Shown: piece by piece, positions 1-64,000 of the stretch
Layout: every line of letters begins with the position of its first letter
Position numbering within the stretch: the first letter of the stretch is position 1
Assembly (NCBI RefSeq): GCF_000764535.1
Contig: NZ_CP009571.1
Span: 3,782,001-3,846,000 of the forward strand
Reading direction: 5' to 3'
From: Sphingomonas taxi
Lineage (GTDB): Bacteria; Pseudomonadota; Alphaproteobacteria; Sphingomonadales; Sphingomonadaceae
DNA length: 64,000 nucleotides
Program-made: the position numbers and the translations under genes
Notes under the pieces: generated by a model
Databases searched by the model: none
What the model was told of the DNA's origin: nothing
Seen by the model: the letters and a program-made list of their open reading frames with translations, nothing else

Positions 1-234
1 TATCGCGAGCGCCGCCTGTCGTCGCGCGACCGGATCTATCGCGGCGAGAACGGCCAATATTATTGCCGCCGCAACGACGGGACGACCGGGCTGATCGTCG
101 GCGGCCTCGCCGGCGGCGTGCTCGGCAACATCATCGCGCCGGGCAATTCGGGGCTGCTCGGCACGTTGCTGGGCGGCGCGGCGGGTGCGGCGGTGGGACG
201 GTCGGTCGATCGCAACAACGTACGCTGCCGATAA
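1..234 (+). CDS. Glycine-zipper 2TM-domain protein, C-terminal part
   Basis: The reading frame is open from the first base and stops at TAA 232-234, so the gene starts before the window. The visible 77 residues begin with an Arg-rich stretch and a Tyr/Cys segment (QYYCRR). A long Gly/Ala stretch follows (GLIVGGLAGGVLGN, then LLGGAAGAAVG) with the small-residue spacing of glycine-zipper 2TM proteins. It ends in a short basic tail. Such proteins are small envelope or periplasmic proteins that insert in membranes; their exact role is usually unknown. The next gene, a peptidase, starts 95 nt downstream on the same strand. Confidence 0.75.
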   Translation, partial: YRERRLSSRDRIYRGENGQYYCRRNDGTTGLIVGGLAGGVLGNIIAPGNSGLLGTLLGGAAGAAVGRSVDRNNVRCR

Positions 235-329
235 CGCAACGCGGCGGAGCGCGGCGATCCGCGTTCCGCTTGCGGCGCGGCGGCGAGGCGCTAAGCGTCT
301 GGAATAGTGCCTGACCCGCCGGAGTTCCG

Positions 330-2231
330 ATGCGCCTGATCCTCGCCGCCGCCCTGCTCGCCTCCACCTCGCCCGCCGCCGCGCAGGCGCTGCATCAATA
401 TGGAGCGCTGGCGATCTCGCCGACGGGCGACCGGGTCGCGGCGGTCGAGAGCGCCGGCGGTCATGGCGTGGTGACGGTGCGCGGCACCGCCGACGGCCGC
501 GTGCTGCGGACGATCGATCCGTGCAAGACGTGCAGCTATTCGGGGCTGACCTTCGCGCCCAATGGCGATCTCGTCTTCCTCGTCCGCGACACCGCCGCGG
601 TGCGGTTGAGCTACGCCGATGCGATGACGACGCGGACGATCGCGACGATCCCCGGCATCGCGCAGACGCCGCGCGTCTCGCCCGACGGCACGCGGATCGC
701 GCTGCTGGTGACGCTGGGCGCCGCCAAGGAATCGGGCGCGACGCAGGCGGGCGTGCGGATGATCGGCGAGATCGGCGAGAAGAACGACGAGCAACGGCTC
801 GCGGTGTTCGACATCGGCAAGCCCGCGACGACGGTGACGCCGCTGTCGCCCGCCGGGCGCTACGTCTACGAATATGACTGGACCCCGGACGGGCGCGGCT
901 TCGTCGCGACCACCGCGCTCGGCAATGGCGACAACAATTGGTGGGTGGCGACGCTGGATGCGATCGACGCGCGGACCGGGGCGGTGCGCCCGATCGCCAA
1001 GCCGGTGACGCAGCTCAACCAGCCGCGCGTCTCGCCGGACGGGCGGACGGTCGCCTATGTCGGCGGCTTGATGAGCGATTTCGGCTCGATCGGCGGCGAC
1101 GTCTTCACCGTGCCGCTCGCCGGCGGCACGCCGCGCAACATCACCGCCGGCGCCAAGTCGACGGTCACCACGATCGACTGGACCGCGGGCGGGCTGCGCA
1201 CCGTGACGCTGGCCGGGGACCGCATCCAGTTCGGCACGCTGACGCCGGGCCAGCCGGTCGCGCCGGGCTTCGCCAAACCGGCGAGCAGTGCGGCGGGCGA
1301 CGGCCGCGCGGTCTTCTCCGCCGATGGCCGCGTCGCCGCGGCGGTGGTGCAGGATTACGAGCACGCGCCGGCGATCTATGCCGGGCCGGTGGCGGCGCAG
1401 GCGAACGGCGTGCGGCAGATCACCCACGACAACGACGCCGCCCCGGCCTTGGCGAGCGCGCGCAGCATCGCCTGGCAGAACGAAGGCTATGACGTGCAGG
1501 GCTGGCTGCTCGCGCCGCGCACCGCGCCCGCCGGCAAGGCGCCGATGATCACGATGGTGCACGGCGGTCCGTCGGCGGCGTCGATGCCGGGCTATGTCTC
1601 GGCGGGGTCGATGAACGGCGCGCTGTTGAAGGCGGGCTATTACGTCTTCCTGCCCAATCCGCGCGGCAGCTTCGGCCAGGGCGAGGCGTTCACCGCCGCC
1701 AACAAGCGCGACTTCGGCGGCGGCGACCTGCGCGACATCCTCGCCGGGATCGATGCGGTCGAGCGCGTCGCGCCGGTCGACGATGCGCGGCTGGGTCTCG
1801 GTGGGTGCAGCTATGGCGGGTTCATGGCGATGTGGACCAACACCCAGACCAACCGGTTCAAGGCGATCGTCGCCGGTGCCGGCCTGTCCAACTGGGTGAG
1901 CTATTACGGCACCAACGGCATCGACCAATGGCTGCTGCCGTTCTTCGGCAAGACGATGTACGACGACATCAAGGCCTATGAGGACGTGTCGGCGGTCTAT
2001 CAGGCGAAGAAGGCGAAGACGCCGACCTTCATCTACGTCGGCGAGCGCGACATCGAGGTGCCGCCGACCCAGTCGATCGAATGGTGGCACGCGCTGAAGG
2101 ATCGCGGCGTACCGGTCAGCCTGGTGATCTATCCCGACGCGGGCCATTGCGTGACCGCGCCGGAGCAGGCGAGCGACGTGCGCGCGCGCGCGATCGCGTG
2201 GTTCGATACATATGTGAAGGCGGCGAAATAG
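330..2231 (+). CDS. S9 family exported peptidase (prolyl oligopeptidase / dipeptidyl aminopeptidase type)
   Basis: 633 residues. An N-terminal signal peptide of about 20 residues ends at an AAAQA site, so the enzyme is probably periplasmic. Residues 25-370 are a beta-propeller-like region with repeated SPDG/SPTG motifs. The C-terminal alpha/beta hydrolase domain carries the nucleophile motif GGCSYGG with Ser494, then Asp574 (GERDIEV) and His606 (DAGHC). That order and spacing fit a prolyl-oligopeptidase triad. The family cleaves short peptides, often after Pro or Ala; the precise specificity cannot be read here. It is convergent with the SleB-like gene, 25 nt away. Confidence 0.9.
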   Translation: MRLILAAALLASTSPAAAQALHQYGALAISPTGDRVAAVESAGGHGVVTVRGTADGRVLRTIDPCKTCSYSGLTFAPNGDLVFLVRDTAAVRLSYADAMTTRTIATIPGIAQTPRVSPDGTRIALLVTLGAAKESGATQAGVRMIGEIGEKNDEQRLAVFDIGKPATTVTPLSPAGRYVYEYDWTPDGRGFVATTALGNGDNNWWVATLDAIDARTGAVRPIAKPVTQLNQPRVSPDGRTVAYVGGLMSDFGSIGGDVFTVPLAGGTPRNITAGAKSTVTTIDWTAGGLRTVTLAGDRIQFGTLTPGQPVAPGFAKPASSAAGDGRAVFSADGRVAAAVVQDYEHAPAIYAGPVAAQANGVRQITHDNDAAPALASARSIAWQNEGYDVQGWLLAPRTAPAGKAPMITMVHGGPSAASMPGYVSAGSMNGALLKAGYYVFLPNPRGSFGQGEAFTAANKRDFGGGDLRDILAGIDAVERVAPVDDARLGLGGCSYGGFMAMWTNTQTNRFKAIVAGAGLSNWVSYYGTNGIDQWLLPFFGKTMYDDIKAYEDVSAVYQAKKAKTPTFIYVGERDIEVPPTQSIEWWHALKDRGVPVSLVIYPDAGHCVTAPEQASDVRARAIAWFDTYVKAAK

Positions 2232-2256
2232 GGGCGGCGGCGCTCCAGGCGCGCGC

Positions 2257-3243
2257 CTAGAACAGCGGCTTGCCCGAATCCTTCCATTTGTCGAGCACGG
2301 TCGCGGCGGGCGGCAGCATGTCGGGCGGCGGCGTGGCGGCAGGTTGCGGCGCGCCCGGCGCGACCGGGAGCGGCGCGGCGGCGGCGATCAGCGATGGCGG
2401 CGGCACGACCGGCGGCGCGGCGAGGCGCAGGTGCGGACCGGGCATCGGCTCGCCGCCGCGGTAGTTCCGGGCGAAGGCGGCGCTGGTGCCCCAGAAGCCT
2501 TTCCAGCGGTGGAACAGATGTGCGCCGACGACGTCGGTCATCACCATCGCCCGGTTCCACGCCGGGGTCACCGCATAGGTATGGTAATGCGTGGCGAGGC
2601 CGACCGGCGCATAGACATAGCCGGCGAGCGCCATCGCCGCATGCCGCGCCGCGCGCGCCCAGGCGGCGCGCGCCGGCACCCGCGCCATCGCGCCGTCGCA
2701 GGCGAAGCTGAACTGGCAACCGGCACGCTCGGAGCCCTGATAGACGACTCCGCACACCGTCGGCGGGAAAGCGGGGTGGCGGGCGCGGTTGAGGATCACC
2801 TGCGCGACGGCGGACTGGCCGGCGTCGGATTCGGACGCCGCCTCGTAATAGATCGCCGCGGTGAGGCATTCGAGCGCGCGCGACCGGTCGAGCCCGGTCG
2901 CCGCGCTGGTCGAGAAGGGCGCGGCGCCGCTGCCGCTGCGCAGCGCCGCGGCGAGGACGGCGGCCGAGACGGGCAGCGCGGGCAGAGCGGTGGTGCCGGT
3001 GACGCCTTCCGCCGGCGCGGCGCTCTCGCCCGCGGCGGGCGTGGTGGCGGCGGCGTAGAGCAGCGCGGCGCCGGGGAAATGATCCTCCGCCTCATACCCG
3101 GCGGGCGCGGGCAGCGGCGGCGCGACGACGCCATGCGCGGCGATCGCGCGCCACGCCGCCTGCGCCGCCAGCAGCACGGCGAGCGCGAGGCATAGCGCGA
3201 CCAGCGCCAGCCACAGGCGCGTCATCGTCCGGATCGTCCCCAT
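2257..3243 (-). CDS. SleB/CwlJ-type cell wall hydrolase, membrane anchored
   Basis: 328 residues from the ATG chosen at 3243 (a GGGTG lies just upstream). A GTG start at 3327 would add 28 residues and an ATG at 3225 would remove 6. One N-terminal transmembrane segment (LWLALVALCLALAVLLAA) anchors it. The central domain has the hydrolase_2 signature: LTAAIYYEAASES, then VAQVILNRARHPAFP, then VCGVVYQGS and CQFSFACDG. The Glu of YYEA is the family's catalytic residue. The C-terminal 80 residues are Pro/Ala-rich and probably disordered. In non-sporulating alphaproteobacteria these enzymes act in peptidoglycan turnover. Confidence 0.85.
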   Translation of the reverse strand: MGTIRTMTRLWLALVALCLALAVLLAAQAAWRAIAAHGVVAPPLPAPAGYEAEDHFPGAALLYAAATTPAAGESAAPAEGVTGTTALPALPVSAAVLAAALRSGSGAAPFSTSAATGLDRSRALECLTAAIYYEAASESDAGQSAVAQVILNRARHPAFPPTVCGVVYQGSERAGCQFSFACDGAMARVPARAAWARAARHAAMALAGYVYAPVGLATHYHTYAVTPAWNRAMVMTDVVGAHLFHRWKGFWGTSAAFARNYRGGEPMPGPHLRLAAPPVVPPPSLIAAAAPLPVAPGAPQPAATPPPDMLPPAATVLDKWKDSGKPLF

Positions 3244-3353
3244 CGGCACCCGCATTACGCGCCAATAGCTTACATCGGGTTTCGCGTCCGCGGGGATTGC
3301 GGATGCACCACGCGCATCGGTGTTCACGGGTGGTGCCGGTGACGAATCCTCCC

Positions 3354-3442
3354 GTCACCCCGGGCTCGACCCGGGGTCCCGCTTCTTCCTCATCGGTACC
3401 CGTAAAGGACGTAGCGGGACCCCGGATCACGTCCGGGGTGAC
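3354..3442. repeat. Palindromic intergenic repeat, family A
   Basis: Two 29-nt arms, 3354-3382 (starting GTCACCCCGGGCTCGACC) and 3414-3442 (ending GTCCGGGGTGAC), are inverted copies with a few mismatches around a 31-nt loop. Each arm also holds a small internal palindrome. This is the layout of the dispersed GTCACCCCGG...CCGGGGTGAC elements common in intergenic DNA of alphaproteobacteria. It lies between two genes read on the minus strand. Confidence 0.8.
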
Positions 3443-3483
3443 GGCGGAATGGCGCTTGTGGGGGCGCCTCCGTCGAGCCCCCC

Positions 3484-6321
3484 TTACTTCAGCGTCGGGC
3501 TGTCGAGGTTGAGTTGCGCTTCGGTCAGCGTCTGCGTGTCGGGGCGCGCGGCTTTCAGCGGCGTGAGGAACTGCTTGGCGTCGCCGACGATCGCGACGCT
3601 CGCCGCCTTGGGATCGAGCAGCGCCGCCGCCGCCGATTGCACCGCGGCGGGGGTCACCGCCTCGACCTTGCCGGTATAGGCCTGCAATTCGGTGAGCGGC
3701 ACGTCGTCGAGGACGTAGCTGCCGAGGATGCCGGCGATGCCACCGGTCGTCTCGACGGTGCGGCCGAAATTGCCGACCAGCACCGCCTTGCGCGTCGCCA
3801 GTTCCGCCTCGGGCACCGGCGCCGCACCCATCCGCGCCATCTCGGCGGTGATCAGCGTCACCACCTCCGCCGCGGTCGGGTTCTTGGTCTGGGTGCGCGC
3901 AGAAAATTCGCCGGCGAGGCGGCCGCCGCCGACCCCGCTCGACGCGCCGTAAGCGAGGCCGCGCTTGATCCGCACCTCCTGGTTGAGCCGCGACGAGAAG
4001 CCGCCGCCGAGCACGGTGTTGGCGACCGCCAACGGATAATAGCGCGGGTCGGCGCGCGGGATCGCCGGCCGCTCGACGACGACGCCCGCCTGGCCGGCGC
4101 CGGGCATGTCGACGACGATCGTGCGCGGCGCCGGGAAGGCGGCGACGGCGATCGGCGCGGCCGGCGCGCCGGCGGGGGCACGCCACTGGCCGAGCTGCGC
4201 CTCGGCGAGCGCCTTGGCCTGTGCCGGGGTGACGTCGCCGACGAGGATCAGCGTCGCCTGATCGGGGCGCCACGTGCGCGCATAAGCGGCGGTGACGTCG
4301 CCGCGGGTGATCGCCTTCAGCGATCTCGGTGTGCCGCCGCCCGGCGCGCCGAACGGCGAGGCGCCGAAGGTGGCGCGGTCGGCGACCATCGCGGCGAGCT
4401 GCGCCGGGTCCTTGACCGCGACGGTGACCGCATCGACCTGCTGCGCGCGGGCACGGTCGAGCTCGTCGGGCGCGAACACCGGGTGCGTCGCGACATCGGC
4501 GAGGATCGTCATCGCCGGGGCGAGCTGGTCCGACTTGACCGTCACCGAGACGGTGCCGCCCTCCTGATCCGAGCCGGCGCCGATCGATCCGCCGAGGCTT
4601 TCGACCTGCCGCGCGATCTCGGTCGCCGAGCGGGTGGTGGTGCCCTTGGTCATCAGGCTGGCGGCAAGACTGCTGACGCCCGAGCGGTCGACCGGATCGA
4701 GCACCTCGCCGCCGGTCGCGACGAGATAGGCGGTGGCGATCGGCAGCTCGTGACGCGCGACGGTGATGACGCGCAGGCCGTTGGCGAGCCGCGTCTCGAC
4801 CGGCTGCGGCAGGTTCGCCTTGACCGGCGCGGCGGGGGCGGGCGGCTGGATGCGCTCGCTCTCGGGCGCGGGGGTGACGATCGCGATCTGCGCCGGCGGG
4901 GTGAGCGGCGCGGTCTGCACCGTCGGAGCGATCGCAATCGTGTCGCCGCTCCGGCCGGCGGGCTTGGCGGTGTCGGGCAGGTAGCGGATCGTCGCCGACT
5001 GGGCGTCGCCGAGATATTTGCGCGCGACGCGCTGGACGTCGGCGGCGCTGACCCGGGCGATCTCGGCGAGCTGACGGTCGGCAGCGCGGGGGTCGCCGTC
5101 GATGATCACCGACGAGGCGAGGATGCGTGCCTTGCCCTCGGCGGTCTCGCGGCTGCGGATCGCCGAGGTCAGGATCTCGTTCTTCGCCTCGGCGAGTTCG
5201 GCGGCGGTGACCGGCGCATCGCGGAAGCGCGCGATCTCGCGCTTGAGCGCACTCTCGCCCTGCTCGACCGTCTTGCCACCGGCGAGGATCGCATAAGCGA
5301 TCAGATTGCCGGTGCCCTGTTTGCTGTCGAGGAAGGACGAGGCGTCCTGCGCGAGCTGGTCGCGGTAGACGAGGCTTTCGTAGAGCCGGCTGCTCTCGCC
5401 GGTCGACAGGATCGTCTGGAGCACGGTGAGCGCCGGAATGTCGGCCTCGCGGTCGGCGGGGACGTGCCAGCTCATCAGCACCGCGGGCAGCGGCGTATTG
5501 GGTTCGTAGACGGTGTAGTCGACCGCCTTGGTGCGCGGCGGCTCCTGCACCGCGACGCGCGGAATGGTCGCGGCGGGCTTGGCGATCTTGCTGAAATACT
5601 GGTCGATCCACGCATTCAGCTGCGCCGGATCGAAATTGCCCGAGACGACGAGGATCGCATTGTCGGGCCGGTAATAGGTCGCGTGGAAGGCGCGGACGTC
5701 GTCGATCGACGCGGCTTCGAGATTCTCGATGCTGCCGATCGTCGAGCGCGCATAGGGATGCGTGGTATAGGCCGCGGCCGACAGATAGGTGGAGAACAGC
5801 TTGCCATAGGGCCTCGCGAGCGTCGACTGGCGCAGCTCCTCCTTCACCACGTCGCGTTCGGAGGCGAAGCTCTTCGGCTCGACGACGAGGCTCGCCATCC
5901 GGTCGGCCTCGGCGAACAGCAGCCGTTGCAGGTGGTTGGCGGGAATGACCTCGAAATAATTGGTGTAATCGTCGTTGGTCGAGGCGTTGTTGTAGCCGCC
6001 GACGTCCTCGGTCAGCCGGTCCATCTGTTCGGAGACGAGGTTGCGCGTCGCCTTGAACATCAGATGTTCGAACATGTGCGCGAAGCCCGAGCGGCCGCGC
6101 GGATCGTCCTTCGAGCCGACGTCGTACCAGACCTGCACCGCGACGTTGGGCGTGCCGGTGTCGCGCAATGCATAGACGCGCAGGCCGTTGGCCAGCGTCC
6201 GCTCGGTGAAGGCGATCGGCTTGACCGACGCGGTGTTGGCGCGCGGGGTTGCGGTCTGGGCGGTGGCGGCGAGGGGCAGGAGCGCGGCCCCGAGCAACAG
6301 GGCGGCACGAACGAGGCGCAT
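3484..6321 (-). CDS. M16 family zinc metallopeptidase with two M16 units, exported
   Basis: 945 residues from the ATG at 6321, chosen because a signal peptide (MRLVRAALLLGAALLPLA...) follows directly and GGAG lies about 10 nt upstream; the open frame extends to 6387. The first M16 unit carries the inverted zinc motif HMFEH (His82 to His86). The second unit, from about residue 530, lacks an HxxEH, as is normal for the partner half of pitrilysin-like proteases. A Pro/Ala linker near residues 480-520 separates the halves. The expected role is peptide degradation in the periplasm, with an unfolded peptide enclosed between the two halves. Confidence 0.9.
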   Translation of the reverse strand: MRLVRAALLLGAALLPLAATAQTATPRANTASVKPIAFTERTLANGLRVYALRDTGTPNVAVQVWYDVGSKDDPRGRSGFAHMFEHLMFKATRNLVSEQMDRLTEDVGGYNNASTNDDYTNYFEVIPANHLQRLLFAEADRMASLVVEPKSFASERDVVKEELRQSTLARPYGKLFSTYLSAAAYTTHPYARSTIGSIENLEAASIDDVRAFHATYYRPDNAILVVSGNFDPAQLNAWIDQYFSKIAKPAATIPRVAVQEPPRTKAVDYTVYEPNTPLPAVLMSWHVPADREADIPALTVLQTILSTGESSRLYESLVYRDQLAQDASSFLDSKQGTGNLIAYAILAGGKTVEQGESALKREIARFRDAPVTAAELAEAKNEILTSAIRSRETAEGKARILASSVIIDGDPRAADRQLAEIARVSAADVQRVARKYLGDAQSATIRYLPDTAKPAGRSGDTIAIAPTVQTAPLTPPAQIAIVTPAPESERIQPPAPAAPVKANLPQPVETRLANGLRVITVARHELPIATAYLVATGGEVLDPVDRSGVSSLAASLMTKGTTTRSATEIARQVESLGGSIGAGSDQEGGTVSVTVKSDQLAPAMTILADVATHPVFAPDELDRARAQQVDAVTVAVKDPAQLAAMVADRATFGASPFGAPGGGTPRSLKAITRGDVTAAYARTWRPDQATLILVGDVTPAQAKALAEAQLGQWRAPAGAPAAPIAVAAFPAPRTIVVDMPGAGQAGVVVERPAIPRADPRYYPLAVANTVLGGGFSSRLNQEVRIKRGLAYGASSGVGGGRLAGEFSARTQTKNPTAAEVVTLITAEMARMGAAPVPEAELATRKAVLVGNFGRTVETTGGIAGILGSYVLDDVPLTELQAYTGKVEAVTPAAVQSAAAALLDPKAASVAIVGDAKQFLTPLKAARPDTQTLTEAQLNLDSPTLK

Positions 6322-6565
6322 GGATCGGGGCTCCGGCTGGGCAGATAGGATGGCGGCGAGTTGAGCCGCAGCCGGGAGCGGTGTCAATCGCGCAGGCTTC
6401 CATCATGGCCGAAGCGAGATGACGCCGAATTCATCTAATGGGTAAGTTGTTGATCTTGCTTTGCTATACTTGCCGCTTCCAGGATTGGCCGCAATCGGGG
6501 TGGCGGGGCGATGGGTCTAATTTGGCTTGTTCGGGTTTAGCGCCACGAACCGAAGGACGTGGGCC

Positions 6566-7843
6566 ATGGCATCGAGCGCAATTCCCGTTTCGCGATCCGC
6601 ATCGTCCGACGAGACGGGGCGCGCCAGGACGGCATTGCAGGCGCTCAACTTCTTCATGGCGGACATGCAGGCGGGAATCGGGCCGTTCCTCGGCGTGTTC
6701 CTGCAGCAGCGCGGCTGGACCGCGGGGCCGATCGGCACGGTGATGTCGGCGGGCGGGGTCGCCGGCATGGTGATGACCGTGCCGGCCGGCGCGTTCATCG
6801 ACCATACCGAGAAGAAGCGGTTGGTGGTGATCGTCACCGGCAACTGCACGGTGATGGCGTCGTTCCTGATCCTGCTGTCGCAATCGGGCTGGGTGGTGAC
6901 GGTGAGCCAGGTGGCGACCGCGATCGCCGGCGCGGCGATCGGGCCGGCGGTGACCGGGATGACGCTGGGGGTGGTGCGCCAGCGCGGCTTCAACGCGCAG
7001 AACGGCCGCAATCAGGCGTGGAACCATGCCGGCAACATGATCGGCGCCGGCCTGTCGGGCTTTCTCGGCTGGAAGTTCGGCATGCCGGCGATCTTCTACC
7101 TCGCCGCGGCATTTGGCGTGCTGGCGATCCTCAGCGTGCTGATGATCCCCGAACGGGCGATCGACCATCGCGCCGCGCGCGGTCTGGAAGGGGGCAAAGA
7201 GGATGATGCGGACGGCGGCGGGCAGGCGGAGGGGTTCAAGACGCTGCTGCGCAACAAGCCGATGCTGATCCTCGCCGCGGCGCTCGCCTGTTTCCACCTT
7301 GGCAACGGCGCGATGCTGCCGCTCTACAGCCTCGCGGTGGTCGGCGCCGGCAAGGGCAATGCGGCGCTGTTCACCGCCACCACCGTCGTCGTCGCGCAGG
7401 CGGTGATGATCGCCGCGGCGCTGATCGCGATGAAGATGTCGGCGGGCAAGGGCTATTGGCTGGTGCTGCTGATCTCGTTCGCGGCGCTGCCGTTGCGCGG
7501 GTTCCTGGCGGGGACGTTCATCGAACATTGGGGCGTGTGGCCGGTGCAGGCGCTCGACGGTATCGGTGCCGGCTTGCAGAGCGTCGCGGTGCCCGGCCTC
7601 GTCGCCTGCCTGCTCGACGGCACCGGCCGGGTCAACGTCGGGCAGGGCGCGGTGATGACGATCCAGGGGCTCGGCGCGTCGCTGAGCCCGGCGATCGGCG
7701 GCTGGATCGCGCAGGCGTTCGGCTATCACGCCGCCTTCCTGATCCTCGGCAGCTTCGCGCTGGTCAGTCTGGCGCTGTGGATCGGCTTCGCCGGCCTGTT
7801 GCGGCCGGCATGCGAAGGCAAACGGGCGGAGAACAAGGCATGA
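6566..7843 (+). CDS. MFS transporter
   Basis: 425 residues with about 12 hydrophobic segments. ATG 6566 is preferred to the in-frame TTG at 6527 because GAAGGA lies 8 nt upstream of it. Loop 2-3 contains FIDHTEKKRL, the usual MFS basic loop, and a charged central loop near residues 205-220 separates the two six-helix halves. The substrate is unknown. The stop codon overlaps the start of the metallophosphoesterase gene (ATGA at 7840), so the two are likely co-translated and may handle one compound. Confidence 0.85.
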   Translation: MASSAIPVSRSASSDETGRARTALQALNFFMADMQAGIGPFLGVFLQQRGWTAGPIGTVMSAGGVAGMVMTVPAGAFIDHTEKKRLVVIVTGNCTVMASFLILLSQSGWVVTVSQVATAIAGAAIGPAVTGMTLGVVRQRGFNAQNGRNQAWNHAGNMIGAGLSGFLGWKFGMPAIFYLAAAFGVLAILSVLMIPERAIDHRAARGLEGGKEDDADGGGQAEGFKTLLRNKPMLILAAALACFHLGNGAMLPLYSLAVVGAGKGNAALFTATTVVVAQAVMIAAALIAMKMSAGKGYWLVLLISFAALPLRGFLAGTFIEHWGVWPVQALDGIGAGLQSVAVPGLVACLLDGTGRVNVGQGAVMTIQGLGASLSPAIGGWIAQAFGYHAAFLILGSFALVSLALWIGFAGLLRPACEGKRAENKA

Positions 7844-8967
7844 AGACGATCACCTGGGTCCATGTCGGCGACCTGCACGCCGATCCCGCCGACGGCTGGC
7901 TGGGGATCGACCGGCTGGCGGAAATCGTCGCCGATCTCGCCGCGGTGCGCGAGGGGATCGACTTCGTCTTCGTGCCCGGCGACAACGCCAATCACGCCAC
8001 CGCCGAGCAATATGACCGCATCCGGGCCGCGCTCGCGCCGCTGGCGCTGCCGGTGTTCACCATCCCGGGCGATCACGATTTCGAGGACGGCACGCTCGCC
8101 GCCTTCCGGGCCGGCACGCCCGAGGCGATGCGGCCGTTCGAACGGGTGATCGGCGGCCATCGCTGCCTGTTCCTCGATATCGTCAGCGCCGGCAGCGGCG
8201 GGCCGGACTTTCGCATCGGCGCCGGCCAGCGCCGCCGGATCGACGCCGCGCTCGCCGCCAGCGACGACGAGGGGCTGACGCCGTTGGTCTTCATGCACGC
8301 CTACCCCGGCGATCTCGCCGACGGGGGCGAGGCGCTGGCCACGGCCTTCGCCGACGCCGGCGTCGCCTTCGTCGATACCGGCCATACGCATTACAACGAA
8401 CTGCTCAACGACGGCCGCGTCGTCTATGGCGCGACCCGCTCGACCGCGCAGATCGAGGAGGACGGCGGCGCCGCGGGCTATGCGATCGTCAGCGTTCATG
8501 ACGGCGTGCCGAGCTGGACCTTCCGGCCGATCGGCGATGCCGCGCCCGGCTGGCCGCACGTCCAGCTCCTGTCGCCGGCCGACGTCCGGCTGCTGACCCG
8601 ACCGCACGATCCGCGTCATGTGCCGGCGCCGGGCCGGATCGCGGTGACCGCGCGCGTGCTGGGACCGGAGGCCGCGCCGCCGGTGGTGGAGGCGGATGGC
8701 ATCGCGACGCCGATGCAGCCGGTGCCCGGCCAGCCCGCGACCTGGACGGCGGTGGTCACGATTGGGCGGCCCGGCCTCCACCCGCTGCGGGTGCGCAGCG
8801 GCGCGGCGAGCGACACGATCGACATCCTGGTGCGCGACCGCGAGGACCGCCCCAAGCGCAACCGCCCGGTGGTGCCCGGCCATGCGGTCCATACGATCGG
8901 CGCCTGGCCGTCGCGGCACATCCTCGGCGCGCAGCTCGGCCCCAATCGCAACGGCGGCGGCTGGTGA
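7840..8967 (+). CDS. Calcineurin-like metallophosphoesterase with C-terminal beta domain
   Basis: 375 residues; ATG 7840 overlaps the MFS stop. The phosphoesterase metal motifs occur in order: GDLHAD, GDNANH, GDHDF, HAYPGD and GHTHYN. In the third, Asp stands where GNHD usually has Asn. From about residue 265 a second region looks like an Ig-like beta domain (ITVTAR...TWTAVVTIGRPGLHPLRVRSG type pattern) and ends in a Gly-rich tail. The enzyme should hydrolyse a phosphomonoester or phosphodiester with two metal ions; the substrate is not apparent. No signal peptide is visible, so it is probably cytoplasmic. Confidence 0.85.
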   Translation: MKTITWVHVGDLHADPADGWLGIDRLAEIVADLAAVREGIDFVFVPGDNANHATAEQYDRIRAALAPLALPVFTIPGDHDFEDGTLAAFRAGTPEAMRPFERVIGGHRCLFLDIVSAGSGGPDFRIGAGQRRRIDAALAASDDEGLTPLVFMHAYPGDLADGGEALATAFADAGVAFVDTGHTHYNELLNDGRVVYGATRSTAQIEEDGGAAGYAIVSVHDGVPSWTFRPIGDAAPGWPHVQLLSPADVRLLTRPHDPRHVPAPGRIAVTARVLGPEAAPPVVEADGIATPMQPVPGQPATWTAVVTIGRPGLHPLRVRSGAASDTIDILVRDREDRPKRNRPVVPGHAVHTIGAWPSRHILGAQLGPNRNGGGW

Positions 8968-9125
8968 GCGCGCGACCGGCGTCGGACTAGGTCAAAAGCA
9001 CCATGGCCTAGTGCAGCAATACCGGGGGCTTGGCCCGGATTTCGGAGACATTTAGGTCGACTTGGCGGCGGCGATCCCGGACAAGCAGCCACCGACACAA
9101 GGGTGCGGTGACAGGGGATATCTTG

Positions 9126-9491
9126 ATGGCCGATCGTCTCTTCTTCCGCGCGCCGGTCTGCGTCGCGACCGGACTTGCCGCGTTGCTGGGCGGCTGCGTC
9201 GACCCCTCGGCGCGGATCGCCACCGCGATGGAGGGGTATGGGTTCCAGCCCGCCCAGTCGCAATGCGTCGGCGACCGGCTGGAGGCGAACCTGTCGATCG
9301 GCCAGTTGCAGCAGCTCGGCCGTGCGGCGCGCGCGGCGCGGCAGGGCGACGCCAGCCCCGGGCGGCTGACCATCGGCGACTTCGTGCGCGTCGCGGGGCA
9401 GGTGAAGGACCCCAAGGTGCCGATCGAGGTCGGCAAGGCGGCCGCGGGCTGCGGCGTCCTCGCCGATGCGGCCGCGGCGGTGCCGCTCTGA
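9126..9491 (+). CDS. Small putative lipoprotein of unknown function
   Basis: 121 residues from ATG 9126 (AGGGG about 9 nt upstream); the frame is open from 9030 but the upstream part is Arg-rich and unlikely to be translated. The N-terminus is basic, then hydrophobic, ending in LLGGC, a weak lipobox, so lipid anchoring is possible but not certain. The mature part has two further Cys residues and helical segments (LSIGQLQQLGRAARAARQG). I do not recognise the family. A small envelope protein is the safest reading. Confidence 0.6.
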   Translation: MADRLFFRAPVCVATGLAALLGGCVDPSARIATAMEGYGFQPAQSQCVGDRLEANLSIGQLQQLGRAARAARQGDASPGRLTIGDFVRVAGQVKDPKVPIEVGKAAAGCGVLADAAAAVPL

Positions 9492-9565
9492 ACCCGCGAT
9501 AAGCCCCATCCCGGAGCTTTCGCGATATTGCTGAAATGCTTACCTTGAGATAGCGCTGGTCAGGC

Positions 9566-11056
9566 TTGGATCGTTTCTCTTTCTCTCCCGATCCGGTCGT
9601 ACCGGTGGTCGCTGCCCCGGCGGTGCGACGGTCGATCGATGCGTTCGGCGCGCGGCTGGACGCGGCGGACCCGGTCGTCATCGGGTTCCGCGACGCGACG
9701 CTGCCGATGGCGGTCAGCGACCCGACGCTGCCCGACGATCCGATCATCTACGTCAATGCCGCGTTCGAGCGGCTGACGGGCTATGCCGCCGACGAGATCG
9801 TCGGGCGCAACTGTCGGTTCCTGCAGGGCCCGGCGACCGACCCCGACGACGTCGCCCGGCTGCGCGACGCGATCGCGGCGCGGCGGCGGATCGAGATCGA
9901 CCTGCTCAACCATCGCCGCGACGGCACCGCCTTCTGGAACCGGCTGACCGTCGCGCCGGTGTTCGGCGACGATGGCGCGCTGACCTATTTCGTCGCCTCG
10001 CAGACCGACGTGACGCTGGAACGGCACCGGCTGGTCGAGCTGATCGCGGACCGCGACGCGCTGCAGGTCGAGGTCGCGGTGCAGGAGGCGGCGCTGGCCG
10101 AGCGCGAGTTGCAGTTGCAGCTCGCGCTGCGTGCCGGGGGGCTGGGCTATTGGAGCTTCGACGTCGCGTCGCGGGTGCTGGAGGCCTCGCCCGGCTGCAA
10201 GGCAATCTTCGGCCGCACGCCGGACGAACCGTTCACCTATGCCGATTTCGCCGCCGCGGTGCATCCCGAGGACATGGCGACGGTCGCCGCGGCGATCGAC
10301 GAGACGATCGCCGGCGTGGCGGACTGCGCGCACGATTACCGCATCGTCACGCCCGCCGGCGAGCTGCGCTGGGTGCAGACGCGCGGCGAGGTGACGCGTC
10401 GCGACGGTACGGCGCCGACGACAATGATCGGCTTCTCGACCGACATCAGCGCGCGCAAATTCGCCGAGGAGCATCGCGCGGTGCTGGCGCAGGAGCTGAC
10501 GCACCGGGTGAAGAACACGCTGGCGACGGTGAGCGCGGTGGTCAGCCAGACGCTGCGCAACGCCGGCTCGATCGCCGAGGCGCAGGAGGCAATCGGCGGG
10601 CGGATCGCCAGCCTCGGCGCGGCGCACGACCTGCTGATCCGCGACGAGGTGGAGGGCGCGGCGCTCGGCGAGGTCGCCGAAGGCGTGCTGATGCCCTTCA
10701 TGGACCGTGCCGGCCGCGTCTTCTCGATCGAGGGACCGGAGGTACGGCTGTCGCCCGCGATCACGCTGGCGATGTCGATGGCGCTGCACGAACTGGCGAC
10801 CAATGCGGCCAAATATGGCGCGCTGTCGGTGGCGGGCGGGCATGTCGCGGTGCGCTGGCAGCACGTCGACGCCGGCGACCCGCATCGCATCCGTTTCTCC
10901 TGGGTGGAGAGCGGCGGCCCGCCGGTGGCGCCGCCGACGCGCACCGGCTTCGGCACGCGGATGATCTCGCGCGTGCTCGCGCAGCACGTGCGCGGGCAGG
11001 CCTCGATCGACTATCCGCCCGAAGGCGTGCGCTTCGTCATCGATGCGGTGATCTGA
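9566..11056 (+). CDS. LOV-PAS HWE-family sensor histidine kinase (blue-light type)
   Basis: 496 residues. TTG 9566 is the first possible start (in-frame TAG at 9551); GTG 9605 is an alternative and neither has a strong ribosome site. The first PAS domain (about residues 35-150) carries the full LOV signature GRNCRFLQG, with Cys83 as the flavin-adduct cysteine. A second PAS (about 170-300) lacks it. The kinase core has ELTHRVKNTL with phospho-acceptor His313, the N box HELATNAAKYGALS, and WVE, which places it in the HWE/HisKA_2 group. Such kinases often feed the PhyR general stress response; that link is inferred. No response regulator is adjacent on this strand. Confidence 0.92.
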   Translation: MDRFSFSPDPVVPVVAAPAVRRSIDAFGARLDAADPVVIGFRDATLPMAVSDPTLPDDPIIYVNAAFERLTGYAADEIVGRNCRFLQGPATDPDDVARLRDAIAARRRIEIDLLNHRRDGTAFWNRLTVAPVFGDDGALTYFVASQTDVTLERHRLVELIADRDALQVEVAVQEAALAERELQLQLALRAGGLGYWSFDVASRVLEASPGCKAIFGRTPDEPFTYADFAAAVHPEDMATVAAAIDETIAGVADCAHDYRIVTPAGELRWVQTRGEVTRRDGTAPTTMIGFSTDISARKFAEEHRAVLAQELTHRVKNTLATVSAVVSQTLRNAGSIAEAQEAIGGRIASLGAAHDLLIRDEVEGAALGEVAEGVLMPFMDRAGRVFSIEGPEVRLSPAITLAMSMALHELATNAAKYGALSVAGGHVAVRWQHVDAGDPHRIRFSWVESGGPPVAPPTRTGFGTRMISRVLAQHVRGQASIDYPPEGVRFVIDAVI

Positions 11057-11083
11057 GCGCGGACAGCGGCCGGCGACGCCGCA

Positions 11084-13291
11084 TCAGCCGTTGCGGAGCG
11101 GGGCGAGGCGCTGGAAGGCGGCGCTGAGCGCGTCGATCGAATAGGGTTTGTGGAGCAGCTCGAACTCGCCGGCGCCATGCTTGGACAGGATCTCGCTATA
11201 GCCGCTGGTCAGGATGATCGGCAGCGCCGGCAGGCGAGTGCGGATCAGCTGCGCCAGTTCGATGCCGTTCATCCCCGGCATCATCACGTCGGAGAAGACG
11301 ACGTCGAAGCCGTCGCCATCCCCTTCCAGCCGGCCGAGCGCCTCCTTGGCGTTGCGCGCGAGCACGATGTCGTGGCCGAGGTCGCTGAGCGCGGCGGTGG
11401 CGAAGGTGCCGACCTCGGGATTGTCCTCGACCACCAGGATGCGCAGCGACGCGGCGGTCGCGGCGGCGGGCGGCGCAGGCGGCGGCGCGACGGCGGGCGC
11501 GGCGCGTTCGCGTGGCAGGAACAAGGTGAAGGTCGCGCCCTCGCCGACGCGGCTGGTCGCCAGGACGTCGCCGCCCGATTGCTTGGCGAAGCCGAACACC
11601 TGCGACAGGCCGAGACCGGTGCCGTGACCGACGCCCTTGGAGGTGAAGAACGGCTCGAAGATCCGATCGATATGGTCGGGCGGGATGCCGGTGCCGGTGT
11701 CGGTGATCGACACTTTGAGGAAGTCGCCCCGGCGCGCGCTGTGGCCGCGTACCGGCGGGATGCAGTCGCAGGTGTCGACCGCGATCGTCAGCCGGCCCTC
11801 CTCGCCCATCGCGTCGCGCGCATTGACCGCCATGTTGACGATCGCGGTCTCGAACTGGCTGACGTCGGCATGCGCGAAACAGGCGGCGTCGGGCAGATCG
11901 AGGTCGACGGTGATCAGCGCGCCGGCCAGCATCTCCATCATGTCGGTCAGCCCGCGGATCGTATCGCCGACGTCGAACACCTGCGGGGTCAGCGACGAAC
12001 GCCGGGCGAAGGCGAGCAGCTGGCCGGTCAGCGTGCTCGCCCGGTCGGCGGTCTGGGCGATCGCCTCGATATAGCGGTCGCGCCGTTCCGCGCTCAGCCC
12101 CGGCCGGCGCAGCAGCTCGGTCGAGCCGCGGATAACAGTCAGCAAATTGTTGAAATCGTGCGCGATGCCGCCGGTGAGCTGGCCGAGTGTCTCCATCTTC
12201 TGCGCCTGGCGCAGCGCGTCGTGGGCGCGGGTCAGCGCTTCGCTGCGTTCGGCGACGCGGCGTTCGAGCGTGTCGTTGACCTCCTGCACCGCGCGGAACA
12301 GCCGCGCATTGTCGATCGCGATCGCCGCCTGCGCGGCGATGCCGACGAGCAGCCGCTCGTGACGGGCGTGGAAGCGGCCGGGCTCGGGATGGCCGAACAG
12401 CAGTCCGCCGAGCACCTCGCCGGAGCGCGACGCGACCGGCGCGGCCAGATAGCTGCGCACCGGCAGATGGCCTTCGGGCAGGCCGCGGTGCGGGGCGTTG
12501 TGGCCGTAGCGCGGGTCCGACTGGATGTCGTCGGAGCGCAGCACCCCTTCGTTGCGGAAGGTCGGCGTGAACACCGCGGTTGCGCGCGGCTTGCCGAACC
12601 CCTCGAACGCGGCGCGGCTGGCGCCGGACAAGGTGAACAGATGGAGCCGCTCGCCGTCATCGTCCCGCTGGTTGTGGAAATAGGCGCCGAACTGGGCGCC
12701 GGTCAGCGTCACGCCGGCATCGGTGACCATCTGCACGAGCGGTTCGAGGTCGAGTTCGGCGGCGAGCGCGGTGCCGATGTGGTTGAGCGTCTCGAGACTG
12801 TGCGTCTCGGCGATCAGCTCCTGCTCCAACGCCACCGCCTGCGTCACCTCGATGACGACCGCAAGGACGCCGCCCGCGGTGCCGGCCGGATCGAACACCG
12901 GTGCGTAGGTCAGGTCGAAGAACACCTCGGCCGGGAAACCGTCGCGGTGGACGGTGATCCGCTGGCGCGAGAAGCTCAGCGGCTCGCCCGCGAGGCCGGC
13001 GCGCAGCACGCGACGGTTGAAGTCCGCCGCCTCGGGCCAAGCCTGCGTGATCGGCTGGCCGAGGATGGCGGGATGGTAGCGGCCGGCGATGACGGCGTAT
13101 CGATCGTTGTAGATCAGCCGGCCCTCGTCGCCCCACAGCAGCGCCATCGGCAGCGGCGATTGCAGGACGATGTCGGTGACCGTCTTGAGGTGCGGCGGCC
13201 AGCGATCGCGTGGCCCCAGCGGCGTCGCCGCCCAGTCGTGGGCGGCGACCAGCGCCGCCATCTCACCGCCACGACTGGGAAAATCCGTCAA
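11084..13291 (-). CDS. Hybrid sensor histidine kinase (PAS-GAF-HisKA-HATPase-REC)
   Basis: 735 residues. A PAS-like N-terminus starts with the WAATPLGPRDRWP motif seen in many proteobacterial PAS kinases. A GAF domain follows at about 165-335, then a short coiled coil (NDTLERRVAERSEAL). The HisKA motif GGIAHDFNNLL has His378. The ATP-binding domain follows (VNARDAM, DTGTGIP, GTGLGLS). After a Pro/Ala linker comes a receiver domain with Asp668 in SDVMMPGMNG and Lys in HKPYS. There is no transmembrane segment, so it is a cytoplasmic sensor. It is convergent with the LOV kinase gene, 27 nt apart. Confidence 0.92.
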   Translation of the reverse strand: MTDFPSRGGEMAALVAAHDWAATPLGPRDRWPPHLKTVTDIVLQSPLPMALLWGDEGRLIYNDRYAVIAGRYHPAILGQPITQAWPEAADFNRRVLRAGLAGEPLSFSRQRITVHRDGFPAEVFFDLTYAPVFDPAGTAGGVLAVVIEVTQAVALEQELIAETHSLETLNHIGTALAAELDLEPLVQMVTDAGVTLTGAQFGAYFHNQRDDDGERLHLFTLSGASRAAFEGFGKPRATAVFTPTFRNEGVLRSDDIQSDPRYGHNAPHRGLPEGHLPVRSYLAAPVASRSGEVLGGLLFGHPEPGRFHARHERLLVGIAAQAAIAIDNARLFRAVQEVNDTLERRVAERSEALTRAHDALRQAQKMETLGQLTGGIAHDFNNLLTVIRGSTELLRRPGLSAERRDRYIEAIAQTADRASTLTGQLLAFARRSSLTPQVFDVGDTIRGLTDMMEMLAGALITVDLDLPDAACFAHADVSQFETAIVNMAVNARDAMGEEGRLTIAVDTCDCIPPVRGHSARRGDFLKVSITDTGTGIPPDHIDRIFEPFFTSKGVGHGTGLGLSQVFGFAKQSGGDVLATSRVGEGATFTLFLPRERAAPAVAPPPAPPAAATAASLRILVVEDNPEVGTFATAALSDLGHDIVLARNAKEALGRLEGDGDGFDVVFSDVMMPGMNGIELAQLIRTRLPALPIILTSGYSEILSKHGAGEFELLHKPYSIDALSAAFQRLAPLRNG

Positions 13292-13408
13292 TTCTCGGGC
13301 CTTGTCATGGTCGCATCACCGATCAGAACCGGCGAGCGGCCGAACTGATCCCGATCAATGTGCGCCCATGCCGCAGGTCGTCGCAAACCGGGACGGTACG
13401 GGTCGTGT

Positions 13409-13882
13409 TCAGCCGGCACCGGGTTTGCGCTGTTCGGCCTCGTAATCGGCGTCGGTGCCGATCTTGCCGCTCGTCTCCGCCTCGGCAACGCCATCGGTGG
13501 CGGTCGCAGTGACCGGGCCGTCGGTGCCGGCGACCGCATGATCCCGGCGGTCGGCGGTCGGCACTGCGTTGCCGCCATCGTCGGTCGCGTCGGCGCCCTC
13601 GCGCGAGCCGGTCGCGGCGTTGGCGACGCTGGCGTCGTCGTCGCCGGCCTGGCCGCTGCCGTGATAGGCGATCTCCGTCTGGCCGCCGTGGCCCATGAAG
13701 CCGCCGCCCTCGGGCGTCTTGCCGGTGTGCGGATTGGGATAGGCACCGCCGCTGCTCTCGCCACCGGCGCTGCGGCCGTGGATCTCGCGCTCGCCGCCGC
13801 CGGGGACGCCCGAGACGCCGTCCGGCGCGCCCTTGCTGGCCGGGTTGCCGCTGACCGGATTGGGGACCTTGTCGTCGCTCAT
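13409..13882 (-). CDS. Small hydrophilic, probably disordered protein
   Basis: 157 residues from the second of two consecutive ATGs (13885 and 13882); AAGGA sits 7 nt before the second. The composition is dominated by Gly, Ala, Asp, Glu, Thr and Ser, with no Cys and no hydrophobic core. Segments such as YPNPHTGKTPEGGG and GHGGQTEIAYHGSGQAG resemble uncharacterised hydrophilic proteins I associate with sphingomonads. A role in stress or desiccation tolerance is only a guess from the composition and the neighbouring sensor kinases. Confidence 0.65.
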   Translation of the reverse strand: MSDDKVPNPVSGNPASKGAPDGVSGVPGGGEREIHGRSAGGESSGGAYPNPHTGKTPEGGGFMGHGGQTEIAYHGSGQAGDDDASVANAATGSREGADATDDGGNAVPTADRRDHAVAGTDGPVTATATDGVAEAETSGKIGTDADYEAEQRKPGAG

Positions 13883-13982
13883 CATGTCATCCTTGGTCGT
13901 GGCCGCGGTTGCAGCCTCGATAGCCAAGCGATGCGGGTCCGCGATCGTTCCTCGCTTGAGGTGCGATTGACCGGCGTCGGCG

Positions 13983-15092
13983 TCACGCCGCGGGCAGGCG
14001 GCGGTTCAGGCGGGTACGGATCGGCACGTCCCAGCGCGCATGCGCGAGGCCGGCGAACAACATGGCGAAGACGAACAATGCGGCCGCGACCGTCGCGGTC
14101 AGCCAGCCCGGTCCCTGCCGCCCGGCGATCCAGTTCATGTAGAGATACACGAACGGATAATGGGTGATGTAGATCGGGTAGGAGAGGCGCCCCGCCAGCT
14201 TGCAGAGCACGACGACGCGCGGGCCGCCGTGCGAATGGCGGCCGGCGACGATGATCGCAGGGAACAGGATCAGCACGCAGGCGGCTTCGTAGAGGCCGTT
14301 GAGCTTGAGCGCGCCGATGGCGGGGAAAACCGGCGCGGCGAAGGCGAGCGCAAGCACGATGCTGAGCGTGACGAAGCCGAGCCGCAGTCGCGGCAACCGA
14401 TCGCCGAGCCGGTAGAGCAGCAGCCCGGTGACGAAGGGATAGGCGAGCCGGACCGGGGCACCCCAGAAATTGGCGAGGCCCCAGCCGGTGTCGTAGGAGC
14501 CGAGCGTCAGCGCGGTCGCGGCGGAGACGATGGCGGCGAGCAGGGCGACGCTGGCGAGCGCGCGCAGGCCGAGCCGGCGCAGCAGCAGCGCGTAGGCAAG
14601 ATTGGCGATATATTCCTGGAAGAGCGTCCAGGCCGGCGCGTTGAGCGGGTGACTGTCGCCGAGCCGGTTGGCGAGCGGCAGCGACGGCAGCGCGAGCAGG
14701 CCGGCGGCGAAGGCGAGCGCGATCAGTCCGGCGGACGCATCCTGCTTGTCGCCCGCGAAGGGATCGAAGAGGTAGCTGACCAGCCCCAGCACCGTACCCA
14801 GTATGACGAGCGGATGCAGCCGGACGAGGCGCCGCGCCAGAAAGCCGCGCGTCGTCATCCGCGGCCAGCGATCGTCATAGGCGTAACCGATGACGAAGCC
14901 GGACAGCGCGAAGAAGAAGTCTACCGCCAGATAGGCGTGGGGCAGCGCCAGCTTCGATGCGTCGAACAGGACCGCGATTCCCTGGATGTGGAAGGCGACC
15001 ACCAGCAGCGCGGCGGTGCCGCGCAGGCCGTCGAGCACCTCGAAATGCGTCTTGCCGACGCTGGTGCGGTCGGGCGCCGGGTTCGCGGTCAT
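13983..15092 (-). CDS. Membrane acyltransferase, acyltransferase-3 family
   Basis: 369 residues from ATG 15092, which overlaps the stop of the upstream acetyltransferase gene; the longer open frame to 15551 is a shadow of that gene. There are about ten transmembrane segments. The family marker is present early: FEVLDGLRGTAALLVVAFH, with the catalytic-type His, and RxR-like basic residues in RGFLARRLVRLHP. These integral membrane enzymes O-acylate sugars or other exported polymers. Third gene of the 16331-to-13983 operon. Confidence 0.88.
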   Translation of the reverse strand: MTANPAPDRTSVGKTHFEVLDGLRGTAALLVVAFHIQGIAVLFDASKLALPHAYLAVDFFFALSGFVIGYAYDDRWPRMTTRGFLARRLVRLHPLVILGTVLGLVSYLFDPFAGDKQDASAGLIALAFAAGLLALPSLPLANRLGDSHPLNAPAWTLFQEYIANLAYALLLRRLGLRALASVALLAAIVSAATALTLGSYDTGWGLANFWGAPVRLAYPFVTGLLLYRLGDRLPRLRLGFVTLSIVLALAFAAPVFPAIGALKLNGLYEAACVLILFPAIIVAGRHSHGGPRVVVLCKLAGRLSYPIYITHYPFVYLYMNWIAGRQGPGWLTATVAAALFVFAMLFAGLAHARWDVPIRTRLNRRLPAA

Positions 15093-15637
15093 GCGCGCAG
15101 CACGCGGGCGGGGTTGCCGGCGACGGTGGCGCCGGCGGGCACGTCGCGGGTAACGACGCTGCCCGCGCCGACGATCGCATCGTCGCCGATCGTCACGCCG
15201 GGCAGGATCAGCGCGCCGCCGCCGATCCAGACGTTGGCGCCGATGCGGATCGGCCGGCCGAATTCGAGCATCGCCGCGCGCGCTGCGGGGTCGCGCGGAT
15301 GATCGGCGGTGAGGATCTGGACGCCCGGTCCGATCTGCGTCCCCGCACCGATCTCCACCGCGACCACGTCGAGGATGACGCAGCCGAAGTTGAGGAACAC
15401 GCCGTCGCCGAGCCGGATATTGTCGCCATAATCGCAATGGAAGGGCGAGCGCACGGTGACGCCGCGGCCGACCGCACCGAGCCCTTCGACGAGCAGGGCG
15501 TGGCGCTCGGCCGGGCTTGCTGCGGCGGCGGCATTGTAGCGCGCCATCCATCGCGCGGCGCGCGCGGCGTCGGCGGCGATCTCGGGATCGTCGGCGGTGT
15601 AGAGATCGCCCGCCAGCATCTTCTCTTTCTCGGTCAT
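15089..15637 (-). CDS. Sugar O-acetyltransferase (maltose/galactoside acetyltransferase type)
   Basis: 182 residues. The N-terminal Mac domain (KEKMLAGDLYTADDPEI) is followed by left-handed beta-helix hexapeptide repeats (VRSPFHCDYGDNIRLGDGV, IGPGVQI, IGANVWIGGG, ILPGVTIG, IVGAGSVVTRDVPAGATVAGNPA). The His of LTADHP matches the family's active-site region. It transfers acetyl from acetyl-CoA to a sugar hydroxyl in the cytoplasm. It starts 4 nt after the DUF1349 gene stop and its own stop overlaps the acyltransferase start. Confidence 0.92.
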   Translation of the reverse strand: MTEKEKMLAGDLYTADDPEIAADAARAARWMARYNAAAAASPAERHALLVEGLGAVGRGVTVRSPFHCDYGDNIRLGDGVFLNFGCVILDVVAVEIGAGTQIGPGVQILTADHPRDPAARAAMLEFGRPIRIGANVWIGGGALILPGVTIGDDAIVGAGSVVTRDVPAGATVAGNPARVLRA

Positions 15638-15641
15638 CGCC

Positions 15642-16331
15642 TCAGCTCAGATCGTGGAGGTCTTTGCCGAGCGGCGCGGTGATGCGCAGATCGGAGAAGC
15701 GCACGCCGAGCCCGCTGCGCTCCGGCGTGCAGGCCATCGGTCCGACCCGGTAGGAGGAGGCGACGGGAAAGGGGGCGAGGCGGACCAGCTGCCAGGTCTT
15801 GCCGTCGGCGGAGACCTGCAACCGCAGCACTCCCTTGGCCACCGTCGCCCGCATCCAGAAGTCGGACGCGTCGCCGGTGTAGCGGCCGGTCGCCCAGTCC
15901 GAGCGGCCGTCGGTCAGCACGCTGCTCAGCATCGCCGCGCCGTCCGACAATTCGATCCCCGCCTTGACCCAGCGGCGTTCGTCGACGCGGACCATGATGC
16001 CGGCCTGATCGTAGAGCTGCTGGTAATCGCCGCGGATGCGCAGTTGCGCGGTGAAGGCGGCGGGGGTGGGGAAACCGAGGAAATGACCACTGTCACGGGT
16101 GAAGCCGTAATGCGTCTCGCGCCAGAAATCGGTGGCGCGATCGGTGACGATGCTCAGGTCGTCGGCGGCGTCGGCGTGCCATTGCTTGGGCGGATTGAGC
16201 CAGCGCCCGTCGTGGCGGCCGAGCACCGGCGCATCCGCCGCCTGACCGAGTGCCGCACCGGCGGTTGCGGGCAGCGCCAGTGCCGCGGCACCGCCGAGCA
16301 CGGTACGACGGGATAAGGGCGGTTGGGACAT
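15642..16331 (-). CDS. DUF1349-type concanavalin-like protein with Tat signal
   Basis: 229 residues from ATG 16331. The N-terminus SRRTVLGG followed by a hydrophobic stretch is a twin-arginine export signal. The mature part is a jelly-roll of the DUF1349 family (YQQLYDQAGIMVRVDERRWVKAGIELSDG is typical; VGPMACTPERSGLGVRFSDL at the end). The family, sometimes called 'regulation of enolase protein 1', is thought to bind carbohydrate; its biochemical role is unsettled. It is first in an operon with two acyl-transfer genes and is divergent from the TetR gene. Confidence 0.82.
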   Translation of the reverse strand: MSQPPLSRRTVLGGAAALALPATAGAALGQAADAPVLGRHDGRWLNPPKQWHADAADDLSIVTDRATDFWRETHYGFTRDSGHFLGFPTPAAFTAQLRIRGDYQQLYDQAGIMVRVDERRWVKAGIELSDGAAMLSSVLTDGRSDWATGRYTGDASDFWMRATVAKGVLRLQVSADGKTWQLVRLAPFPVASSYRVGPMACTPERSGLGVRFSDLRITAPLGKDLHDLS

Positions 16332-16381
16332 GATCGGCGGCCTTTCTTGCGATACGGCGGCGTCGGCCGCGAAGAATGCGC

Positions 16382-16400
16382 GTACATGTACAAATGTACA
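16382..16400. promoter_or_regulatory. Candidate TetR operator between divergent genes
   Basis: The 92-nt gap between the divergent DUF1349 and TetR genes holds two overlapping palindromes: GTACATGTAC (16382-16391) and TGTACAAATGTACA (16387-16400), the latter two TGTACA arms around AA. The placement, 50 nt from one start and 23 nt from the other, is what an autoregulating TetR repressor would use to control both directions. The binding itself is inferred. Confidence 0.6.
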
Positions 16401-16423
16401 CATGAATGGCAAAGGAAGAATGC

Positions 16424-16975
16424 GTGATATCCGGCGAACCCAAGCGGAACGATCCCGATCGCCGGCAGCGGATCGTCGATGCGACGCTGGAGGTGATCGC
16501 GCAGCATGGCGTCGCGGCGACGACGCACCGGCGGATCGCCGCGGCGGCGGCGGTGCCGCTGGGATCGGTGACCTATTATTTCGCGTCGCTGGAGGCGCTG
16601 CTGACCACCGCCTTCCTGCAACTGGCGGCGGAATCGTCGGCGGCATTCGCGGCCCGGCTGGCGGAGGCGCAGGACCGCGACGGCGCGCGTGCGGCGATCG
16701 TCGACATCATCGCCGAATCGATCTGGGCGGAACCGCGCACGTTGCTGCTCAGCTACGAACTCTATGCCTTCGCCGCGCGCCACCCGCCGGTGACCGCGGT
16801 GATGCAGCGATGGATGGACGACAGCCGCGCGGCGCTGGAACGCTTCTTCGATCCGCTCACCGCACGCGCGCTGGATGCGCTGGTCGAGGGGATCGGCATC
16901 CACAATTCGATCGACCGCCAGCCGCTGCAACGCGACGCGATCCGCGAGATCGTCGATCGTGTGGCCGGCGCCTGA
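16424..16975 (+). CDS. TetR family transcriptional regulator
   Basis: 183 residues from GTG 16424, preferred because AGGA lies 7 nt upstream; ATG 16406 in the same frame would add six residues. The N-terminal helix-turn-helix reads RRQRIVDATLEVIAQHGVAATTHRRIAAAAAVPLG (shown in two halves by its key residues) followed by SVTYYFASLEALL, the typical TetR YYF turn. The C-terminal ligand domain is all-helical. It probably represses the divergent DUF1349-acetyltransferase-acyltransferase operon, the MFS gene downstream (77 nt), or both. Confidence 0.9.
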   Translation: MISGEPKRNDPDRRQRIVDATLEVIAQHGVAATTHRRIAAAAAVPLGSVTYYFASLEALLTTAFLQLAAESSAAFAARLAEAQDRDGARAAIVDIIAESIWAEPRTLLLSYELYAFAARHPPVTAVMQRWMDDSRAALERFFDPLTARALDALVEGIGIHNSIDRQPLQRDAIREIVDRVAGA

Positions 16976-17052
16976 TCCGCCTTTTCCACGATCGAGCGCG
17001 GGCCTGGCGATCGGCGCGCGACGCGAGGCGCGGGAGGCGTTAGGCGGCGGCG

Positions 17053-18234
17053 ATGACCGACCAGACCGACCATGCCGGGATCAGCCCGGGGCTCACCGCG
17101 ATCTTCTCGCTCGCCTGCGGGCTGATGGTCGCCAACCTCTATTACGCGCAGGCGCTCATCGGCGAGATCGCGCCGGCGCTGGGGCTGCACGGTGGCGTCG
17201 CCGGGCTCGTCGTCACGCTGACCCAGCTCGGCTATGGTGCCGGGCTGTTCTTCGTCGTCTCGCTCGCCGACCGGGTCGAGAACAAGCGGCTGATCCTGCT
17301 GCTCACCGTCGGCGCCTGCCTCGGGCTGGTCGGGATCTGGACCGCGACGGGGGCGACGGGCTTTCTGATCTTCTCGTTCCTCACCGGCTTCTGCTCGGTT
17401 GGCGCGCAGATCATGGTGCCGCTCGCCGCGCATCTCGCCCCCGAACGGCGCCGCGGCCAGGTGGTCGGCAACATCATGGGCGGGCTGATCACCGGCATCA
17501 TGCTCGCCCGGCCACTGGCCAACGGGCTCGCCGCGGTGGCGGGGTGGCGCGCGATCTTCGGACTGTCGGCGATCGGCATGGCGCTGCTCGCCTTGCTCAT
17601 CGCGCGCACCGTGCCGCAGCGGCGGCCCAAGCCCGATCTGAGCTATGGCGCGCTCCTGCGGTCGGGCCTGTCGCTGCTCGTCCGCACGCCCGCGATCCGC
17701 CGCCGCACCGCCTATCAGGCGACGATGTTCGCCGCGTTCAACCTGTTCTGGACGACGGTGCCGCTGCTGCTCGCGCAGCGTTTCGGGCTCGGCCAGATGG
17801 GGATCGCGCTGTTCGCGCTCGCCGGGGCGGGCGGCGCGCTGGCGGCGCCGATCGCGGGGCGGCTCGGCGACCGCGGCCATGTCCGCGCCGGCACCGCGGG
17901 CGCGCTGGCGGCGGCGATCCTCGCCTTCCTGCTCGCCGGCTGGGCCGGGGCGGCGCATGCGCTGATCCTGCTCGCGGTCGCGGCGGTGGTGCTCGACGCG
18001 GCGACGCAGATGAACCAGGTGCTCGGCCAGCGCGTGCTCTTCTCGATCGCGCCCGAGGCGCGCGGGCGGATCAATTCGGTCTATATGACGATGGTCTTCC
18101 TCGCCGGTGCGCTCGGCTCGACACTGGCGACGATCAGCTATGACCGCGGCGGCTGGACCGCGACCGCCGCCGTCGGCGCGGTGCTGACGACGGCGGTGTT
18201 CCTGCTGTTCCTGACCGAGCGCCGCGCCGCCTAG
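17053..18234 (+). CDS. MFS transporter, drug/sugar efflux type
   Basis: 393 residues, 12 predicted transmembrane segments, short N-terminus. Loop 2-3 is DRVENKRL, and the first half contains NLYYAQALIGEIA, which is characteristic of a group of MFS exporters annotated as arabinose or multidrug efflux proteins. It lies 77 nt after the TetR gene on the same strand, the common repressor-pump arrangement. Its last 4 nt overlap the end of the convergent DUF885 gene. Confidence 0.87.
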   Translation: MTDQTDHAGISPGLTAIFSLACGLMVANLYYAQALIGEIAPALGLHGGVAGLVVTLTQLGYGAGLFFVVSLADRVENKRLILLLTVGACLGLVGIWTATGATGFLIFSFLTGFCSVGAQIMVPLAAHLAPERRRGQVVGNIMGGLITGIMLARPLANGLAAVAGWRAIFGLSAIGMALLALLIARTVPQRRPKPDLSYGALLRSGLSLLVRTPAIRRRTAYQATMFAAFNLFWTTVPLLLAQRFGLGQMGIALFALAGAGGALAAPIAGRLGDRGHVRAGTAGALAAAILAFLLAGWAGAAHALILLAVAAVVLDAATQMNQVLGQRVLFSIAPEARGRINSVYMTMVFLAGALGSTLATISYDRGGWTATAAVGAVLTTAVFLLFLTERRAA

Positions 18235-20066
18235 CGTTTGGCGGCGATGTAGCGCGTCACCTGTTCGTCGAGCAGGTCGAGCGGCAGCGCGCCCTGGTCG
18301 AGCACGACTTCGTGGAAGTCGCGGATGTCGAACTTTGCTCCCAGCGCGCGCTGGGCCCGCGCCCGTGCCTCGCTGATCCGCAGCTGGCCGACCATGTAGC
18401 TGGTCGCCTGGCCGGGCCAATTGAAATAGCGATCGACCTCGCGCGCGATGTCGGTGTCGGAGACCGAGCTGTTGGCCCGGAAATAGGCGATCGCCTTGTC
18501 GCGATCCCAGCGCTGCGCGTGGATGCCGGTGTCGAGCACCAGCCGGATCGCTCGCCACATCTGCAGCGACAGCATGCCGAACCGGGCATAGGGATCCTTG
18601 TAGAGCCCCATCTCGTCGGCGAGCCGCTCGGCATAGAGGCCCCAACCTTCCGCATAGGCGCCGTAGCCGCCGTATTTGCGGAACTTGGGGATGCCGGTCA
18701 GCTCCTGCTGGCGCGCGATCTGGAAATGGTGGCCGGGCGCGCCCTCATGCGCGGCGATGCCGGCGACCTGCACCTTCTGCGTCTGCGTCATGTCGATCAG
18801 ATTGACGTAATAGATGCCCGGCCGCGATCCGTCCGCCGAGGGCGGATCGTAAAAGGCGGTCGATGCGGTCCGCTCGCGCCATGGCTCGACCGCGCGGACC
18901 TCCAGCGGCGCCTTGGGCAGGACGCGGAAATAGCGGGGTGCCGCCGCCATCGCCCCGGCGATCACCGCGCGCGCATCGCCGAGATACGCCTGCCGCCCCG
19001 CCGCGGTGTTGGGATATTTGAACTGCGGATCGGTGCGGATCTTGTCGAAGAACTGGTCGAGCGTGCCGGTGAAGCCGACCTCGCGCTTGATCCCCTCCAT
19101 CTCCTGTCGGATCGTCGCGACCTGGCGCAGCCCGAGCGCGTGGATCTGCTCGGCGGTGAGATCGGTGGTGGTCGCGGTCTTGAGGCGGTCGGCATAATAG
19201 GCCGCGCCGTCGGGCAGGCTCCACGCGCCGAAATTGCCCTTGGACAGCGGCTCGACCGCGTCGAGCGCGGCGAACAGCACGTCATAGCCGCGACGGAACG
19301 GACCGGTCAGCGCCGCGGACGCCTCGCCGATGAGCTGCGTCCGGGTCGCCGGTGGCACGTCGAGCGCGGTCACCTTCTTGCGGAAATCGGCGAGCAGCGT
19401 CGAATCGGGGCCGGCGTCGAAGGGCGCACCGGTGACGACGGCGCGCGCGTCGGACCGGGCGGGGGCGAAATTGACCTTGTTGGGGACGATGCCCGCCGCC
19501 GCCTGTTCGCGCATCGTCGCGGCGACCTCTCGCATCACCCGCTCGGTGTCGCGCAGGCGGGCGATATAGGCGCGGGCGTCGGCGAGCGTGTCGATCCGGT
19601 GATTGTTGATCAGCAGGACCGGAATGTCGCCGGCCGGGCTGCCGGTGGTCGAGACCGGGAAGCGCAGTCTGCGGAAGCGGAGCGATTCGCGCCCGCGCGT
19701 CACCTCATATTCGAACAAGCGATAGCTGACCCGCGCGCTCTCGCCGAGCTGGTCGGGGCGGAAACGCGCGTGCATGTCCTGCAACTGGCGTTCGGCCAGC
19801 GCCTGATCGGCGCGCGCGCCGGCATCGGTGTAATCGTCGAGCCGATCCTCGTGCGTCTTGAGGCCGAGCTGGGTCAGCGCCTCCGGATTGCGATCGAGCT
19901 GTTCGTCGAAGGCGCGGTCGAGGAATTGCAGCAGCGCCGCGTCCTGCGTGGCGGTCGCTGCGGAACGGGGCGGGCCAGCTTTGGGCGGGGCGGCCTGGGG
20001 CGGGGCGGCGTCGGCCTGGACGAGCGGTGCCGTCGCCACCAGCAGCAGGGCAAGAGCGTGACGCAT
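18231..20066 (-). CDS. DUF885 family exported protein, probable metallopeptidase
   Basis: 611 residues. A signal peptide (MRHALALLLVATAPLVQADA) is followed by a Pro/Ala stretch. The family's key motif HEGAPGHH spans His440-His447, with EGWGLYAE about 35 residues later; together they resemble an HExxH-like zinc site plus distal Glu. The rest matches the all-helical DUF885 fold. Members are abundant in sphingomonads and Xanthomonads, often in several copies, and are thought to be peptidases, but a tested substrate is not known to me. Confidence 0.88.
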   Translation of the reverse strand: MRHALALLLVATAPLVQADAAPPQAAPPKAGPPRSAATATQDAALLQFLDRAFDEQLDRNPEALTQLGLKTHEDRLDDYTDAGARADQALAERQLQDMHARFRPDQLGESARVSYRLFEYEVTRGRESLRFRRLRFPVSTTGSPAGDIPVLLINNHRIDTLADARAYIARLRDTERVMREVAATMREQAAAGIVPNKVNFAPARSDARAVVTGAPFDAGPDSTLLADFRKKVTALDVPPATRTQLIGEASAALTGPFRRGYDVLFAALDAVEPLSKGNFGAWSLPDGAAYYADRLKTATTTDLTAEQIHALGLRQVATIRQEMEGIKREVGFTGTLDQFFDKIRTDPQFKYPNTAAGRQAYLGDARAVIAGAMAAAPRYFRVLPKAPLEVRAVEPWRERTASTAFYDPPSADGSRPGIYYVNLIDMTQTQKVQVAGIAAHEGAPGHHFQIARQQELTGIPKFRKYGGYGAYAEGWGLYAERLADEMGLYKDPYARFGMLSLQMWRAIRLVLDTGIHAQRWDRDKAIAYFRANSSVSDTDIAREVDRYFNWPGQATSYMVGQLRISEARARAQRALGAKFDIRDFHEVVLDQGALPLDLLDEQVTRYIAAKR

Positions 20067-20194
20067 GGAGAATCCCCTGTCGAAACCATCGGCGCCGGTT
20101 GGTCCGGTGCGCGTATCGCGCCGACCTTACGTCATGCGCGCGCCGCGACAAGTCTCGCGCGTCGGCCGGACGCGAGGCGTCCGGCCGCAGGGCG

Positions 20195-20503
20195 TCAATC
20201 GGCGGTGACGTCCGCCGCGTTGAACTCGGCAAAGGCCTCCTTCACCTCGTCGGCGAGCGTCGCGTCGTTGATGTCGACCGACACGACGACCGCGCCGGCG
20301 TGGGCGCCGTCGTCGCGCGCCTCCGGCGTGGGGGCGCCGGCCTCGGTGTCGGAGCCGGCGTCCTCGGTGCCGACGGTATTGTCGGGGCCGTCGGCGGCGA
20401 TGAACACGTCGGTGCGCGGAATCTCGAACTGCTGCACCAGCCGTTCCACCGTCATCTCCGCTTCGCGCCGCGTCTCGAACTTCGCGGTCAGGGTCGTGCT
20501 CAT
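20195..20503 (-). CDS. Small acidic protein of unknown function
   Basis: 102 residues from ATG 20503, with GGGAGAGG just upstream. The first 40 residues form a ferredoxin-like pattern (TLTAKFETRREAEMTVERLVQQFEI), and the C-terminal part again looks like a beta strand and helix (AVVVSVDINDATLADEVKEAF). An acidic, Gly/Asp/Glu-rich linker separates them. No Cys. The layout recalls small proteins with a split heavy-metal-associated-like or general-stress fold, but I cannot assign a family. Confidence 0.7.
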   Translation of the reverse strand: MSTTLTAKFETRREAEMTVERLVQQFEIPRTDVFIAADGPDNTVGTEDAGSDTEAGAPTPEARDDGAHAGAVVVSVDINDATLADEVKEAFAEFNAADVTAD

Positions 20504-20619
20504 GAACCTCTCCCGGCGGTCACCGCGACCGCCAAGCGCCTCCAACGCGCGAACGCCGGTGTCGACGCAGGAATTCGCACGTGCTTTGCGGTCCCGCGCT
20601 CCGGTCGGTAAGAGGCGGC

Positions 20620-21252
20620 ATGAACCCCAGCGACGTCACACCCGCGGATGCGCTCGTCATCGTCGATCCACAGATCGACTTCTGTCCCGGCGGGCGGCTC
20701 GCGGTGGCGGACGGCAACGCGGTGATGGCGCCGATCGCCGACCTCGCCGCGCGCTTCGCGCATGTCGTCGTGACGCAGGACTGGCATCCCGCCGGGCACA
20801 GTTCGTTCGCGAGCAGCCATGCCGGACGGCAGCCGTTCGAGACGGTGCGGATGCCGTATGGCGAGCAGGTGCTGTGGCCGGACCATTGCGTCCAGGGTAC
20901 GCCGGGCGCCGATTTCCATCCGGCGGTGGCCGCCGCGGTGGCGCGGGCGGGGCTGATCCTGCGCAAGGGGCAGCATCGGCACGTCGATTCCTATTCGGCC
21001 TTCTTCGAAAACGACAAGACGACGCGGACCGGGCTTGCGGGCTATTTGCGCGACATCGGGGTGCGGCGGTGCGTGTTCGTCGGGCTCGCCTACGACTTTT
21101 GCGTGGCGTGGTCGGCGCTGGATGCGCGGCGCGAGGGCTTCGCGGCGGCGATCTGGACGCCGTACACGCGGGCGATCGCGATGCCGCTGGCGCAGGGCAC
21201 GACGGTGGATGCGATCGAGGCGCAGCTCGCCGCCGCCGGGATCGCGTTCTAG
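20620..21252 (+). CDS. pncA: Nicotinamidase
   Basis: 210 residues from ATG 20620 (AGAGG upstream). It hydrolyses nicotinamide to nicotinate for NAD salvage. The isochorismatase-fold triad is visible: Asp16 (IVDPQIDF), Lys116 (LRKGQ) and Cys161 (GLAYDFCVAWSALDA). The metal site DWHPAGHSSF is also present, which separates nicotinamidases from other cysteine hydrolases of this fold. It overlaps the end of the convergent GntR gene by 4 nt. Confidence 0.94.
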   Translation: MNPSDVTPADALVIVDPQIDFCPGGRLAVADGNAVMAPIADLAARFAHVVVTQDWHPAGHSSFASSHAGRQPFETVRMPYGEQVLWPDHCVQGTPGADFHPAVAAAVARAGLILRKGQHRHVDSYSAFFENDKTTRTGLAGYLRDIGVRRCVFVGLAYDFCVAWSALDARREGFAAAIWTPYTRAIAMPLAQGTTVDAIEAQLAAAGIAF

Positions 21253-21941
21253 CGGACGAAGATGTCGCTGATCGCGCGGTCGAAATGCGCGTCCATCAGC
21301 GTCGCGGCGGCGGTGGCGTCGCGATCGGCGATCGCGGCGGCGAGGTTGCGGTGGACGGCGAAGACCGTGTCGCGCTGCTCGGGCGTCTCGCGCGTCTGCC
21401 AGGCGGTGGGGACGGCGACGCGCATCAATTGCTCGAACGAGCGGACGATCTGGTGGAACAGCGCATTGCCGCCGGCGCGGGCGATCGCCTGATGAAAGGC
21501 GATGTCGTGGCGGATCAGCCGGTCGACGTCGTCGGCGCTGGTCGCCATCTGCGCGGCATGGTCGACGATCAGCCGGGCGTCGGCGTCGCTGCGATGCTCG
21601 GCGGCGAGCGCGGCGGTGCGCAATTCGAGCGTGCGACGGACGTCCCAGACGTCGCTGGTGGTGATCTGCGCGGTGGCGACGGCATGGTCGATCGAGGCGG
21701 CCATCACCGAGCCGTCGATCGCGCCGACGCGCGCCTTGCGGCCGTTGCCGACGTCGATGACGCGCAGCGCGGCGAGCGCGCCGAACGCCTCGCGCATCAC
21801 CGCGCGGCTGACGCCGAGGTCGCTGGCGAACTGGCCCTCGCCCGGCAAAGTGTCGCCGACCTTGAGGTCGGCGGCGCGGATATGGTCGCGGACGCGGCGG
21901 ACCGCCTGATCGACCAGCGAACCGGAAAGATCGGGGGTCAT
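21249..21941 (-). CDS. GntR family regulator, FadR subfamily with FCD domain
   Basis: 230 residues. N-terminal winged helix (VRRVRDHIRAADLKVGDTLP, ASDLGVSRAVMREAFGALAALRVI). The FCD domain follows from about residue 95, with the metal/ligand residues in RHDIAFHQAI, AVHRNL and MDAHFDRA. FCD regulators typically sense small carboxylic acids. Its start overlaps the AraC stop by 4 nt, so both are one transcript. It is the best candidate to bind the 15-bp dyads at 22717, 22740, 27802 and 27832, which have the dyad form used by this family. Confidence 0.9.
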   Translation of the reverse strand: MTPDLSGSLVDQAVRRVRDHIRAADLKVGDTLPGEGQFASDLGVSRAVMREAFGALAALRVIDVGNGRKARVGAIDGSVMAASIDHAVATAQITTSDVWDVRRTLELRTAALAAEHRSDADARLIVDHAAQMATSADDVDRLIRHDIAFHQAIARAGGNALFHQIVRSFEQLMRVAVPTAWQTRETPEQRDTVFAVHRNLAAAIADRDATAAATLMDAHFDRAISDIFVR

Positions 21942-22681
21942 GCGGCGAGCGGGTGGTTGCGCAGCTGCGTCGGCGCCTGGCCGTAGCGGCGCGAGAAGGC
22001 GCGGGTGAAGCTGGCGTTGTTGAGATAGCCGCAGCGATAGCCGATCGACGAGACCGGCAAATCAGTGGCGAGCAGCAGCTCGCGCGCGCCGCTCAGCCGG
22101 CGGTCGGTGATCGCGTCGGCGACGCTCATTGCGAACATCGAGCGGAAACCGCGCGTGAGCTTGGCGCGGTTGAGGCCGCAGGCGCGCGAGATCGAATCGA
22201 GCGTGAGCTTCTCGTGCCAGCGCTCGTCGATCAGGCGGCGCGCCGCGGCGATGCGTTGCGCCTCGCCGGCGGACAGGGCGCCGCTGCCGTCGGCGGGGAT
22301 CAGGCTGCCCTCGCCCAGTTTCTCGAAGGTCGCGCAGATCAGCTCGATGCACTTGGCGATGCGCAGCGTCGCGGCGGCGGCGCTCGCCAGCCGGCCGGGT
22401 TGCAGGGTCAGCGCGATCGCGCGCATGTCGCTGGGGATATGCCAGCTGCCGGCGCGGTCGGGTGCGCCGCCGAAGATGCGGGTGCAGGCGGTGGTCGCGA
22501 CGACGAAGACGATCTCCGCCGTTTCGAGCGCGTCGGCGTCGGCGGCCGGGTGGAAGTCGAAGGTCGCGGGGGCGAGCCGGTAGCCGAACGCCACCGCCTC
22601 GAACGTCCAGTCCACCATCGGCAACGGTCCCTCGCCGATGAAGGCGAACATTTCCGGCGATACCTCGACCCGCGTTTTCAT
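21938..22681 (-). CDS. AraC family transcriptional regulator
   Basis: 247 residues. The C-terminal 100 residues hold the two AraC helix-turn-helix units: KLTLDSISRACGLNRAKLTRGF and PVSSIGYRCGYLNNASFTRAFSRRYGQAP (key residues LNRAKL and GYLNNASFTRAF). The N-terminal region is poorly conserved and should sense a ligand. The gene precedes and overlaps gntR. Two copies of the 15-bp dyad lie in its 63-nt upstream region, so the pair is probably autoregulated. Confidence 0.9.
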   Translation of the reverse strand: MKTRVEVSPEMFAFIGEGPLPMVDWTFEAVAFGYRLAPATFDFHPAADADALETAEIVFVVATTACTRIFGGAPDRAGSWHIPSDMRAIALTLQPGRLASAAAATLRIAKCIELICATFEKLGEGSLIPADGSGALSAGEAQRIAAARRLIDERWHEKLTLDSISRACGLNRAKLTRGFRSMFAMSVADAITDRRLSGARELLLATDLPVSSIGYRCGYLNNASFTRAFSRRYGQAPTQLRNHPLAA

Positions 22682-22716
22682 CCTGACCTCTCATTCTATT
22701 GTTGAGGGCGTGATGA

Positions 22717-22731
22717 ACCTATCGGATAGCT
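22717..22731. promoter_or_regulatory. 15-bp dyad operator copy 1 (upstream of araC-gntR)
   Basis: ACCTATCGGATAGCT, seven-base arms around one central base. It sits 36 nt upstream of the AraC start. It matches three other sites in this locus with consensus A-S-C-T-D-T-C-N-G-A-W-A-G-S-T, centred on TCNGA. Confidence 0.65.
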
Positions 22732-22739
22732 GATGCAAG

Positions 22740-22754
22740 AGCTTTCAGATAGGT
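22740..22754. promoter_or_regulatory. 15-bp dyad operator copy 2 (overlaps MFS stop)
   Basis: AGCTTTCAGATAGGT. Read on the other strand it differs from copy 1 at only two positions. Centre-to-centre distance to copy 1 is 23 bp, about two helix turns. It overlaps the last codons of the upstream MFS gene (stop at 22745-22747), so that stop and the operator share bases. Confidence 0.62.
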
Positions 22755-24034
22755 TCCGCGGTCGCCGTCGCGGGGGCGCGGCGCATCGCGACGAAGAAGG
22801 CGAGCAGCGACAGCGTGCTGGTCGCGGCGCCGACGGTGGCGAGCCCCTGGTCGAGGTGCGATTCGCCGCCGAACAGGCTGCTTGCCGCCGCGACCAGCGT
22901 CGGGGCGACGCCGAAGCCGATCAGCCCGGCGATGGCGATGAACGCGCCGATGCACAGGCCGCGCAGCTCGTTGGGGATGAGCACGGTCAGCGCCACCGAG
23001 GTGACGACGCCGGTCACCGCGCCGCACAGCAGCAGCAGCCCGAGCGCCGCCCCGAACACGGGGACAGAAGGGGCGATCGGGAACAGCCCGGCGGGGATGC
23101 CGACCGCGGCGGCGATCACCGCGCCGATCAGCAGGCCGCCGCGGCGACCGCTCTTCTGCCCCCAGTCGGCGGAGACGCCACCGACGATCGCGCCGAGCAG
23201 GCCGGCGACGAAGATCATCGTTCCCATCCAGCCCGCGACCTGATCGGGGCGGAGGCCGAAGCTGCGCGACAGCACGGGCGCGGCCCAGATCGCGGCGGCG
23301 GCGTCGGCCATCACGACGCTGACCTGTCCCATGAACAAGGGCAGCAGGAAGCCGCGGCGCGCCCACAGTTCGCCGGCGACGACGCGGAACGGGGCGTGGG
23401 TGCTCGCGGCGACTTCGTGGCGGGCGGGCTCGCGCAGCAGGAACAGCGGGATCATGAAGACGGCGCCGAGCAAAGCGAGCGCGAGATGCGCGCTGCGCCA
23501 CGGCGCGGCGTGCCAGAACCAGTCAGGTGCGCCGCCATGGAGGAACAGGCCGAACAAGGCGCCGGTGAGGCCGAACGCCATCGCCTGCCCGAGCGACTTG
23601 CCGAGGTTGACGACGAGCAACGCGCGGCCGCGCTGCGTCGGCGGGCAGAGGTCGGCGCAGAGCGACAGCGCGGCGGTGAGCGCGCCGGTGGTGCCGATGC
23701 CGGTCAGCATGCGCGCGACGAACAGCAAGGCGACGCTCTGCGCGACCGCGGTGAGGACGGTGCCGAGGACGAAGGTGGCGACCAGCACGATCATGATGCG
23801 GACGCGATTGTGGCGGTCGACCCAGATGCCGATCGGGATCGAGAAGAGCGCGAGCGGCAATGCGGCGCTGAGCCCCTGGATCAGACTTAGGGTATAGTCG
23901 CTGAGGTGGAGTTCAGCCTTGGCGCCCTCCTGCACGGTGCCGAACGATCCCATCGTCGCGAAGCCGAGCATCATCGCCAAGGCGAGAGCGAGCAGCGGGA
24001 GGAGCGAGCGGGAGAAGGCGGGCGTGGCGGGCAT
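22745..24034 (-). CDS. MFS transporter of the 21-30 kb catabolic locus
   Basis: 429 residues from ATG 24034 (AGGAG upstream); the longer frame to 24883 is a shadow of the flavoprotein gene. About 12 membrane segments; loop 2-3 reads IWVDRHNRVRI, and LTGIGTTGALTAALSLCADLCPP is the helix 4-5 region. It probably imports the catabolic substrate or product across the inner membrane, after passage through the TonB receptor. It lies 140 nt after the flavoprotein gene, with a palindromic repeat between them. Confidence 0.86.
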   Translation of the reverse strand: MPATPAFSRSLLPLLALALAMMLGFATMGSFGTVQEGAKAELHLSDYTLSLIQGLSAALPLALFSIPIGIWVDRHNRVRIMIVLVATFVLGTVLTAVAQSVALLFVARMLTGIGTTGALTAALSLCADLCPPTQRGRALLVVNLGKSLGQAMAFGLTGALFGLFLHGGAPDWFWHAAPWRSAHLALALLGAVFMIPLFLLREPARHEVAASTHAPFRVVAGELWARRGFLLPLFMGQVSVVMADAAAAIWAAPVLSRSFGLRPDQVAGWMGTMIFVAGLLGAIVGGVSADWGQKSGRRGGLLIGAVIAAAVGIPAGLFPIAPSVPVFGAALGLLLLCGAVTGVVTSVALTVLIPNELRGLCIGAFIAIAGLIGFGVAPTLVAAASSLFGGESHLDQGLATVGAATSTLSLLAFFVAMRRAPATATAEPI

Positions 24035-24061
24035 GGCTGGCTCCTGGGGTGACGAAGTACA

Positions 24062-24162
24062 CCCCTCCCCTTCAGGGGAGGGGTGGGGGGCGGGGGGTGT
24101 CTCACCGAGGCCTACGCTCACGGACAGGCCCCACCCCAACCCCTCCCCTGAAGGGGAGGGGC
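24062..24162. repeat. Palindromic intergenic repeat, family C
   Basis: Two copies of a perfect-looking hairpin, CCCCTCCCCTTCAGGGGAGGGG (arms CCCCTCCCC/GGGGAGGGG around TTCA or TGAA) at 24062-24083 and about 24140-24162, each flanked by GTGGGG or CCCCAC so that the whole 100 nt is also an inverted repeat. It lies inside an apparent operon, between the flavoprotein and MFS genes. Confidence 0.8.
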
Positions 24163-24174
24163 TTTTAGGAACGG

Positions 24175-25575
24175 TCACAGACTGAAGATCTTGCCCGGGT
24201 TGAACAGGTCCTTCGGGTCGAGCGCGCGTTTCAGCGTGCGCATCACGTCGACGGCGTCGCCGAGTTCCTCGACCAGCCAATGCTGCTTGCCGATGCCGAT
24301 GCCGTGTTCGCCGGTGCACGTTCCGTCCATCGCCAGCGCGCGGGCGACGAGGCGGGCGTTGACGCCCTCGACCTCGGCGAGATCCGCTTTGGACTGCGGA
24401 TCCATCGCGAAGATGACGTGGAAATTGCCGTCGCCGACATGGCCGAGGATCGTCGCGGGGACGCTGCACGTCGCGAGGTCCGCCTTGGTCGCGGTGATGC
24501 ATTCGGGCAGGCGGCTGATCGGCACGCATACGTCGGTCGCCCAGCCGACCGCGCCGGGGCGCAGCGCCACCGCGGCATAATAGGCCTCGTGCCGTGCCTT
24601 CCACAATCTGCCGCGCTCCTCCGGGAGGTTGGACCAGGCGAAGTCGCCGCCGCCATTCTCCGCGGCGAGCATGCCGACCATCTCGACCTGCTCGGCGACG
24701 CCGCCCGGCGAGCCGTGGAATTCGAAGAACAAGGTCGTCACCTCGGGCAAGGCGAGCTTCGACCAGGCGTTGACCGCGCGGATCTGCATGTCGTCGAGGA
24801 TCTCGACGCGGGCGAGCGGCACGCCGGCCTGGATCGACTGGACGACGGTGGTGATCGCGCCTTCGAGGCTGTCGAAGCCGCACACCGCGGACGAGATCGT
24901 CTCGGGGATCGGATGCAGGCGCAGCGTCACCTCGGTGATGATGCCGAGCGTGCCCTCGCTGCCGACGTAGAGGCGGGTGAGGTCGTAGCCCGCCGCCGAC
25001 TTGCGCGCGCGGCGCGCGGTGGTGACGACCCTGCCGTCGGGGGTGACGACCTTGAGGCTCAGCACCGCTTCGCGCATCGTGCCGTAGCGCACCGCATTGG
25101 TGCCGCTGGCGCGGGTCGAGGCCATGCCGCCGATCGTGGCATTGGCGCCGGGATCGATCGGGAAGAACAGGCCGGTGTCGCGGAGATGCTCGTTGAGCTG
25201 CTCGCGGCGGCAGCCCGCCTGCACCGTACAGTCGAAATCCTCGGCATTGACCGCGACGATCTGGTTCATCTCGCCGAGATTGACGCTGACGCCGCCGCGC
25301 ACCGGCACCGCATTGCCCTCGATCGAGGTGCCGGCGCCGAACGGCACGATCGGCACGTCGGCGGCCACGCAGAGGTTGACGAGATCGACGACATCCTCGG
25401 TCGAATGCGCGAACACGACCGCGTCGGGCAGGACGACGTCGAAATGCGCCTCGTTCGAGCCATGCTGGCGCAGCATCGCGTCGGTGAGATGGAGGCGCTC
25501 GCCGAAGCGCGCGCGCAGCCGGTCGAGGAACGCCGGGTCAGGCGCGGCGCGGGGGAGGGCTGTGTCGATATGCAT
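24175..25575 (-). CDS. FAD-linked 2-hydroxyacid dehydrogenase (D-lactate dehydrogenase cytochrome / GlcD type)
   Basis: 466 residues from ATG 25575, 4 nt after the TonB-receptor stop. The PCMH-type FAD domain shows PFGAGTSIEGNAVPVRGG, GGMASTRASGTNAVRYGTM and YVGSEGTLGIITEVTLRLHP. The C-terminal domain has GHVGDGNFHVIF and GEHGIGIGKQ, ending in LDPKDLFNPGKIF, all typical of membrane-associated D-lactate or D-2-hydroxyacid dehydrogenases feeding electrons to the respiratory chain. The actual hydroxyacid in this locus is not known. Expressed with the TonB receptor under the two dyads at 27802 and 27832. Confidence 0.9.
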   Translation of the reverse strand: MHIDTALPRAAPDPAFLDRLRARFGERLHLTDAMLRQHGSNEAHFDVVLPDAVVFAHSTEDVVDLVNLCVAADVPIVPFGAGTSIEGNAVPVRGGVSVNLGEMNQIVAVNAEDFDCTVQAGCRREQLNEHLRDTGLFFPIDPGANATIGGMASTRASGTNAVRYGTMREAVLSLKVVTPDGRVVTTARRARKSAAGYDLTRLYVGSEGTLGIITEVTLRLHPIPETISSAVCGFDSLEGAITTVVQSIQAGVPLARVEILDDMQIRAVNAWSKLALPEVTTLFFEFHGSPGGVAEQVEMVGMLAAENGGGDFAWSNLPEERGRLWKARHEAYYAAVALRPGAVGWATDVCVPISRLPECITATKADLATCSVPATILGHVGDGNFHVIFAMDPQSKADLAEVEGVNARLVARALAMDGTCTGEHGIGIGKQHWLVEELGDAVDVMRTLKRALDPKDLFNPGKIFSL

Positions 25576-25579
25576 GGGG

Positions 25580-27766
<2,187 letters not shown>

Positions 27767-27801
27767 CGAAAATCCTCTCTTTGGCCGGTGAGTCTTCGCC
27801 C

Positions 27802-27816
27802 ACCTGTCAGAAAGGT
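27802..27816. promoter_or_regulatory. 15-bp dyad operator copy 3 (TonB receptor promoter)
   Basis: ACCTGTCAGAAAGGT, a dyad with central A. It is 36 nt upstream of the TonB-receptor start codon, where a repressor would block transcription. Confidence 0.65.
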
Positions 27817-27831
27817 TGTGCGCCTTTCGCT

Positions 27832-27846
27832 ACCTATCCGAAAGGT
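27832..27846. promoter_or_regulatory. 15-bp dyad operator copy 4 (TonB receptor promoter)
   Basis: ACCTATCCGAAAGGT. Its centre is 30 bp from that of copy 3. The left half is identical to that of copy 1. Both lie in the 117-nt gap between the SDR stop and the receptor start. Confidence 0.66.
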
Positions 27847-27883
27847 CGATCGGATATGCCGATCGGCTCTGCGACTTCGCCGA

Positions 27884-28645
27884 TCACCAGCAGCTGTAAC
27901 CGCCGTCGGCGAGGACGATGCTGCCGGTCATCAGGCTGGCGGCGTCGCTGGCGAGGAAATGGACGATCGCGGCGACCTCCTCGGGTTCGCCGAGCCGCGC
28001 CTGCGGCGTGCCGTCGATCCAGCGGCGGTACATTTCGCTCTCCTTGTCGGCGAAGGCGTTGAGCGGGGTGGCGATATAGGTCGGCGCGACCGCGTTGACG
28101 CGTACGCCGCGCGGCGCCCATTCGGCGGCGAGGCTGCGGGTGAGCTGATGCACCGCGGCCTTGCTGGCGTTGTAATAGCTCTGCGGCTGCGGGCGGTTGA
28201 CGATGAACCCCGACATCGAGCCGATGTTGACGATGCTGCCCCTGCCGCGCGCCAGCATATGCCGGCCGAAGGCGCGCGCGCACCAGAAGGTGCCGTTGAG
28301 GTTGACGTCGAGGACGTTGCGCCATTGCTCGTCGGTGACGTCTTCGGCGGGGGTATCGCTGCGCGCGATGCCGGCGTTGTTGACGAGCACGTCGACCACG
28401 CCGGCGCTGTCGGCGATGCGGGTCACCGCGGCAGGGTCGGTGACGTCGAGCAGGACACCGTCGACGGGGCGGTCCTGGCCACGCAGGCGCTCGAGCGCGG
28501 CGCCGAGCGCGTCGGGATCGCGGTCGGCGAGGATGACGCGCGCGCCGGCCTCGCCGAGCGCATCGGCGCAGGCGAAGCCGATGCCCTGCGCGGCGCCGGT
28601 GACGAAGGCGGTGCGCCCGTCGAGGCGCAGACGATCGAGATACAT
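27884..28645 (-). CDS. Short-chain dehydrogenase, polyol-dehydrogenase-like
   Basis: 253 residues. Classical SDR: cofactor motif TGAAQGIG, NNAG, the catalytic Ser in NIGSMSGF, and Tyr158-xxx-Lys162 (YYNASK). The segment SIVNIGSMSGFIVNRPQPQ and the ending LADGGYSCW strongly resemble galactitol/arabinitol-type dehydrogenases, so an alcohol or polyol substrate is likely. Asp after the second strand (ILADRD) suggests NAD rather than NADP. It starts 13 nt after the esterase stop, so the two form an operon. Confidence 0.9.
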   Translation of the reverse strand: MYLDRLRLDGRTAFVTGAAQGIGFACADALGEAGARVILADRDPDALGAALERLRGQDRPVDGVLLDVTDPAAVTRIADSAGVVDVLVNNAGIARSDTPAEDVTDEQWRNVLDVNLNGTFWCARAFGRHMLARGRGSIVNIGSMSGFIVNRPQPQSYYNASKAAVHQLTRSLAAEWAPRGVRVNAVAPTYIATPLNAFADKESEMYRRWIDGTPQARLGEPEEVAAIVHFLASDAASLMTGSIVLADGGYSCW

Positions 28646-28658
28646 GGGCGCAATCCGA

Positions 28659-30164
28659 TCAGGGCAGGAAGGCGGCGGCGGGCATCACCGGTTCGGCAAC
28701 CGGTTCGCCGGCGGCGAGCTGGTAGACGGTGCGGCCGTCGCGCTCGAACGGCGCCCAGGGCAGCGATCCGTCGCGGGCGAATTGCACCCAGAGCGCATGG
28801 ATGCGGTCGGCGAGGTCCTGCGGCGGCGCGGTGCCGCACAATCCTTCCGCGCCGGTGCAGGTGGCGAGGCTGTCGAAGACGAAGGGCAATTCCATGCCGT
28901 GCGACGCGCCGAGCCCGTCGCCGTAGCGCGGTGAGCGCCATTCGAATTCGTACATATGGGTGCGGCCGCGATGCTCCTCGGCGAAGCGGCGCGCCGGCCA
29001 GCGGAAGACAAGGTCGGTCAACGCGTCGGTCAGCACCTGTCCGGCGGGTTTGCCGCGCCCCATGCCATAGGCCTTGAGCACGGCCCAGGCGCGTGGCTGC
29101 GACTTGCGCAGCACGACCCAGGCGAGCAGCCTGCCGACCGCGCTGTTCAATTTGTCGCGGACGCCGCTGGGGACGAGATAGAGGTTCATCTCCTCGCGGT
29201 TGCTGCCGATCAGCAGCGCGACCTCGGCGCCGGCGCCCTGTTTGAGCGCCTCGAGCGGCGCGAGCGGCAGCACGTCGTCGCCGTGGACGGGGACGAAGCG
29301 GCTGATCCCGAACACCGGCTCGCGCCCGTCGTCGCCGCGCAGGTCGAGCCGGGTGGTGGGCAGCGACACCGTCTCCACCGCATCGAGCAGCGGGTCGCCG
29401 GGTGCGACGCTCGCGAACCCGGCGCGATCGGGGGTGACGCCGAGCAACGCCGCCATCTTGCGCACCAGCCGCTGCGCGACCGGGACGGTGCGGGTCATGC
29501 CGCCATGGCCGCTCTGCACGATGGCACGCTGGAACAGCCCCCTGGCGAGCGGCGAGGCGATCAGATCGGCGATCGCCATCGCGCCCGCGCTCTCACCGAA
29601 GACGGTGACGTTGGCGGGATCGCCGCCGAAGGCCGCGATCTCGTCGCGCACCCAGCCGAGCGCGGCGATCATGTCGCGCAGGCCGAGGTTGGTCGGCACG
29701 CCCGGGATCGGCAGGAAGCCGTCGACCCCCATGCGATAGTTGATCGCGACATAGACGATGCCGTCGCGCGCGAAGCTCGCGCCGGTCTGCACGCCCGCGT
29801 CCTTGCTGCCGACGACGAAGCCGCCGCCGTGGATGAACACCATGACCGGGCGCGCCCGCTCGTCCCCCGCCGGGCACCAGACGTCGAGCGCGAGATATTC
29901 GTCGCCCGGCGTCCAGCCCTCGCCGATCAGCGGCGCGGCATCGAGGCCGGGCAGCTTGCGGGTTCGCTGCGGCGCGTTGGCGCCGGGCTCGACCGCCGGC
30001 CGCACGCCGGACCAGCGCGGCACCGGTGCGGGCGGCGCGAAGCGGTGCGCGCCGACGGGGGCCGCGGCATAGGGAATGCCGCGAAAGACGGTGAGCGCGC
30101 CATGGCGGCGCCCTTCGACCGGTCCGGCACCGGTCTCGACCACGGGAGGGGGAAGCGACGACAT
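28659..30164 (-). CDS. Type B carboxylesterase
   Basis: 501 residues, the usual length of the cholinesterase/carboxylesterase-B family. The nucleophile elbow GESAGAMA has Ser192; the oxyanion-hole region reads VFIHGGGFVVGS; FRGIPYAAAPVG is the family's N-terminal motif, and ASHGMELPFVF contains the catalytic His. No clear signal peptide, so probably cytoplasmic or exported by a non-classical route. It hydrolyses an ester; with the SDR that follows it could release and then oxidise an alcohol. No copy of the 15-bp dyad is seen upstream of it. Confidence 0.92.
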   Translation of the reverse strand: MSSLPPPVVETGAGPVEGRRHGALTVFRGIPYAAAPVGAHRFAPPAPVPRWSGVRPAVEPGANAPQRTRKLPGLDAAPLIGEGWTPGDEYLALDVWCPAGDERARPVMVFIHGGGFVVGSKDAGVQTGASFARDGIVYVAINYRMGVDGFLPIPGVPTNLGLRDMIAALGWVRDEIAAFGGDPANVTVFGESAGAMAIADLIASPLARGLFQRAIVQSGHGGMTRTVPVAQRLVRKMAALLGVTPDRAGFASVAPGDPLLDAVETVSLPTTRLDLRGDDGREPVFGISRFVPVHGDDVLPLAPLEALKQGAGAEVALLIGSNREEMNLYLVPSGVRDKLNSAVGRLLAWVVLRKSQPRAWAVLKAYGMGRGKPAGQVLTDALTDLVFRWPARRFAEEHRGRTHMYEFEWRSPRYGDGLGASHGMELPFVFDSLATCTGAEGLCGTAPPQDLADRIHALWVQFARDGSLPWAPFERDGRTVYQLAAGEPVAEPVMPAAAFLP

Positions 30165-30266
30165 CCTGCCCTTATGCCGCGGGCCGGGCGCCCGGCGTAG
30201 CGCCCATCGTTATGCCGATCGGGTGATTTGCCGTGCCCGGCGAGGGCGGCCTGACCCGCGGCCCGA

Positions 30267-30827
30267 TCAGACGTCGGACTCGAGGCGGAGCCGCCAGGGC
30301 GTCGGTGCGGGGGTGGGGGCGGGGGCGATGGCGGCGATGGCGCGCTCGGCTTCGCGGGCCATCATGACGAGCAGCGACCGGTCGAAATCCCCGGTCAGCG
30401 GTGCACTGTCGGCGATGCAGAGTGCGCCAAGCGCCATGCCCGCCTCGTCGTGGATCGGCACGCCCGCGTAGAAGCGGACGAAGGGATCGCGGGTGACGCT
30501 GTCGAACTTGGCGAAGCGGGCGTCCTCGCGCGCATCGGGCACGACGAGCGCTCGACCACCCTGCTGGATCGTCACCGCGCAGAAGGCGGTGCTGCGCGCG
30601 GTCTCGGCGATGCCGAGGCCACGCTCGGCGAGCAGGATCTGCGAGCGTTTGTCGATGATCGAGATCGCCGCATAGGGCCGGTGATAATGATCGCGCACGA
30701 CGTCGACGATCCGCGCGAGTTCGGTGCTGCCGCGCATCGAAACCGCCCGGCTGCGATCCACGGCAAGCTGCCGCGTCTTCTCCGCGGAGAAAGCATCAAA
30801 CCATGAACTGACGCGCGGCTCGTTCAC
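30267..30827 (-). CDS. Stand-alone GAF domain protein
   Basis: 186 residues, essentially one GAF domain (about 25-165): YAAISIIDKRSQILLAERGL, then STAFCAVTIQQGG, FYAGVPIHDEAGMALGALCIAD. A Pro/Thr/Ala tail ends the protein. This form of GAF (with the SxxFCxxxI motif) is common as the sensory front of diguanylate cyclases and kinases; here there is no output domain. It may bind a small ligand or act in trans. The AT-richer 180-nt region upstream probably holds its promoter. Confidence 0.83.
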   Translation of the reverse strand: MNEPRVSSWFDAFSAEKTRQLAVDRSRAVSMRGSTELARIVDVVRDHYHRPYAAISIIDKRSQILLAERGLGIAETARSTAFCAVTIQQGGRALVVPDAREDARFAKFDSVTRDPFVRFYAGVPIHDEAGMALGALCIADSAPLTGDFDRSLLVMMAREAERAIAAIAPAPTPAPTPWRLRLESDV

Positions 30828-31005
30828 CGTGCTCTCCCACCTGTTTCATCAACAACTCTAAGTATCGCAATTGGTTGCCTAACAACGCAACTGAAAATAC
30901 CAAGCAAAGCCGGTGGATATCGGCAGCTGTCGTCAGCAGGGGAGAACAAATCGGCGAAGAATAATCCAACCGAAATGAGGCGAATTCTCGTTAACGGACG
31001 ATTTA

Positions 31006-32451
31006 CTACGATGACGGAGCGTCGGGCAGGTGGAGGAGGACGGCGAGGCCGGGCTCGGCGTCGGCCAGCCGCAGCGTCGCGCCGATCCGCGCCGCGGCGG
31101 AGCGCACGACGGCAAGGCCGAGGCCGCTGCCGTCGGGCGCATGGCGGTCGCCGAGGCGGACGAACCGCTCCAGGGCGCGGTCGCGGTCGGCGGCGGCGAT
31201 ACCGGGTCCGTCGTCGCGCACGGAGAGATCGACGCCGCCGTCGGCGTCGCGGATCGCGACGGTGACGGTGCCGCCGCGCCGGTTGTAGCGGATGCCATTG
31301 TCGATGAGGTTGCTGAGGATTTCGACCAATAAAGTGCGGTGGCCGTGCACCCAGGCGGGCGCCGCCGCGGCGTCGAGCTGGAGTTCGACGCCGGCGTCGA
31401 TCGCCTGGCCGATGCGACGGCTGATGACGCGAACCGCCACCTCGCGCAGGTCGACGCGTTCGAGCGGCGGCGCGGCGCCCGCCTCCTCGGCGCGGGCAAG
31501 CGCGAGCAGCTGGATCAGCAGCCGTTCGAGCCGCGCGGCGGCGGTGGCGATCTCGTCGAGCGCCTCGCGCGAGCCGCGGCGGGCGAGTTCGATCTGCACC
31601 TTCAGCACCGACAGCGGCGTGCGCATCTGATGCGAGGCGTCGGCGGTGAAGCGGCGCGTCGCGGCGGTCGCGGTGTCGAGCTGGGCGAGCAGCCGGTCGA
31701 ATGCCTCGGCGAGCGGGCGAAGTTCGAGCGGCAGCGGGCCGGCGTCGATCGGCGACAGGTCGGGCGCGGCATGGCCCTCGCGCGCCTCGACCGCGCCGCG
31801 CAGCCGCGCGAGCGGGCGCAGGCTCCAGCCGAGCGCCGGGCGCAGCAGCAGAATGGCAATGCCGACCAGCGCGAGTTCGCCGCCGAGCAGCGCGATCAGC
31901 AGCCGGCGGCTGAGCGCGCGACGGCCGTCGAGCGTCTCGGCGACCTGGACGACGACCGGTCGCTCGATGCCGGGCAAGGCGCGGCGGACTTCGGCAATGC
32001 GGATGCGCTGGTCGCGATAGTCGGCGAAGCGGAAGCGCGGTTGGTCGATCGCCAGCGCATCGGGGGCGGGGGCGGGAAGGTCGGCATAGCCGGTGAGCAG
32101 ATCGCCGCCGACCGCGATGCGGTAATAGACGTTGTCGCGCTCGCTGTTCTCCAGCATGCCGAAGGCGGCGGGCGGCAGGTCGAGCGTCACCTCGCCGCGC
32201 TCGACCTGCACCGTCTCGGCGATCGCGCCGAGCGCGCCGCCGAGCACGCGGTCGTTGGTGCGCCGCACGACGTCGGCGATCAGCGCCGCGCCGGCGACGC
32301 CGAGCAGCACCGCGACGCCGAGCAACGGCCCGAGCATCGCGACGAGCAATCGCGTGCGCAGCGCGATGGCGCGGGGGGCGGGCATCAGGTAGCGCCGCGG
32401 GGGAGGGGGCGGGTCGCCGTCCGTCGGCAATGGTGGGTCATCCCGCCTCAC
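31006..32451 (-). CDS. Two-component sensor histidine kinase, QseC/TctE type
   Basis: 481 residues from GTG 32451, which overlaps the response-regulator stop (GTGA); ATG 32385 is an alternative. Two membrane segments (about residues 33-58 and 182-202) flank a periplasmic domain of about 120 residues. HAMP-like linker, then DASHQMRTPLSVL with His274, N box NLIDNGIRYN, and DDGPGI and GSGLGLAVV. The long periplasmic domain fits TctE/QseC kinases, which sense carboxylates or partner binding proteins. Its neighbours are a solute-binding protein, a porin and a citrate-type transporter. Confidence 0.92.
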   Translation of the reverse strand: MRRDDPPLPTDGDPPPPPRRYLMPAPRAIALRTRLLVAMLGPLLGVAVLLGVAGAALIADVVRRTNDRVLGGALGAIAETVQVERGEVTLDLPPAAFGMLENSERDNVYYRIAVGGDLLTGYADLPAPAPDALAIDQPRFRFADYRDQRIRIAEVRRALPGIERPVVVQVAETLDGRRALSRRLLIALLGGELALVGIAILLLRPALGWSLRPLARLRGAVEAREGHAAPDLSPIDAGPLPLELRPLAEAFDRLLAQLDTATAATRRFTADASHQMRTPLSVLKVQIELARRGSREALDEIATAAARLERLLIQLLALARAEEAGAAPPLERVDLREVAVRVISRRIGQAIDAGVELQLDAAAAPAWVHGHRTLLVEILSNLIDNGIRYNRRGGTVTVAIRDADGGVDLSVRDDGPGIAAADRDRALERFVRLGDRHAPDGSGLGLAVVRSAAARIGATLRLADAEPGLAVLLHLPDAPSS

Positions 32452-33113
32452 CCCGCATCGAGCAGATATCCCACGCCGCGTACCGTGCGGATCTGCGGGC
32501 CGTCGGGGGCGAGCTTGCTGCGCAGCCGGGTGACGTTGACCTCGATCGCATTGGGGCCAACCGGCTCGTCATAGCCGAACACCTCGGCGAGCAGCAGTTC
32601 GCGTGGCACCACCTGCCCGGCGCGGGTGGCGAGCGCGTCGAGCACCGCCCATTCGCGGCGGCGCAGGTCGAGCGCACGCCCGCTCACCTCGGCCTGCCCG
32701 GTCGAGCGGTTAAGCGTCAGCGCGCCGATCGTCACCACCGGCGTCGGATCGCCGCCGCGGCGCCGGCCGAGCGCCCGCACGCGCGCCTCCAGCTCCTGCG
32801 GCTCGAACGGCTTGCGCAGATAATCGTCGGCGCCGAGGTCGAGCCCGCGCACCCGGTCGTCGAGCGCGTCGCGCGCGGTCAGCATCAGCACCGGCACCTT
32901 CTCGCCGCGCCGCCGCAGCCGTTCAAGCACGGTGAAGCCGTCGATGTCGGGCAGGCCGACGTCGAGGATCAGCAGCGCATAGGGTTCGCCCGAGACCAAC
33001 GTCAGCCCCTCCTCGCCGCTCGCGCAATGATCGACCGCATGGCCGCCGGCGCGCAGCAGCGCGGCGATGCTCCGGGCGAGCGCCGCATCGTCCTCGATCA
33101 TCAGGATTCGCAT
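32448..33113 (-). CDS. OmpR-family response regulator
   Basis: 221 residues. Receiver domain with EDD at residues 7-9, phospho-acceptor Asp51 (LILDVGLPD) and Lys in LRKPF. A C-terminal winged helix (about 125-220) carries LRRREWAVLDALATRAGQVVP and VNVTRLRSKL. It is closest in style to TctD/QseB regulators. It should activate the divergent binding protein-porin-CitMHS operon, whose start is 95 nt away. Confidence 0.94.
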   Translation of the reverse strand: MRILMIEDDAALARSIAALLRAGGHAVDHCASGEEGLTLVSGEPYALLILDVGLPDIDGFTVLERLRRRGEKVPVLMLTARDALDDRVRGLDLGADDYLRKPFEPQELEARVRALGRRRGGDPTPVVTIGALTLNRSTGQAEVSGRALDLRRREWAVLDALATRAGQVVPRELLLAEVFGYDEPVGPNAIEVNVTRLRSKLAPDGPQIRTVRGVGYLLDAG

Positions 33114-33115
33114 GG

Positions 33116-33130
33116 TTTCACCCGGTGAAA
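33116..33130. promoter_or_regulatory. Perfect 15-bp palindrome abutting the response-regulator start
   Basis: TTTCACCCGGTGAAA, arms TTTCACC/GGTGAAA around a central C, ends 3 nt before the response-regulator ATG. On the transcript it would overlap the ribosome-binding region, so it could be an operator or an RNA hairpin. Function is inferred from position only. Confidence 0.5.
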
Positions 33131-33208
33131 GGTTGCTGACAGGTGCGCCGGATATCCCACGATGGCAGCTTATCCGATCACAGAAGCGGAAAAGCGAGAG
33201 GAGCCGGG

Positions 33209-34285
33209 ATGCGGACGATCCTATTCGGGACGATGATGATGCTGGCGGCAGCGGCGACGGCGCACGCCCAGACCCGGCCGGCGGGCTATCCGCGCTCCTA
33301 TGACGGGCTGATCGCCGCGGCGAAAACGGAGGGCGGGCTGACCGTCTACGGCAATGCCGACCGCAGCGAGCTGGTCGGCGTCGTCGCCGGCTTCCACCGC
33401 CTCTATCCCACGATCCGCGTCCGCTACGTCGACCTCGGCTCGATCGAGATCTACCGCCGGCTGGTCGGCGAGACGCGCGCGCGGCAGCAGTCGGCGGATC
33501 TCGTCTGGTCGTCGGCGATGGCGTTGCAGGTCAAGCTCATCAACGACGGATTCGGCCAGGGCTATGCCAGCCCCGAAAAGCCGGCGCTGCCGGCGCAGGT
33601 GGTGTGGAAGAACATCGGCTATGGCGTCACCGCCGAGCCGATCGGCATCGTCTACAATCGCCGGCTGATCCCCGACGCGCAGCGGCCGCGCAGCCATGCC
33701 GCGCTTGAGGCGCTGCTGCGCACGCGGCGGGCGCAGTTCACCGGCCGCGTCACCACCTTCGATCCGGCGCGGTCCAACGTCGGCTATCTCTATCTGACCG
33801 AGGACCTTGCGATCACCCGCGACAGCCGCGCGCTGATGACGGCGATCGCGGCGACCAAGCCGGTGCTGGCGGAGCGGACCGAGCCGATGCTCGCCGCGGT
33901 CGCCGCCGGACGGCAGGCGATCGCCTATAACGTCATCGCCTCCTACGCGCTGGAACAGGCGAAGCGCGATCCGCGGCTCGGCGTGGTGCTGCCGAGCGAC
34001 TATACGATCGTCACCTCGCGCATCGCCTTCATCGCGCGTCAGGCCCGTTCGCCGGCAAGCGCCAAGCTGTTCCTCGATTTCCTGCTGTCGCGGCGCGGCC
34101 AGAGCCTGCTCGCCGCACGCAGCCTGTGGCCGGTGCGTGCCGACGTGCCGGCGCGGCGGCTGTCCGCGGCGCAGGCGCGCCCGATCCGCGTCGGGCCGCA
34201 ACTCCTCGTCCCCCTCGACCGCATCACCCGCCAGCGCTTCCTGCGCGACTGGCGCGCGACCCTTGCCGGAGCCTCCACCCCATGA
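33209..34285 (+). CDS. Periplasmic solute-binding protein, AfuA/PgtC-like
   Basis: 358 residues from ATG 33209 (GAGAGGAG 6 nt upstream). Signal peptide of about 20 residues ending AHAQ. The body has the family-1 binding-protein pattern: EGGLTVYGNADRSEL, RVRYVDLGSIEIYRR, ADLVWSSAMALQVKL, IGIVYNRRLI, IAYNVIASYAL, SPASAKLFLDFLLSRRGQ. No ABC permease or ATPase gene is nearby. Precedents such as PgtC, an AfuA-like protein that works with a sensor kinase, suggest it presents ligand to the divergent kinase. It overlaps the porin start by 4 nt. Confidence 0.85.
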   Translation: MRTILFGTMMMLAAAATAHAQTRPAGYPRSYDGLIAAAKTEGGLTVYGNADRSELVGVVAGFHRLYPTIRVRYVDLGSIEIYRRLVGETRARQQSADLVWSSAMALQVKLINDGFGQGYASPEKPALPAQVVWKNIGYGVTAEPIGIVYNRRLIPDAQRPRSHAALEALLRTRRAQFTGRVTTFDPARSNVGYLYLTEDLAITRDSRALMTAIAATKPVLAERTEPMLAAVAAGRQAIAYNVIASYALEQAKRDPRLGVVLPSDYTIVTSRIAFIARQARSPASAKLFLDFLLSRRGQSLLAARSLWPVRADVPARRLSAAQARPIRVGPQLLVPLDRITRQRFLRDWRATLAGASTP

Positions 34286-35769
34286 TCCTGCGTACCGGAG
34301 CCGCCCTGCTGGCGCTCGTCGCCGCCACCCCCGCGCTCGCCCAGACGCCGACGCAGGCCGAGCTTGCCGAACTGGTGCGCGCGCAGGCGGCGGAGATCGC
34401 CGCGCTGCGCGCCCGGCTCGACCGGATCGAGGGCCAGCAGGCGCTCGCCGCCGCGCCGGCCCCGGCGTCCGCCCCCGCGCAGACGCCGCCGCCCCAGGTC
34501 GCGCAGGCCGCGCCGCCGCAGGTTCGCCGCACGGTGCCCTTCGCACCGCAGCTGGTGCCCCCCGGCCCGGCCGACCGCGACGTCGCACAGGCGACCGCGG
34601 CACGCGACAATCCGTCGGGCGTGACCACCGAATGGGGCGCGGGCCTGCCCGTCTTCCACTCGGCGGACGGCGTCTACACCTTCAAGCCGCGCGGGCGCAT
34701 CCTCGCCGACGTCAGCAGCACATTCGGTTCCAGATCGGACACGCGCAACCTCACCACCACCGGCATGCGCGCGCTGCGCCTCGGGCTGGAGGGCGGCGTC
34801 GGCGCGCATTTCTTCTATCAGATGGAAGCCGATTTCTCGGAGAATGAGGTCGACGTCGTCACCGCCTTCATGGGCTGGCGCAACCGGATCGCGCCGGGGA
34901 TCGATTACGACGTGCGCGCCGGTCATCTGTTCAACGATCGCAGCTTCGAGGGCTCGACCGGCTCGGATTCGACGCCGTTCCTCGAACGCACGACGGTCGC
35001 CACCGCGATCATCCCGCAGCGCGGCTTCTACGGCATCGGCATCATGCCGCGTCTGTTCTGGAAGACCGGCCATGCCTCGCTGACCGTCACCGGCGACCGC
35101 GTCGACGGCACGCAGGCGGTGAGCGACGGCCGCACCGTGCTGGGCCGCGCGCACTGGAACCCGGTCAAGACCGACGACACGGTGATGCACGTCGGCATCT
35201 GGGGCTTCGACGAGAGCCTGTCGTCCGCGGCGACGACGCTGACCCGCAACACGGTGATCGGCGGCCGTTTCAACGGCGCCCTGCGCGTCTCGACCGGCAC
35301 CCTGCTCGGCGGCACCGGTACCACCGGCTATGGCGTCGAGCTGGGCGGCTATCGCGGGCCGTTGTGGGTGATGGGCGAGGCGGGGCGGCGCAACGCGCGG
35401 CTGGACGGTGGCCGGTCCGATTTCGTCAGCAAGGCGTGGAGCCTGTCGGGCGGCTTCTTTATCACCGGCGACCTGCCGCCGTACAATCCGCGGCTGGGCA
35501 GTTTCGGCCAGCCCAAGGTCAAGCGGCCGACTTTCGACGGGGGACCCGGCGCGATCGAGCTGACCGGCCGCTATGAGAGTCTCGACTATACCGATCTCGT
35601 CACCGGCGGCGAGGGATGGGCGGGGACTCTCGGCGTGAACTGGTATCTCAACAGCTTCACGCGCGTGCAAGTCAACGCCATCCACTGGGACACCGACAAT
35701 CGCAGCGGCGCCGTCACCGGCGCCGATTCCGGCGAAACCGTCAGCGCCCGCGTCGCCGTCACCTTCTGA
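34282..35769 (+). CDS. Outer-membrane porin, OprO/OprP type
   Basis: 495 residues from ATG 34282, overlapping the binding-protein stop. Signal peptide ending ALAQ, then a short coiled coil (ELAELVRAQAAEIAALRARL) usual in this family, a Pro/Ala linker, and a beta-barrel from about residue 125 ending in RVAVTF with terminal Phe. YTFKPRGRILAD and MEADFSENEVD are typical of phosphate/anion-selective porins. It would admit a carboxylate to the periplasm for the transporter encoded next. Confidence 0.88.
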   Translation: MILRTGAALLALVAATPALAQTPTQAELAELVRAQAAEIAALRARLDRIEGQQALAAAPAPASAPAQTPPPQVAQAAPPQVRRTVPFAPQLVPPGPADRDVAQATAARDNPSGVTTEWGAGLPVFHSADGVYTFKPRGRILADVSSTFGSRSDTRNLTTTGMRALRLGLEGGVGAHFFYQMEADFSENEVDVVTAFMGWRNRIAPGIDYDVRAGHLFNDRSFEGSTGSDSTPFLERTTVATAIIPQRGFYGIGIMPRLFWKTGHASLTVTGDRVDGTQAVSDGRTVLGRAHWNPVKTDDTVMHVGIWGFDESLSSAATTLTRNTVIGGRFNGALRVSTGTLLGGTGTTGYGVELGGYRGPLWVMGEAGRRNARLDGGRSDFVSKAWSLSGGFFITGDLPPYNPRLGSFGQPKVKRPTFDGGPGAIELTGRYESLDYTDLVTGGEGWAGTLGVNWYLNSFTRVQVNAIHWDTDNRSGAVTGADSGETVSARVAVTF

Positions 35770-35789
35770 TCTTTCCAAGGAACATGCCC

Positions 35790-37094
35790 ATGGATCTGGC
35801 GCTGCTCGGCTTCCTGATGGTGGCCACCTTCATGACGCTCATCATGACCAAGCGGATGACCCCGCTGGTCGCGCTGATCGTCATCCCGACGATCTTCGGC
35901 GTGATCGCCGGCCAGGCGGCCGGGCTCGGCGACATGATGATCGACGGCATCAAGAATCTCGCGCCGACCGGCGTGATGCTGCTGTTCGCGATCCTGTTCT
36001 TCTCGACGATGACCGATACCGGGCTGTTCGATCCGCTGGTCGGCCGGCTGATCCGGCTGGTCCACGGCGATCCGACGCGCATCCTGCTCGGCACCGTCGT
36101 GCTGTGCGCGCTGGTCAGCCTCGATGGCGACGGCTCGACCACCTATATCATCACGATCGCCGCGCTGCTGCCGCTCTACAAGCGCTACGACATGAACCGG
36201 CTGTATCTGTGCTGCCTGTTGATGGCGACCAGCGGCATCATGAACCTCACCCCCTGGGGCGGCCCGACCGCGCGCGCGGCGAGCGCGCTCAAGCTCGATC
36301 CGGCGACGCTGTTCCTGCCGCTGATCCCCGGCATGATCGCCGGCCTCGCCAGCCTGCTCGCGCTGGCGGTGTGGTTCGGCCGCAAGGAGCGCGCCCGCAT
36401 CGGCGCGGTGCAGGCACGCGAGGAGGCGGAGTTCACCGGCATGGCGGTGTCGCAATATCCCGAGGCGCGCCGGCCGAAACTGATCTGGTTCAACGGCCTG
36501 CTCGTCGTCACGCTGCTCACCCTGCTCGTCTGGGGGCTGCTGCCACTGTCGGTGCTGATGATGATCGCCTTCGCGATCGCGATGATCGTCAACTATCCCG
36601 GCGTCGCCGAGCAGAAGGAGCGGATCGCCGCGCATGCCGGCAACGTGTTGTCGGTGGTGTCGCTGATCTTCGCCGCGGGCATCTTTACAGGCATCTTGGG
36701 CGGCACCGGCATGGTCGAGGCGATGAGCAAGGAGGTCGTCGGCATGATCCCGCCGGTGATGGGCCCCTATATGGCTCCGATCACCGCGTTGCTCAGCCTG
36801 CCCTTCACCTTCTTCATCTCCAACGACGCCTTCTATTTCGGCATGCTGCCGATCCTCGCCGAGGCGGGGGCGCATTACGGCGTCTCGCCGATGGCGATCG
36901 CGCGCGCCTCGCTGATGGGCCAGCCGGTGCATCTGCTCAGCCCGCTGGTGCCGTCGACCTATCTGCTCGTCAGCCTCGCCGGCGTCGACCTCGCCGACCA
37001 CCAGCGGTTCACGCTGCTGCCCGCCGCGATGGTGTGCGCGGTGATGACGCTGGTCGGGATGATCGCGCTCGCCTTTCCGTTCGTCGCCGGGTGA
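35790..37094 (+). CDS. CitMHS family citrate transporter
   Basis: 434 residues from ATG 35790, chosen because AAGGA lies 8 nt upstream; ATG 35784 is also possible. About 11-12 membrane segments. Family motifs: IMTKRMTPLVALIVIPTIFGVIAG at the start, SLDGDGSTTYIITIAALLPLYKR, MNLTPWGGPTARAASAL, and FFISNDAFYFGMLPILAE. CitMHS members import metal-citrate complexes with protons. It is the third gene of the operon driven by the adjacent two-component system, which is the best clue that this system senses citrate or a related acid. Confidence 0.93.
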   Translation: MDLALLGFLMVATFMTLIMTKRMTPLVALIVIPTIFGVIAGQAAGLGDMMIDGIKNLAPTGVMLLFAILFFSTMTDTGLFDPLVGRLIRLVHGDPTRILLGTVVLCALVSLDGDGSTTYIITIAALLPLYKRYDMNRLYLCCLLMATSGIMNLTPWGGPTARAASALKLDPATLFLPLIPGMIAGLASLLALAVWFGRKERARIGAVQAREEAEFTGMAVSQYPEARRPKLIWFNGLLVVTLLTLLVWGLLPLSVLMMIAFAIAMIVNYPGVAEQKERIAAHAGNVLSVVSLIFAAGIFTGILGGTGMVEAMSKEVVGMIPPVMGPYMAPITALLSLPFTFFISNDAFYFGMLPILAEAGAHYGVSPMAIARASLMGQPVHLLSPLVPSTYLLVSLAGVDLADHQRFTLLPAAMVCAVMTLVGMIALAFPFVAG

Positions 37095-37173
37095 TCCGCG
37101 ACGCCGCCTCGATCGCGCCGCGCTTCGCCGTGGCCCCGCGCGCCTTCCGCCGCCCCCAACCCCCGGAGACCCC

Positions 37174-37833
37174 ATGGACCGAACGCGCCTGCCCCTGATG
37201 CTGCTGCCCGCGATGGGCTGCGACGGGCGCCTGTGGGCGCGCCAGATCATGGACCTCGCCGATATCGCCGAGCCCGACTTCGGCGATCTGTCGCAGGATG
37301 CGACGATCGGCGCGATGGCGGCGCGGGTGCTCGCCGCGATGCCACCGCGTGGCGCCGTCGCCGGGGTCAGCCTCGGCGGCTATGTCGCGCTGGAGATGGT
37401 GCGCCAGGCGCCCGACCGGATCACCCGCATCGCCCTGTTCGGCACCCGCGCCTCGATGGAGCCGCGCGCGCGCACCGTCGCCGACCAGGGCCTGATCGCC
37501 ACCGCGCCGCATGCCGATCCGCAGCTCTCGGCGATCGTCAGCGGTCCGGCGCTGGCGATGGCGGAGCGGCTCGGCCCGGCGGTCTTCGCGCGGCAGCAGG
37601 CGGCGCTGCTCGCCCGCCCCGACATCGCCGAGGCGATTCGGGCGATCCACGTGCCGACGCTGGTCGCGGTGGGCGATCGCGACCGTATCTGCACGCCCGA
37701 CGACGCGCGTGCACTTGCCGAGGCGATTCCCGGCGCGGCCCTGCACGTGCTGCGCGGCTGCGGCCATCTCTCGCCGATGGAGCGGCCCGGCGAGGTGACG
37801 ACGCTGCTGCGCCGCTGGCTGCGGGCGGAATAG
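37174..37833 (+). CDS. Alpha/beta hydrolase
   Basis: 219 residues. Nucleophile elbow GVSLGGY, oxyanion region LLPAMGCDGRLW, Asp in VGDRDRICTP, and His in RGCGHLSPMERP. It resembles small cytoplasmic esterase/lactonase-like hydrolases. It starts 79 nt after the citrate transporter gene and may be part of that transcript; a role in releasing a carboxylate is possible but unproved. Confidence 0.86.
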   Translation: MDRTRLPLMLLPAMGCDGRLWARQIMDLADIAEPDFGDLSQDATIGAMAARVLAAMPPRGAVAGVSLGGYVALEMVRQAPDRITRIALFGTRASMEPRARTVADQGLIATAPHADPQLSAIVSGPALAMAERLGPAVFARQQAALLARPDIAEAIRAIHVPTLVAVGDRDRICTPDDARALAEAIPGAALHVLRGCGHLSPMERPGEVTTLLRRWLRAE

Positions 37834-37915
37834 GGGCGGGGTGGGCGCTGCGCGACCCGGCGTTCGTGCCGGTGCGCTGCGCTTTCCGGCCGCGGCAGAT
37901 GCCGGGGTCGGAAAA

Positions 37916-38002
37916 TGGTGCCCAGAAGAGGACTCGAACCTCCACGACCTTGCGATCGCCAGCACCTGAAGCTGGTGCGTCTACCAATTCCGCCATCTGG
38001 GC
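37916..38002 (-). tRNA. tRNA-Leu (anticodon CAG)
   Basis: On the minus strand the acceptor arms GCCCAGA (38002 side) and TCTGGGC pair fully. The anticodon loop TTCAGGT sits on stem CCAGC/GCTGG, anticodon CAG at 37966-37968. A long variable arm (GCGATCGCAAGGTCG) marks a class II tRNA, and TTCGAGTCC is the T loop. CCA is encoded at 37916-37918. It reads the CUG leucine codon, the dominant one in this high-GC genome. Confidence 0.97.
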
Positions 38003-38111
38003 ACGGGGTAGGCGGCGGCCTTTAGGGGGCGGTCGCCGCGCTTGTCAACACGGGTTTCGCCGGGCAAGGGGCGAAACATCAGCACAGCGACGAAAAAATG
38101 AGGCCCGGGCG

Positions 38112-39041
38112 ATGAAAGACAAGCTGGTTACGATCTTCGGCGGCGGCGGATTCGTCGGCCGCTATGTGGTGCAGGCGCTGCTCCGCGGCGGCGCGCGGGT
38201 GCGCGTCGCCGAGCGCGATCCGCGGCATGCGTGGTTTCTCAAGCCCTTGGGCGGTCTCGGCCAGACGCAATTCGTCGCCGCCGACGTGACATTGCCCGAA
38301 ACGGTCAGCCGCGCGGTGCAGGGCGCCGATGCGGTGATCAACATGGTCGGGCTGCTTGCCGGCGATTTCGAGCGCGTCCATGTCGGTGGTGCGCGCAACG
38401 TCGCCGAGGCCGCCGCGGCGGCCGGGGTCGCGACGCTGGTCCACATGTCGGCGATCGGCGCCGATTCGTCGGCGCCCTCGGCCTATGGCAGCAGCAAGGG
38501 CCGCGGCGAGGAGGCGGTCCGTGCCGCCTTCCCGAACGCCGCGATCATCCGCCCGTCGATCGTCTTCGGTCGCGAGGACCAGTTCATCAACCGCTTCGCC
38601 GGCATGATCGGCAAGGCCCCGGTGGTGCCGGTGCTGCGCGCGCCGGTGAAGTTCCAGCCGGTGTTCGCGGCCGATGTCGGCGATGCGATGGCGGCGGCGA
38701 CCGACGCGCGCTTCGCCGGCCAGACGTTCGAGCTCGGCGGCCCCGACGTGATGACGATGGGCGAGATCATCCGCTGGATCGCCAGGACGATCGGCCGCAG
38801 CCCGTCGATCGTCGAACTGCCCGATGCGGCCGGCGCGCTGCTCGCCAGCCTGCCGTTCGCGCCGATCACCAAGGACCAGTGGCTAATGCTCCAGCGCGAC
38901 AACGTCGTCGCGCCGGGCGCGTCGGGGCTGGCGGCGCTCGGCATCGACCCGACCCCGCTGCAGGCGGTCGCGCCCGAATGGCTCGTCCGCTTCCGCCGCA
39001 CCGGCCGGTTCGGTCGTCGCGCCGAAACCCTCGCCGCTTAA
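38112..39041 (+). CDS. NAD(P)-binding protein, NDUFA9-like (complex I accessory type)
   Basis: 309 residues from ATG 38112. N-terminal Rossmann fold VTIFGGGGFVGRYVVQALL, then NMVGLL, VHMSAIGAD with SxxxYxxxK-like SAYGSSKGRGE, and IIRPSIVFGREDQFINRF. The pattern, including FQPVFAADVGDA, is that of complex I NDUFA9 subunit family proteins. In alphaproteobacteria these are atypical SDRs that bind NAD(P)H; whether it joins complex I here is unknown. uppP follows 9 nt later. Confidence 0.88.
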   Translation: MKDKLVTIFGGGGFVGRYVVQALLRGGARVRVAERDPRHAWFLKPLGGLGQTQFVAADVTLPETVSRAVQGADAVINMVGLLAGDFERVHVGGARNVAEAAAAAGVATLVHMSAIGADSSAPSAYGSSKGRGEEAVRAAFPNAAIIRPSIVFGREDQFINRFAGMIGKAPVVPVLRAPVKFQPVFAADVGDAMAAATDARFAGQTFELGGPDVMTMGEIIRWIARTIGRSPSIVELPDAAGALLASLPFAPITKDQWLMLQRDNVVAPGASGLAALGIDPTPLQAVAPEWLVRFRRTGRFGRRAETLAA

Positions 39042-39050
39042 GGACGTTTC

Positions 39051-39848
39051 ATGGACCTGCTCACCGTCATCCTCCTCGGCATCGTCGAGGGGGTCACCGA
39101 ATTCCTGCCCGTCTCCTCGACCGGCCATCTGATCCTCGCCGGCACCTTGCTCGGCGTGCAGGACCAAGCAACCGCGACCTTCGACATCGTGATTCAATTG
39201 GGCGCCATCCTCGCGGTGATCGTCCTCTACTGGCGACGCTTCTGGGACGTGGCGGTGGGCCTCGTCGGTGGCCAGCCCAAATCCTGGGCGTTCGTGCGCA
39301 ATATCGCGCTCGGCTTCCTGCCCGCCGCGGCGATCGGCGTGGTCGTCTACAAGGCGGTCAAGGCGTTGCTCGAAAGCCCGACCGTGGTCGCGGTCGCGCT
39401 GATCGTCGGCGGCATCGCGATCCTCGTCATCGAGCGGCTGGTCAAGCAGGCGCGGATCGAATCGGTCGAGGCGATGCCGTGGAGCACCGCGCTCGGCGTC
39501 GGCGTCGTCCAGTGTCTCGCGATGATCCCGGGCGTCAGCCGGTCGGGCGCGACGATCATGGGCGCGCTCAGCCTCGGCGTCGATCGGCGCGCGGCGGCGG
39601 AATTCTCCTTCTTCCTCGCCATCCCGACGATGCTCGCCGCCTCGGGCTACGACCTGCTCAAATCGGGCGCGACCCTGGGGCAGGGCGAGTGGCTCAGCAT
39701 CGCGATCGGCTTCGTCGTCTCGTTCGTCGTCGCTTTGGTGGTGATCCGCTGGTTCGTCGGCATCGTCAGCCGTCACGGTTTTGCACCGTTCGCATGGTAT
39801 CGGATCGTCATCGGCGCGGTGGCATTGGTCGCACTTCAACTGCGATAG
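39051..39848 (+). CDS. uppP: Undecaprenyl-diphosphatase
   Basis: 265 residues, about eight membrane segments, usual BacA/UppP length. Both signature motifs are present: [16 protein letters not shown] near the N-terminus and [12 protein letters not shown] in the middle, which supply the catalytic Glu, Ser, His and Arg. It dephosphorylates undecaprenyl pyrophosphate at the membrane so the lipid carrier can be reused for peptidoglycan and polysaccharide export. Confidence 0.97.
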
Positions 39849-40001
39849 GTCCGCAGCGATACCAAATTTCCGATTTCCGGGCCAGTCCATCCTGCGAAGG
39901 GGTCATTACGACGCTATATTAGGGAATGGGTGCTGACGTATTGGTCAATTTATGCGTGACACGGCGCTTCTTCCTGCGTAGCGACGCGGGAAGGAGGCCC
40001 C

Positions 40002-41435
40002 ATGGCGCACGATTCCATGCTTAAGTTCGTCGGCCGTCAGCAGGCCTATCCCGCGAAGCGGGCACCCCAGGCGCGTGCCGAGGACTTCGCCGAGATCGCC
40101 GCGCGCTATGCAGCGCCGGCCGCGGAGGATCAGGCGGGGCGCTGCTCGCAATGCGGCGTGCCTTATTGCTCGGTGCATTGCCCGCTGCACAACCACATTC
40201 CCGACTGGCTGCGGCTGACCGCCGAGGGGCGGCTGCGCGAGGCGTACGAGCTGTCAAACAGCACCTCGACCATGCCCGAGATCTGCGGCCGCATCTGCCC
40301 GCAGGACCGTTTGTGCGAGGGCAATTGCGTGATCGAATTCACCGGCCACGGCGCGGTGACGATCGGCTCGGTCGAGAAGTTCATCACCGACACCGCCTGG
40401 GAAGAGGGTTGGGTCGAGCCGCTGGTGCCGGGGCCGGCGCGCGGGCAGTCGGTGGCGGTGATCGGCGCCGGTCCGGCCGGGCTGACCGCGGCGGAATACA
40501 TGCGCGGCCACGGCTATGAGGTCCATGTCTACGACCGGCACGATCGCGCCGGCGGGCTGCTGACCTATGGCATCCCCGGCTTCAAGCTCGAGAAGCCCGT
40601 CGTCATGCGCCGCGTCGACCGGCTCAAGGCGGGCGGCATCGTCTTCCACGAAGGCTTCGGCGTCGGTGAGCAGGCGAGCCTCGACGATCTGCGTCGCGAG
40701 CATGACGCGGTGCTGATCGCGACCGGCGTCTACAAGGCGCGCGCGCTCGACGTCGCCGGTGGTGACGACGGCCGCGTGGTGGCGGCGCTCGATTTCCTGA
40801 TCGCGTCGAACCGCAAGGGCTTCGGCGACGCGGTGCCGGCGTTCGACGAGGGCGGGCTCGATGCGGCGGGCAAGCACGTCGTCGTGATCGGTGGCGGCGA
40901 TACCGCGATGGACTGCGTCCGTACCGCGATCCGCCAGGGCGCGGCGTCGGTGAAATGCCTCTACCGCCGCGACCGCAAGAACATGCCGGGCAGCCAGCGC
41001 GAGGTCACCAATGCCGAGGAGGAGGGCGCCGACTTCGTCTGGCTCTCCGCCCCGGCGGCGTTCGACAGCGACGGCACGGTGCGCGCGCGCAAGATGCGTC
41101 TGGGTGCGCCCGATGCGAGCGGTCGCCGCGCGCCGGAAGCCGATCCGAGCGGCGACTTCACGCTGAAGGCCGATCTCGTCATCAAGGCGCTGGGCTTCGA
41201 CGCCGAGGATCTGCCAGCGCTGTTCGGCGCGCCCGAACTTGGCGTCAGCCGCTGGGGGACGGTGTTGGTCGACGGCAAGACGCTGATGACCAGCCTCGAC
41301 GGCGTGTTCGCGGCGGGCGACATCGTCCGTGGCGCGAGCCTCGTCGTCTGGGCGATCCGCGACGGCCGCGACGTCGCGGCGACGATGCACAAATGGCTCA
41401 AGGCGAAGGCAAAGGCGGGAAAGGTCGCGGCGTGA
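40002..41435 (+). CDS. gltD: Glutamate synthase, small (beta) subunit
   Basis: 477 residues; a strong AAGGAGG precedes ATG 40002. Fe-S cysteines lie in CSQCGVPYCSVHCPLHN and CGRICPQDRLCEGNC. FAD site GAGPAGLTAAEYM, NADPH site GGGDTAMDCVRTA, and the closing FAAGDIVRGASLVVWAI complete the fold. It passes electrons from NADPH to the large subunit for conversion of glutamine plus 2-oxoglutarate to two glutamates. Its stop overlaps the start of the toxin-antitoxin pair, which separates it from gltB. The 153-nt upstream region contains TATATT (39916) as a possible -10 box. Confidence 0.96.
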   Translation: MAHDSMLKFVGRQQAYPAKRAPQARAEDFAEIAARYAAPAAEDQAGRCSQCGVPYCSVHCPLHNHIPDWLRLTAEGRLREAYELSNSTSTMPEICGRICPQDRLCEGNCVIEFTGHGAVTIGSVEKFITDTAWEEGWVEPLVPGPARGQSVAVIGAGPAGLTAAEYMRGHGYEVHVYDRHDRAGGLLTYGIPGFKLEKPVVMRRVDRLKAGGIVFHEGFGVGEQASLDDLRREHDAVLIATGVYKARALDVAGGDDGRVVAALDFLIASNRKGFGDAVPAFDEGGLDAAGKHVVVIGGGDTAMDCVRTAIRQGAASVKCLYRRDRKNMPGSQREVTNAEEEGADFVWLSAPAAFDSDGTVRARKMRLGAPDASGRRAPEADPSGDFTLKADLVIKALGFDAEDLPALFGAPELGVSRWGTVLVDGKTLMTSLDGVFAAGDIVRGASLVVWAIRDGRDVAATMHKWLKAKAKAGKVAA

Positions 41436-41731
41436 GACTGACCGCGGACGAGGTGCAGGCGATCAAGGCGGCCGCCGTCGAAGCGTTCGGCGCATCCGCC
41501 GTCGTGCGCCTGTTCGGCAGCCGGGTGGACGATGCCAAACGTGGTGGCGATATCGACCTGCTGATCGAGGCGCCGGCGGATCGGATCGGGATCGTCCATG
41601 AGTCGCGATTTCTGTCCGACCTGTTCCGGCGGATCGACGAGCGCAAGGTCGATGTGGTGTTGACCCAACAGGGTCAGCCATTGCCGCCGTTCGCTGCGAT
41701 GGTCGCGCAACATGCGGTGCCGCTCCCATGA
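41432..41731 (+). CDS. mntA: MNT-domain nucleotidyltransferase antitoxin (MntA type)
   Basis: 99 residues from GTG 41432, which overlaps the gltD stop (GTGA). It is a minimal nucleotidyltransferase: RLFGSRVDD followed by GGDIDLLIE gives Gly29-Ser30 and Asp40-x-Asp42, the GSx9-10DxD motif of active MNT enzymes. In HepT/MntA (type VII) systems this protein AMPylates a Tyr of the HEPN toxin and silences it. Here the toxin follows directly with a 4-nt overlap. No upstream promoter is possible without entering gltD, so it depends on glt transcription. Confidence 0.88.
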   Translation: MRLTADEVQAIKAAAVEAFGASAVVRLFGSRVDDAKRGGDIDLLIEAPADRIGIVHESRFLSDLFRRIDERKVDVVLTQQGQPLPPFAAMVAQHAVPLP

Positions 41732-42201
41732 CGGACACCGAGGTCTTTATCGGTCGCACACTCGCCCGCTGTCGCAGGGTTGCGGCGGGCGCGGAGGAAC
41801 TGGTGCCGCTGCTGGCTGGCGTGATGCCGTTCGGTGGCGAGGATCTCGCCGCGTTAAACCTGATGCAACGCACGGCGGCGACCGCATTCCTGAAACGGTT
41901 CGAACAGCTTCAGGATCTGATCGCCCGCGCGGTGCGCGCGATCGCGGGCTGGACGGGCGTCGACGCCGGGTCGATGACCCATCGCGACATCGGCGATTGG
42001 CTGGAGAAGCATGCGCTCGTGTCCGACGCCGAATCCTGGATGGTGGCGGTGCGCCTGCGCAACCGGCTCGTCCACGAATATCCGATCGAAGAGCAAGAAC
42101 AGGTGCGGCGGCTCAACGAAAGCTGGGCCACGATGCCCCTGCTGCGCACCATCACCGACAATCTCGGCGCTTATGCCGAAGGGAAGGGCCTGCCGTCATG
42201 A
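41728..42201 (+). CDS. hepT: HEPN-domain toxin (HepT type)
   Basis: 157 residues from ATG 41728, overlapping the mntA stop. It is all-helical with the HEPN RNase motif in LRNRLVHEY: Arg111-x4-His116-x-Tyr118, exactly the Rx4HxY of HepT toxins, where the Tyr is the AMPylation target. HEPN toxins cleave RNA (mRNA or tRNA). Its own stop overlaps the gltB start (ATGA). Whether the toxin is active in this genome is unknown, but all motif residues are intact. Confidence 0.88.
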   Translation: MTDTEVFIGRTLARCRRVAAGAEELVPLLAGVMPFGGEDLAALNLMQRTAATAFLKRFEQLQDLIARAVRAIAGWTGVDAGSMTHRDIGDWLEKHALVSDAESWMVAVRLRNRLVHEYPIEEQEQVRRLNESWATMPLLRTITDNLGAYAEGKGLPS

Positions 42202-45200
42202 CCGACGCCCATGATCCGATGAAGACTGACCAGCGTGCCTATCTCGCGGAACACGGCATGTACCGTCCCGACAGCGAGGGCGATGCCTGCGGCGTCGGCC
42301 TCGTCGCCGCCACTGACGGTCGTGCGTCGCGGCGCGTCGTCCAGTCGGCGGTCGATGCGCTGAAGGCGGTGTGGCACCGCGGCGCGGTCGATGCCGACGG
42401 CAAGACCGGCGACGGCGCCGGCATCCATATCGACCTGCCGCACCGCTTCTTCGACGATGCGGTCGTCGCGAGCGGCCACAAGGTGCTGCCCAACCGGCTC
42501 GCGGTCGGCATGATCTTCCTGCCGCGCACCGATCTCGGCGCGCAGGAGAATTGCCGCACGATCGTCGAGAGCGCGATCATCGAGGCGGGCTATACGATCT
42601 ACGGCTGGCGACAGGTGCCGGTCGACGTGTCGGTGATCGGCCTCAAGGCGCAGACGACGCGGCCCGAGATCGAGCAGATCATGATCGCCGGCCCGTTGCC
42701 CGACGACGTCTCCGCCGCCGAGTTCGAGAAGAACCTGTATCTCGTCCGCCGCCGCATCGAGAAGCGCGTCATCGCCGCGCAGATCCAGGGTTTCTACGTC
42801 TGTTCGCTTTCGTGCCGCTCGATCGTCTACAAGGGGCTGTTCCTCGCCGAGAGCCTGTCGGTCTTCTATCCCGACCTGCAGGATCAAAGGTTCGAATCGC
42901 GCGTCGCGATCTTCCACCAGCGCTATTCAACCAACACCTTCCCGCAATGGTGGCTGGCGCAGCCGTTCCGCTGCCTTGCGCACAATGGCGAGATCAACAC
43001 GATCCGCGGCAACAAGAACTGGATGCTCAGCCACGAGATCCGGATGGCGAGCCTCGCGTTCGGCGACAATTCGGAGGACATCAAGCCGGTGATCCCGGCG
43101 GGCGCGTCCGACACCGCCGCGCTCGACGCGGTGTTCGAGGCGATCTGCCGTTCGGGCCGCGATGCGCCGACCGCCAAGCTGATGCTCGTCCCCGAGGCGA
43201 CCGGTGCGGACACGCCGCCCGATCACGCCGCGATGTATAATTATCTCGCCTCGGTGATGGAGCCGTGGGACGGCCCCGCCGCGCTGGCGATGACCGACGG
43301 CCGCTGGGCGGTGGCGGGCGTCGACCGCAACGCGCTGCGGCCGCTGCGCTATACGCAGACCTCGGACGGGCTGCTGATCGTCGGCTCGGAGACCGGCATG
43401 GTCGTCGTCCCCGAATCGACCGTCGTCGCCAAGGGTCGGCTCGGGCCGGGCCAGATGATCGCGGTTGACCTCGACGCAGGCCGGGTGCTCGGCGACCGCG
43501 AGGTCAAGGACCGGATCGCCGCGGAGCACGATTATCCCGCGATGATCGGCGAATTCCATACGCTCGACGACCTGCCCGAGGTCGCCGAGGCGGTGGTCCG
43601 TTTCGATCGGCCCGCGCTCGCGCGCCGGCAGGTCGCCGCCGGCCAGACGCTGGAGGATATGGAGCTGATCCTGTCGCCGATGGTCGAAACCGCGAAAGAG
43701 GCGATCGGCTCGATGGGCGACGATACGCCGCTCGCCGTCATTAGCGACAAGCCGCGTCTCATCAGCCAGTTCTTCCGCCAGAATTTCAGCCAGGTCACCA
43801 ACCCGCCGATCGATCCGCTGCGCGAGCGCTACGTCATGTCGCTGCGCACGCGGTTCGGCAATCTCGCCAATATCCTCGACACCGAGGATCAGCGCGATCG
43901 CGTGCTGGTGCTCGATTCGCCGGTGCTCACCGGCCAGCATTGGGCGCGGCTCAAGGCGCATTTCGCGCGCACCGCGACCGAGATCGACTGCACCTTCGAC
44001 GCGGAGGGCGGCCCGGAAAAGCTGCGCGCCGCGATCCAGCGCATCCGCAACGAGGCGGAGCAGGCGGTGCGGCAGGGCAAGAGCGAGCTGTTCCTGACTG
44101 ACGAGCACGTCTCCGAAGACCGGATCGCGATCGCCGGCGTGCTGGCGGCGGCGGCGGTGCATACGCATCTCGTCCGTCGGGGGCTGCGCTCCTATGCCTC
44201 GATCAACGTCCGCTCGGCGGAATGTCTCGACACGCATTATTACGCGGTGCTGATCGGCGTCGGCGCGACGACGGTGAACGCCTATCTCGCCGAGGCGGCG
44301 ATCGTCGACCGGCAGGCACGCGGCCTGTTCGGCGACTTGTCCTTGGACGAATGCCTCAAGCGCCATCGCCATGCGATCGAGGAGGGGCTGCTCAAGATCA
44401 TGAGCAAGATGGGGATCGCGGTGATCTCCTCCTATCGCGGCGGCTATAATTTCGAGGCGGTCGGCCTCTCGCGCAGCCTCGTCAACGACCTGTTCCCCGG
44501 CATGCCCGCCAAGATCTCGGGCGAGGGCTATAATTCGCTGCACCACAGCGCGCTCGTCCGCCACGAACTGGCCTGGGACGAGGGCGTGGCGAAGCTGCCG
44601 ATCGGCGGCTTCTACCGCCAGCGCCACACCGGCGAGACCCACGCCTATTCGGCGCAACTCATGCACCTGCTCCAGACCGCGGTGTCGACCGACAGCTATA
44701 CCAGCTATCTGCAATTCAGCCGCGGTGTCGCCGATCTGCCGCCGGTCTATCTGCGCGACCTGCTCCAGTTTAATTTCCCGAGCGAGGGCGTGCCGGTCGA
44801 TCAGGTCGAGGCGATCACCGAGATCCGCAAGCGTTTCGTCACCCCGGGCATGTCGCTGGGCGCGCTCAGCCCCGAGGCGCACGAGACGCTGGCGATCGCG
44901 ATGAACCGCATCGGCGCCAAGGCGGTGTCGGGCGAGGGCGGCGAGGATGTGAAGCGCTTCAAGCCCTATGAGAATGGCGACAACGCCAATTCGACGATCA
45001 AGCAGATCGCGAGCGGCCGGTTCGGCGTCACCGCCGAATATCTCAACGCCTGCGAGGAGATCGAGATCAAGGTCGCGCAGGGCGCCAAGCCCGGCGAGGG
45101 CGGCCAGTTGCCCGGCTTCAAGGTGACCGAGTTCATCGCCAAGCTGCGCCATGCGACGCCGGGCGTGACGCTGATCTCGCCGCCGCCGCACCATGACATC

Positions 45201-46724
45201 TATTCGATCGAGGATCTCGCGCAGCTCATCTACGACCTCAAGCAGATCAACCCGCGCGCGCGCGTCTGCGTCAAGCTGGTCAGCTCGTCGGGGATCGGCA
45301 CCGTCGCCGCTGGCGTCGCCAAAGCCCACGCAGACGTCATCCTGATCGCCGGCCATGTCGGCGGCACCGGCGCGAGCCCGCAGACCAGCGTCAAATATGC
45401 CGGCACGCCGTGGGAGATGGGCCTCAGCGAGGTCAACCAGGTGCTGACCCTCAACGGCTTGCGCGGCCGGGTGCGGCTGCGCACCGACGGCGGGCTCAAG
45501 ACCGGGCGCGACATCGTCATCGCCGCGATCCTCGGCGCCGAGGAATATGGTATCGGCACGTTGAGCCTCGTCGCGATGGGCTGCATCATGGTGCGCCAGT
45601 GCCATAGCAACACCTGCCCGGTCGGCGTCTGCACGCAGGATCAGGCGTTGCGCGACAAGTTCGTCGGCACGCCCGAGAAGGTCATCAACCTGATGACCTT
45701 CATCGCCGAGGAGGTGCGCGACATCCTCGCCCGGCTCGGCGTCAGGAGTCTCGACGAAGTGATCGGCCGCACCGAATTCCTGCGTCAGGTCAGCCGCGGT
45801 GCCGAGCATCTGGACGATCTCGATCTCAACCCGATCCTCGCCAAGGTCGATGCGACCGACGCCGAGCGCCGCTTCTCGCTGTCGACCTTCCGCAACGAGG
45901 TCCCCGACAGTCTCGACGCGCAGATCATCAAGGATGCCGCGGCGGTGTTCAGCCGCGGCGAGAAGATGCAGCTCACCTATTCGGTGCGCAACACGCATCG
46001 CGCGGTCGGCACGCGGCTGTCGAGCGAGGTCACCCGCCGTTTCGGGATGAGCAAGCTCGCCGACGGCCACGTCACCGTCCGGCTGCGCGGGAGCGCCGGG
46101 CAGAGCCTCGGGGCCTTCATGTGCAAGGGCATCACGCTCGAAGTGTTCGGCGACGCCAACGATTATGTCGGAAAGGGCCTTTCGGGCGGCATCATCGTGC
46201 TCCGCCCGGCGGTGTCCTCGCCATTGGCGAGCCAGGACAATACGATCCTCGGCAACACCGTGCTCTACGGCGCGACCTCGGGGACGCTGCTCGCCGCGGG
46301 GCAGGCGGGCGAGCGGTTCGCGGTGCGCAATTCGGGCGCGACGGTGGTGGTCGAGGGCTGCGGCGCCAACGGCTGCGAGTATATGACCGGCGGCGTCGCG
46401 GTGCTGCTCGGCCGCGTCGGGCAGAATTTCGGCGCGGGCATGACTGGCGGCATGGCCTTCGTCTACGATCCCGACGGCGAGTTCGCGCAGCGCGCCAATC
46501 CGGAGAATATCGTCTGGCAGCGGCTCGCCTCGGCGCATTGGGAGGGCGTGCTGCGCGACCTCGTCGAGCGGCATGCCAATGCTACGGACAGCAAATGGTC
46601 GAAGGGTCTGCTCGCCGACTGGGAGCGGATCGCCGGCGATTTCTGGCAGGTCGTGCCGAAGGAGATGCTGTCGCGGCAGACCTATCCGCTGGACGATTCG
46701 GTGGAACTGGTCGCGGCGGAGTGA
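42198..46724 (+). CDS. gltB: Glutamate synthase, large (alpha) subunit
   Basis: 1508 residues from ATG 42198; the open frame to 41712 overlaps the toxin gene and is not used. After a short propeptide the class II glutaminase Cys31 (DACGVGLV) becomes the N-terminal nucleophile. The central FMN/2-oxoglutarate domain has the 3Fe-4S cysteines in CIMVRQCHSNTCPVGVC. The C-terminal GXGXG beta-helix domain includes GANGCEYMTGGVAVLLG. With GltD it forms NADPH-dependent glutamate synthase in the cytoplasm. Translation is probably coupled to the toxin gene ahead of it. Confidence 0.97.
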   Translation: MTDAHDPMKTDQRAYLAEHGMYRPDSEGDACGVGLVAATDGRASRRVVQSAVDALKAVWHRGAVDADGKTGDGAGIHIDLPHRFFDDAVVASGHKVLPNRLAVGMIFLPRTDLGAQENCRTIVESAIIEAGYTIYGWRQVPVDVSVIGLKAQTTRPEIEQIMIAGPLPDDVSAAEFEKNLYLVRRRIEKRVIAAQIQGFYVCSLSCRSIVYKGLFLAESLSVFYPDLQDQRFESRVAIFHQRYSTNTFPQWWLAQPFRCLAHNGEINTIRGNKNWMLSHEIRMASLAFGDNSEDIKPVIPAGASDTAALDAVFEAICRSGRDAPTAKLMLVPEATGADTPPDHAAMYNYLASVMEPWDGPAALAMTDGRWAVAGVDRNALRPLRYTQTSDGLLIVGSETGMVVVPESTVVAKGRLGPGQMIAVDLDAGRVLGDREVKDRIAAEHDYPAMIGEFHTLDDLPEVAEAVVRFDRPALARRQVAAGQTLEDMELILSPMVETAKEAIGSMGDDTPLAVISDKPRLISQFFRQNFSQVTNPPIDPLRERYVMSLRTRFGNLANILDTEDQRDRVLVLDSPVLTGQHWARLKAHFARTATEIDCTFDAEGGPEKLRAAIQRIRNEAEQAVRQGKSELFLTDEHVSEDRIAIAGVLAAAAVHTHLVRRGLRSYASINVRSAECLDTHYYAVLIGVGATTVNAYLAEAAIVDRQARGLFGDLSLDECLKRHRHAIEEGLLKIMSKMGIAVISSYRGGYNFEAVGLSRSLVNDLFPGMPAKISGEGYNSLHHSALVRHELAWDEGVAKLPIGGFYRQRHTGETHAYSAQLMHLLQTAVSTDSYTSYLQFSRGVADLPPVYLRDLLQFNFPSEGVPVDQVEAITEIRKRFVTPGMSLGALSPEAHETLAIAMNRIGAKAVSGEGGEDVKRFKPYENGDNANSTIKQIASGRFGVTAEYLNACEEIEIKVAQGAKPGEGGQLPGFKVTEFIAKLRHATPGVTLISPPPHHDIYSIEDLAQLIYDLKQINPRARVCVKLVSSSGIGTVAAGVAKAHADVILIAGHVGGTGASPQTSVKYAGTPWEMGLSEVNQVLTLNGLRGRVRLRTDGGLKTGRDIVIAAILGAEEYGIGTLSLVAMGCIMVRQCHSNTCPVGVCTQDQALRDKFVGTPEKVINLMTFIAEEVRDILARLGVRSLDEVIGRTEFLRQVSRGAEHLDDLDLNPILAKVDATDAERRFSLSTFRNEVPDSLDAQIIKDAAAVFSRGEKMQLTYSVRNTHRAVGTRLSSEVTRRFGMSKLADGHVTVRLRGSAGQSLGAFMCKGITLEVFGDANDYVGKGLSGGIIVLRPAVSSPLASQDNTILGNTVLYGATSGTLLAAGQAGERFAVRNSGATVVVEGCGANGCEYMTGGVAVLLGRVGQNFGAGMTGGMAFVYDPDGEFAQRANPENIVWQRLASAHWEGVLRDLVERHANATDSKWSKGLLADWERIAGDFWQVVPKEMLSRQTYPLDDSVELVAAE

Positions 46725-46728
46725 CGGA

Positions 46729-47115
46729 TCAGAGCGCGGACCGGATATCGGTCCGCGCGAAATCCTCGCCTTTGTAGAGCAAGGGCGCGTCGAGTGCTTT
46801 GGCGATCGCATAGACCATGCAGTCGCCGAAATTCAGCCGGGCCGGCCGGCCGCCGAAGCGCGTATATGCCTCGCATGCGATCACCAGATGCTGTTCGGTC
46901 CAGTCGACGAGGCGGATAATGCCGTGACTGAATAACGGCACCGCGAGGCGTTTGTCATCCGGCGTTACTCGCCGGCTGAGCACAAGATGGACCTCAAGCG
47001 CGGTGGGTGCTGGCATGATCGCCTCGTCGGCGCTTGCAATGGCTCGCAGGAAGCGGTCGGCATCCGGCTCTTCCAACGCGATGGCGACCAGCGCCGACGC
47101 GTCGACGACGATCAT
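46729..47115 (-). CDS. vapC: VapC-type PIN-domain RNase toxin
   Basis: 128 residues from ATG 47115, overlapping the antitoxin stop. PIN acidic residues are all present: Asp5 (VVDASALVAI), Glu41 (PTALEVHLVL), Asp98 (NFGDCMVYAIA) and Asp118 (YKGEDFARTDI). VapC toxins cut tRNA or rRNA. Its stop is 4 nt from the convergent gltB stop, so the pair sits right against the glt operon. Confidence 0.93.
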   Translation of the reverse strand: MIVVDASALVAIALEEPDADRFLRAIASADEAIMPAPTALEVHLVLSRRVTPDDKRLAVPLFSHGIIRLVDWTEQHLVIACEAYTRFGGRPARLNFGDCMVYAIAKALDAPLLYKGEDFARTDIRSAL

Positions 47116-47378
47116 TTCGGCAGGCCGTCCGCGTCGTACAGCATCTCGTCCGGGGATCGGTCGTCGAGTACCGGCAGAGTGCGGATATGCGCCTGCAGTT
47201 TGCGGACGTCGTCCAGCCACGCCAGCCGTTCCGGCGACAGGCGCGCCCGTAGGTCCAACTCCTTAGAGAGTTCGCCGAGCATCACCTGTCCGACAATATC
47301 GGCCGGAGTCTGCCCACGCAGCTCCGACAGTTGATGGATCGCGTGTTCGACATCGGGCCGATCGATCTGGATATCCAT
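47112..47378 (-). CDS. vapB: VapB-type antitoxin
   Basis: 88 residues from ATG 47378 (AGAGGTGA about 8 nt upstream). It overlaps vapC by 4 nt in the usual antitoxin-first order. Sequence looks like the Rv0623/PSK-type antitoxins that have an N-terminal helix (DVEHAIHQLSELRGQTPADIV) and an acidic C-terminal tail that binds VapC (PVLDDRSPDEMLYDADGLP). The much longer open frame up to 48302 is a shadow of the GST and CsaA genes. Confidence 0.85.
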   Translation of the reverse strand: MDIQIDRPDVEHAIHQLSELRGQTPADIVGQVMLGELSKELDLRARLSPERLAWLDDVRKLQAHIRTLPVLDDRSPDEMLYDADGLPK

Positions 47379-47474
47379 TGGATCACCTCTGCGGTGGTGA
47401 ACTGGTAAATAGATTGGGGCAGGCTGGTCTGCAACGGCTTCACCTCGCCCCCGCCGATGCCCTACAGGGGCCGT

Positions 47475-48149
47475 ATGTGGCAGCTTTACCAATTCCCGCT
47501 TTGTCCGTTCAGCCGCAAGGTGCGCCTGCTGCTCGGCGAGAAGGGCATCGGCTATGAGCTGGTGCGCGAATCGCCGTGGGACCGACGCGACGAGTTCATG
47601 GACATGAACCCCGCCGGCGAAACGCCGGTTATGGTCGACGCGTCCCGCCCCGGTGCGCCGCTGATCGATTCGATGGCGATCTGCGAATATTTCGAGGAGA
47701 CGGTCGACAAGGCGGCGACGATCAACGGCACCGCCGCCAATCGCGCCGAGATCCGCCGGCTGGTGAGCTGGTTCGACACGCATTTCTATCGCGACGTCAC
47801 CGGGCCGCTGCTCCACGAGCGCGTCGTCAAGCGGCTCGCGCACCGCGCCGCGCCCGATGCCAAGGGGCTGCGCGAGGCGATGAAGGCGGCGGTCAGCCAT
47901 CTCGATTATACCGATTATCTGCTCGACCACCGCAACTGGCTCGGCGGCGCGACCCTGAGCCTCGCCGATCTCGCCGCGGCGGCGCAGATCTCGGTCGCCG
48001 ACTATCTCGGCGGCATCGACTGGAAGGGGCACGACCAGACCGCGCGCTGGTATCGCGGCTTCAAGAGCAGGCCGAGCTTCCGGCCGTTGCTGTCGGAGCG
48101 GATGGAGATGATCGGACCACCGGCGCATTACGACAATGTCGATTTCTGA
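47475..48149 (+). CDS. Glutathione S-transferase family protein
   Basis: 224 residues from ATG 47475 (AGGGG upstream; ATG 47457 would add six residues). The thioredoxin-like N-terminal domain shows WQLYQFPLCPFSRKVRLLLGEKG and ETPVMVD with DSMAICEYFEE, the usual glutathione-binding segment. The C-terminal helical domain has LSLADLAAAAQISVADYL. The CPFS near the start suggests a Cys- or Ser-type GST. Function is likely detoxification or a glutathione-linked reaction; substrate unknown. Confidence 0.9.
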   Translation: MWQLYQFPLCPFSRKVRLLLGEKGIGYELVRESPWDRRDEFMDMNPAGETPVMVDASRPGAPLIDSMAICEYFEETVDKAATINGTAANRAEIRRLVSWFDTHFYRDVTGPLLHERVVKRLAHRAAPDAKGLREAMKAAVSHLDYTDYLLDHRNWLGGATLSLADLAAAAQISVADYLGGIDWKGHDQTARWYRGFKSRPSFRPLLSERMEMIGPPAHYDNVDF

Positions 48150-48483
48150 GCCGATCACCTTCGCCGATTTCGAGCGGGTCGACATCCGCGTCGGCACGAT
48201 CGTCGCCGCCGAGCCCTTTCCGGAGGCGCGCAAGCCGGCGATCAAGCTGCGCATCGATTTCGGCGACGCGATCGGGGTGAAGAGATCCTCGGCGCAGATC
48301 ACCGACCATTACACGCCCGAGGCGCTCGTCGGCAGGCAGGTCGCGGCGGTGGTCAATTTCCCGCCGCGCCAGATCGGCCCGTTCATGTCCGAGGTGCTGA
48401 CGCTCGGCTTCCCCGATTCGGACGGCAAGGTGGTGCTGATCGGCCCGAGCTTGGCAGTGCCGAACGGCGGCAAGCTGTTCTGA
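48136..48483 (+). CDS. csaA: tRNA-binding protein, CsaA type
   Basis: 115 residues, overlapping the GST gene by 14 nt. A single OB-fold tRNA-binding domain: FERVDIRVGTIVAAEPFPEARKPAIKLRIDFG, ending PDSDGKVVLIGPSLAVPNGGKLF, which is the CsaA signature. CsaA binds tRNA and has been described as a chaperone-like protein helping export in Bacillus. Its role in alphaproteobacteria is not established. Confidence 0.9.
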   Translation: MSISEPITFADFERVDIRVGTIVAAEPFPEARKPAIKLRIDFGDAIGVKRSSAQITDHYTPEALVGRQVAAVVNFPPRQIGPFMSEVLTLGFPDSDGKVVLIGPSLAVPNGGKLF

Positions 48484-48508
48484 CCGGCGCGCGGTGCCTG
48501 CGCGCGCC

Positions 48509-48937
48509 TTACGAACCGCCGTCCCGCGCCAGCAAGTCCAGCGTCGCCGGATCGCACTCGCCGCCGTAGAAGCGCGTCAGTGCCGCCTCGAACGGCGCGG
48601 GATCGTCCGCGACCGCGGCGAACAGCGTCAGCGACGAGCGCAGCTTGAGCGCGTCGACCTCGCCGAAGATCGCGACGGCGGTGCCGGGTGCGCTGGTCAC
48701 CGTCCGCGTCGCCTCGATCAGCCGCGGGCTGAGCAGCGGATGCGCAAGATAGGCGCGCGCCTCCGCCGCGTCGCGGATCGCGTAGAAACGCGCGGTCTCG
48801 CTGCGCCCGAGGCCGGCGATCTGCGGAAAGATGAACCACATCCAGTGGCTGGTCTTGCGGCCGCGGCGCAATTCGGCGAGCGCCTGATCGTGGACGAGCG
48901 CCTGGGCGGAGAGGAAACGGTCGAGAGCTTGCGTCAT
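48509..48937 (-). CDS. DUF1810 family protein
   Basis: 142 residues from ATG 48937. Family motifs: LDRFLSAQ, ALAELRRGRKTSHWMWFIFPQI, HPLLSPRLIEATR and FGEVDALKLRSSLTLFA. DUF1810 proteins are short cytoplasmic proteins; a NADAR-related or ADP-ribose-linked role has been suggested for relatives, but none is proved for this one. It is divergent from the Ivy-like lipoprotein gene. Confidence 0.9.
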   Translation of the reverse strand: MTQALDRFLSAQALVHDQALAELRRGRKTSHWMWFIFPQIAGLGRSETARFYAIRDAAEARAYLAHPLLSPRLIEATRTVTSAPGTAVAIFGEVDALKLRSSLTLFAAVADDPAPFEAALTRFYGGECDPATLDLLARDGGS

Positions 48938-48978
48938 ATCGCAGGCAACCGCCGGGGCGCTTGCCGCGTTCCACGACA

Positions 48979-49485
48979 ATGCGCGCTCTCTGCCTTGCTC
49001 CGCTCCTGCTGCTCGCCGCCTGCGGCAGTGGCCAAAAGTCCAACGGTGCGGACAATGCCGCGGCACGCTTCGTGCCGCCGGCGACGCAGCCGCCCAAGCC
49101 ACTGCCGGGGCAGGAGCACAGCAATCCGATCACCGCCTATGTCGGCAAATATCCGGGCGATACGGTCGCCGGGGTCGGCTTCTACGACCGGACCGAGGTA
49201 TCGCGCGCGCTGATCGATGCGATCGGCGACGACACGTTGCGCCATCGCTTCACCGCGCATGACGCGGTCAGCGTGCCGATCTTCCAGACCAAGGACGGGC
49301 GCATCGCCGCGCATGGCTGCGAAGCGCACAATTGCGACGGCAAGGACTGGACCTTCCTCGTCGCCCCCGACGGAACGCGCGGCGAGGCCTGTTACCACGA
49401 TGGCGAGACGATGGGCGCGACCAGCCGCTGGTATGCCGCCGGCAGTCCGCCGAAATCCCGTCCCGGCGATTGCCCCCAGGAGTAA
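48979..49485 (+). CDS. Lipoprotein resembling lysozyme inhibitor Ivy
   Basis: 168 residues from ATG 48979. Signal peptide ends in the lipobox LLAAC, so it is lipid-anchored. The mature part contains HGCEAHNCDGKDWTFLV, which resembles the CKPHDC loop of Ivy (inhibitor of vertebrate lysozyme) both in the paired cysteines and in the following strand, and it precedes a CYHDG segment. If correct it protects peptidoglycan from host or competitor lysozyme. The resemblance is from motif reading only. A PEBP gene follows 3 nt later. Confidence 0.6.
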   Translation: MRALCLAPLLLLAACGSGQKSNGADNAAARFVPPATQPPKPLPGQEHSNPITAYVGKYPGDTVAGVGFYDRTEVSRALIDAIGDDTLRHRFTAHDAVSVPIFQTKDGRIAAHGCEAHNCDGKDWTFLVAPDGTRGEACYHDGETMGATSRWYAAGSPPKSRPGDCPQE

Positions 49486-49488
49486 GCG

Positions 49489-50109
49489 ATGCTCGAACAC
49501 GTTCCTGCCTGGCTCGGCCAGGCGCTCAGCGGCGTCCGCGCCGGCGCCGACAAGCTGGCGATTGCCCGGCCCGAACTTGGCGCCACGTTTCCCGCGCTCG
49601 ATCTCACCAGCCCGGCGTTCGCCGATGGCGCGCCATTGCCCGACCGGTTCACCGCGGATGGCGAGGGCGTATCGCCGCCGCTGACCTGGGGCGCCGCGCC
49701 GGCGGGCACCGCGCTGTTCGCGCTGCTGGTCGAAGACGCCGATGCGCCGGCGCCGCAGCCGCTCGTCCATGCGGTGATATGGGGGATCGCCGCGGATGCC
49801 GGGCGCCTCGAAGAGGGCGCGATCGTCGGTGATGGTGCCGGATCGCCCGACCGCGATGTCGGGCGCAATTCCTACCTGCGCGAGGGCTGGTTGCCGCCCG
49901 ATCCGCCGACCGGCCACGGTGCGCATCGCTACGTGTTCCAGCTGTTCGCGCTTGGTCCGGATGTCGGGGCGCCGGGCGAGACGCCGGGTCGCACCGCGAT
50001 TATCGAGGCGATGGCGGGGCATGTGCTCGCCGCCGGAGTGTTGACCGCAACCTATGGTCGCGGCGAGGCGGCGGCGGTCGGCCCGGTCGGGGCCGCCGCG
50101 CCCGCCTGA
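49489..50109 (+). CDS. YbhB/YbcL family protein (PEBP, Raf-kinase-inhibitor-like)
   Basis: 206 residues. The PEBP core is clear: FTADGEGVSPPLTWGAAPAG, FALLVEDADAPAPQPLVHAVIWGI, and GAHRYVFQLFALG. The N-terminal 35 residues are a helical extension not found in the shortest members. Bacterial PEBPs bind phosphorylated ligands or lipids; exact function unknown. It is 3 nt after the Ivy-like gene and likely co-transcribed. Confidence 0.9.
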   Translation: MLEHVPAWLGQALSGVRAGADKLAIARPELGATFPALDLTSPAFADGAPLPDRFTADGEGVSPPLTWGAAPAGTALFALLVEDADAPAPQPLVHAVIWGIAADAGRLEEGAIVGDGAGSPDRDVGRNSYLREGWLPPDPPTGHGAHRYVFQLFALGPDVGAPGETPGRTAIIEAMAGHVLAAGVLTATYGRGEAAAVGPVGAAAPA

Positions 50110-50113
50110 GTCA

Positions 50114-50224
50114 TCATGCGATCGGCGTGACCGGCACCGCGGCGCTGATTGCGACGGCAGCGAAGGCGAGGGCGGCGACGACCGAGAAAGCGGTGCGCTG
50201 GGCGAGTTCGAGGCGGAGAAACAT
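50114..50224 (-). CDS. Small single-helix membrane protein
   Basis: 36 residues from ATG 50224, with AAGGGA 9 nt upstream. It begins with MFLRLELAQRTAF, then one hydrophobic stretch (SVVAALAFAAVAISAAV) and PVTPIA. This resembles short proteins I recall from sphingomonads. The longer open frame to 50371 has no better start. Coding status is inferred from the clean ribosome site and the membrane-helix pattern. Confidence 0.5.
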   Translation of the reverse strand: MFLRLELAQRTAFSVVAALAFAAVAISAAVPVTPIA

Positions 50225-50389
50225 GGCGTTGGTCCCTTTGCTGATCGGGGCGAACCGTTCGCCGCCGATGCTAGGGACGTTGCAGCCATCGTGCCAGAAA
50301 CAAAAAACGGTTGATTTCTGCCGATTTTCGTGGTGAGGTGAGATGCGCTTGGGAAATCCCGCCAGCCGCATCCGTACGTTGCGCCAAGA

Positions 50390-51445
50390 TCAGGCGGCGC
50401 AGACCCGGTCGCGGCCCTCGGCCTTGGCCGTGTAGAGCAGACGGTCGGCGCGATCGAAGGCATCGGTGAGCGTCTCGCCGGCATGGACCGCGGTCACGCC
50501 GATCGACACCGTCACCTGCCCCAGCGGGCGGTCGCTCTCGCGCAAGCGGAAGCGCTTTACCGAGATCGCGTCGCGCACGTCGTCGAGTCGCGCTGCCGCA
50601 TCCGCCAGCGCGACGCCGTGCAGCAGCACCGCGAATTCCTCGCCGCCGTGCCTGACGACGAGATGATCGCCGCACGCATCGGCGAGCGTCCGCGCCACCG
50701 CGCTGAGTACGCGGTCGCCAATCGGATGGCCGTGGACGTCGTTGATCCGCTTGAACCGGTCTATGTCGCATACGGCGAGGCAGAAGGGACCGTCGTGCTC
50801 GCGCCGTACCGCGAACGCCTCATCGAACGCGCGGCGGTTGGGCAGGCCGGTCAGCGGATCGCGCCGCGCGGTGTCGTTCGCCTCGGCCAGCTTGGCGCGC
50901 AACGCCTCGGCCTCGTCGGTCGCCTTGGCCAGCCGCATCTCCGCCTCGCGGATGCGGGTGAGCATCGCGCCGGTGATCCGTGCGATCTCGTCGAGCCCCG
51001 CGGCGGCGGGGATGGCCGGCGTATTGTGGCGGATCGCCGCCGCGCTCTGCGCGAGATCGCGACCGAAGCCGCGCGTCTCGTCCTGCATCTCGCGCATCAT
51101 CGTCGCGAAACCGTCGACCTGCGCCTGCGTCTTCGCCACCAAAACGGCGGCATCGTCGTCGCGTGCATCGGGTTCGCCCTGGCGCCTGTCGGCCTGCGAC
51201 TCGACGGCGGCGCCGCCGGTGCTCACCGTCCCGCCCAGCGCTTCGATATCGGTGCGGCTGAGCCGGATGCCGCCGTCGGTCAGCCGGCGCACCGCCTGGG
51301 CGATGGCGCCATGCGGATCGGCGATGACGTCATAGGCGAAGCTGTAATGCGTCGGTTCCGGCGACAGGCCGTGATCCGCCAGGAAGTGGCCGATCTGCCC
51401 GAACAGATCGACCTTTCCGTCCTTCCTCGCTGCAATCCCGCGCAT
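50390..51445 (-). CDS. GGDEF-domain diguanylate cyclase
   Basis: 351 residues from ATG 51445 (GAAGGG upstream; GTG 51469 is an alternative). The C-terminal GGDEF domain has TGLPNRRAFDEAF, DIDRFKRINDVHGH and the active site HGGEEF at 267-271, so it should make cyclic di-GMP. The inhibitory RxxD is absent before GGEEF, so product inhibition may be weak. The N-terminal half is helical with coiled-coil character (EMRLAKATDEAEALRAKL). No membrane segment; the signal it senses is not clear. Confidence 0.9.
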   Translation of the reverse strand: MRGIAARKDGKVDLFGQIGHFLADHGLSPEPTHYSFAYDVIADPHGAIAQAVRRLTDGGIRLSRTDIEALGGTVSTGGAAVESQADRRQGEPDARDDDAAVLVAKTQAQVDGFATMMREMQDETRGFGRDLAQSAAAIRHNTPAIPAAAGLDEIARITGAMLTRIREAEMRLAKATDEAEALRAKLAEANDTARRDPLTGLPNRRAFDEAFAVRREHDGPFCLAVCDIDRFKRINDVHGHPIGDRVLSAVARTLADACGDHLVVRHGGEEFAVLLHGVALADAAARLDDVRDAISVKRFRLRESDRPLGQVTVSIGVTAVHAGETLTDAFDRADRLLYTAKAEGRDRVCAA

Positions 51446-51507
51446 GCCCCACCCTTCGTTCGCAAGCACTTATAAATACTATTACTTAGCGTAGGGTTTC
51501 GAAAAGA

Positions 51508-52038
51508 TCAGGAATGGTGAAGCTTGCGCACCGCGGCGAGCGTCAGCGCCACGTGCTGCGCCGGGTTCATGTCGTCGTGGACGAACGCGACGCGGCCGTC
51601 GGATGCGATGACGTAGCTGGTCCGCTTGGTCAGCGCGCGCCCGCCGCCGTTGAGCGCGACGTCATAGCCCTTGATGACGTTCGGCCCGGCACTGGCGACC
51701 GCGAACTTGCCCGCGCATTTCTCCGCGGAGAAGCGCTGGAGCGTCGGTACGTCGTCCGCCGACATGCCGATCACCGTCGCGCCGGCCTTCTGGAAGTCGG
51801 GGATCGCCTCGGCGAAGGCATGCGCCTCGGCATTGCAGCCGCCGGTGAACGCCGCCGGGAAGAAATACAGCACCACCGGCCCCTTCTTGAGCTGCTGTGC
51901 CAGGTCGACCCCGACCACCTGCCCGGCGACCGCCCCGCGGGTGGAAAAGGTCGGCGCCTTGGCACCGACCGGCAGGCCGGCGAGCGCGGGGGTGGCGATC
52001 AGGGCGACGGCGGCAATGGCGGCGGGGAACAGGCGCAT
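51508..52038 (-). CDS. Exported peroxiredoxin (AhpC/TSA family)
   Basis: 176 residues. A signal peptide ending near ALAG makes it unusual among the mostly cytoplasmic peroxiredoxins. The peroxidatic site FPAAFTGGC (Cys68) is present, with a second Cys at 108. It should reduce peroxides in the periplasm. The thiol that reduces it is not evident here. Confidence 0.9.
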   Translation of the reverse strand: MRLFPAAIAAVALIATPALAGLPVGAKAPTFSTRGAVAGQVVGVDLAQQLKKGPVVLYFFPAAFTGGCNAEAHAFAEAIPDFQKAGATVIGMSADDVPTLQRFSAEKCAGKFAVASAGPNVIKGYDVALNGGGRALTKRTSYVIASDGRVAFVHDDMNPAQHVALTLAAVRKLHHS

Positions 52039-52101
52039 GGGATATCCTCTCGACTTTCGTGCACTCTAGCGTGGCGCGGGGCGGCGCGATAGGGCTGGCC
52101 C

Positions 52102-52917
52102 ATGCCGATCACCGCCGCCGATATCCAGCTCGCCAGCCGCCTCGCCGACGCCGCCGGCGCCGCGATCCGTCCCTATTTCCGCGCCGAGCATGGCGTCGAA
52201 TTCAAGGACGATCATTCGCCCGTCACCCGCGCCGACCGCGAAGCGGAGGCGGCGATGCGCAAATTGCTCGATGCCGAGGCGGCGGGCGACGGCGTGATCG
52301 GCGAGGAATATGGCGAGAAGCCCGGCGTGACGGGGCGGCAATGGGTGCTCGACCCGATCGACGGCACGCGCAGCTTCACCGTCGGTCGCGCGATCTTCGG
52401 CACGCTGATCGCGTTGGTCGAGGACGGCTGGCCGCTGCTCGGCATCATCGACCAGCCGGTGCAGCGCGAACGCTGGCTCGGCGTCGCCGGCCGCCCGACG
52501 ACGTTGAACGGCCGGCCGACGCGCACGCGGACCTGTCAGCAGCTCGAAGGCGCGGTGCTCGCCACCACCAGCCCGCATCTGTTCGCCGAGGACGACGTGC
52601 CGCATTACATGGCGCTCGTCGCCGCCGCCTCGGGCGGCCATACGCGGCAGGGGCCGGTCTATGGCGGCGACTGCTACAATTACGGGCTGCTGGCGAGCGG
52701 GCAGCTCGACATCGTCGTCGAATCGGGGCTGCAATTGTACGATTTCGCCGCGCTGGTGCCGGTGGTCGAGGGCGCGGGCGGTCGCATGTGCGACTGGAAC
52801 GGCGACCCCCTGACCTCGGCGAGCGCCGGCCACGTCCTCGCGATCGGCGACCCGGCGCGCACCGACGACGTGCTTGAGGCGATCCGCGCGACCGCGGGGA
52901 ACGACCACGGTCATTGA
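52102..52917 (+). CDS. hisN: Histidinol-phosphatase, inositol-monophosphatase family
   Basis: 271 residues. Metal motifs: GEEYGEK, DPIDGTRSF (loop 2), and the final YDFAALVPVVEGAGGRMCDWNGDPL, matching HisN more than SuhB or CysQ. It hydrolyses histidinol phosphate to histidinol, the eighth step of histidine synthesis. The remaining his genes are not nearby. Confidence 0.88.
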   Translation: MPITAADIQLASRLADAAGAAIRPYFRAEHGVEFKDDHSPVTRADREAEAAMRKLLDAEAAGDGVIGEEYGEKPGVTGRQWVLDPIDGTRSFTVGRAIFGTLIALVEDGWPLLGIIDQPVQRERWLGVAGRPTTLNGRPTRTRTCQQLEGAVLATTSPHLFAEDDVPHYMALVAAASGGHTRQGPVYGGDCYNYGLLASGQLDIVVESGLQLYDFAALVPVVEGAGGRMCDWNGDPLTSASAGHVLAIGDPARTDDVLEAIRATAGNDHGH

Positions 52918-52938
52918 GGGAATCCCATACCCCACTCC

Positions 52939-53030
52939 GTCATCCCCGCGCAGGCGGGGATCCATACACGCTGACGTAGCGGCTTAAAGGGGGACCCGCG
53001 CGTCTGGATCCCCGCCTACGCGGGGATGAC
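52939..53030. repeat. Palindromic intergenic repeat, family B, copy 1
   Basis: About 92 nt. Left arm GTCATCCCCGCGCAGGCGGG(GATCCATA) and right arm (TCTGGATCC)CCGCCTACGCGGGGATGAC are inverted copies around about 36 nt. The inner flanks GCTGACGT and GCGCGTCTGGATCC recur in the other two copies. It lies between convergent hisN and AsmA genes. Confidence 0.85.
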
Positions 53031-53037
53031 AACGAGG

Positions 53038-55179
53038 TCAGAATATCCCCAGGAACTTCTTCCGCTGGCTCTTCTTTTCGCCGCCGGTCGTCTTGCCGTC
53101 CTCGTCCTTCGCCGTCGTGCCGTGGCCGACGTCGTCGCGCGCTTGCCCCTTCGTCGTCCGCTGCGCCTGCGCCGTCGCGCCGGACAGCACCGGCCCGCAC
53201 GCCGCCGACTTGGCATCGCCGACGTCGACGAACGCCAGCACCCCCGCCAGCGGCGTCGCGACCAGCGCGAGCCCCAGCCCCGCGCCCGCGCGCCCGAGCA
53301 ACTGGTCGCTGATGACATTGAGCTTCGGTGCCGCGAAATAGCCGCCGACGCCGACCGGCGACTGGCCCGAGAACAGGCTGAACTTCTTGCCGTCCGCACG
53401 GAAGGCGAGATCGACCGCCTCGGTCCTGAAGCTGAACCCGCCGCGGCCGACGATGACGTTCTTGGTCGTGTCGATCAGGATCGGGTCCGCCGCCGCGACG
53501 CCGTTGCGCACGGTGAAGCCGATCAGCCCGCAATTCACCTCGACCGGCTTCTTCAGCTTGTCCTCGAACATCTTCTGCACGAACGTGCCGAGATCGAGCT
53601 CGGCGAGCTGGACGTTGCGTGTCCACAATTGGCCGTGCGGCATGACGAAGGCGATCCGCCCTCGCGCGGTGCTGAGCGAATCGTGGATCGAATCGCCGCG
53701 CCCCTCGAGCTGGATGCGTCCCTTGATCGTCCCCGTCGTCCCCGCCTCGGCGACGCCATAGCCAGCGAGCAATTTGCCCATCGGCGTCGGCGACAGGCGG
53801 ATGTCATAGGTGTCGCGCGCCGGCCGCTGGCGCGTATCGAACACCACGTCGGCGGCGACGTTGCCGCGCGCCATCGCCATTGTCAGCGGCGACAGCGCCA
53901 GCCGGCCGCGCTCCAGATCGAGCGTCATGTCGATGTCGCTGATCGGCAGGTTGCGCGAGCGCACCCGTGCGATCGTCCATTTCAGATCGGCGTCGAAGCG
54001 CTGCATCGTCGCGATCGGCAGCGCCGCCTCGGGCAGGATGCGCTGCGGCGCGGCACCAGTGGCGCGCGCGGCGGCGAGCGCGCCCTTGGTCGCGACGATA
54101 TCGGGATTGTAGCCGATGAACGGTGCGGCATCGATGATGTCGAGCGTCTTGGTCGATAGCTGCGAATCGAGATGCAGCCGCTCGCCGTTGGTGATCTTCA
54201 GCGTGCCGGCGACGTCGCTTGCCCCGACTACGCCGCTCATGCGGGTGAAATTATAGACCTGCCCCTGCTGCATTAGTTGCGCTTTCAGCCGGTAGATGCG
54301 CGTATTGGGGATGGCGACGCCGATGATGCCGAGCAGCTCGGACAGGTTGCGGCCGCGCGCACGCGTCTGCAACGGCACGCCCTCGATCGCTGCGATCGAC
54401 GGCAACGTGCCCGAGACGTCGAGCACGTTGTGTGCCGCCCAGGCGCGCATCACCAATTCGTTCTTGCCGCGGTTGACCGTCGCGTCGGGGGCGAGCAGCC
54501 GCGCAGTGACGCGGAACGGCGTGCCGCGCACCAGTCCGTCGCCCTCGACGCCGACCGCACGGCCGATCCGCGCATCGGTCGAGCGGATATCGTCGACCTT
54601 GAGGTCGGCGAGCAATTGCATGCGCGGGTCGCGATAGCGCACGCTCGTGCCGCGCACCGTCGCGGTTTCGATGCGCGGGAAGTCGAGCGGCTTGCCGCCC
54701 TTCTTGTCGCTGAACGTCCACGTGTTGGCGGTATGCGCGCGGTTCCATTCGAGATCGACCGCGCCGTCGGTGAGATCGAGCCAGTAGAGATGCCGCTTGC
54801 CCCACAACAGCGACAGCGGCGCGATCCGCGTGTCGATCCGCGCCGCCTGGAACAGATAGGGTCGCGTCGCCCACTCCGGATTGGCGATCGTCATCTGCTC
54901 GGCGACGAACTTGATGCGGAACGGCGCGAAATAGAGCTGGAAATCGCCCGCCACCGTCACCGGCCGATGCGTCTGGCCGCCGACGAATCGCTCGAACGGA
55001 TGGCGCAGGAAACGGCCCTTGGTGATATAGAGCACCAGCCAGATCGCGACGATCAGCCCGACCAGCGTCAACAGGATGTTACGGACGATCCGCCAGACGC
55101 GGCGGCGCTGCGGAGCGACCGCGGCGGGAGGGGGCGGCGGCGCGGCAGCCGGTTCCGGAGCGGGGGGCGGCATATCCAT
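53038..55179 (-). CDS. AsmA family envelope protein
   Basis: 713 residues. A Pro/Ala-rich start is followed by one membrane helix (NILLTLVGLIVAIWLVLYI) and then a long beta-rich body. The AsmA N-terminal domain motif HPFERFVGGQTHRPVTVAGDFQLYF and the C-terminal AsmA_2-like segment (RIQLEGRGDSIHDSLSTARG) are clear. AsmA-like proteins bridge the envelope and are thought to move phospholipids toward the outer membrane. Confidence 0.9.
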   Translation of the reverse strand: MDMPPPAPEPAAAPPPPPAAVAPQRRRVWRIVRNILLTLVGLIVAIWLVLYITKGRFLRHPFERFVGGQTHRPVTVAGDFQLYFAPFRIKFVAEQMTIANPEWATRPYLFQAARIDTRIAPLSLLWGKRHLYWLDLTDGAVDLEWNRAHTANTWTFSDKKGGKPLDFPRIETATVRGTSVRYRDPRMQLLADLKVDDIRSTDARIGRAVGVEGDGLVRGTPFRVTARLLAPDATVNRGKNELVMRAWAAHNVLDVSGTLPSIAAIEGVPLQTRARGRNLSELLGIIGVAIPNTRIYRLKAQLMQQGQVYNFTRMSGVVGASDVAGTLKITNGERLHLDSQLSTKTLDIIDAAPFIGYNPDIVATKGALAAARATGAAPQRILPEAALPIATMQRFDADLKWTIARVRSRNLPISDIDMTLDLERGRLALSPLTMAMARGNVAADVVFDTRQRPARDTYDIRLSPTPMGKLLAGYGVAEAGTTGTIKGRIQLEGRGDSIHDSLSTARGRIAFVMPHGQLWTRNVQLAELDLGTFVQKMFEDKLKKPVEVNCGLIGFTVRNGVAAADPILIDTTKNVIVGRGGFSFRTEAVDLAFRADGKKFSLFSGQSPVGVGGYFAAPKLNVISDQLLGRAGAGLGLALVATPLAGVLAFVDVGDAKSAACGPVLSGATAQAQRTTKGQARDDVGHGTTAKDEDGKTTGGEKKSQRKKFLGIF

Positions 55180-55341
55180 CGCCGCCTGAATCGCGCCAGC
55201 GCTCGTTCCGGTTCCGCATCGGTTGCGTTTCCTCGCGGGGTCGGCTAGGGGCCCCGCTTCCCGAGCGAGGCGCTACAGGACTGCCCGGCCATCAAGGGCT
55301 GCCGCGGCGGTTCATGCCATGCTCACAGCGAAAGGACCAAA

Positions 55342-55545
55342 ATGCCCAAGCTCAAGACCAAGAGTGGCGTCAAGAAGCGCTTCAAGCTGACCGCCAGCGG
55401 CCTGCTGAAGCACGGCGTCGCCGGCAAGCGCCACCGCCTGATCAGCCACAACAGCAAGTACATCCGCCAGAACCGCGGCACCAAGGTGCTGTCGAAGGCC
55501 GACACCGCGACGGTGAAGGCCTGGGCGCCGTACGGCCTCAAGTAA
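55342..55545 (+). CDS. rpmI: 50S ribosomal protein L35
   Basis: 67 residues, standard length. Motifs PKLKTKSGVKKRFKLTASG and HRLISHNSKYIRQNRGTKVL are typical. It is a small basic protein of the large subunit. rplT follows 12 nt later, the usual pair; infC is not upstream here. GAAAGGA precedes the ATG. Confidence 0.98.
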   Translation: MPKLKTKSGVKKRFKLTASGLLKHGVAGKRHRLISHNSKYIRQNRGTKVLSKADTATVKAWAPYGLK

Positions 55546-55557
55546 GGACATCAGGAC

Positions 55558-55923
55558 ATGGCACGCGTCAAACGTGGTGTAACCACCCGCGCCAAGCACA
55601 AGAGGATTCTTGAGCAGGCCAAGGGCTATTACGGCCGCCGCAAGAACACCATCCGTATCGCCCGTCAGGCCGTCGAAAAGGCCGGGCAGTACGCCTATCG
55701 CGACCGCAAGGTCAAAAAGCGGACCTTCCGCGGCCTGTGGATCCAGCGCATCAACGCCGGCGTCCGCGCCGAGGGTCTGACCTATTCGCAGTTCATGCAC
55801 GGCCTCAAGCTCGCCGGTGTCCAGCTCGACCGCAAGGTTCTGGCCGACATCGCGATGCACGAGAGCGCCGCATTCAGCGCGATCATCGCCCAGGCGAAGG
55901 CCGCGCTGCCCCAGGCCGCGTAA
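55558..55923 (+). CDS. rplT: 50S ribosomal protein L20
   Basis: 121 residues. [18 protein letters not shown], then [20 protein letters not shown] and [20 protein letters not shown], as in other L20. It is an early assembly protein of the 50S subunit and in many bacteria represses its own operon. A strong terminator follows. Confidence 0.98.
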
Positions 55924-55947
55924 GCGATCGGGACTGCAGACGGATCG

Positions 55948-55980
55948 GGGCGCCGGTGGGACACCACCGGCGCCCTTTTT
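55948..55980 (+). terminator. Rho-independent terminator after rpmI-rplT
   Basis: GGGCGCCGGTGG and CCACCGGCGCCC form a perfect 12-bp stem around GACA, followed by TTTTT. It should end the ribosomal transcript, so pheS and the GIY-YIG gene are likely expressed from a later promoter or by read-through. Confidence 0.92.
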
Positions 55981-56009
55981 CGTTTTCGGGCCATTCCCCT
56001 CTCCCCATT

Positions 56010-56103
56010 GTCATCCCCGCGTAGGCGGGGATCCATAAACGCTGACGTCCATGCTGGAGGCGCAACACCTGCGCGTCTGGATCCCCGCCTTCGCGGGGAT
56101 GCC
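56010..56103. repeat. Palindromic intergenic repeat, family B, copy 2
   Basis: Same design as copy 1: left arm from GTCATCCCCGCGTAGGCGGG, inner flanks CGCTGACGTCC and GCGCGTCTGGATCC, right arm ending TCGCGGGGATG. The inner sequence between the flanks differs from copy 1. It sits between the terminator and the GIY-YIG gene. Confidence 0.85.
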
Positions 56104-56149
56104 GATGAAGCGGGGGGCGGACACCTCCCCAAACCGGAAGGCATAGCGG

Positions 56150-56467
56150 ATGGAATGGCAGCCCTGCGTCTACATCCTCGCCAGTCGCCGACACGGCACG
56201 CTCTACGTCGGCGTCACCTCGAACCTCATCGGACGGCTGATCCAGCATCGTGAAGGATTGATCCCGGGGTTCACCTCCCGCTACGGCGTGCATCGTCTGG
56301 TCTGGTACGATGTGGCGGACACGATGGAAGCTGCTATCCATCGCGAGAAGCAGCTCAAGCGATGGAACCGCGACTGGAAGCTGCGGCTCATCGAAGAGCA
56401 TAATCCCGGCTGGGATGATCTGGCGCTCGGCCTCGGCCTGCCGCCTGTGAAAGAGAGCGATACGTGA
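56150..56467 (+). CDS. GIY-YIG nuclease domain protein
   Basis: 105 residues. The motif appears as [20 protein letters not shown] (GIY-YIG variant VYI...LYVG), with a central Arg/His region [11 protein letters not shown] and Lys-rich [16 protein letters not shown]. Stand-alone GIY-YIG proteins of this UPF0213-like size are widespread and their targets are not known. It is placed directly before pheS with a 4-nt overlap (GTGA), so the two are translationally coupled. Confidence 0.9.
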
Positions 56468-57570
56468 CCGAAGACCTCGATACCCTGCGCGACCATCTGC
56501 TGACCGCGATTCCCGCCGCGGCGAGCGCCGACGCGCTCGAAGCGCTCCGCGTCGAGGCGCTCGGCAAGCAGGGCAGCGTCTCGCAACTGCTCAAGACGCT
56601 CGGCAAGATGAGCCCCGAGCAGCGGCAGACGGAAGGGCCGCGGATCAACGGCCTGCGCGAGGCCGTCGCCGAGGCGATCGCCACGCGCAAGGCGAGCCTC
56701 GACCGCGCCGCGCTCGACGCGCGTCTTGCCGGCGAGACGATCGACATGACGCTGCCCGCCGAGGCGCCGCTCGCCGGCACCGTCCATCCGGTCAGCCAGG
56801 TGATGGACGAACTTGCCGAAATCTTCGCCGACCTCGGCTTCGCGGTCGCCACCGGGCCGGAGATCGAGGACGACTGGCACAATTTCACCGCGCTCAACAT
56901 TCCCGAGACGCATCCGGCGCGCGCGATGCACGACACCTTCTATTTCCCCGACGGCGACGCGGGCGAGAAGCGGATGCTGCTGCGCACGCATACCTCGCCG
57001 GTGCAGATCCGCACGATGCTGCAACAGCAGCCGCCGATCCGCATCATCGCGCCCGGCCGCACCTATCGGTCGGACAGCGACGCGACGCACACGCCGATGT
57101 TCCATCAGGTCGAGGGGCTGGTGATCGACAAGGGGATCACGCTCGGCCATCTCAAATGGACGCTGGAGACCTTCCTAAAGGCGTTCTTCGAGCGCGACGA
57201 TATCGTCCTGCGCCTGCGCCCGAGCTATTTCCCCTTCACCGAACCCTCGGCGGAGGTCGACGTCGGCTATACGATCGAGAAGGGCAAGCGCGTCATCGGT
57301 GGCCATCCCGGCAGCAAGGGGGGCGGCGGCTGGATGGAGGTGCTCGGCTCCGGCATGGTCCACCCCAAGGTGATCGCGTCGTGCGGGCTCGATCCCGAGG
57401 AATGGCAGGGCTTCGCCTTCGGCTGCGGCATCGACCGGCTGGCGATGCTCAAATACGGCATGGACGACCTGCGGCCGTTCTTCGACGGCGATATCCGCTG
57501 GCTGAAACATTACGGCTTCTCGGCGCTCGACGTGCCGACGCTGTCGGGCGGTGTCGGCGCAGGCGCGTGA
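56464..57570 (+). CDS. pheS: Phenylalanyl-tRNA synthetase, alpha subunit
   Basis: 368 residues from GTG 56464, overlapping the GIY-YIG stop. N-terminal coiled coil (about 1-90) that contacts tRNA, then the class II catalytic core: [53 protein letters not shown] and [14 protein letters not shown]. It charges tRNA-Phe together with PheT. Confidence 0.97.
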
Positions 57571-57636
57571 CGCCGTCCCCGATCGGAAGCGCATGATGGC
57601 GGGTGCAGGTGGTTGGTACGAACCGCCCGCATCCAT

Positions 57637-57662
57637 GGGTCCCGGCGGGCGCCGGGATGACG
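57637..57662. repeat. Short palindromic intergenic repeat
   Basis: Perfect 8-bp arms TCCCGGCG/CGCCGGGA around GG at 57640-57657, flanked by ATGGG and TGACG. It looks like a single arm of a family-B-like element. It lies in the 108-nt gap between pheS and pheT. Confidence 0.6.
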
Positions 57663-57678
57663 AAGGTCTGGAATCGAT

Positions 57679-60042
57679 ATGAAATTCACTTTGTCCTGGC
57701 TCCGCGAGCATCTCGACACCGACGCCACGCTCGACGCGATCGTCGATACGCTGACCCGCATCGGGCTGGAGGTGGAGGGCGTCCACAATCCGGGCGATGC
57801 GCTGAAGGCGTTCCGCGTGGCGAAGGTGCTCAGCGCCGAACGCCATCCGCAGGCGGACAAATTGCAGGTGCTGTCGGTCGACGCCGGGGACGGTCCGTTG
57901 CAGGTCGTGTGCGGCGCGCCCAATGCGCGTGCCGGGCTGGTTGGCGTGTTCGGCGCGCCGGGCGCCTATGTCCCCGGGCTCGACGTGACGCTCAAGGTCG
58001 CCGCGATCCGCGGCGTCGAATCGAACGGCATGATGTGCTCGACCCGCGAGCTCGAGCTCGGCGAGGATCACGACGGCATCATCGAGCTGCCCGCCGATGC
58101 GCCGGTCGGCACGCCTTTCCCCGATTACGCCGGGCTTAACGATGCGGTGATCGACATCAGCGTCACCCCCAACCGTCAGGATTGCATGGGCGTGCGCGGC
58201 ATCGCGCGCGATCTCGCCGCGGCCGGGCTGGGGACGCTCAAGCCGCTCGTCATCGAAGCGGTGGCGGGCGCGGGCGAGGCGCCCGACGTCCGCACCGACG
58301 ATCGCGACGGCTGCCCCGCTTTCTATGCGCAGAATGTCAGCGGCGTGACCAACGGCGAATCGCCCGACTGGCTGCGCCGGCGCCTCACCGCGATCGGGCA
58401 GAAGCCGATCAGCGCCTTGGTCGACATCACCAATTACGTGTCGATCGACCTCGGCCGGCCGCTCCACGTCTACGACCGCGCCAAACTGGCCGGCGGGCTC
58501 GTCGCGCGCAAGGCGCGGGACGGCGAGCAGGTCGTCGCGCTCAACGGCAAGACCTATACGCTCGATGCGACGATGACCGTCATCGCCGACGCGGCCCAGG
58601 TCCACGATATCGCCGGTATCATGGGCGGCGATCATTCGGGCGTCTCCGCCGAAACGAGCGACGTGCTCATCGAATGCGCCTATTTCGATCCCGACCATAT
58701 CGCGCGCACCGGCCAGAAACTGCTGCTGACGAGCGACGCGCGCCAGCGCTTCGAGCGCGGCGTCGATCCGGCGTTCCTCGACGACGGCCTCGCCATCGCG
58801 ACGCGGCTGGTGCTCGACCTGTGCGGCGGCACGCCCTCGCCGGTGACGCGCGCCGGCGAACCGCCGCTGACCCCGCGCGTCTATGCCTATGACCCCGCCA
58901 AGGCGGAGACGCTGGGCGGCCTGGCCGTGCCGGCGGACCGCCAGCGTGCGATCCTCGCATCGCTCGGCTTCGCCGTCGCCGACGACTGGCAGGTCACCGT
59001 GCCGACGTGGCGCCGCGATATCGACGGTGCCGCCGACCTCGTCGAGGAGGTGATCCGTATCGAGGGGATTGACAAGGTCGCACCCGTGCCGCTGCCGCGC
59101 ATCCCCGGCGTGGCCAAGCCCACCGCCACGCCTGAGCAAAAGCTCGAACGCCGCGTCCGTCGCGCCGCCGCCGCGCGCGGACTCGACGAGGCGGTGACGT
59201 GGAGTTTCCTGTCGGAGGCGCAGGCGGCGCCGTTCGGCGGCGGCACTTGGACGCTCGCCAATCCGATCAGCGAGGACCTCAAGGTGATGCGGCCGTCGCT
59301 GCTCCCCGGCCTGCTCTCGGCGACCGAGCGCAACCTCAAGCGCGGCATCACCGCGGTGCGGCTGTTCGAGATCGGCCGTCGCTATCTCGCCGAGGCCGAA
59401 CATGCGACGCTAGGCCTCGTCCTCGCCGGCAACCGTCGCGAGCGCGGCTGGCGCGAGGGCAAGGCGGCGGGCTTCGACGCCTATGACGCCAAGGCGGAGG
59501 CGCTCGCGTTGCTCGCCGCGGCGGGCGCGCCGGTCGACAATCTGCAGGTGATGGGCGAGGCCGGCGACGCCTGGCATCCGGGGCAGAGCGGCACGCTGCG
59601 GCTCGGGCCGAAGACGGTGCTGGCGCGCTTCGGCATGCTGCATCCCAGTTTGCTCAAGGCGTTCGACCTCGACGGCGCGGTGGCGGCGGTGGAGCTGTAT
59701 CTCGATGCGCTGCCGGCGAAGCGCGCATCAGGCTTCATGCGCCCGGCCTTCGCGCCGCCGGCTCTGCAATCGGTCCGCCGCGATTTCGCCTTCCTCGTGC
59801 CGGCCGAGGTGAGCGCCGACGCGCTGGTCCGTGCGGTGCGCAGCGCCGACAAGGCGGCGATTGTGGCGGCGCGCGTGTTCGACGTGTTCACCGGCGCGGG
59901 GGTGGAAGAGGGCAAGAAGTCGGTCGCGGTCGAGGTGACGCTGCAACCGTCCGACAAGAGCTTCACCGACGAGGCGCTGAAGGCGGTGGCCGACAAGGTC
60001 GTCGCGGCGGCGGCAAAGCAGGGCGCGGTGCTGCGGGGGTGA
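57679..60042 (+). CDS. pheT: Phenylalanyl-tRNA synthetase, beta subunit
   Basis: 787 residues. Starts with MKFTLSWLREHLDTD; the tRNA-binding OB fold (about 40-155) has AKVLSAERHPQADKLQVLSVDAGDG split by VCGAPNARAGL; B3/B4 editing region follows, then B5 and, at the C-terminus, the FDX-ACB anticodon domain (PALQSVRRDFAFLVPAEV and SVAVEVTLQPSDKSFTD). It forms the alpha2-beta2 enzyme with PheS and removes mis-charged Tyr. Confidence 0.97.
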   Translation: MKFTLSWLREHLDTDATLDAIVDTLTRIGLEVEGVHNPGDALKAFRVAKVLSAERHPQADKLQVLSVDAGDGPLQVVCGAPNARAGLVGVFGAPGAYVPGLDVTLKVAAIRGVESNGMMCSTRELELGEDHDGIIELPADAPVGTPFPDYAGLNDAVIDISVTPNRQDCMGVRGIARDLAAAGLGTLKPLVIEAVAGAGEAPDVRTDDRDGCPAFYAQNVSGVTNGESPDWLRRRLTAIGQKPISALVDITNYVSIDLGRPLHVYDRAKLAGGLVARKARDGEQVVALNGKTYTLDATMTVIADAAQVHDIAGIMGGDHSGVSAETSDVLIECAYFDPDHIARTGQKLLLTSDARQRFERGVDPAFLDDGLAIATRLVLDLCGGTPSPVTRAGEPPLTPRVYAYDPAKAETLGGLAVPADRQRAILASLGFAVADDWQVTVPTWRRDIDGAADLVEEVIRIEGIDKVAPVPLPRIPGVAKPTATPEQKLERRVRRAAAARGLDEAVTWSFLSEAQAAPFGGGTWTLANPISEDLKVMRPSLLPGLLSATERNLKRGITAVRLFEIGRRYLAEAEHATLGLVLAGNRRERGWREGKAAGFDAYDAKAEALALLAAAGAPVDNLQVMGEAGDAWHPGQSGTLRLGPKTVLARFGMLHPSLLKAFDLDGAVAAVELYLDALPAKRASGFMRPAFAPPALQSVRRDFAFLVPAEVSADALVRAVRSADKAAIVAARVFDVFTGAGVEEGKKSVAVEVTLQPSDKSFTDEALKAVADKVVAAAAKQGAVLRG

Positions 60043-60046
60043 TCTA

Positions 60047-60188
60047 ATTCCTCCCTCGCGCAGCGGGGGAGGGGGACCGCGGCCGTAGGCCGTGGTGGAG
60101 GGGGCGTTTCCGCACGCGGCCAACGTGGCCGTATCCTCCCCCTCCGTCAGGCCTTTGGCCTGCCACCTCCCCCTGGCGGGGGAGGAAT
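60047..60188. repeat. Palindromic intergenic repeat, family D
   Basis: Left half ATTCCTCCCTCGCGCAGCGG...GGTGGAGGGGG and right half CCTCCCCCTCCGTCAGGC...GGCGGGGGAGGAAT are inverted relatives; inner hairpins GGCCGTAGGCC and CAGGCCTTTGGCCTG lie in each half. The element is about 140 nt, larger than families A-C, and separates pheT from the L,D-transpeptidase gene. Confidence 0.8.
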
Positions 60189-60270
60189 AAGGGAGATCTC
60201 GCACTCCCCCGTCACCCTAGATTGAGCCTCGGGTGACGGCGCACTTGTGGAAAGGCCCCGGCCTAACCGC

Positions 60271-60981
60271 TCACACCTTGGTCGAGTAGATCATTCGCCC
60301 CGGCCCGAGCTGCTCGAACACCTGCGCGAGGTCGCTTTCGCCGACCGCGAAACAGCCCTGGCTGCGGCCGAGCATGCCGTGCGTGCGCAGCATGTCGCGG
60401 TTGGCATACCAGGCCGAATGAACCACGATCGCGCGCGCCAGCGCATTGTCGTTGGTCGCGTCCAGCCCCATCAGCCGCTGCGAGCGGCCGTGCTTGCCAA
60501 CGTAATAATCCGCGGTGACGAACGCGCCTTCCGACGAGGCGTTGGAATTGGGCTCGTTCGAGAAACGCTTGAGAAAACCGGTATGCGCCGGGTCCGAGCC
60601 GCTGCCGTGCGCGACGAGGAACGACTGGCTGCGCCCCGAGACGAGATCGACGAGATGGAAGCGCGCTTCCGACGACGGTGCCGCCATGTCGGCGATCGCG
60701 ATCCGGTCGCGCTGCGGGATGCGGCGGCCGTGCTGGCTCAGCGCGGCGAGCGCCTGGCGCATCAGGTCGGGGCGGACAACGCGCGACGAGGTGATCGGTC
60801 GCGCCGCCACCATCGCCCGCGGAGCGGGGACGGGCGGTTCGGTCATCGGCCGCAGATCGCGCTGGGTTAGGCGACGCGGCGTCGCCGACAGCGTGCCGGG
60901 CAATGCCAGCGTCGCCGCGAGCACGAGCCCGTTCTTCAGCAGAGCCCGTCGGTCGCGTGCGCTATCATGCTCAGTATGCAT
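60271..60981 (-). CDS. Murein L,D-transpeptidase catalytic-domain protein (YkuD_2 type)
   Basis: 236 residues from ATG 60981 (an in-frame TTG at 61005 is less likely). An N-terminal signal or anchor (LLKNGLVLAATLALPGTL) is followed by a Pro/Arg linker. The catalytic region has VVHSAWYAN and HGMLGRSQGCFAV with the nucleophile Cys. This YkuD_2 subtype is usual in proteobacteria and may form or break peptidoglycan crosslinks. It is divergent from a second L,D-transpeptidase. Confidence 0.85.
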   Translation of the reverse strand: MHTEHDSARDRRALLKNGLVLAATLALPGTLSATPRRLTQRDLRPMTEPPVPAPRAMVAARPITSSRVVRPDLMRQALAALSQHGRRIPQRDRIAIADMAAPSSEARFHLVDLVSGRSQSFLVAHGSGSDPAHTGFLKRFSNEPNSNASSEGAFVTADYYVGKHGRSQRLMGLDATNDNALARAIVVHSAWYANRDMLRTHGMLGRSQGCFAVGESDLAQVFEQLGPGRMIYSTKV

Positions 60982-61186
60982 CAAAATTTCAAAAGCCCCG
61001 GTCAATCCCGCTAACAGTCATATAGCAGCAACGGACTTAATTTTCGCCCACCGCACCCCCCGATCGGCGTTCTGGTTGCACGGTTGGCCGCGAGCGGCCC
61101 TCGATTGGTCCCGAATCGGGTTCGGCACGATCCGCGGAGTCGCGCGTTGAGCCGGCAGAAGGGGGAAGCGAAAGGACGACGACGAA

Positions 61187-61747
61187 ATGAAGCATTGGCT
61201 CATCATGGCGGGCGCCACCGTTACCCTCGCCATCGCACCGGCCCCGGCCTTCGCCGCCGCCGCCACCGATGCGCTCGCGCCCGAGGTGACCACGCTCGCT
61301 CCCAACAAGTTCCTGTGGAACGACGATGCCACGCTCGGCCCGGTCAGCATCGTCATCTCGATCCCCGACCAGAAGGCCTATGTCTATCGCGGCGAGATCC
61401 TGATCGGCGCGTCGACCGTTTCGACCGGCAAGGACGGCAAGGACACGCCGCTCGGCACCTTCCCGATCCTGCAGAAGTCCGAGGTGCACAAGAGCAACCT
61501 CTACGACAGCGCGCCGATGCCGTTCATGCAGCGGCTGACCTGGGACGGCGTCGCGATCCACGCCGGGATGAATCCCGGCTTTCCCGCCTCGCACGGCTGC
61601 ATCCGCGTGCCGACCGCTTTCGCCAGGAACCTATTCGGTGTGACCAGCAAGGGCACGCCGGTGCTGGTCACCGATGCCTCCGCCGCCGAAGGCTGGGTGC
61701 CGCCGACCGCGGCGGATGCGGCGCTGCTCGACCCGATGGCGCCCTGA
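61187..61747 (+). CDS. L,D-transpeptidase (YkuD family)
   Basis: 186 residues. Signal peptide ending AFAAA. The catalytic motif ASHGCIRVP is preceded by DGVAIHAG, and STGKDGKDTPLGTF is the typical substrate-entry loop. It makes 3-3 crosslinks or attaches proteins to peptidoglycan in the periplasm. The gap of 205 nt to the divergent YkuD_2 gene would contain both promoters. Confidence 0.92.
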   Translation: MKHWLIMAGATVTLAIAPAPAFAAAATDALAPEVTTLAPNKFLWNDDATLGPVSIVISIPDQKAYVYRGEILIGASTVSTGKDGKDTPLGTFPILQKSEVHKSNLYDSAPMPFMQRLTWDGVAIHAGMNPGFPASHGCIRVPTAFARNLFGVTSKGTPVLVTDASAAEGWVPPTAADAALLDPMAP

Positions 61748-61794
61748 CGGACGGGCGGTTGCGATCGCGCTTCGGCTGACGCACAAGGCCGCGC

Positions 61795-62670
61795 ATGACC
61801 GACCTCGTCACCATCCGCTCGATCGCGCTGACCGCGCAGATCAACCCGCTCGGCGCCGAGCTGACGCATCTGCGCGACGCCGGCGGGCGCGAGTTGATGA
61901 CCGATGCCGATCCGGCCTTCTGGACCGGGCATGCGCCGATCCTCTTCCCGGTCATCGGCATGCCGTTCGAGGAGACGATCCGCGTCGACGGCACCGCTTA
62001 TCCGATGAAGAAGCACGGCTTCGCCCGCCGCTCGCTGTTCGAGGTGATCGAGGCGGCGGAGGATCGCGTCACCTTCGCGCTGACCGACAGTGCCGAGACG
62101 CGCGCGGCCTATCCGTTCGCCTTCCGTCTCGAACTGACCTACCGGATCGAGGGCGCCACGCTGTGGATCGAGGCGCGGATCGCCAATCCGGAGGACACGC
62201 CGCTGCCGGCGAGCTTCGGCTTCCATCCCGCCTTCGCCTGGCCGCTGCCTTATGGCGAGGATCGGGCCGCGCACCGCATCCTGTTCGACGCCGACGAGCC
62301 CGACGCATTGCGCACCATCGCCGCCGATGGCACGATCGCCGAAGCGCGCCGCCCGTCGCCGCTCGACGGCCGCGAACTGGCGCTTCGCGACGATCTGTTC
62401 ACCGAGGACGCGCTGGTCTGGGACCATATCCGCTCGCAGGGCGTGACCTATGGCGCGGCGAACGGCCCGCAATTGCGCATCGCTTTCCCGGATACGCCGA
62501 TGCTCGGCGTCTGGACAAAGCCCGGCGCTGCCTATGTCTGCATCGAGCCGTGGCACGGTATCGCTGATCCCGTGGGCTATACGGGAGAGTATCCTGACAA
62601 GCCCGGCGTGTTCGAAGTGCCGGCCGGCGGCGAGAAGCGGATTGAAATGAGTGTGACGCTGAAGGGGTGA
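61795..62670 (+). CDS. Aldose 1-epimerase family protein
   Basis: 291 residues. The galactose-mutarotase-like beta-sandwich is recognised from NPLGAELTHLRDAGGRELM, WTGHAPILFPVIG, KHGFARRS and ASFGFHPAFAWPLP (catalytic His). The end GVWTKPGAAYVCIEPWHGIAD places it with the LacX/YeaD-like group. It interconverts sugar anomers in the cytoplasm. It follows the L,D-transpeptidase by 47 nt. Confidence 0.9.
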   Translation: MTDLVTIRSIALTAQINPLGAELTHLRDAGGRELMTDADPAFWTGHAPILFPVIGMPFEETIRVDGTAYPMKKHGFARRSLFEVIEAAEDRVTFALTDSAETRAAYPFAFRLELTYRIEGATLWIEARIANPEDTPLPASFGFHPAFAWPLPYGEDRAAHRILFDADEPDALRTIAADGTIAEARRPSPLDGRELALRDDLFTEDALVWDHIRSQGVTYGAANGPQLRIAFPDTPMLGVWTKPGAAYVCIEPWHGIADPVGYTGEYPDKPGVFEVPAGGEKRIEMSVTLKG

Positions 62671-62689
62671 CGGAATTTTCCCGACATGT

Positions 62690-62781
62690 GTCATCCCCGC
62701 GCAGGCGGGGATCCATACGCGCAGACGTCGCGACTCTATCCGGACCCTGCGCGTCTGGATCCCCGCCTTCGCGGGGATGAC
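62690..62781. repeat. Palindromic intergenic repeat, family B, copy 3
   Basis: Left arm from GTCATCCCCGCGCAGGCGGG, inner flanks CGCAGACGTCG and GCGCGTCTGGATCC, right arm ending CGCGGGGATGAC. Length 92 nt, same as copy 1. Positions and flanks agree in all three copies although the central 20 nt differ. Confidence 0.85.
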
Positions 62782-62972
62782 GAAGGGGGGGCATCCCCAA
62801 CCCCTCTGTCCTCCACGCCCTACATCTGGCAAAGCACCGCGACGACACGTCTCTCCCGCAGCCGGCCGCCCGCAAGCGTGCCGAACCGGGCGGGGCGCTG
62901 CCGACCCCGACGCTCCGTCACCTCCACCTTCCGCGACCCGCGCCCGGGTCGCCCGCCAGCCGGATACTGCCA
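62782..62972. other. Intergenic region before prfC, nothing recognised
   Basis: Together with the preceding repeat this makes a 302-nt gap between the epimerase and prfC genes. I see no small ORF with a good ribosome site, RNA gene, terminator or clear promoter in it. The prfC start is therefore less certain. Confidence 0.6.
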
Positions 62973-64000
62973 GTGACCTCCCCCCGCCGCACCTTCGCGA
63001 TCATCTCCCACCCCGACGCGGGCAAGACCACGCTGACCGAAAAGCTGCTGTACTTCGGCGGCGCGATCCATCTCGCCGGCGAGGTCAAGGCACGCGGCCA
63101 GAATCGCCGCGCACGCTCGGACTGGATGAAGATCGAACAACAGCGCGGCATTTCGGTCACCTCGTCGGTGATGACGTTCGAGCGGGAAGGGATCACCTTC
63201 AACCTGCTCGACACACCGGGCCACGAGGATTTCAGCGAGGACACCTATCGCACGCTGACCGCGGTCGATTCGGCGGTGATGGTGATCGATGCCGCCAAGG
63301 GCATCGAACCGCAGACGCGCAAATTGTTCGAGGTGTGCCGCCTGCGCTCGGTGCCGATCATCACCTTCGTCAACAAGGTCGATCGCGAAGGGCGCCCGAT
63401 CTTCGAGCTGCTCGACGAGATCGCCGACATGCTCGCACTGGACGTCGCGCCGATGAGCTGGCCAGTCGGCATGGGCGGCGAGTTCGAGGGCGTGCTCGAC
63501 CTCGTCACCAACACGATCAGCCGCCCCGAGGGCGACAGCCGCGCCTTCCTCGGCAAGACCGAGGCCGACCCGACGCTGTCCGAACGCTGGGCGGAGGAGA
63601 TCGAGCTGGCGCAGGCGGGCTATCCCGAATTCGACGCCGAGGCCTATCGCAACGGCGACCTGACCCCGGTCTATTTCGGCTCGGCGCTCAAGGATTTCGG
63701 CGTCGCCGAGCTGATCGGCGCGCTCGCCGAGCACGCGCCGCCGCCGCGCGCGCAGCCGGCCGAGCCCGCCCCCGTCTCGCCCGACAATGACGAGGTGACC
63801 GGCTTCGTCTTCAAGGTGCAGGCGAACATGGACCCCAATCACCGCGACCGCATCGCGTTCATGCGATTGTGTTCGGGGACGTTCAAGCGCGGCATGAAGC
63901 TGACGCCGACGGGCCACGGCAAGCCGATCGCGGTGCATTCGCCGATCCTGTTCTTCGCGCAGAATCGCGAGCTTGCGGACGAGGCCTTCCCCGGCGACAT
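62973..64000 (+). CDS. prfC: Peptide chain release factor 3, N-terminal part
   Basis: 342 codons are visible and the frame is still open at the window end; full-length RF3 is about 530 residues. GTG 62973 is chosen as the first plausible start before the GTPase domain, although its ribosome site is weak. The G motifs are HPDAGKTTLTEKLL (G1), ISVTSSV (switch), DTPGHEDFSEDTYRTL (G3) and NKVDREG (G4); KARGQNRRARSDWMKIEQQRG identifies RF3 rather than EF-G. It recycles RF1/RF2 from the ribosome using GTP. Confidence 0.95.
   Translation, partial: MTSPRRTFAIISHPDAGKTTLTEKLLYFGGAIHLAGEVKARGQNRRARSDWMKIEQQRGISVTSSVMTFEREGITFNLLDTPGHEDFSEDTYRTLTAVDSAVMVIDAAKGIEPQTRKLFEVCRLRSVPIITFVNKVDREGRPIFELLDEIADMLALDVAPMSWPVGMGGEFEGVLDLVTNTISRPEGDSRAFLGKTEADPTLSERWAEEIELAQAGYPEFDAEAYRNGDLTPVYFGSALKDFGVAELIGALAEHAPPPRAQPAEPAPVSPDNDEVTGFVFKVQANMDPNHRDRIAFMRLCSGTFKRGMKLTPTGHGKPIAVHSPILFFAQNRELADEAFPGD

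What the first reader, a model, noticed from the sequence alone, without database searches (positions are those of the whole stretch)
41432..42201. HepT/MntA-type toxin-antitoxin pair embedded between gltD and gltB
Seen: gltD, an MNT nucleotidyltransferase, a HEPN protein and gltB follow in one direction, each junction a 4-nt overlap (GTGA, ATGA, ATGA). The MNT keeps GSx9DxD and the HEPN keeps Rx4HxY. Known: in the HepT/MntA (type VII) system MntA AMPylates the Tyr of Rx4HxY to silence the RNase. Inference: the pair has no room for its own promoter and must be translated whenever glutamate synthase is. It may therefore be domesticated, and it could tie toxin control or ATP/AMPylation state to ammonia assimilation. 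I know of no described case of this arrangement.
Basis: partly seen in the sequence, partly recalled or inferred. Interest (0 to 1): 0.82.

Follow-up and report, generated by a model that had tools for sequence, protein, structure and literature searches.

The report
Swappable toxin-antitoxin cassette inside gltDB operon
Between the two genes of the ammonia-assimilating enzyme glutamate synthase, some Sphingomonas species carry a small toxin-antitoxin-like gene pair whose version differs sharply between close relatives, so a core metabolic operon seems to double as a docking site for a fast-changing selfish or defensive element.

Summary
In detail: gltD, a 99-aa MNT nucleotidyltransferase, a 157-aa HEPN protein and gltB overlap by 4 nt at each junction. 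The arrangement recurs: 42 of 295 genus genomes hold this HEPN (E<=1e-8, one match each). All 42 copies lie upstream of gltB on its contig, 40 within 130 bp, 41 with gltD upstream. Motif residues are invariant while the rest diverges. But the pair is no stable part of the operon. In 117 genus genomes the junction holds only DUF2059-type genes (68), at most 100 bp (28), an intact or decayed pair (19), or unclassified DNA (2). Relatives with 94-98% identical gltD carry HEPNs only 30-48% identical, or none, and one breakpoint lies inside mnt. Elsewhere, relatives are mostly free-standing pairs. Best reading: an AMPylation-controlled HEPN-MNT toxin-antitoxin cassette, co-translated with glutamate synthase and exchanged by recombination through its conserved flanks. 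Control of nitrogen assimilation is possible but unsupported. Toxicity, AMPylation and co-transcription are untested.

The parts
39849..40001 (+). intergenic stretch upstream of gltD; presumed operon promoter region
   Evidence: between the end of bacA/uppP (39848) and the gltD start (40002); promoter location is inferred, no sigma-70-like match found
40002..41435 (+). gltD, glutamate synthase small subunit
   Evidence: TIGR01318 484 bits, cut-off 482.95
41432..41731 (+). mnt: 99-aa minimal nucleotidyltransferase, presumed antitoxin; GTG start overlaps gltD stop by 4 nt
   Evidence: PF01909 21.0 bits; fold matches HI0073 and a solved MNT antitoxin; 41-59% identical to 17 genus homologs at the same site
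41516..41557 (+). MNT active-site motif GS-x9-DxD (residues 29-42)
   Evidence: G29, S30, D40, D42 invariant in 25 and in 52 chosen sequences
41651..41653 (+). third acidic residue of MNT, D74
   Evidence: invariant
41728..42201 (+). hep: 157-aa HEPN protein, presumed RNase toxin; ATG overlaps mnt stop by 4 nt; no Shine-Dalgarno match
   Evidence: fold model pLDDT 95.3, best PDB matches HEPN/HepT toxins and HI0074; anti-SD energy -1.4 kcal/mol versus median -2.3 for other ATG/GTG in the region
41905..41916 (+). HEPN Q60-x2-D63, conserved polar pair; possible metal site (guess)
   Evidence: nearly invariant in 67 chosen sequences; likeness to Q44/E47 of the Legionella HEPN is by spacing only (PMC11586414, passages), not by alignment
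42058..42081 (+). HEPN motif R111-x4-H116-x-Y118; Y118 is the presumed AMP acceptor
   Evidence: R111, L114, H116, Y118 invariant in 26 and in 67 chosen sequences
42198..46724 (+). gltB, glutamate synthase large subunit; ATG overlaps hep stop by 4 nt
   Evidence: NF008730 1686 bits, cut-off 1047

Best explanation
The pair is a HEPN-MNT toxin-antitoxin cassette of a short-MNT branch (MNT 97-100 aa in 18 genus genomes, GSx9DxD) that sits in an exchange-prone docking site between gltD and gltB of Sphingomonadaceae. Shown here: order, overlaps, motif conservation, predicted folds, recurrence at one site, allele and cargo swapping, pattern of decay. Inferred: the cassette is transcribed from the glt promoter; the antitoxin is made first; in the window the toxin is made mainly by re-initiation at the 4-nt overlap; MNT uses ATP to add AMP to Tyr118 of HEPN and so silences a ribonuclease. 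New alleles or a DUF2059 gene enter by homologous recombination through the conserved gltD and gltB flanks, sometimes through the conserved first half of mnt, so that the toxin moves with the second half of its antitoxin. The carrier operon gives steady co-expression and penalises imprecise deletion. The benefit is more likely self-maintenance or phage defence than control of glutamate synthase.
For: Location: 42 HEPN carriers among 295 genus genomes, all upstream of gltB on the same contig and strand, 40 within 130 bp (G686 623 bp, G021 812 bp); 41 have gltD on that contig, the 42nd (G009) is split by a contig end. Function kept: R/L/H/Y and GS..DxD invariant at 21-48% (HEPN) and 41-59% (MNT) identity to the window, also in wider chosen sets. 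Swapping: G642 has gltD 98% and gltB 99% identical to the window but HEPN 48%, G637 96/99/30%, G734 94/97/39%; window versus S. melonis AS2.3 (L237) gltD 98%, gltB 99%, bacA 94%, HEPN 49% of the aligned part, with DNA identity 89-95% in gltD, 55-71% in the pair, 92-99% in gltB (100-nt bins, border bins 77 and 83). G029/G032, G117/G087, G010/G113, G018/G058/G070 differ in cargo with about 90-94% identical flanks. Mosaic: G037/G086 share gltD and about the first 140 nt of mnt, then fall to 50-86% until gltB. Distance correlations in 18 genomes: hep with mnt C-half 0.68, mnt N-half 0.35, gltDB 0.20. Pair and DUF2059 avoid each other: together in 3, with 19 and 71 carriers in 117, Fisher p 1.8e-5. 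Decay: MNT without recognised HEPN in 3 of 47 occupied family junctions, HEPN without MNT in 0 of 47 and 0 of 89. Elsewhere: 64 of 80 named loci do not have gltD and gltB beside them, and 48 of these 64 have a downstream ORF with Rx4HxY.
Against: No expression, toxicity or AMPylation data. Motif spacing differs by one from MntA, and the NCBIfam MntA/HepT cut-offs are not met. Strict site fidelity in this genus could instead mean a local function. Hep distances keep a weak vertical signal (r 0.20 with gltDB, Mantel p 0.018). In other alleles the Shine-Dalgarno match of hep is moderate (median -4.15 kcal/mol of 18), so toxin-by-re-initiation is not general. The toxin-first decay rests on 3 cases. 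PMC7641770 leaves the enzyme that would reverse AMPylation unknown (passage), so how the toxin is released is open.
Confidence: 0.62

Rival explanations
1. Domesticated regulator: MNT/HEPN senses ATP or nucleotidylates glutamate synthase (or HEPN cuts its mRNA), tying ammonia assimilation to cell state.
For: 42 of 42 copies found in the genus are at this operon with translational overlaps; nucleotidyltransferases GlnE and GlnD regulate nitrogen metabolism elsewhere (recalled, no call).
Against: 253 of 295 genus genomes lack it at E<=1e-8; close relatives have DUF2059 genes, a short junction or a very different allele. HEPN diverges far faster than gltDB (mean pairwise identity 0.33 versus 0.84 in 18 genomes). 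The same subfamily sits between nrdA and nrdB in one family genome (G158) and apart from glt in 64 of 80 named loci.
Confidence: 0.12
2. Neutral hot spot: the gltD-gltB junction tolerates coding inserts and the pair is a passenger with no function of its own.
For: Occupancy is common (89 of 117 in the genus, 47 of 63 in other genera of the family with this gene order) and switches often (32 three-state changes on 117 tips; shuffles mean 42, minimum 35).
Against: Two kinds of cargo account for 87 of 89 genus inserts and 44 of 47 family inserts (profiles only for these two were used, but unsupervised BLAST clustering of genus inserts gave the same two groups plus five single proteins). All recognised inserts are on the gltDB strand. 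Motif residues are invariant. HEPN without MNT was not seen.
Confidence: 0.12
3. Substrate-modifying enzyme: MNT plus HEPN as a split, kanamycin-nucleotidyltransferase-like enzyme acting on a small molecule, with HEPN as substrate-binding subunit (HI0073/HI0074 model).
For: PF08780 name and matches to HI0073/HI0074; MNT-HEPN fusions exist (L190, L246).
Against: Invariant Rx4HxY and the coupled turnover of HEPN with the MNT C-half fit a toxin and its cognate modifier better (inference).
Confidence: 0.08

Closest known systems
HepT/MntA type VII system of Shewanella oneidensis (SO_3166/SO_3165; PMC7641770, passages seen)
   Same: HEPN with RX4HXY and adjacent minimal nucleotidyltransferase with GS..DXD; folds alike
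   Different: here GSx9DxD; MNT 99 aa, no room for the long C-terminal helix alpha4; scores far below the NCBIfam cut-offs; embedded between gltD and gltB
Legionella pneumophila HEPN-MNT (PMC11586414, passages seen; PDB 8xeo, 8xeh, 8xdj, 8yuf)
   Same: short MNT lacking alpha4 that still poly-AMPylates its HEPN; among the best fold matches
   Different: reported motif GSX10DXD; RNase site there is a Mg site Q44/E47 and not RX4H; its genome setting was not looked at
HI0073/HI0074 of Haemophilus influenzae
   Same: MNT and HEPN folds, two-gene arrangement; the PDB proteins hit by the profiles at E<0.01 besides one chimera
   Different: sequence similarity marginal (E 0.003-0.005)
MNT-HEPN inserted in the lysine biosynthesis operon of Thermus thermophilus HB8 (PMC2701414, passages seen)
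   Same: an MNT-HEPN inside a biosynthetic operon, present in one strain and absent in another
   Different: one strain comparison; here a recurrent site in several genera with allele swapping and a second cargo type
Short-MNT/HEPN pairs away from glt in other bacteria (64 of the 80 named loci)
   Same: MNT relatives by tblastn; 48 of 64 have a downstream ORF with Rx4HxY, 40 of these with a 4-nt mnt/hep overlap
   Different: no gltD and gltB within the fetched flanks (16 of the 64 have short flanks); a same-strand upstream ORF overlaps mnt in 7, lies 1-150 bp away in 46, none in 11

Membership tests
HepT/MntA type VII toxin-antitoxin system | HEPN with RX4HXY | tested here: met
   present in the window; R, H, Y invariant in 67 chosen sequences
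HepT/MntA type VII toxin-antitoxin system | MntA with GSX10DXD | tested here: not met
   spacing is 9 in the window and in the aligned genus homologs; the catalytic residues themselves are conserved
HepT/MntA type VII toxin-antitoxin system | scores above NCBIfam NF047751/NF047752 cut-offs (60 bits) | tested here: not met
   18.2 and 16.1 bits
HepT/MntA type VII toxin-antitoxin system | HEPN toxic and neutralised by AMPylation of Tyr | not testable with these tools
   needs expression and mass spectrometry
MNT-HEPN two-gene modules (class I of PMC7641770: PF01909 with PF01934 or PF08780) | adjacent small MNT and HEPN genes | tested here: met
MNT-HEPN two-gene modules (class I of PMC7641770: PF01909 with PF01934 or PF08780) | Pfam gathering scores | tested here: inconclusive
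   PF01909 at 21.0 with cut-off 21; PF08780 and PF01934 below cut-off for the window protein; several close homologs carry PF08780 in the database, e.g. P0003, P0005
MNT-HEPN two-gene modules (class I of PMC7641770: PF01909 with PF01934 or PF08780) | folds of both partners | tested here: met
   predicted models; Foldseek probability 0.99-1.00 for the ten best matches of each, among them solved MNT and HEPN chains; E-values modest (1.7e-4 and 3.2e-3 at best)
MNT-HEPN two-gene modules (class I of PMC7641770: PF01909 with PF01934 or PF08780) | patchy, mobile distribution | tested here: met
   42 of 295 genus genomes; scattered on the gltDB tree

The most novel reading that the evidence does not exclude
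The gltD-gltB junction is a family-wide docking locus for polymorphic toxin-antitoxin alleles: the antitoxin's C-terminal half and the toxin form an allele-specific unit that is exchanged through the conserved operon, so that carriers of different alleles are mutually incompatible (diversifying phage defence or a kin-type incompatibility), with glutamate synthase serving as addiction anchor and expression platform. A second anchor of the same kind may be nrdA-nrdB.
Probability: 0.2. Interest if true: 0.82.

Novelty: new variant of a known kind. Interest (0 to 1): 0.62.

Why it matters
Toxin-antitoxin modules are usually seen as free-standing or on mobile elements. Here a fast-diverging one is, in the 295 genus genomes held, found only inside one core metabolic operon and is exchanged there allele by allele. 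If true, it shows how such modules can persist without mobility genes, offers natural near-identical flanks with different alleles (window, G642, G637, G734) to test cognate specificity, and warns that glutamate synthase operons may hide toxin genes.

Tried and rejected
Recent random insertion: rejected, because the pair uses this site in 42 genus genomes and in 4 of 63 other family genomes of this gene order, with 3 more holding MNT only. Strictly vertical inheritance: rejected, because hep distances hardly follow gltDB and the nearest relatives carry other alleles or other cargo; note that 14 binary state changes are within the range of shuffled labels, so there is only weak clade signal either way, while the three-state count (32) is below all shuffles, so there is some. 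Internal promoter: scan negative but uninformative, since a sigma-70 consensus is a poor guide in an alphaproteobacterium. Metal-site likeness to the Legionella HEPN (Q44/E47 versus Q60/D63): left as a guess; the distance to the R of RX4HXY differs by 3 and no residue alignment was made. Phage-defence link: MNT hits PADLOC candidate family PDC-S09 (E 7.7e-7) while HEPN hits nothing there; suggestive only. DUF2059 label: Pfam was run on four insert proteins only, three above the cut-off, one (G057) not; the rest are called by clustering and by a profile built from that cluster, so the 68 are DUF2059-type by similarity. Rows dropped: G000 and G010 were left out of the 63-genome family count because they belong to the genus; G009 was left out of the 117 (contig break) and of the alignments; alignments A5 and A6 use a hand-picked subset of the 101 and 120 listed hits. 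Literature: searches returned nothing; some searches returned lists in which I saw no title on a glt-linked HEPN-MNT; only three papers were opened, by passages.
Full report
What is there. gltD 40002-41435, mnt 41432-41731, hep 41728-42201 and gltB 42198-46724 run in one direction with 4-nt overlaps GTGA, ATGA, ATGA. gltD and gltB are ordinary glutamate synthase subunits. The MNT protein just reaches the Pfam NTP_transf_2 cut-off (21.0 bits); the HEPN protein is below the cut-offs of PF08780 and PF01934, and both are far below the NCBIfam MntA and HepT cut-offs. Predicted folds support the identification: the MNT model (mean pLDDT 91.8) matches HI0073 (E 1.7e-4) and a solved MNT antitoxin (TM 0.73), and the HEPN model (95.3) matches solved HEPN/HepT toxins (TM 0.64-0.69, E 3e-3 at best) and HI0074.

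Is it recurrent? A single-sequence search of 121 genus genomes gave 19 HEPN carriers including the window's own. tblastn on the fetched loci showed mnt in 19 of 19, gltB beside 19 and gltD beside 18; the exception is G009, whose contig ends there. A profile search of 295 genus genomes gave 42 carriers at E<=1e-8, one match each (only the 12 best first-look candidates per genome were scored). For the 23 new ones gltB and gltD were located. In all 42, HEPN lies upstream of gltB on the same contig and strand, within 130 bp in 40; in G021 and G686 it is 812 and 623 bp away. In 21 of the 23 new ones the gltD match ends about 300 bp before HEPN, room for mnt; in G759 and G769 it is 436 and 861 bp. 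Of 18 junctions inspected in detail the gltD/mnt overlap is 4 nt in 17 (in G042 a DUF2059-type gene intervenes), the mnt/hep overlap is 4 nt in 18, and a start giving a 4-nt hep/gltB overlap exists in 12.

What else sits there. In 117 genus genomes with gltD and gltB on one contig (118 of 121 have each; G009 is split), the matches are at most 100 bp apart in 28, and 89 carry an insert. By profile, 68 inserts hold only DUF2059-type genes (secreted-looking; PF09832 confirmed by Pfam for three of four tested), 16 hold MNT+HEPN, 2 hold DUF2059 then MNT+HEPN (G042, and G067 whose mnt and hep are both broken), 1 holds MNT+HEPN then a DUF2059-type gene (G021), 2 are unclassified. In the wider family, 63 of 127 non-genus genomes, from 47 genera, have this gltD-gltB type: 16 have at most 150 bp and 47 an insert, namely 37 DUF2059-type only, 4 MNT+HEPN with or without DUF2059, 3 MNT without a recognised HEPN, 3 none of these. 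Of the MNT-only cases, G231 keeps a short HEPN remnant and G160 a truncated HEPN. HEPN without MNT was not seen. DUF2059 thus looks like the older cargo and the pair a sporadic alternative. Within the genus the two avoid each other (Fisher p 1.8e-5).

Swapping. On the gltD+gltB tree of 117 genomes the pair is scattered (14 changes for 19 carriers; shuffled labels mean 18, minimum 13). The nearest genus genomes by gltD differ in what they hold: G642 (98%), G637 (96%) and G734 (94%) carry the pair, with HEPN 48, 30 and 39% identical to the window; G008, G017 (95%) and G098 (93%) carry DUF2059-type genes; G106 (94%) has a 48-bp junction. No genus carrier has a HEPN above 49%, whereas G151 of another genus has 66% with gltB at only 77-80%, and metagenome proteins reach 92%. 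S. melonis AS2.3 (L237) has gltD 98%, gltB 99% and bacA 94% but HEPN 49% over the aligned part; along the DNA, identity is 89-95% in gltD, 55-71% in the pair and 92-99% in gltB, changing at the gene borders. G029/G032, G117/G087, G010/G113 and G018/G058/G070 differ in cargo with about 90-94% identical flanks. G037 and G086 share about the first 140 nt of mnt at 98-100% and then fall to 50-86% through the end of hep. Across 18 genomes hep distances follow the mnt C-half (r 0.68) better than the mnt N-half (0.35) or gltDB (0.20, Mantel p 0.018). Exchange at the same site, also across genera, is the simplest reading.

Outside. The other 64 do not show both flanks (16 have short flanks); 48 of them have a downstream ORF with Rx4HxY. 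In one family member (G158) the pair lies between nrdA and nrdB, 3 nt before nrdB. In two loci MNT and HEPN are one 296-aa frame (L190, L246).

Mechanism. By analogy with HepT/MntA, MNT would AMPylate the Tyr of RX4HXY (PMC7641770, passages). The window MNT is too short for alpha4, but an alpha4-less MNT from L. pneumophila still poly-AMPylates its HEPN, and there the RNase site is not RX4H (PMC11586414, passages). So the invariant Rx4HxY here is safer as an acceptor-site signal than as proof of RNase activity. The window's hep start has no Shine-Dalgarno match (-1.4 kcal/mol; other ATG/GTG in the region median -2.3), mnt -6.4 and gltB -8.0, which fits toxin translation by re-initiation after antitoxin; other alleles show moderate matches (median -4.15), so this is not general. 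The few MNT-only remnants and the absence of lone HEPN fit a toxin that needs its antitoxin. None of toxicity, AMPylation or co-transcription was tested.

Verdict. Ordinary in its parts, unusual in its setting: a short-MNT variant of HEPN-MNT modules that, in the genus genomes searched, lives only inside the glutamate synthase operon as an exchangeable cassette. A precedent for operon insertion exists (T. thermophilus lysine operon; PMC2701414), but none for this recurrent, allele-swapping docking site was seen in the searches made.

Noticed in passing
window 46729-47360, minus strand: A vapBC-like pair (PIN domain PF01850 71 bits; PSK_trans_fac PF07704 30 bits) lies right behind gltB and convergent with it; the two genes overlap by 4 nt.
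   Followed up: partly
gltD-gltB junctions of 68 of 117 genus genomes, e.g. L054, L085: DUF2059-type secreted-looking proteins, one to three copies, occupy the same junction; why such a protein is encoded inside glutamate synthase operons is unknown.
   Followed up: partly
own genome, contig 1, 2351540-2352074 (L002, L188): A second MNT/HEPN pair with the canonical GSx10DxD and a strong PF08780 match (113 bits), distinct from the glt pair.
   Followed up: partly
L337 (G158), nrdA-nrdB: The same MNT-HEPN subfamily between the two ribonucleotide reductase genes, after a small ORF and 3 nt before nrdB.
   Followed up: partly
L190 and L246: MNT and HEPN fused in one 296-aa frame.
   Followed up: no
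L139 (G021): A fragment matching gltB residues 10-45 sits after hep, followed by a DUF2059-type gene and then intact gltB: a possible footprint of insertion with duplication of the gltB start.
   Followed up: no
L122 (G067): DUF2059-type gene followed by a broken mnt and a broken hep: a decaying pair.
   Followed up: partly
L179/L187 (G309): gltD, an mnt, a hep split over two frames, gltB: perhaps another decaying hep, or an assembly error.
   Followed up: no
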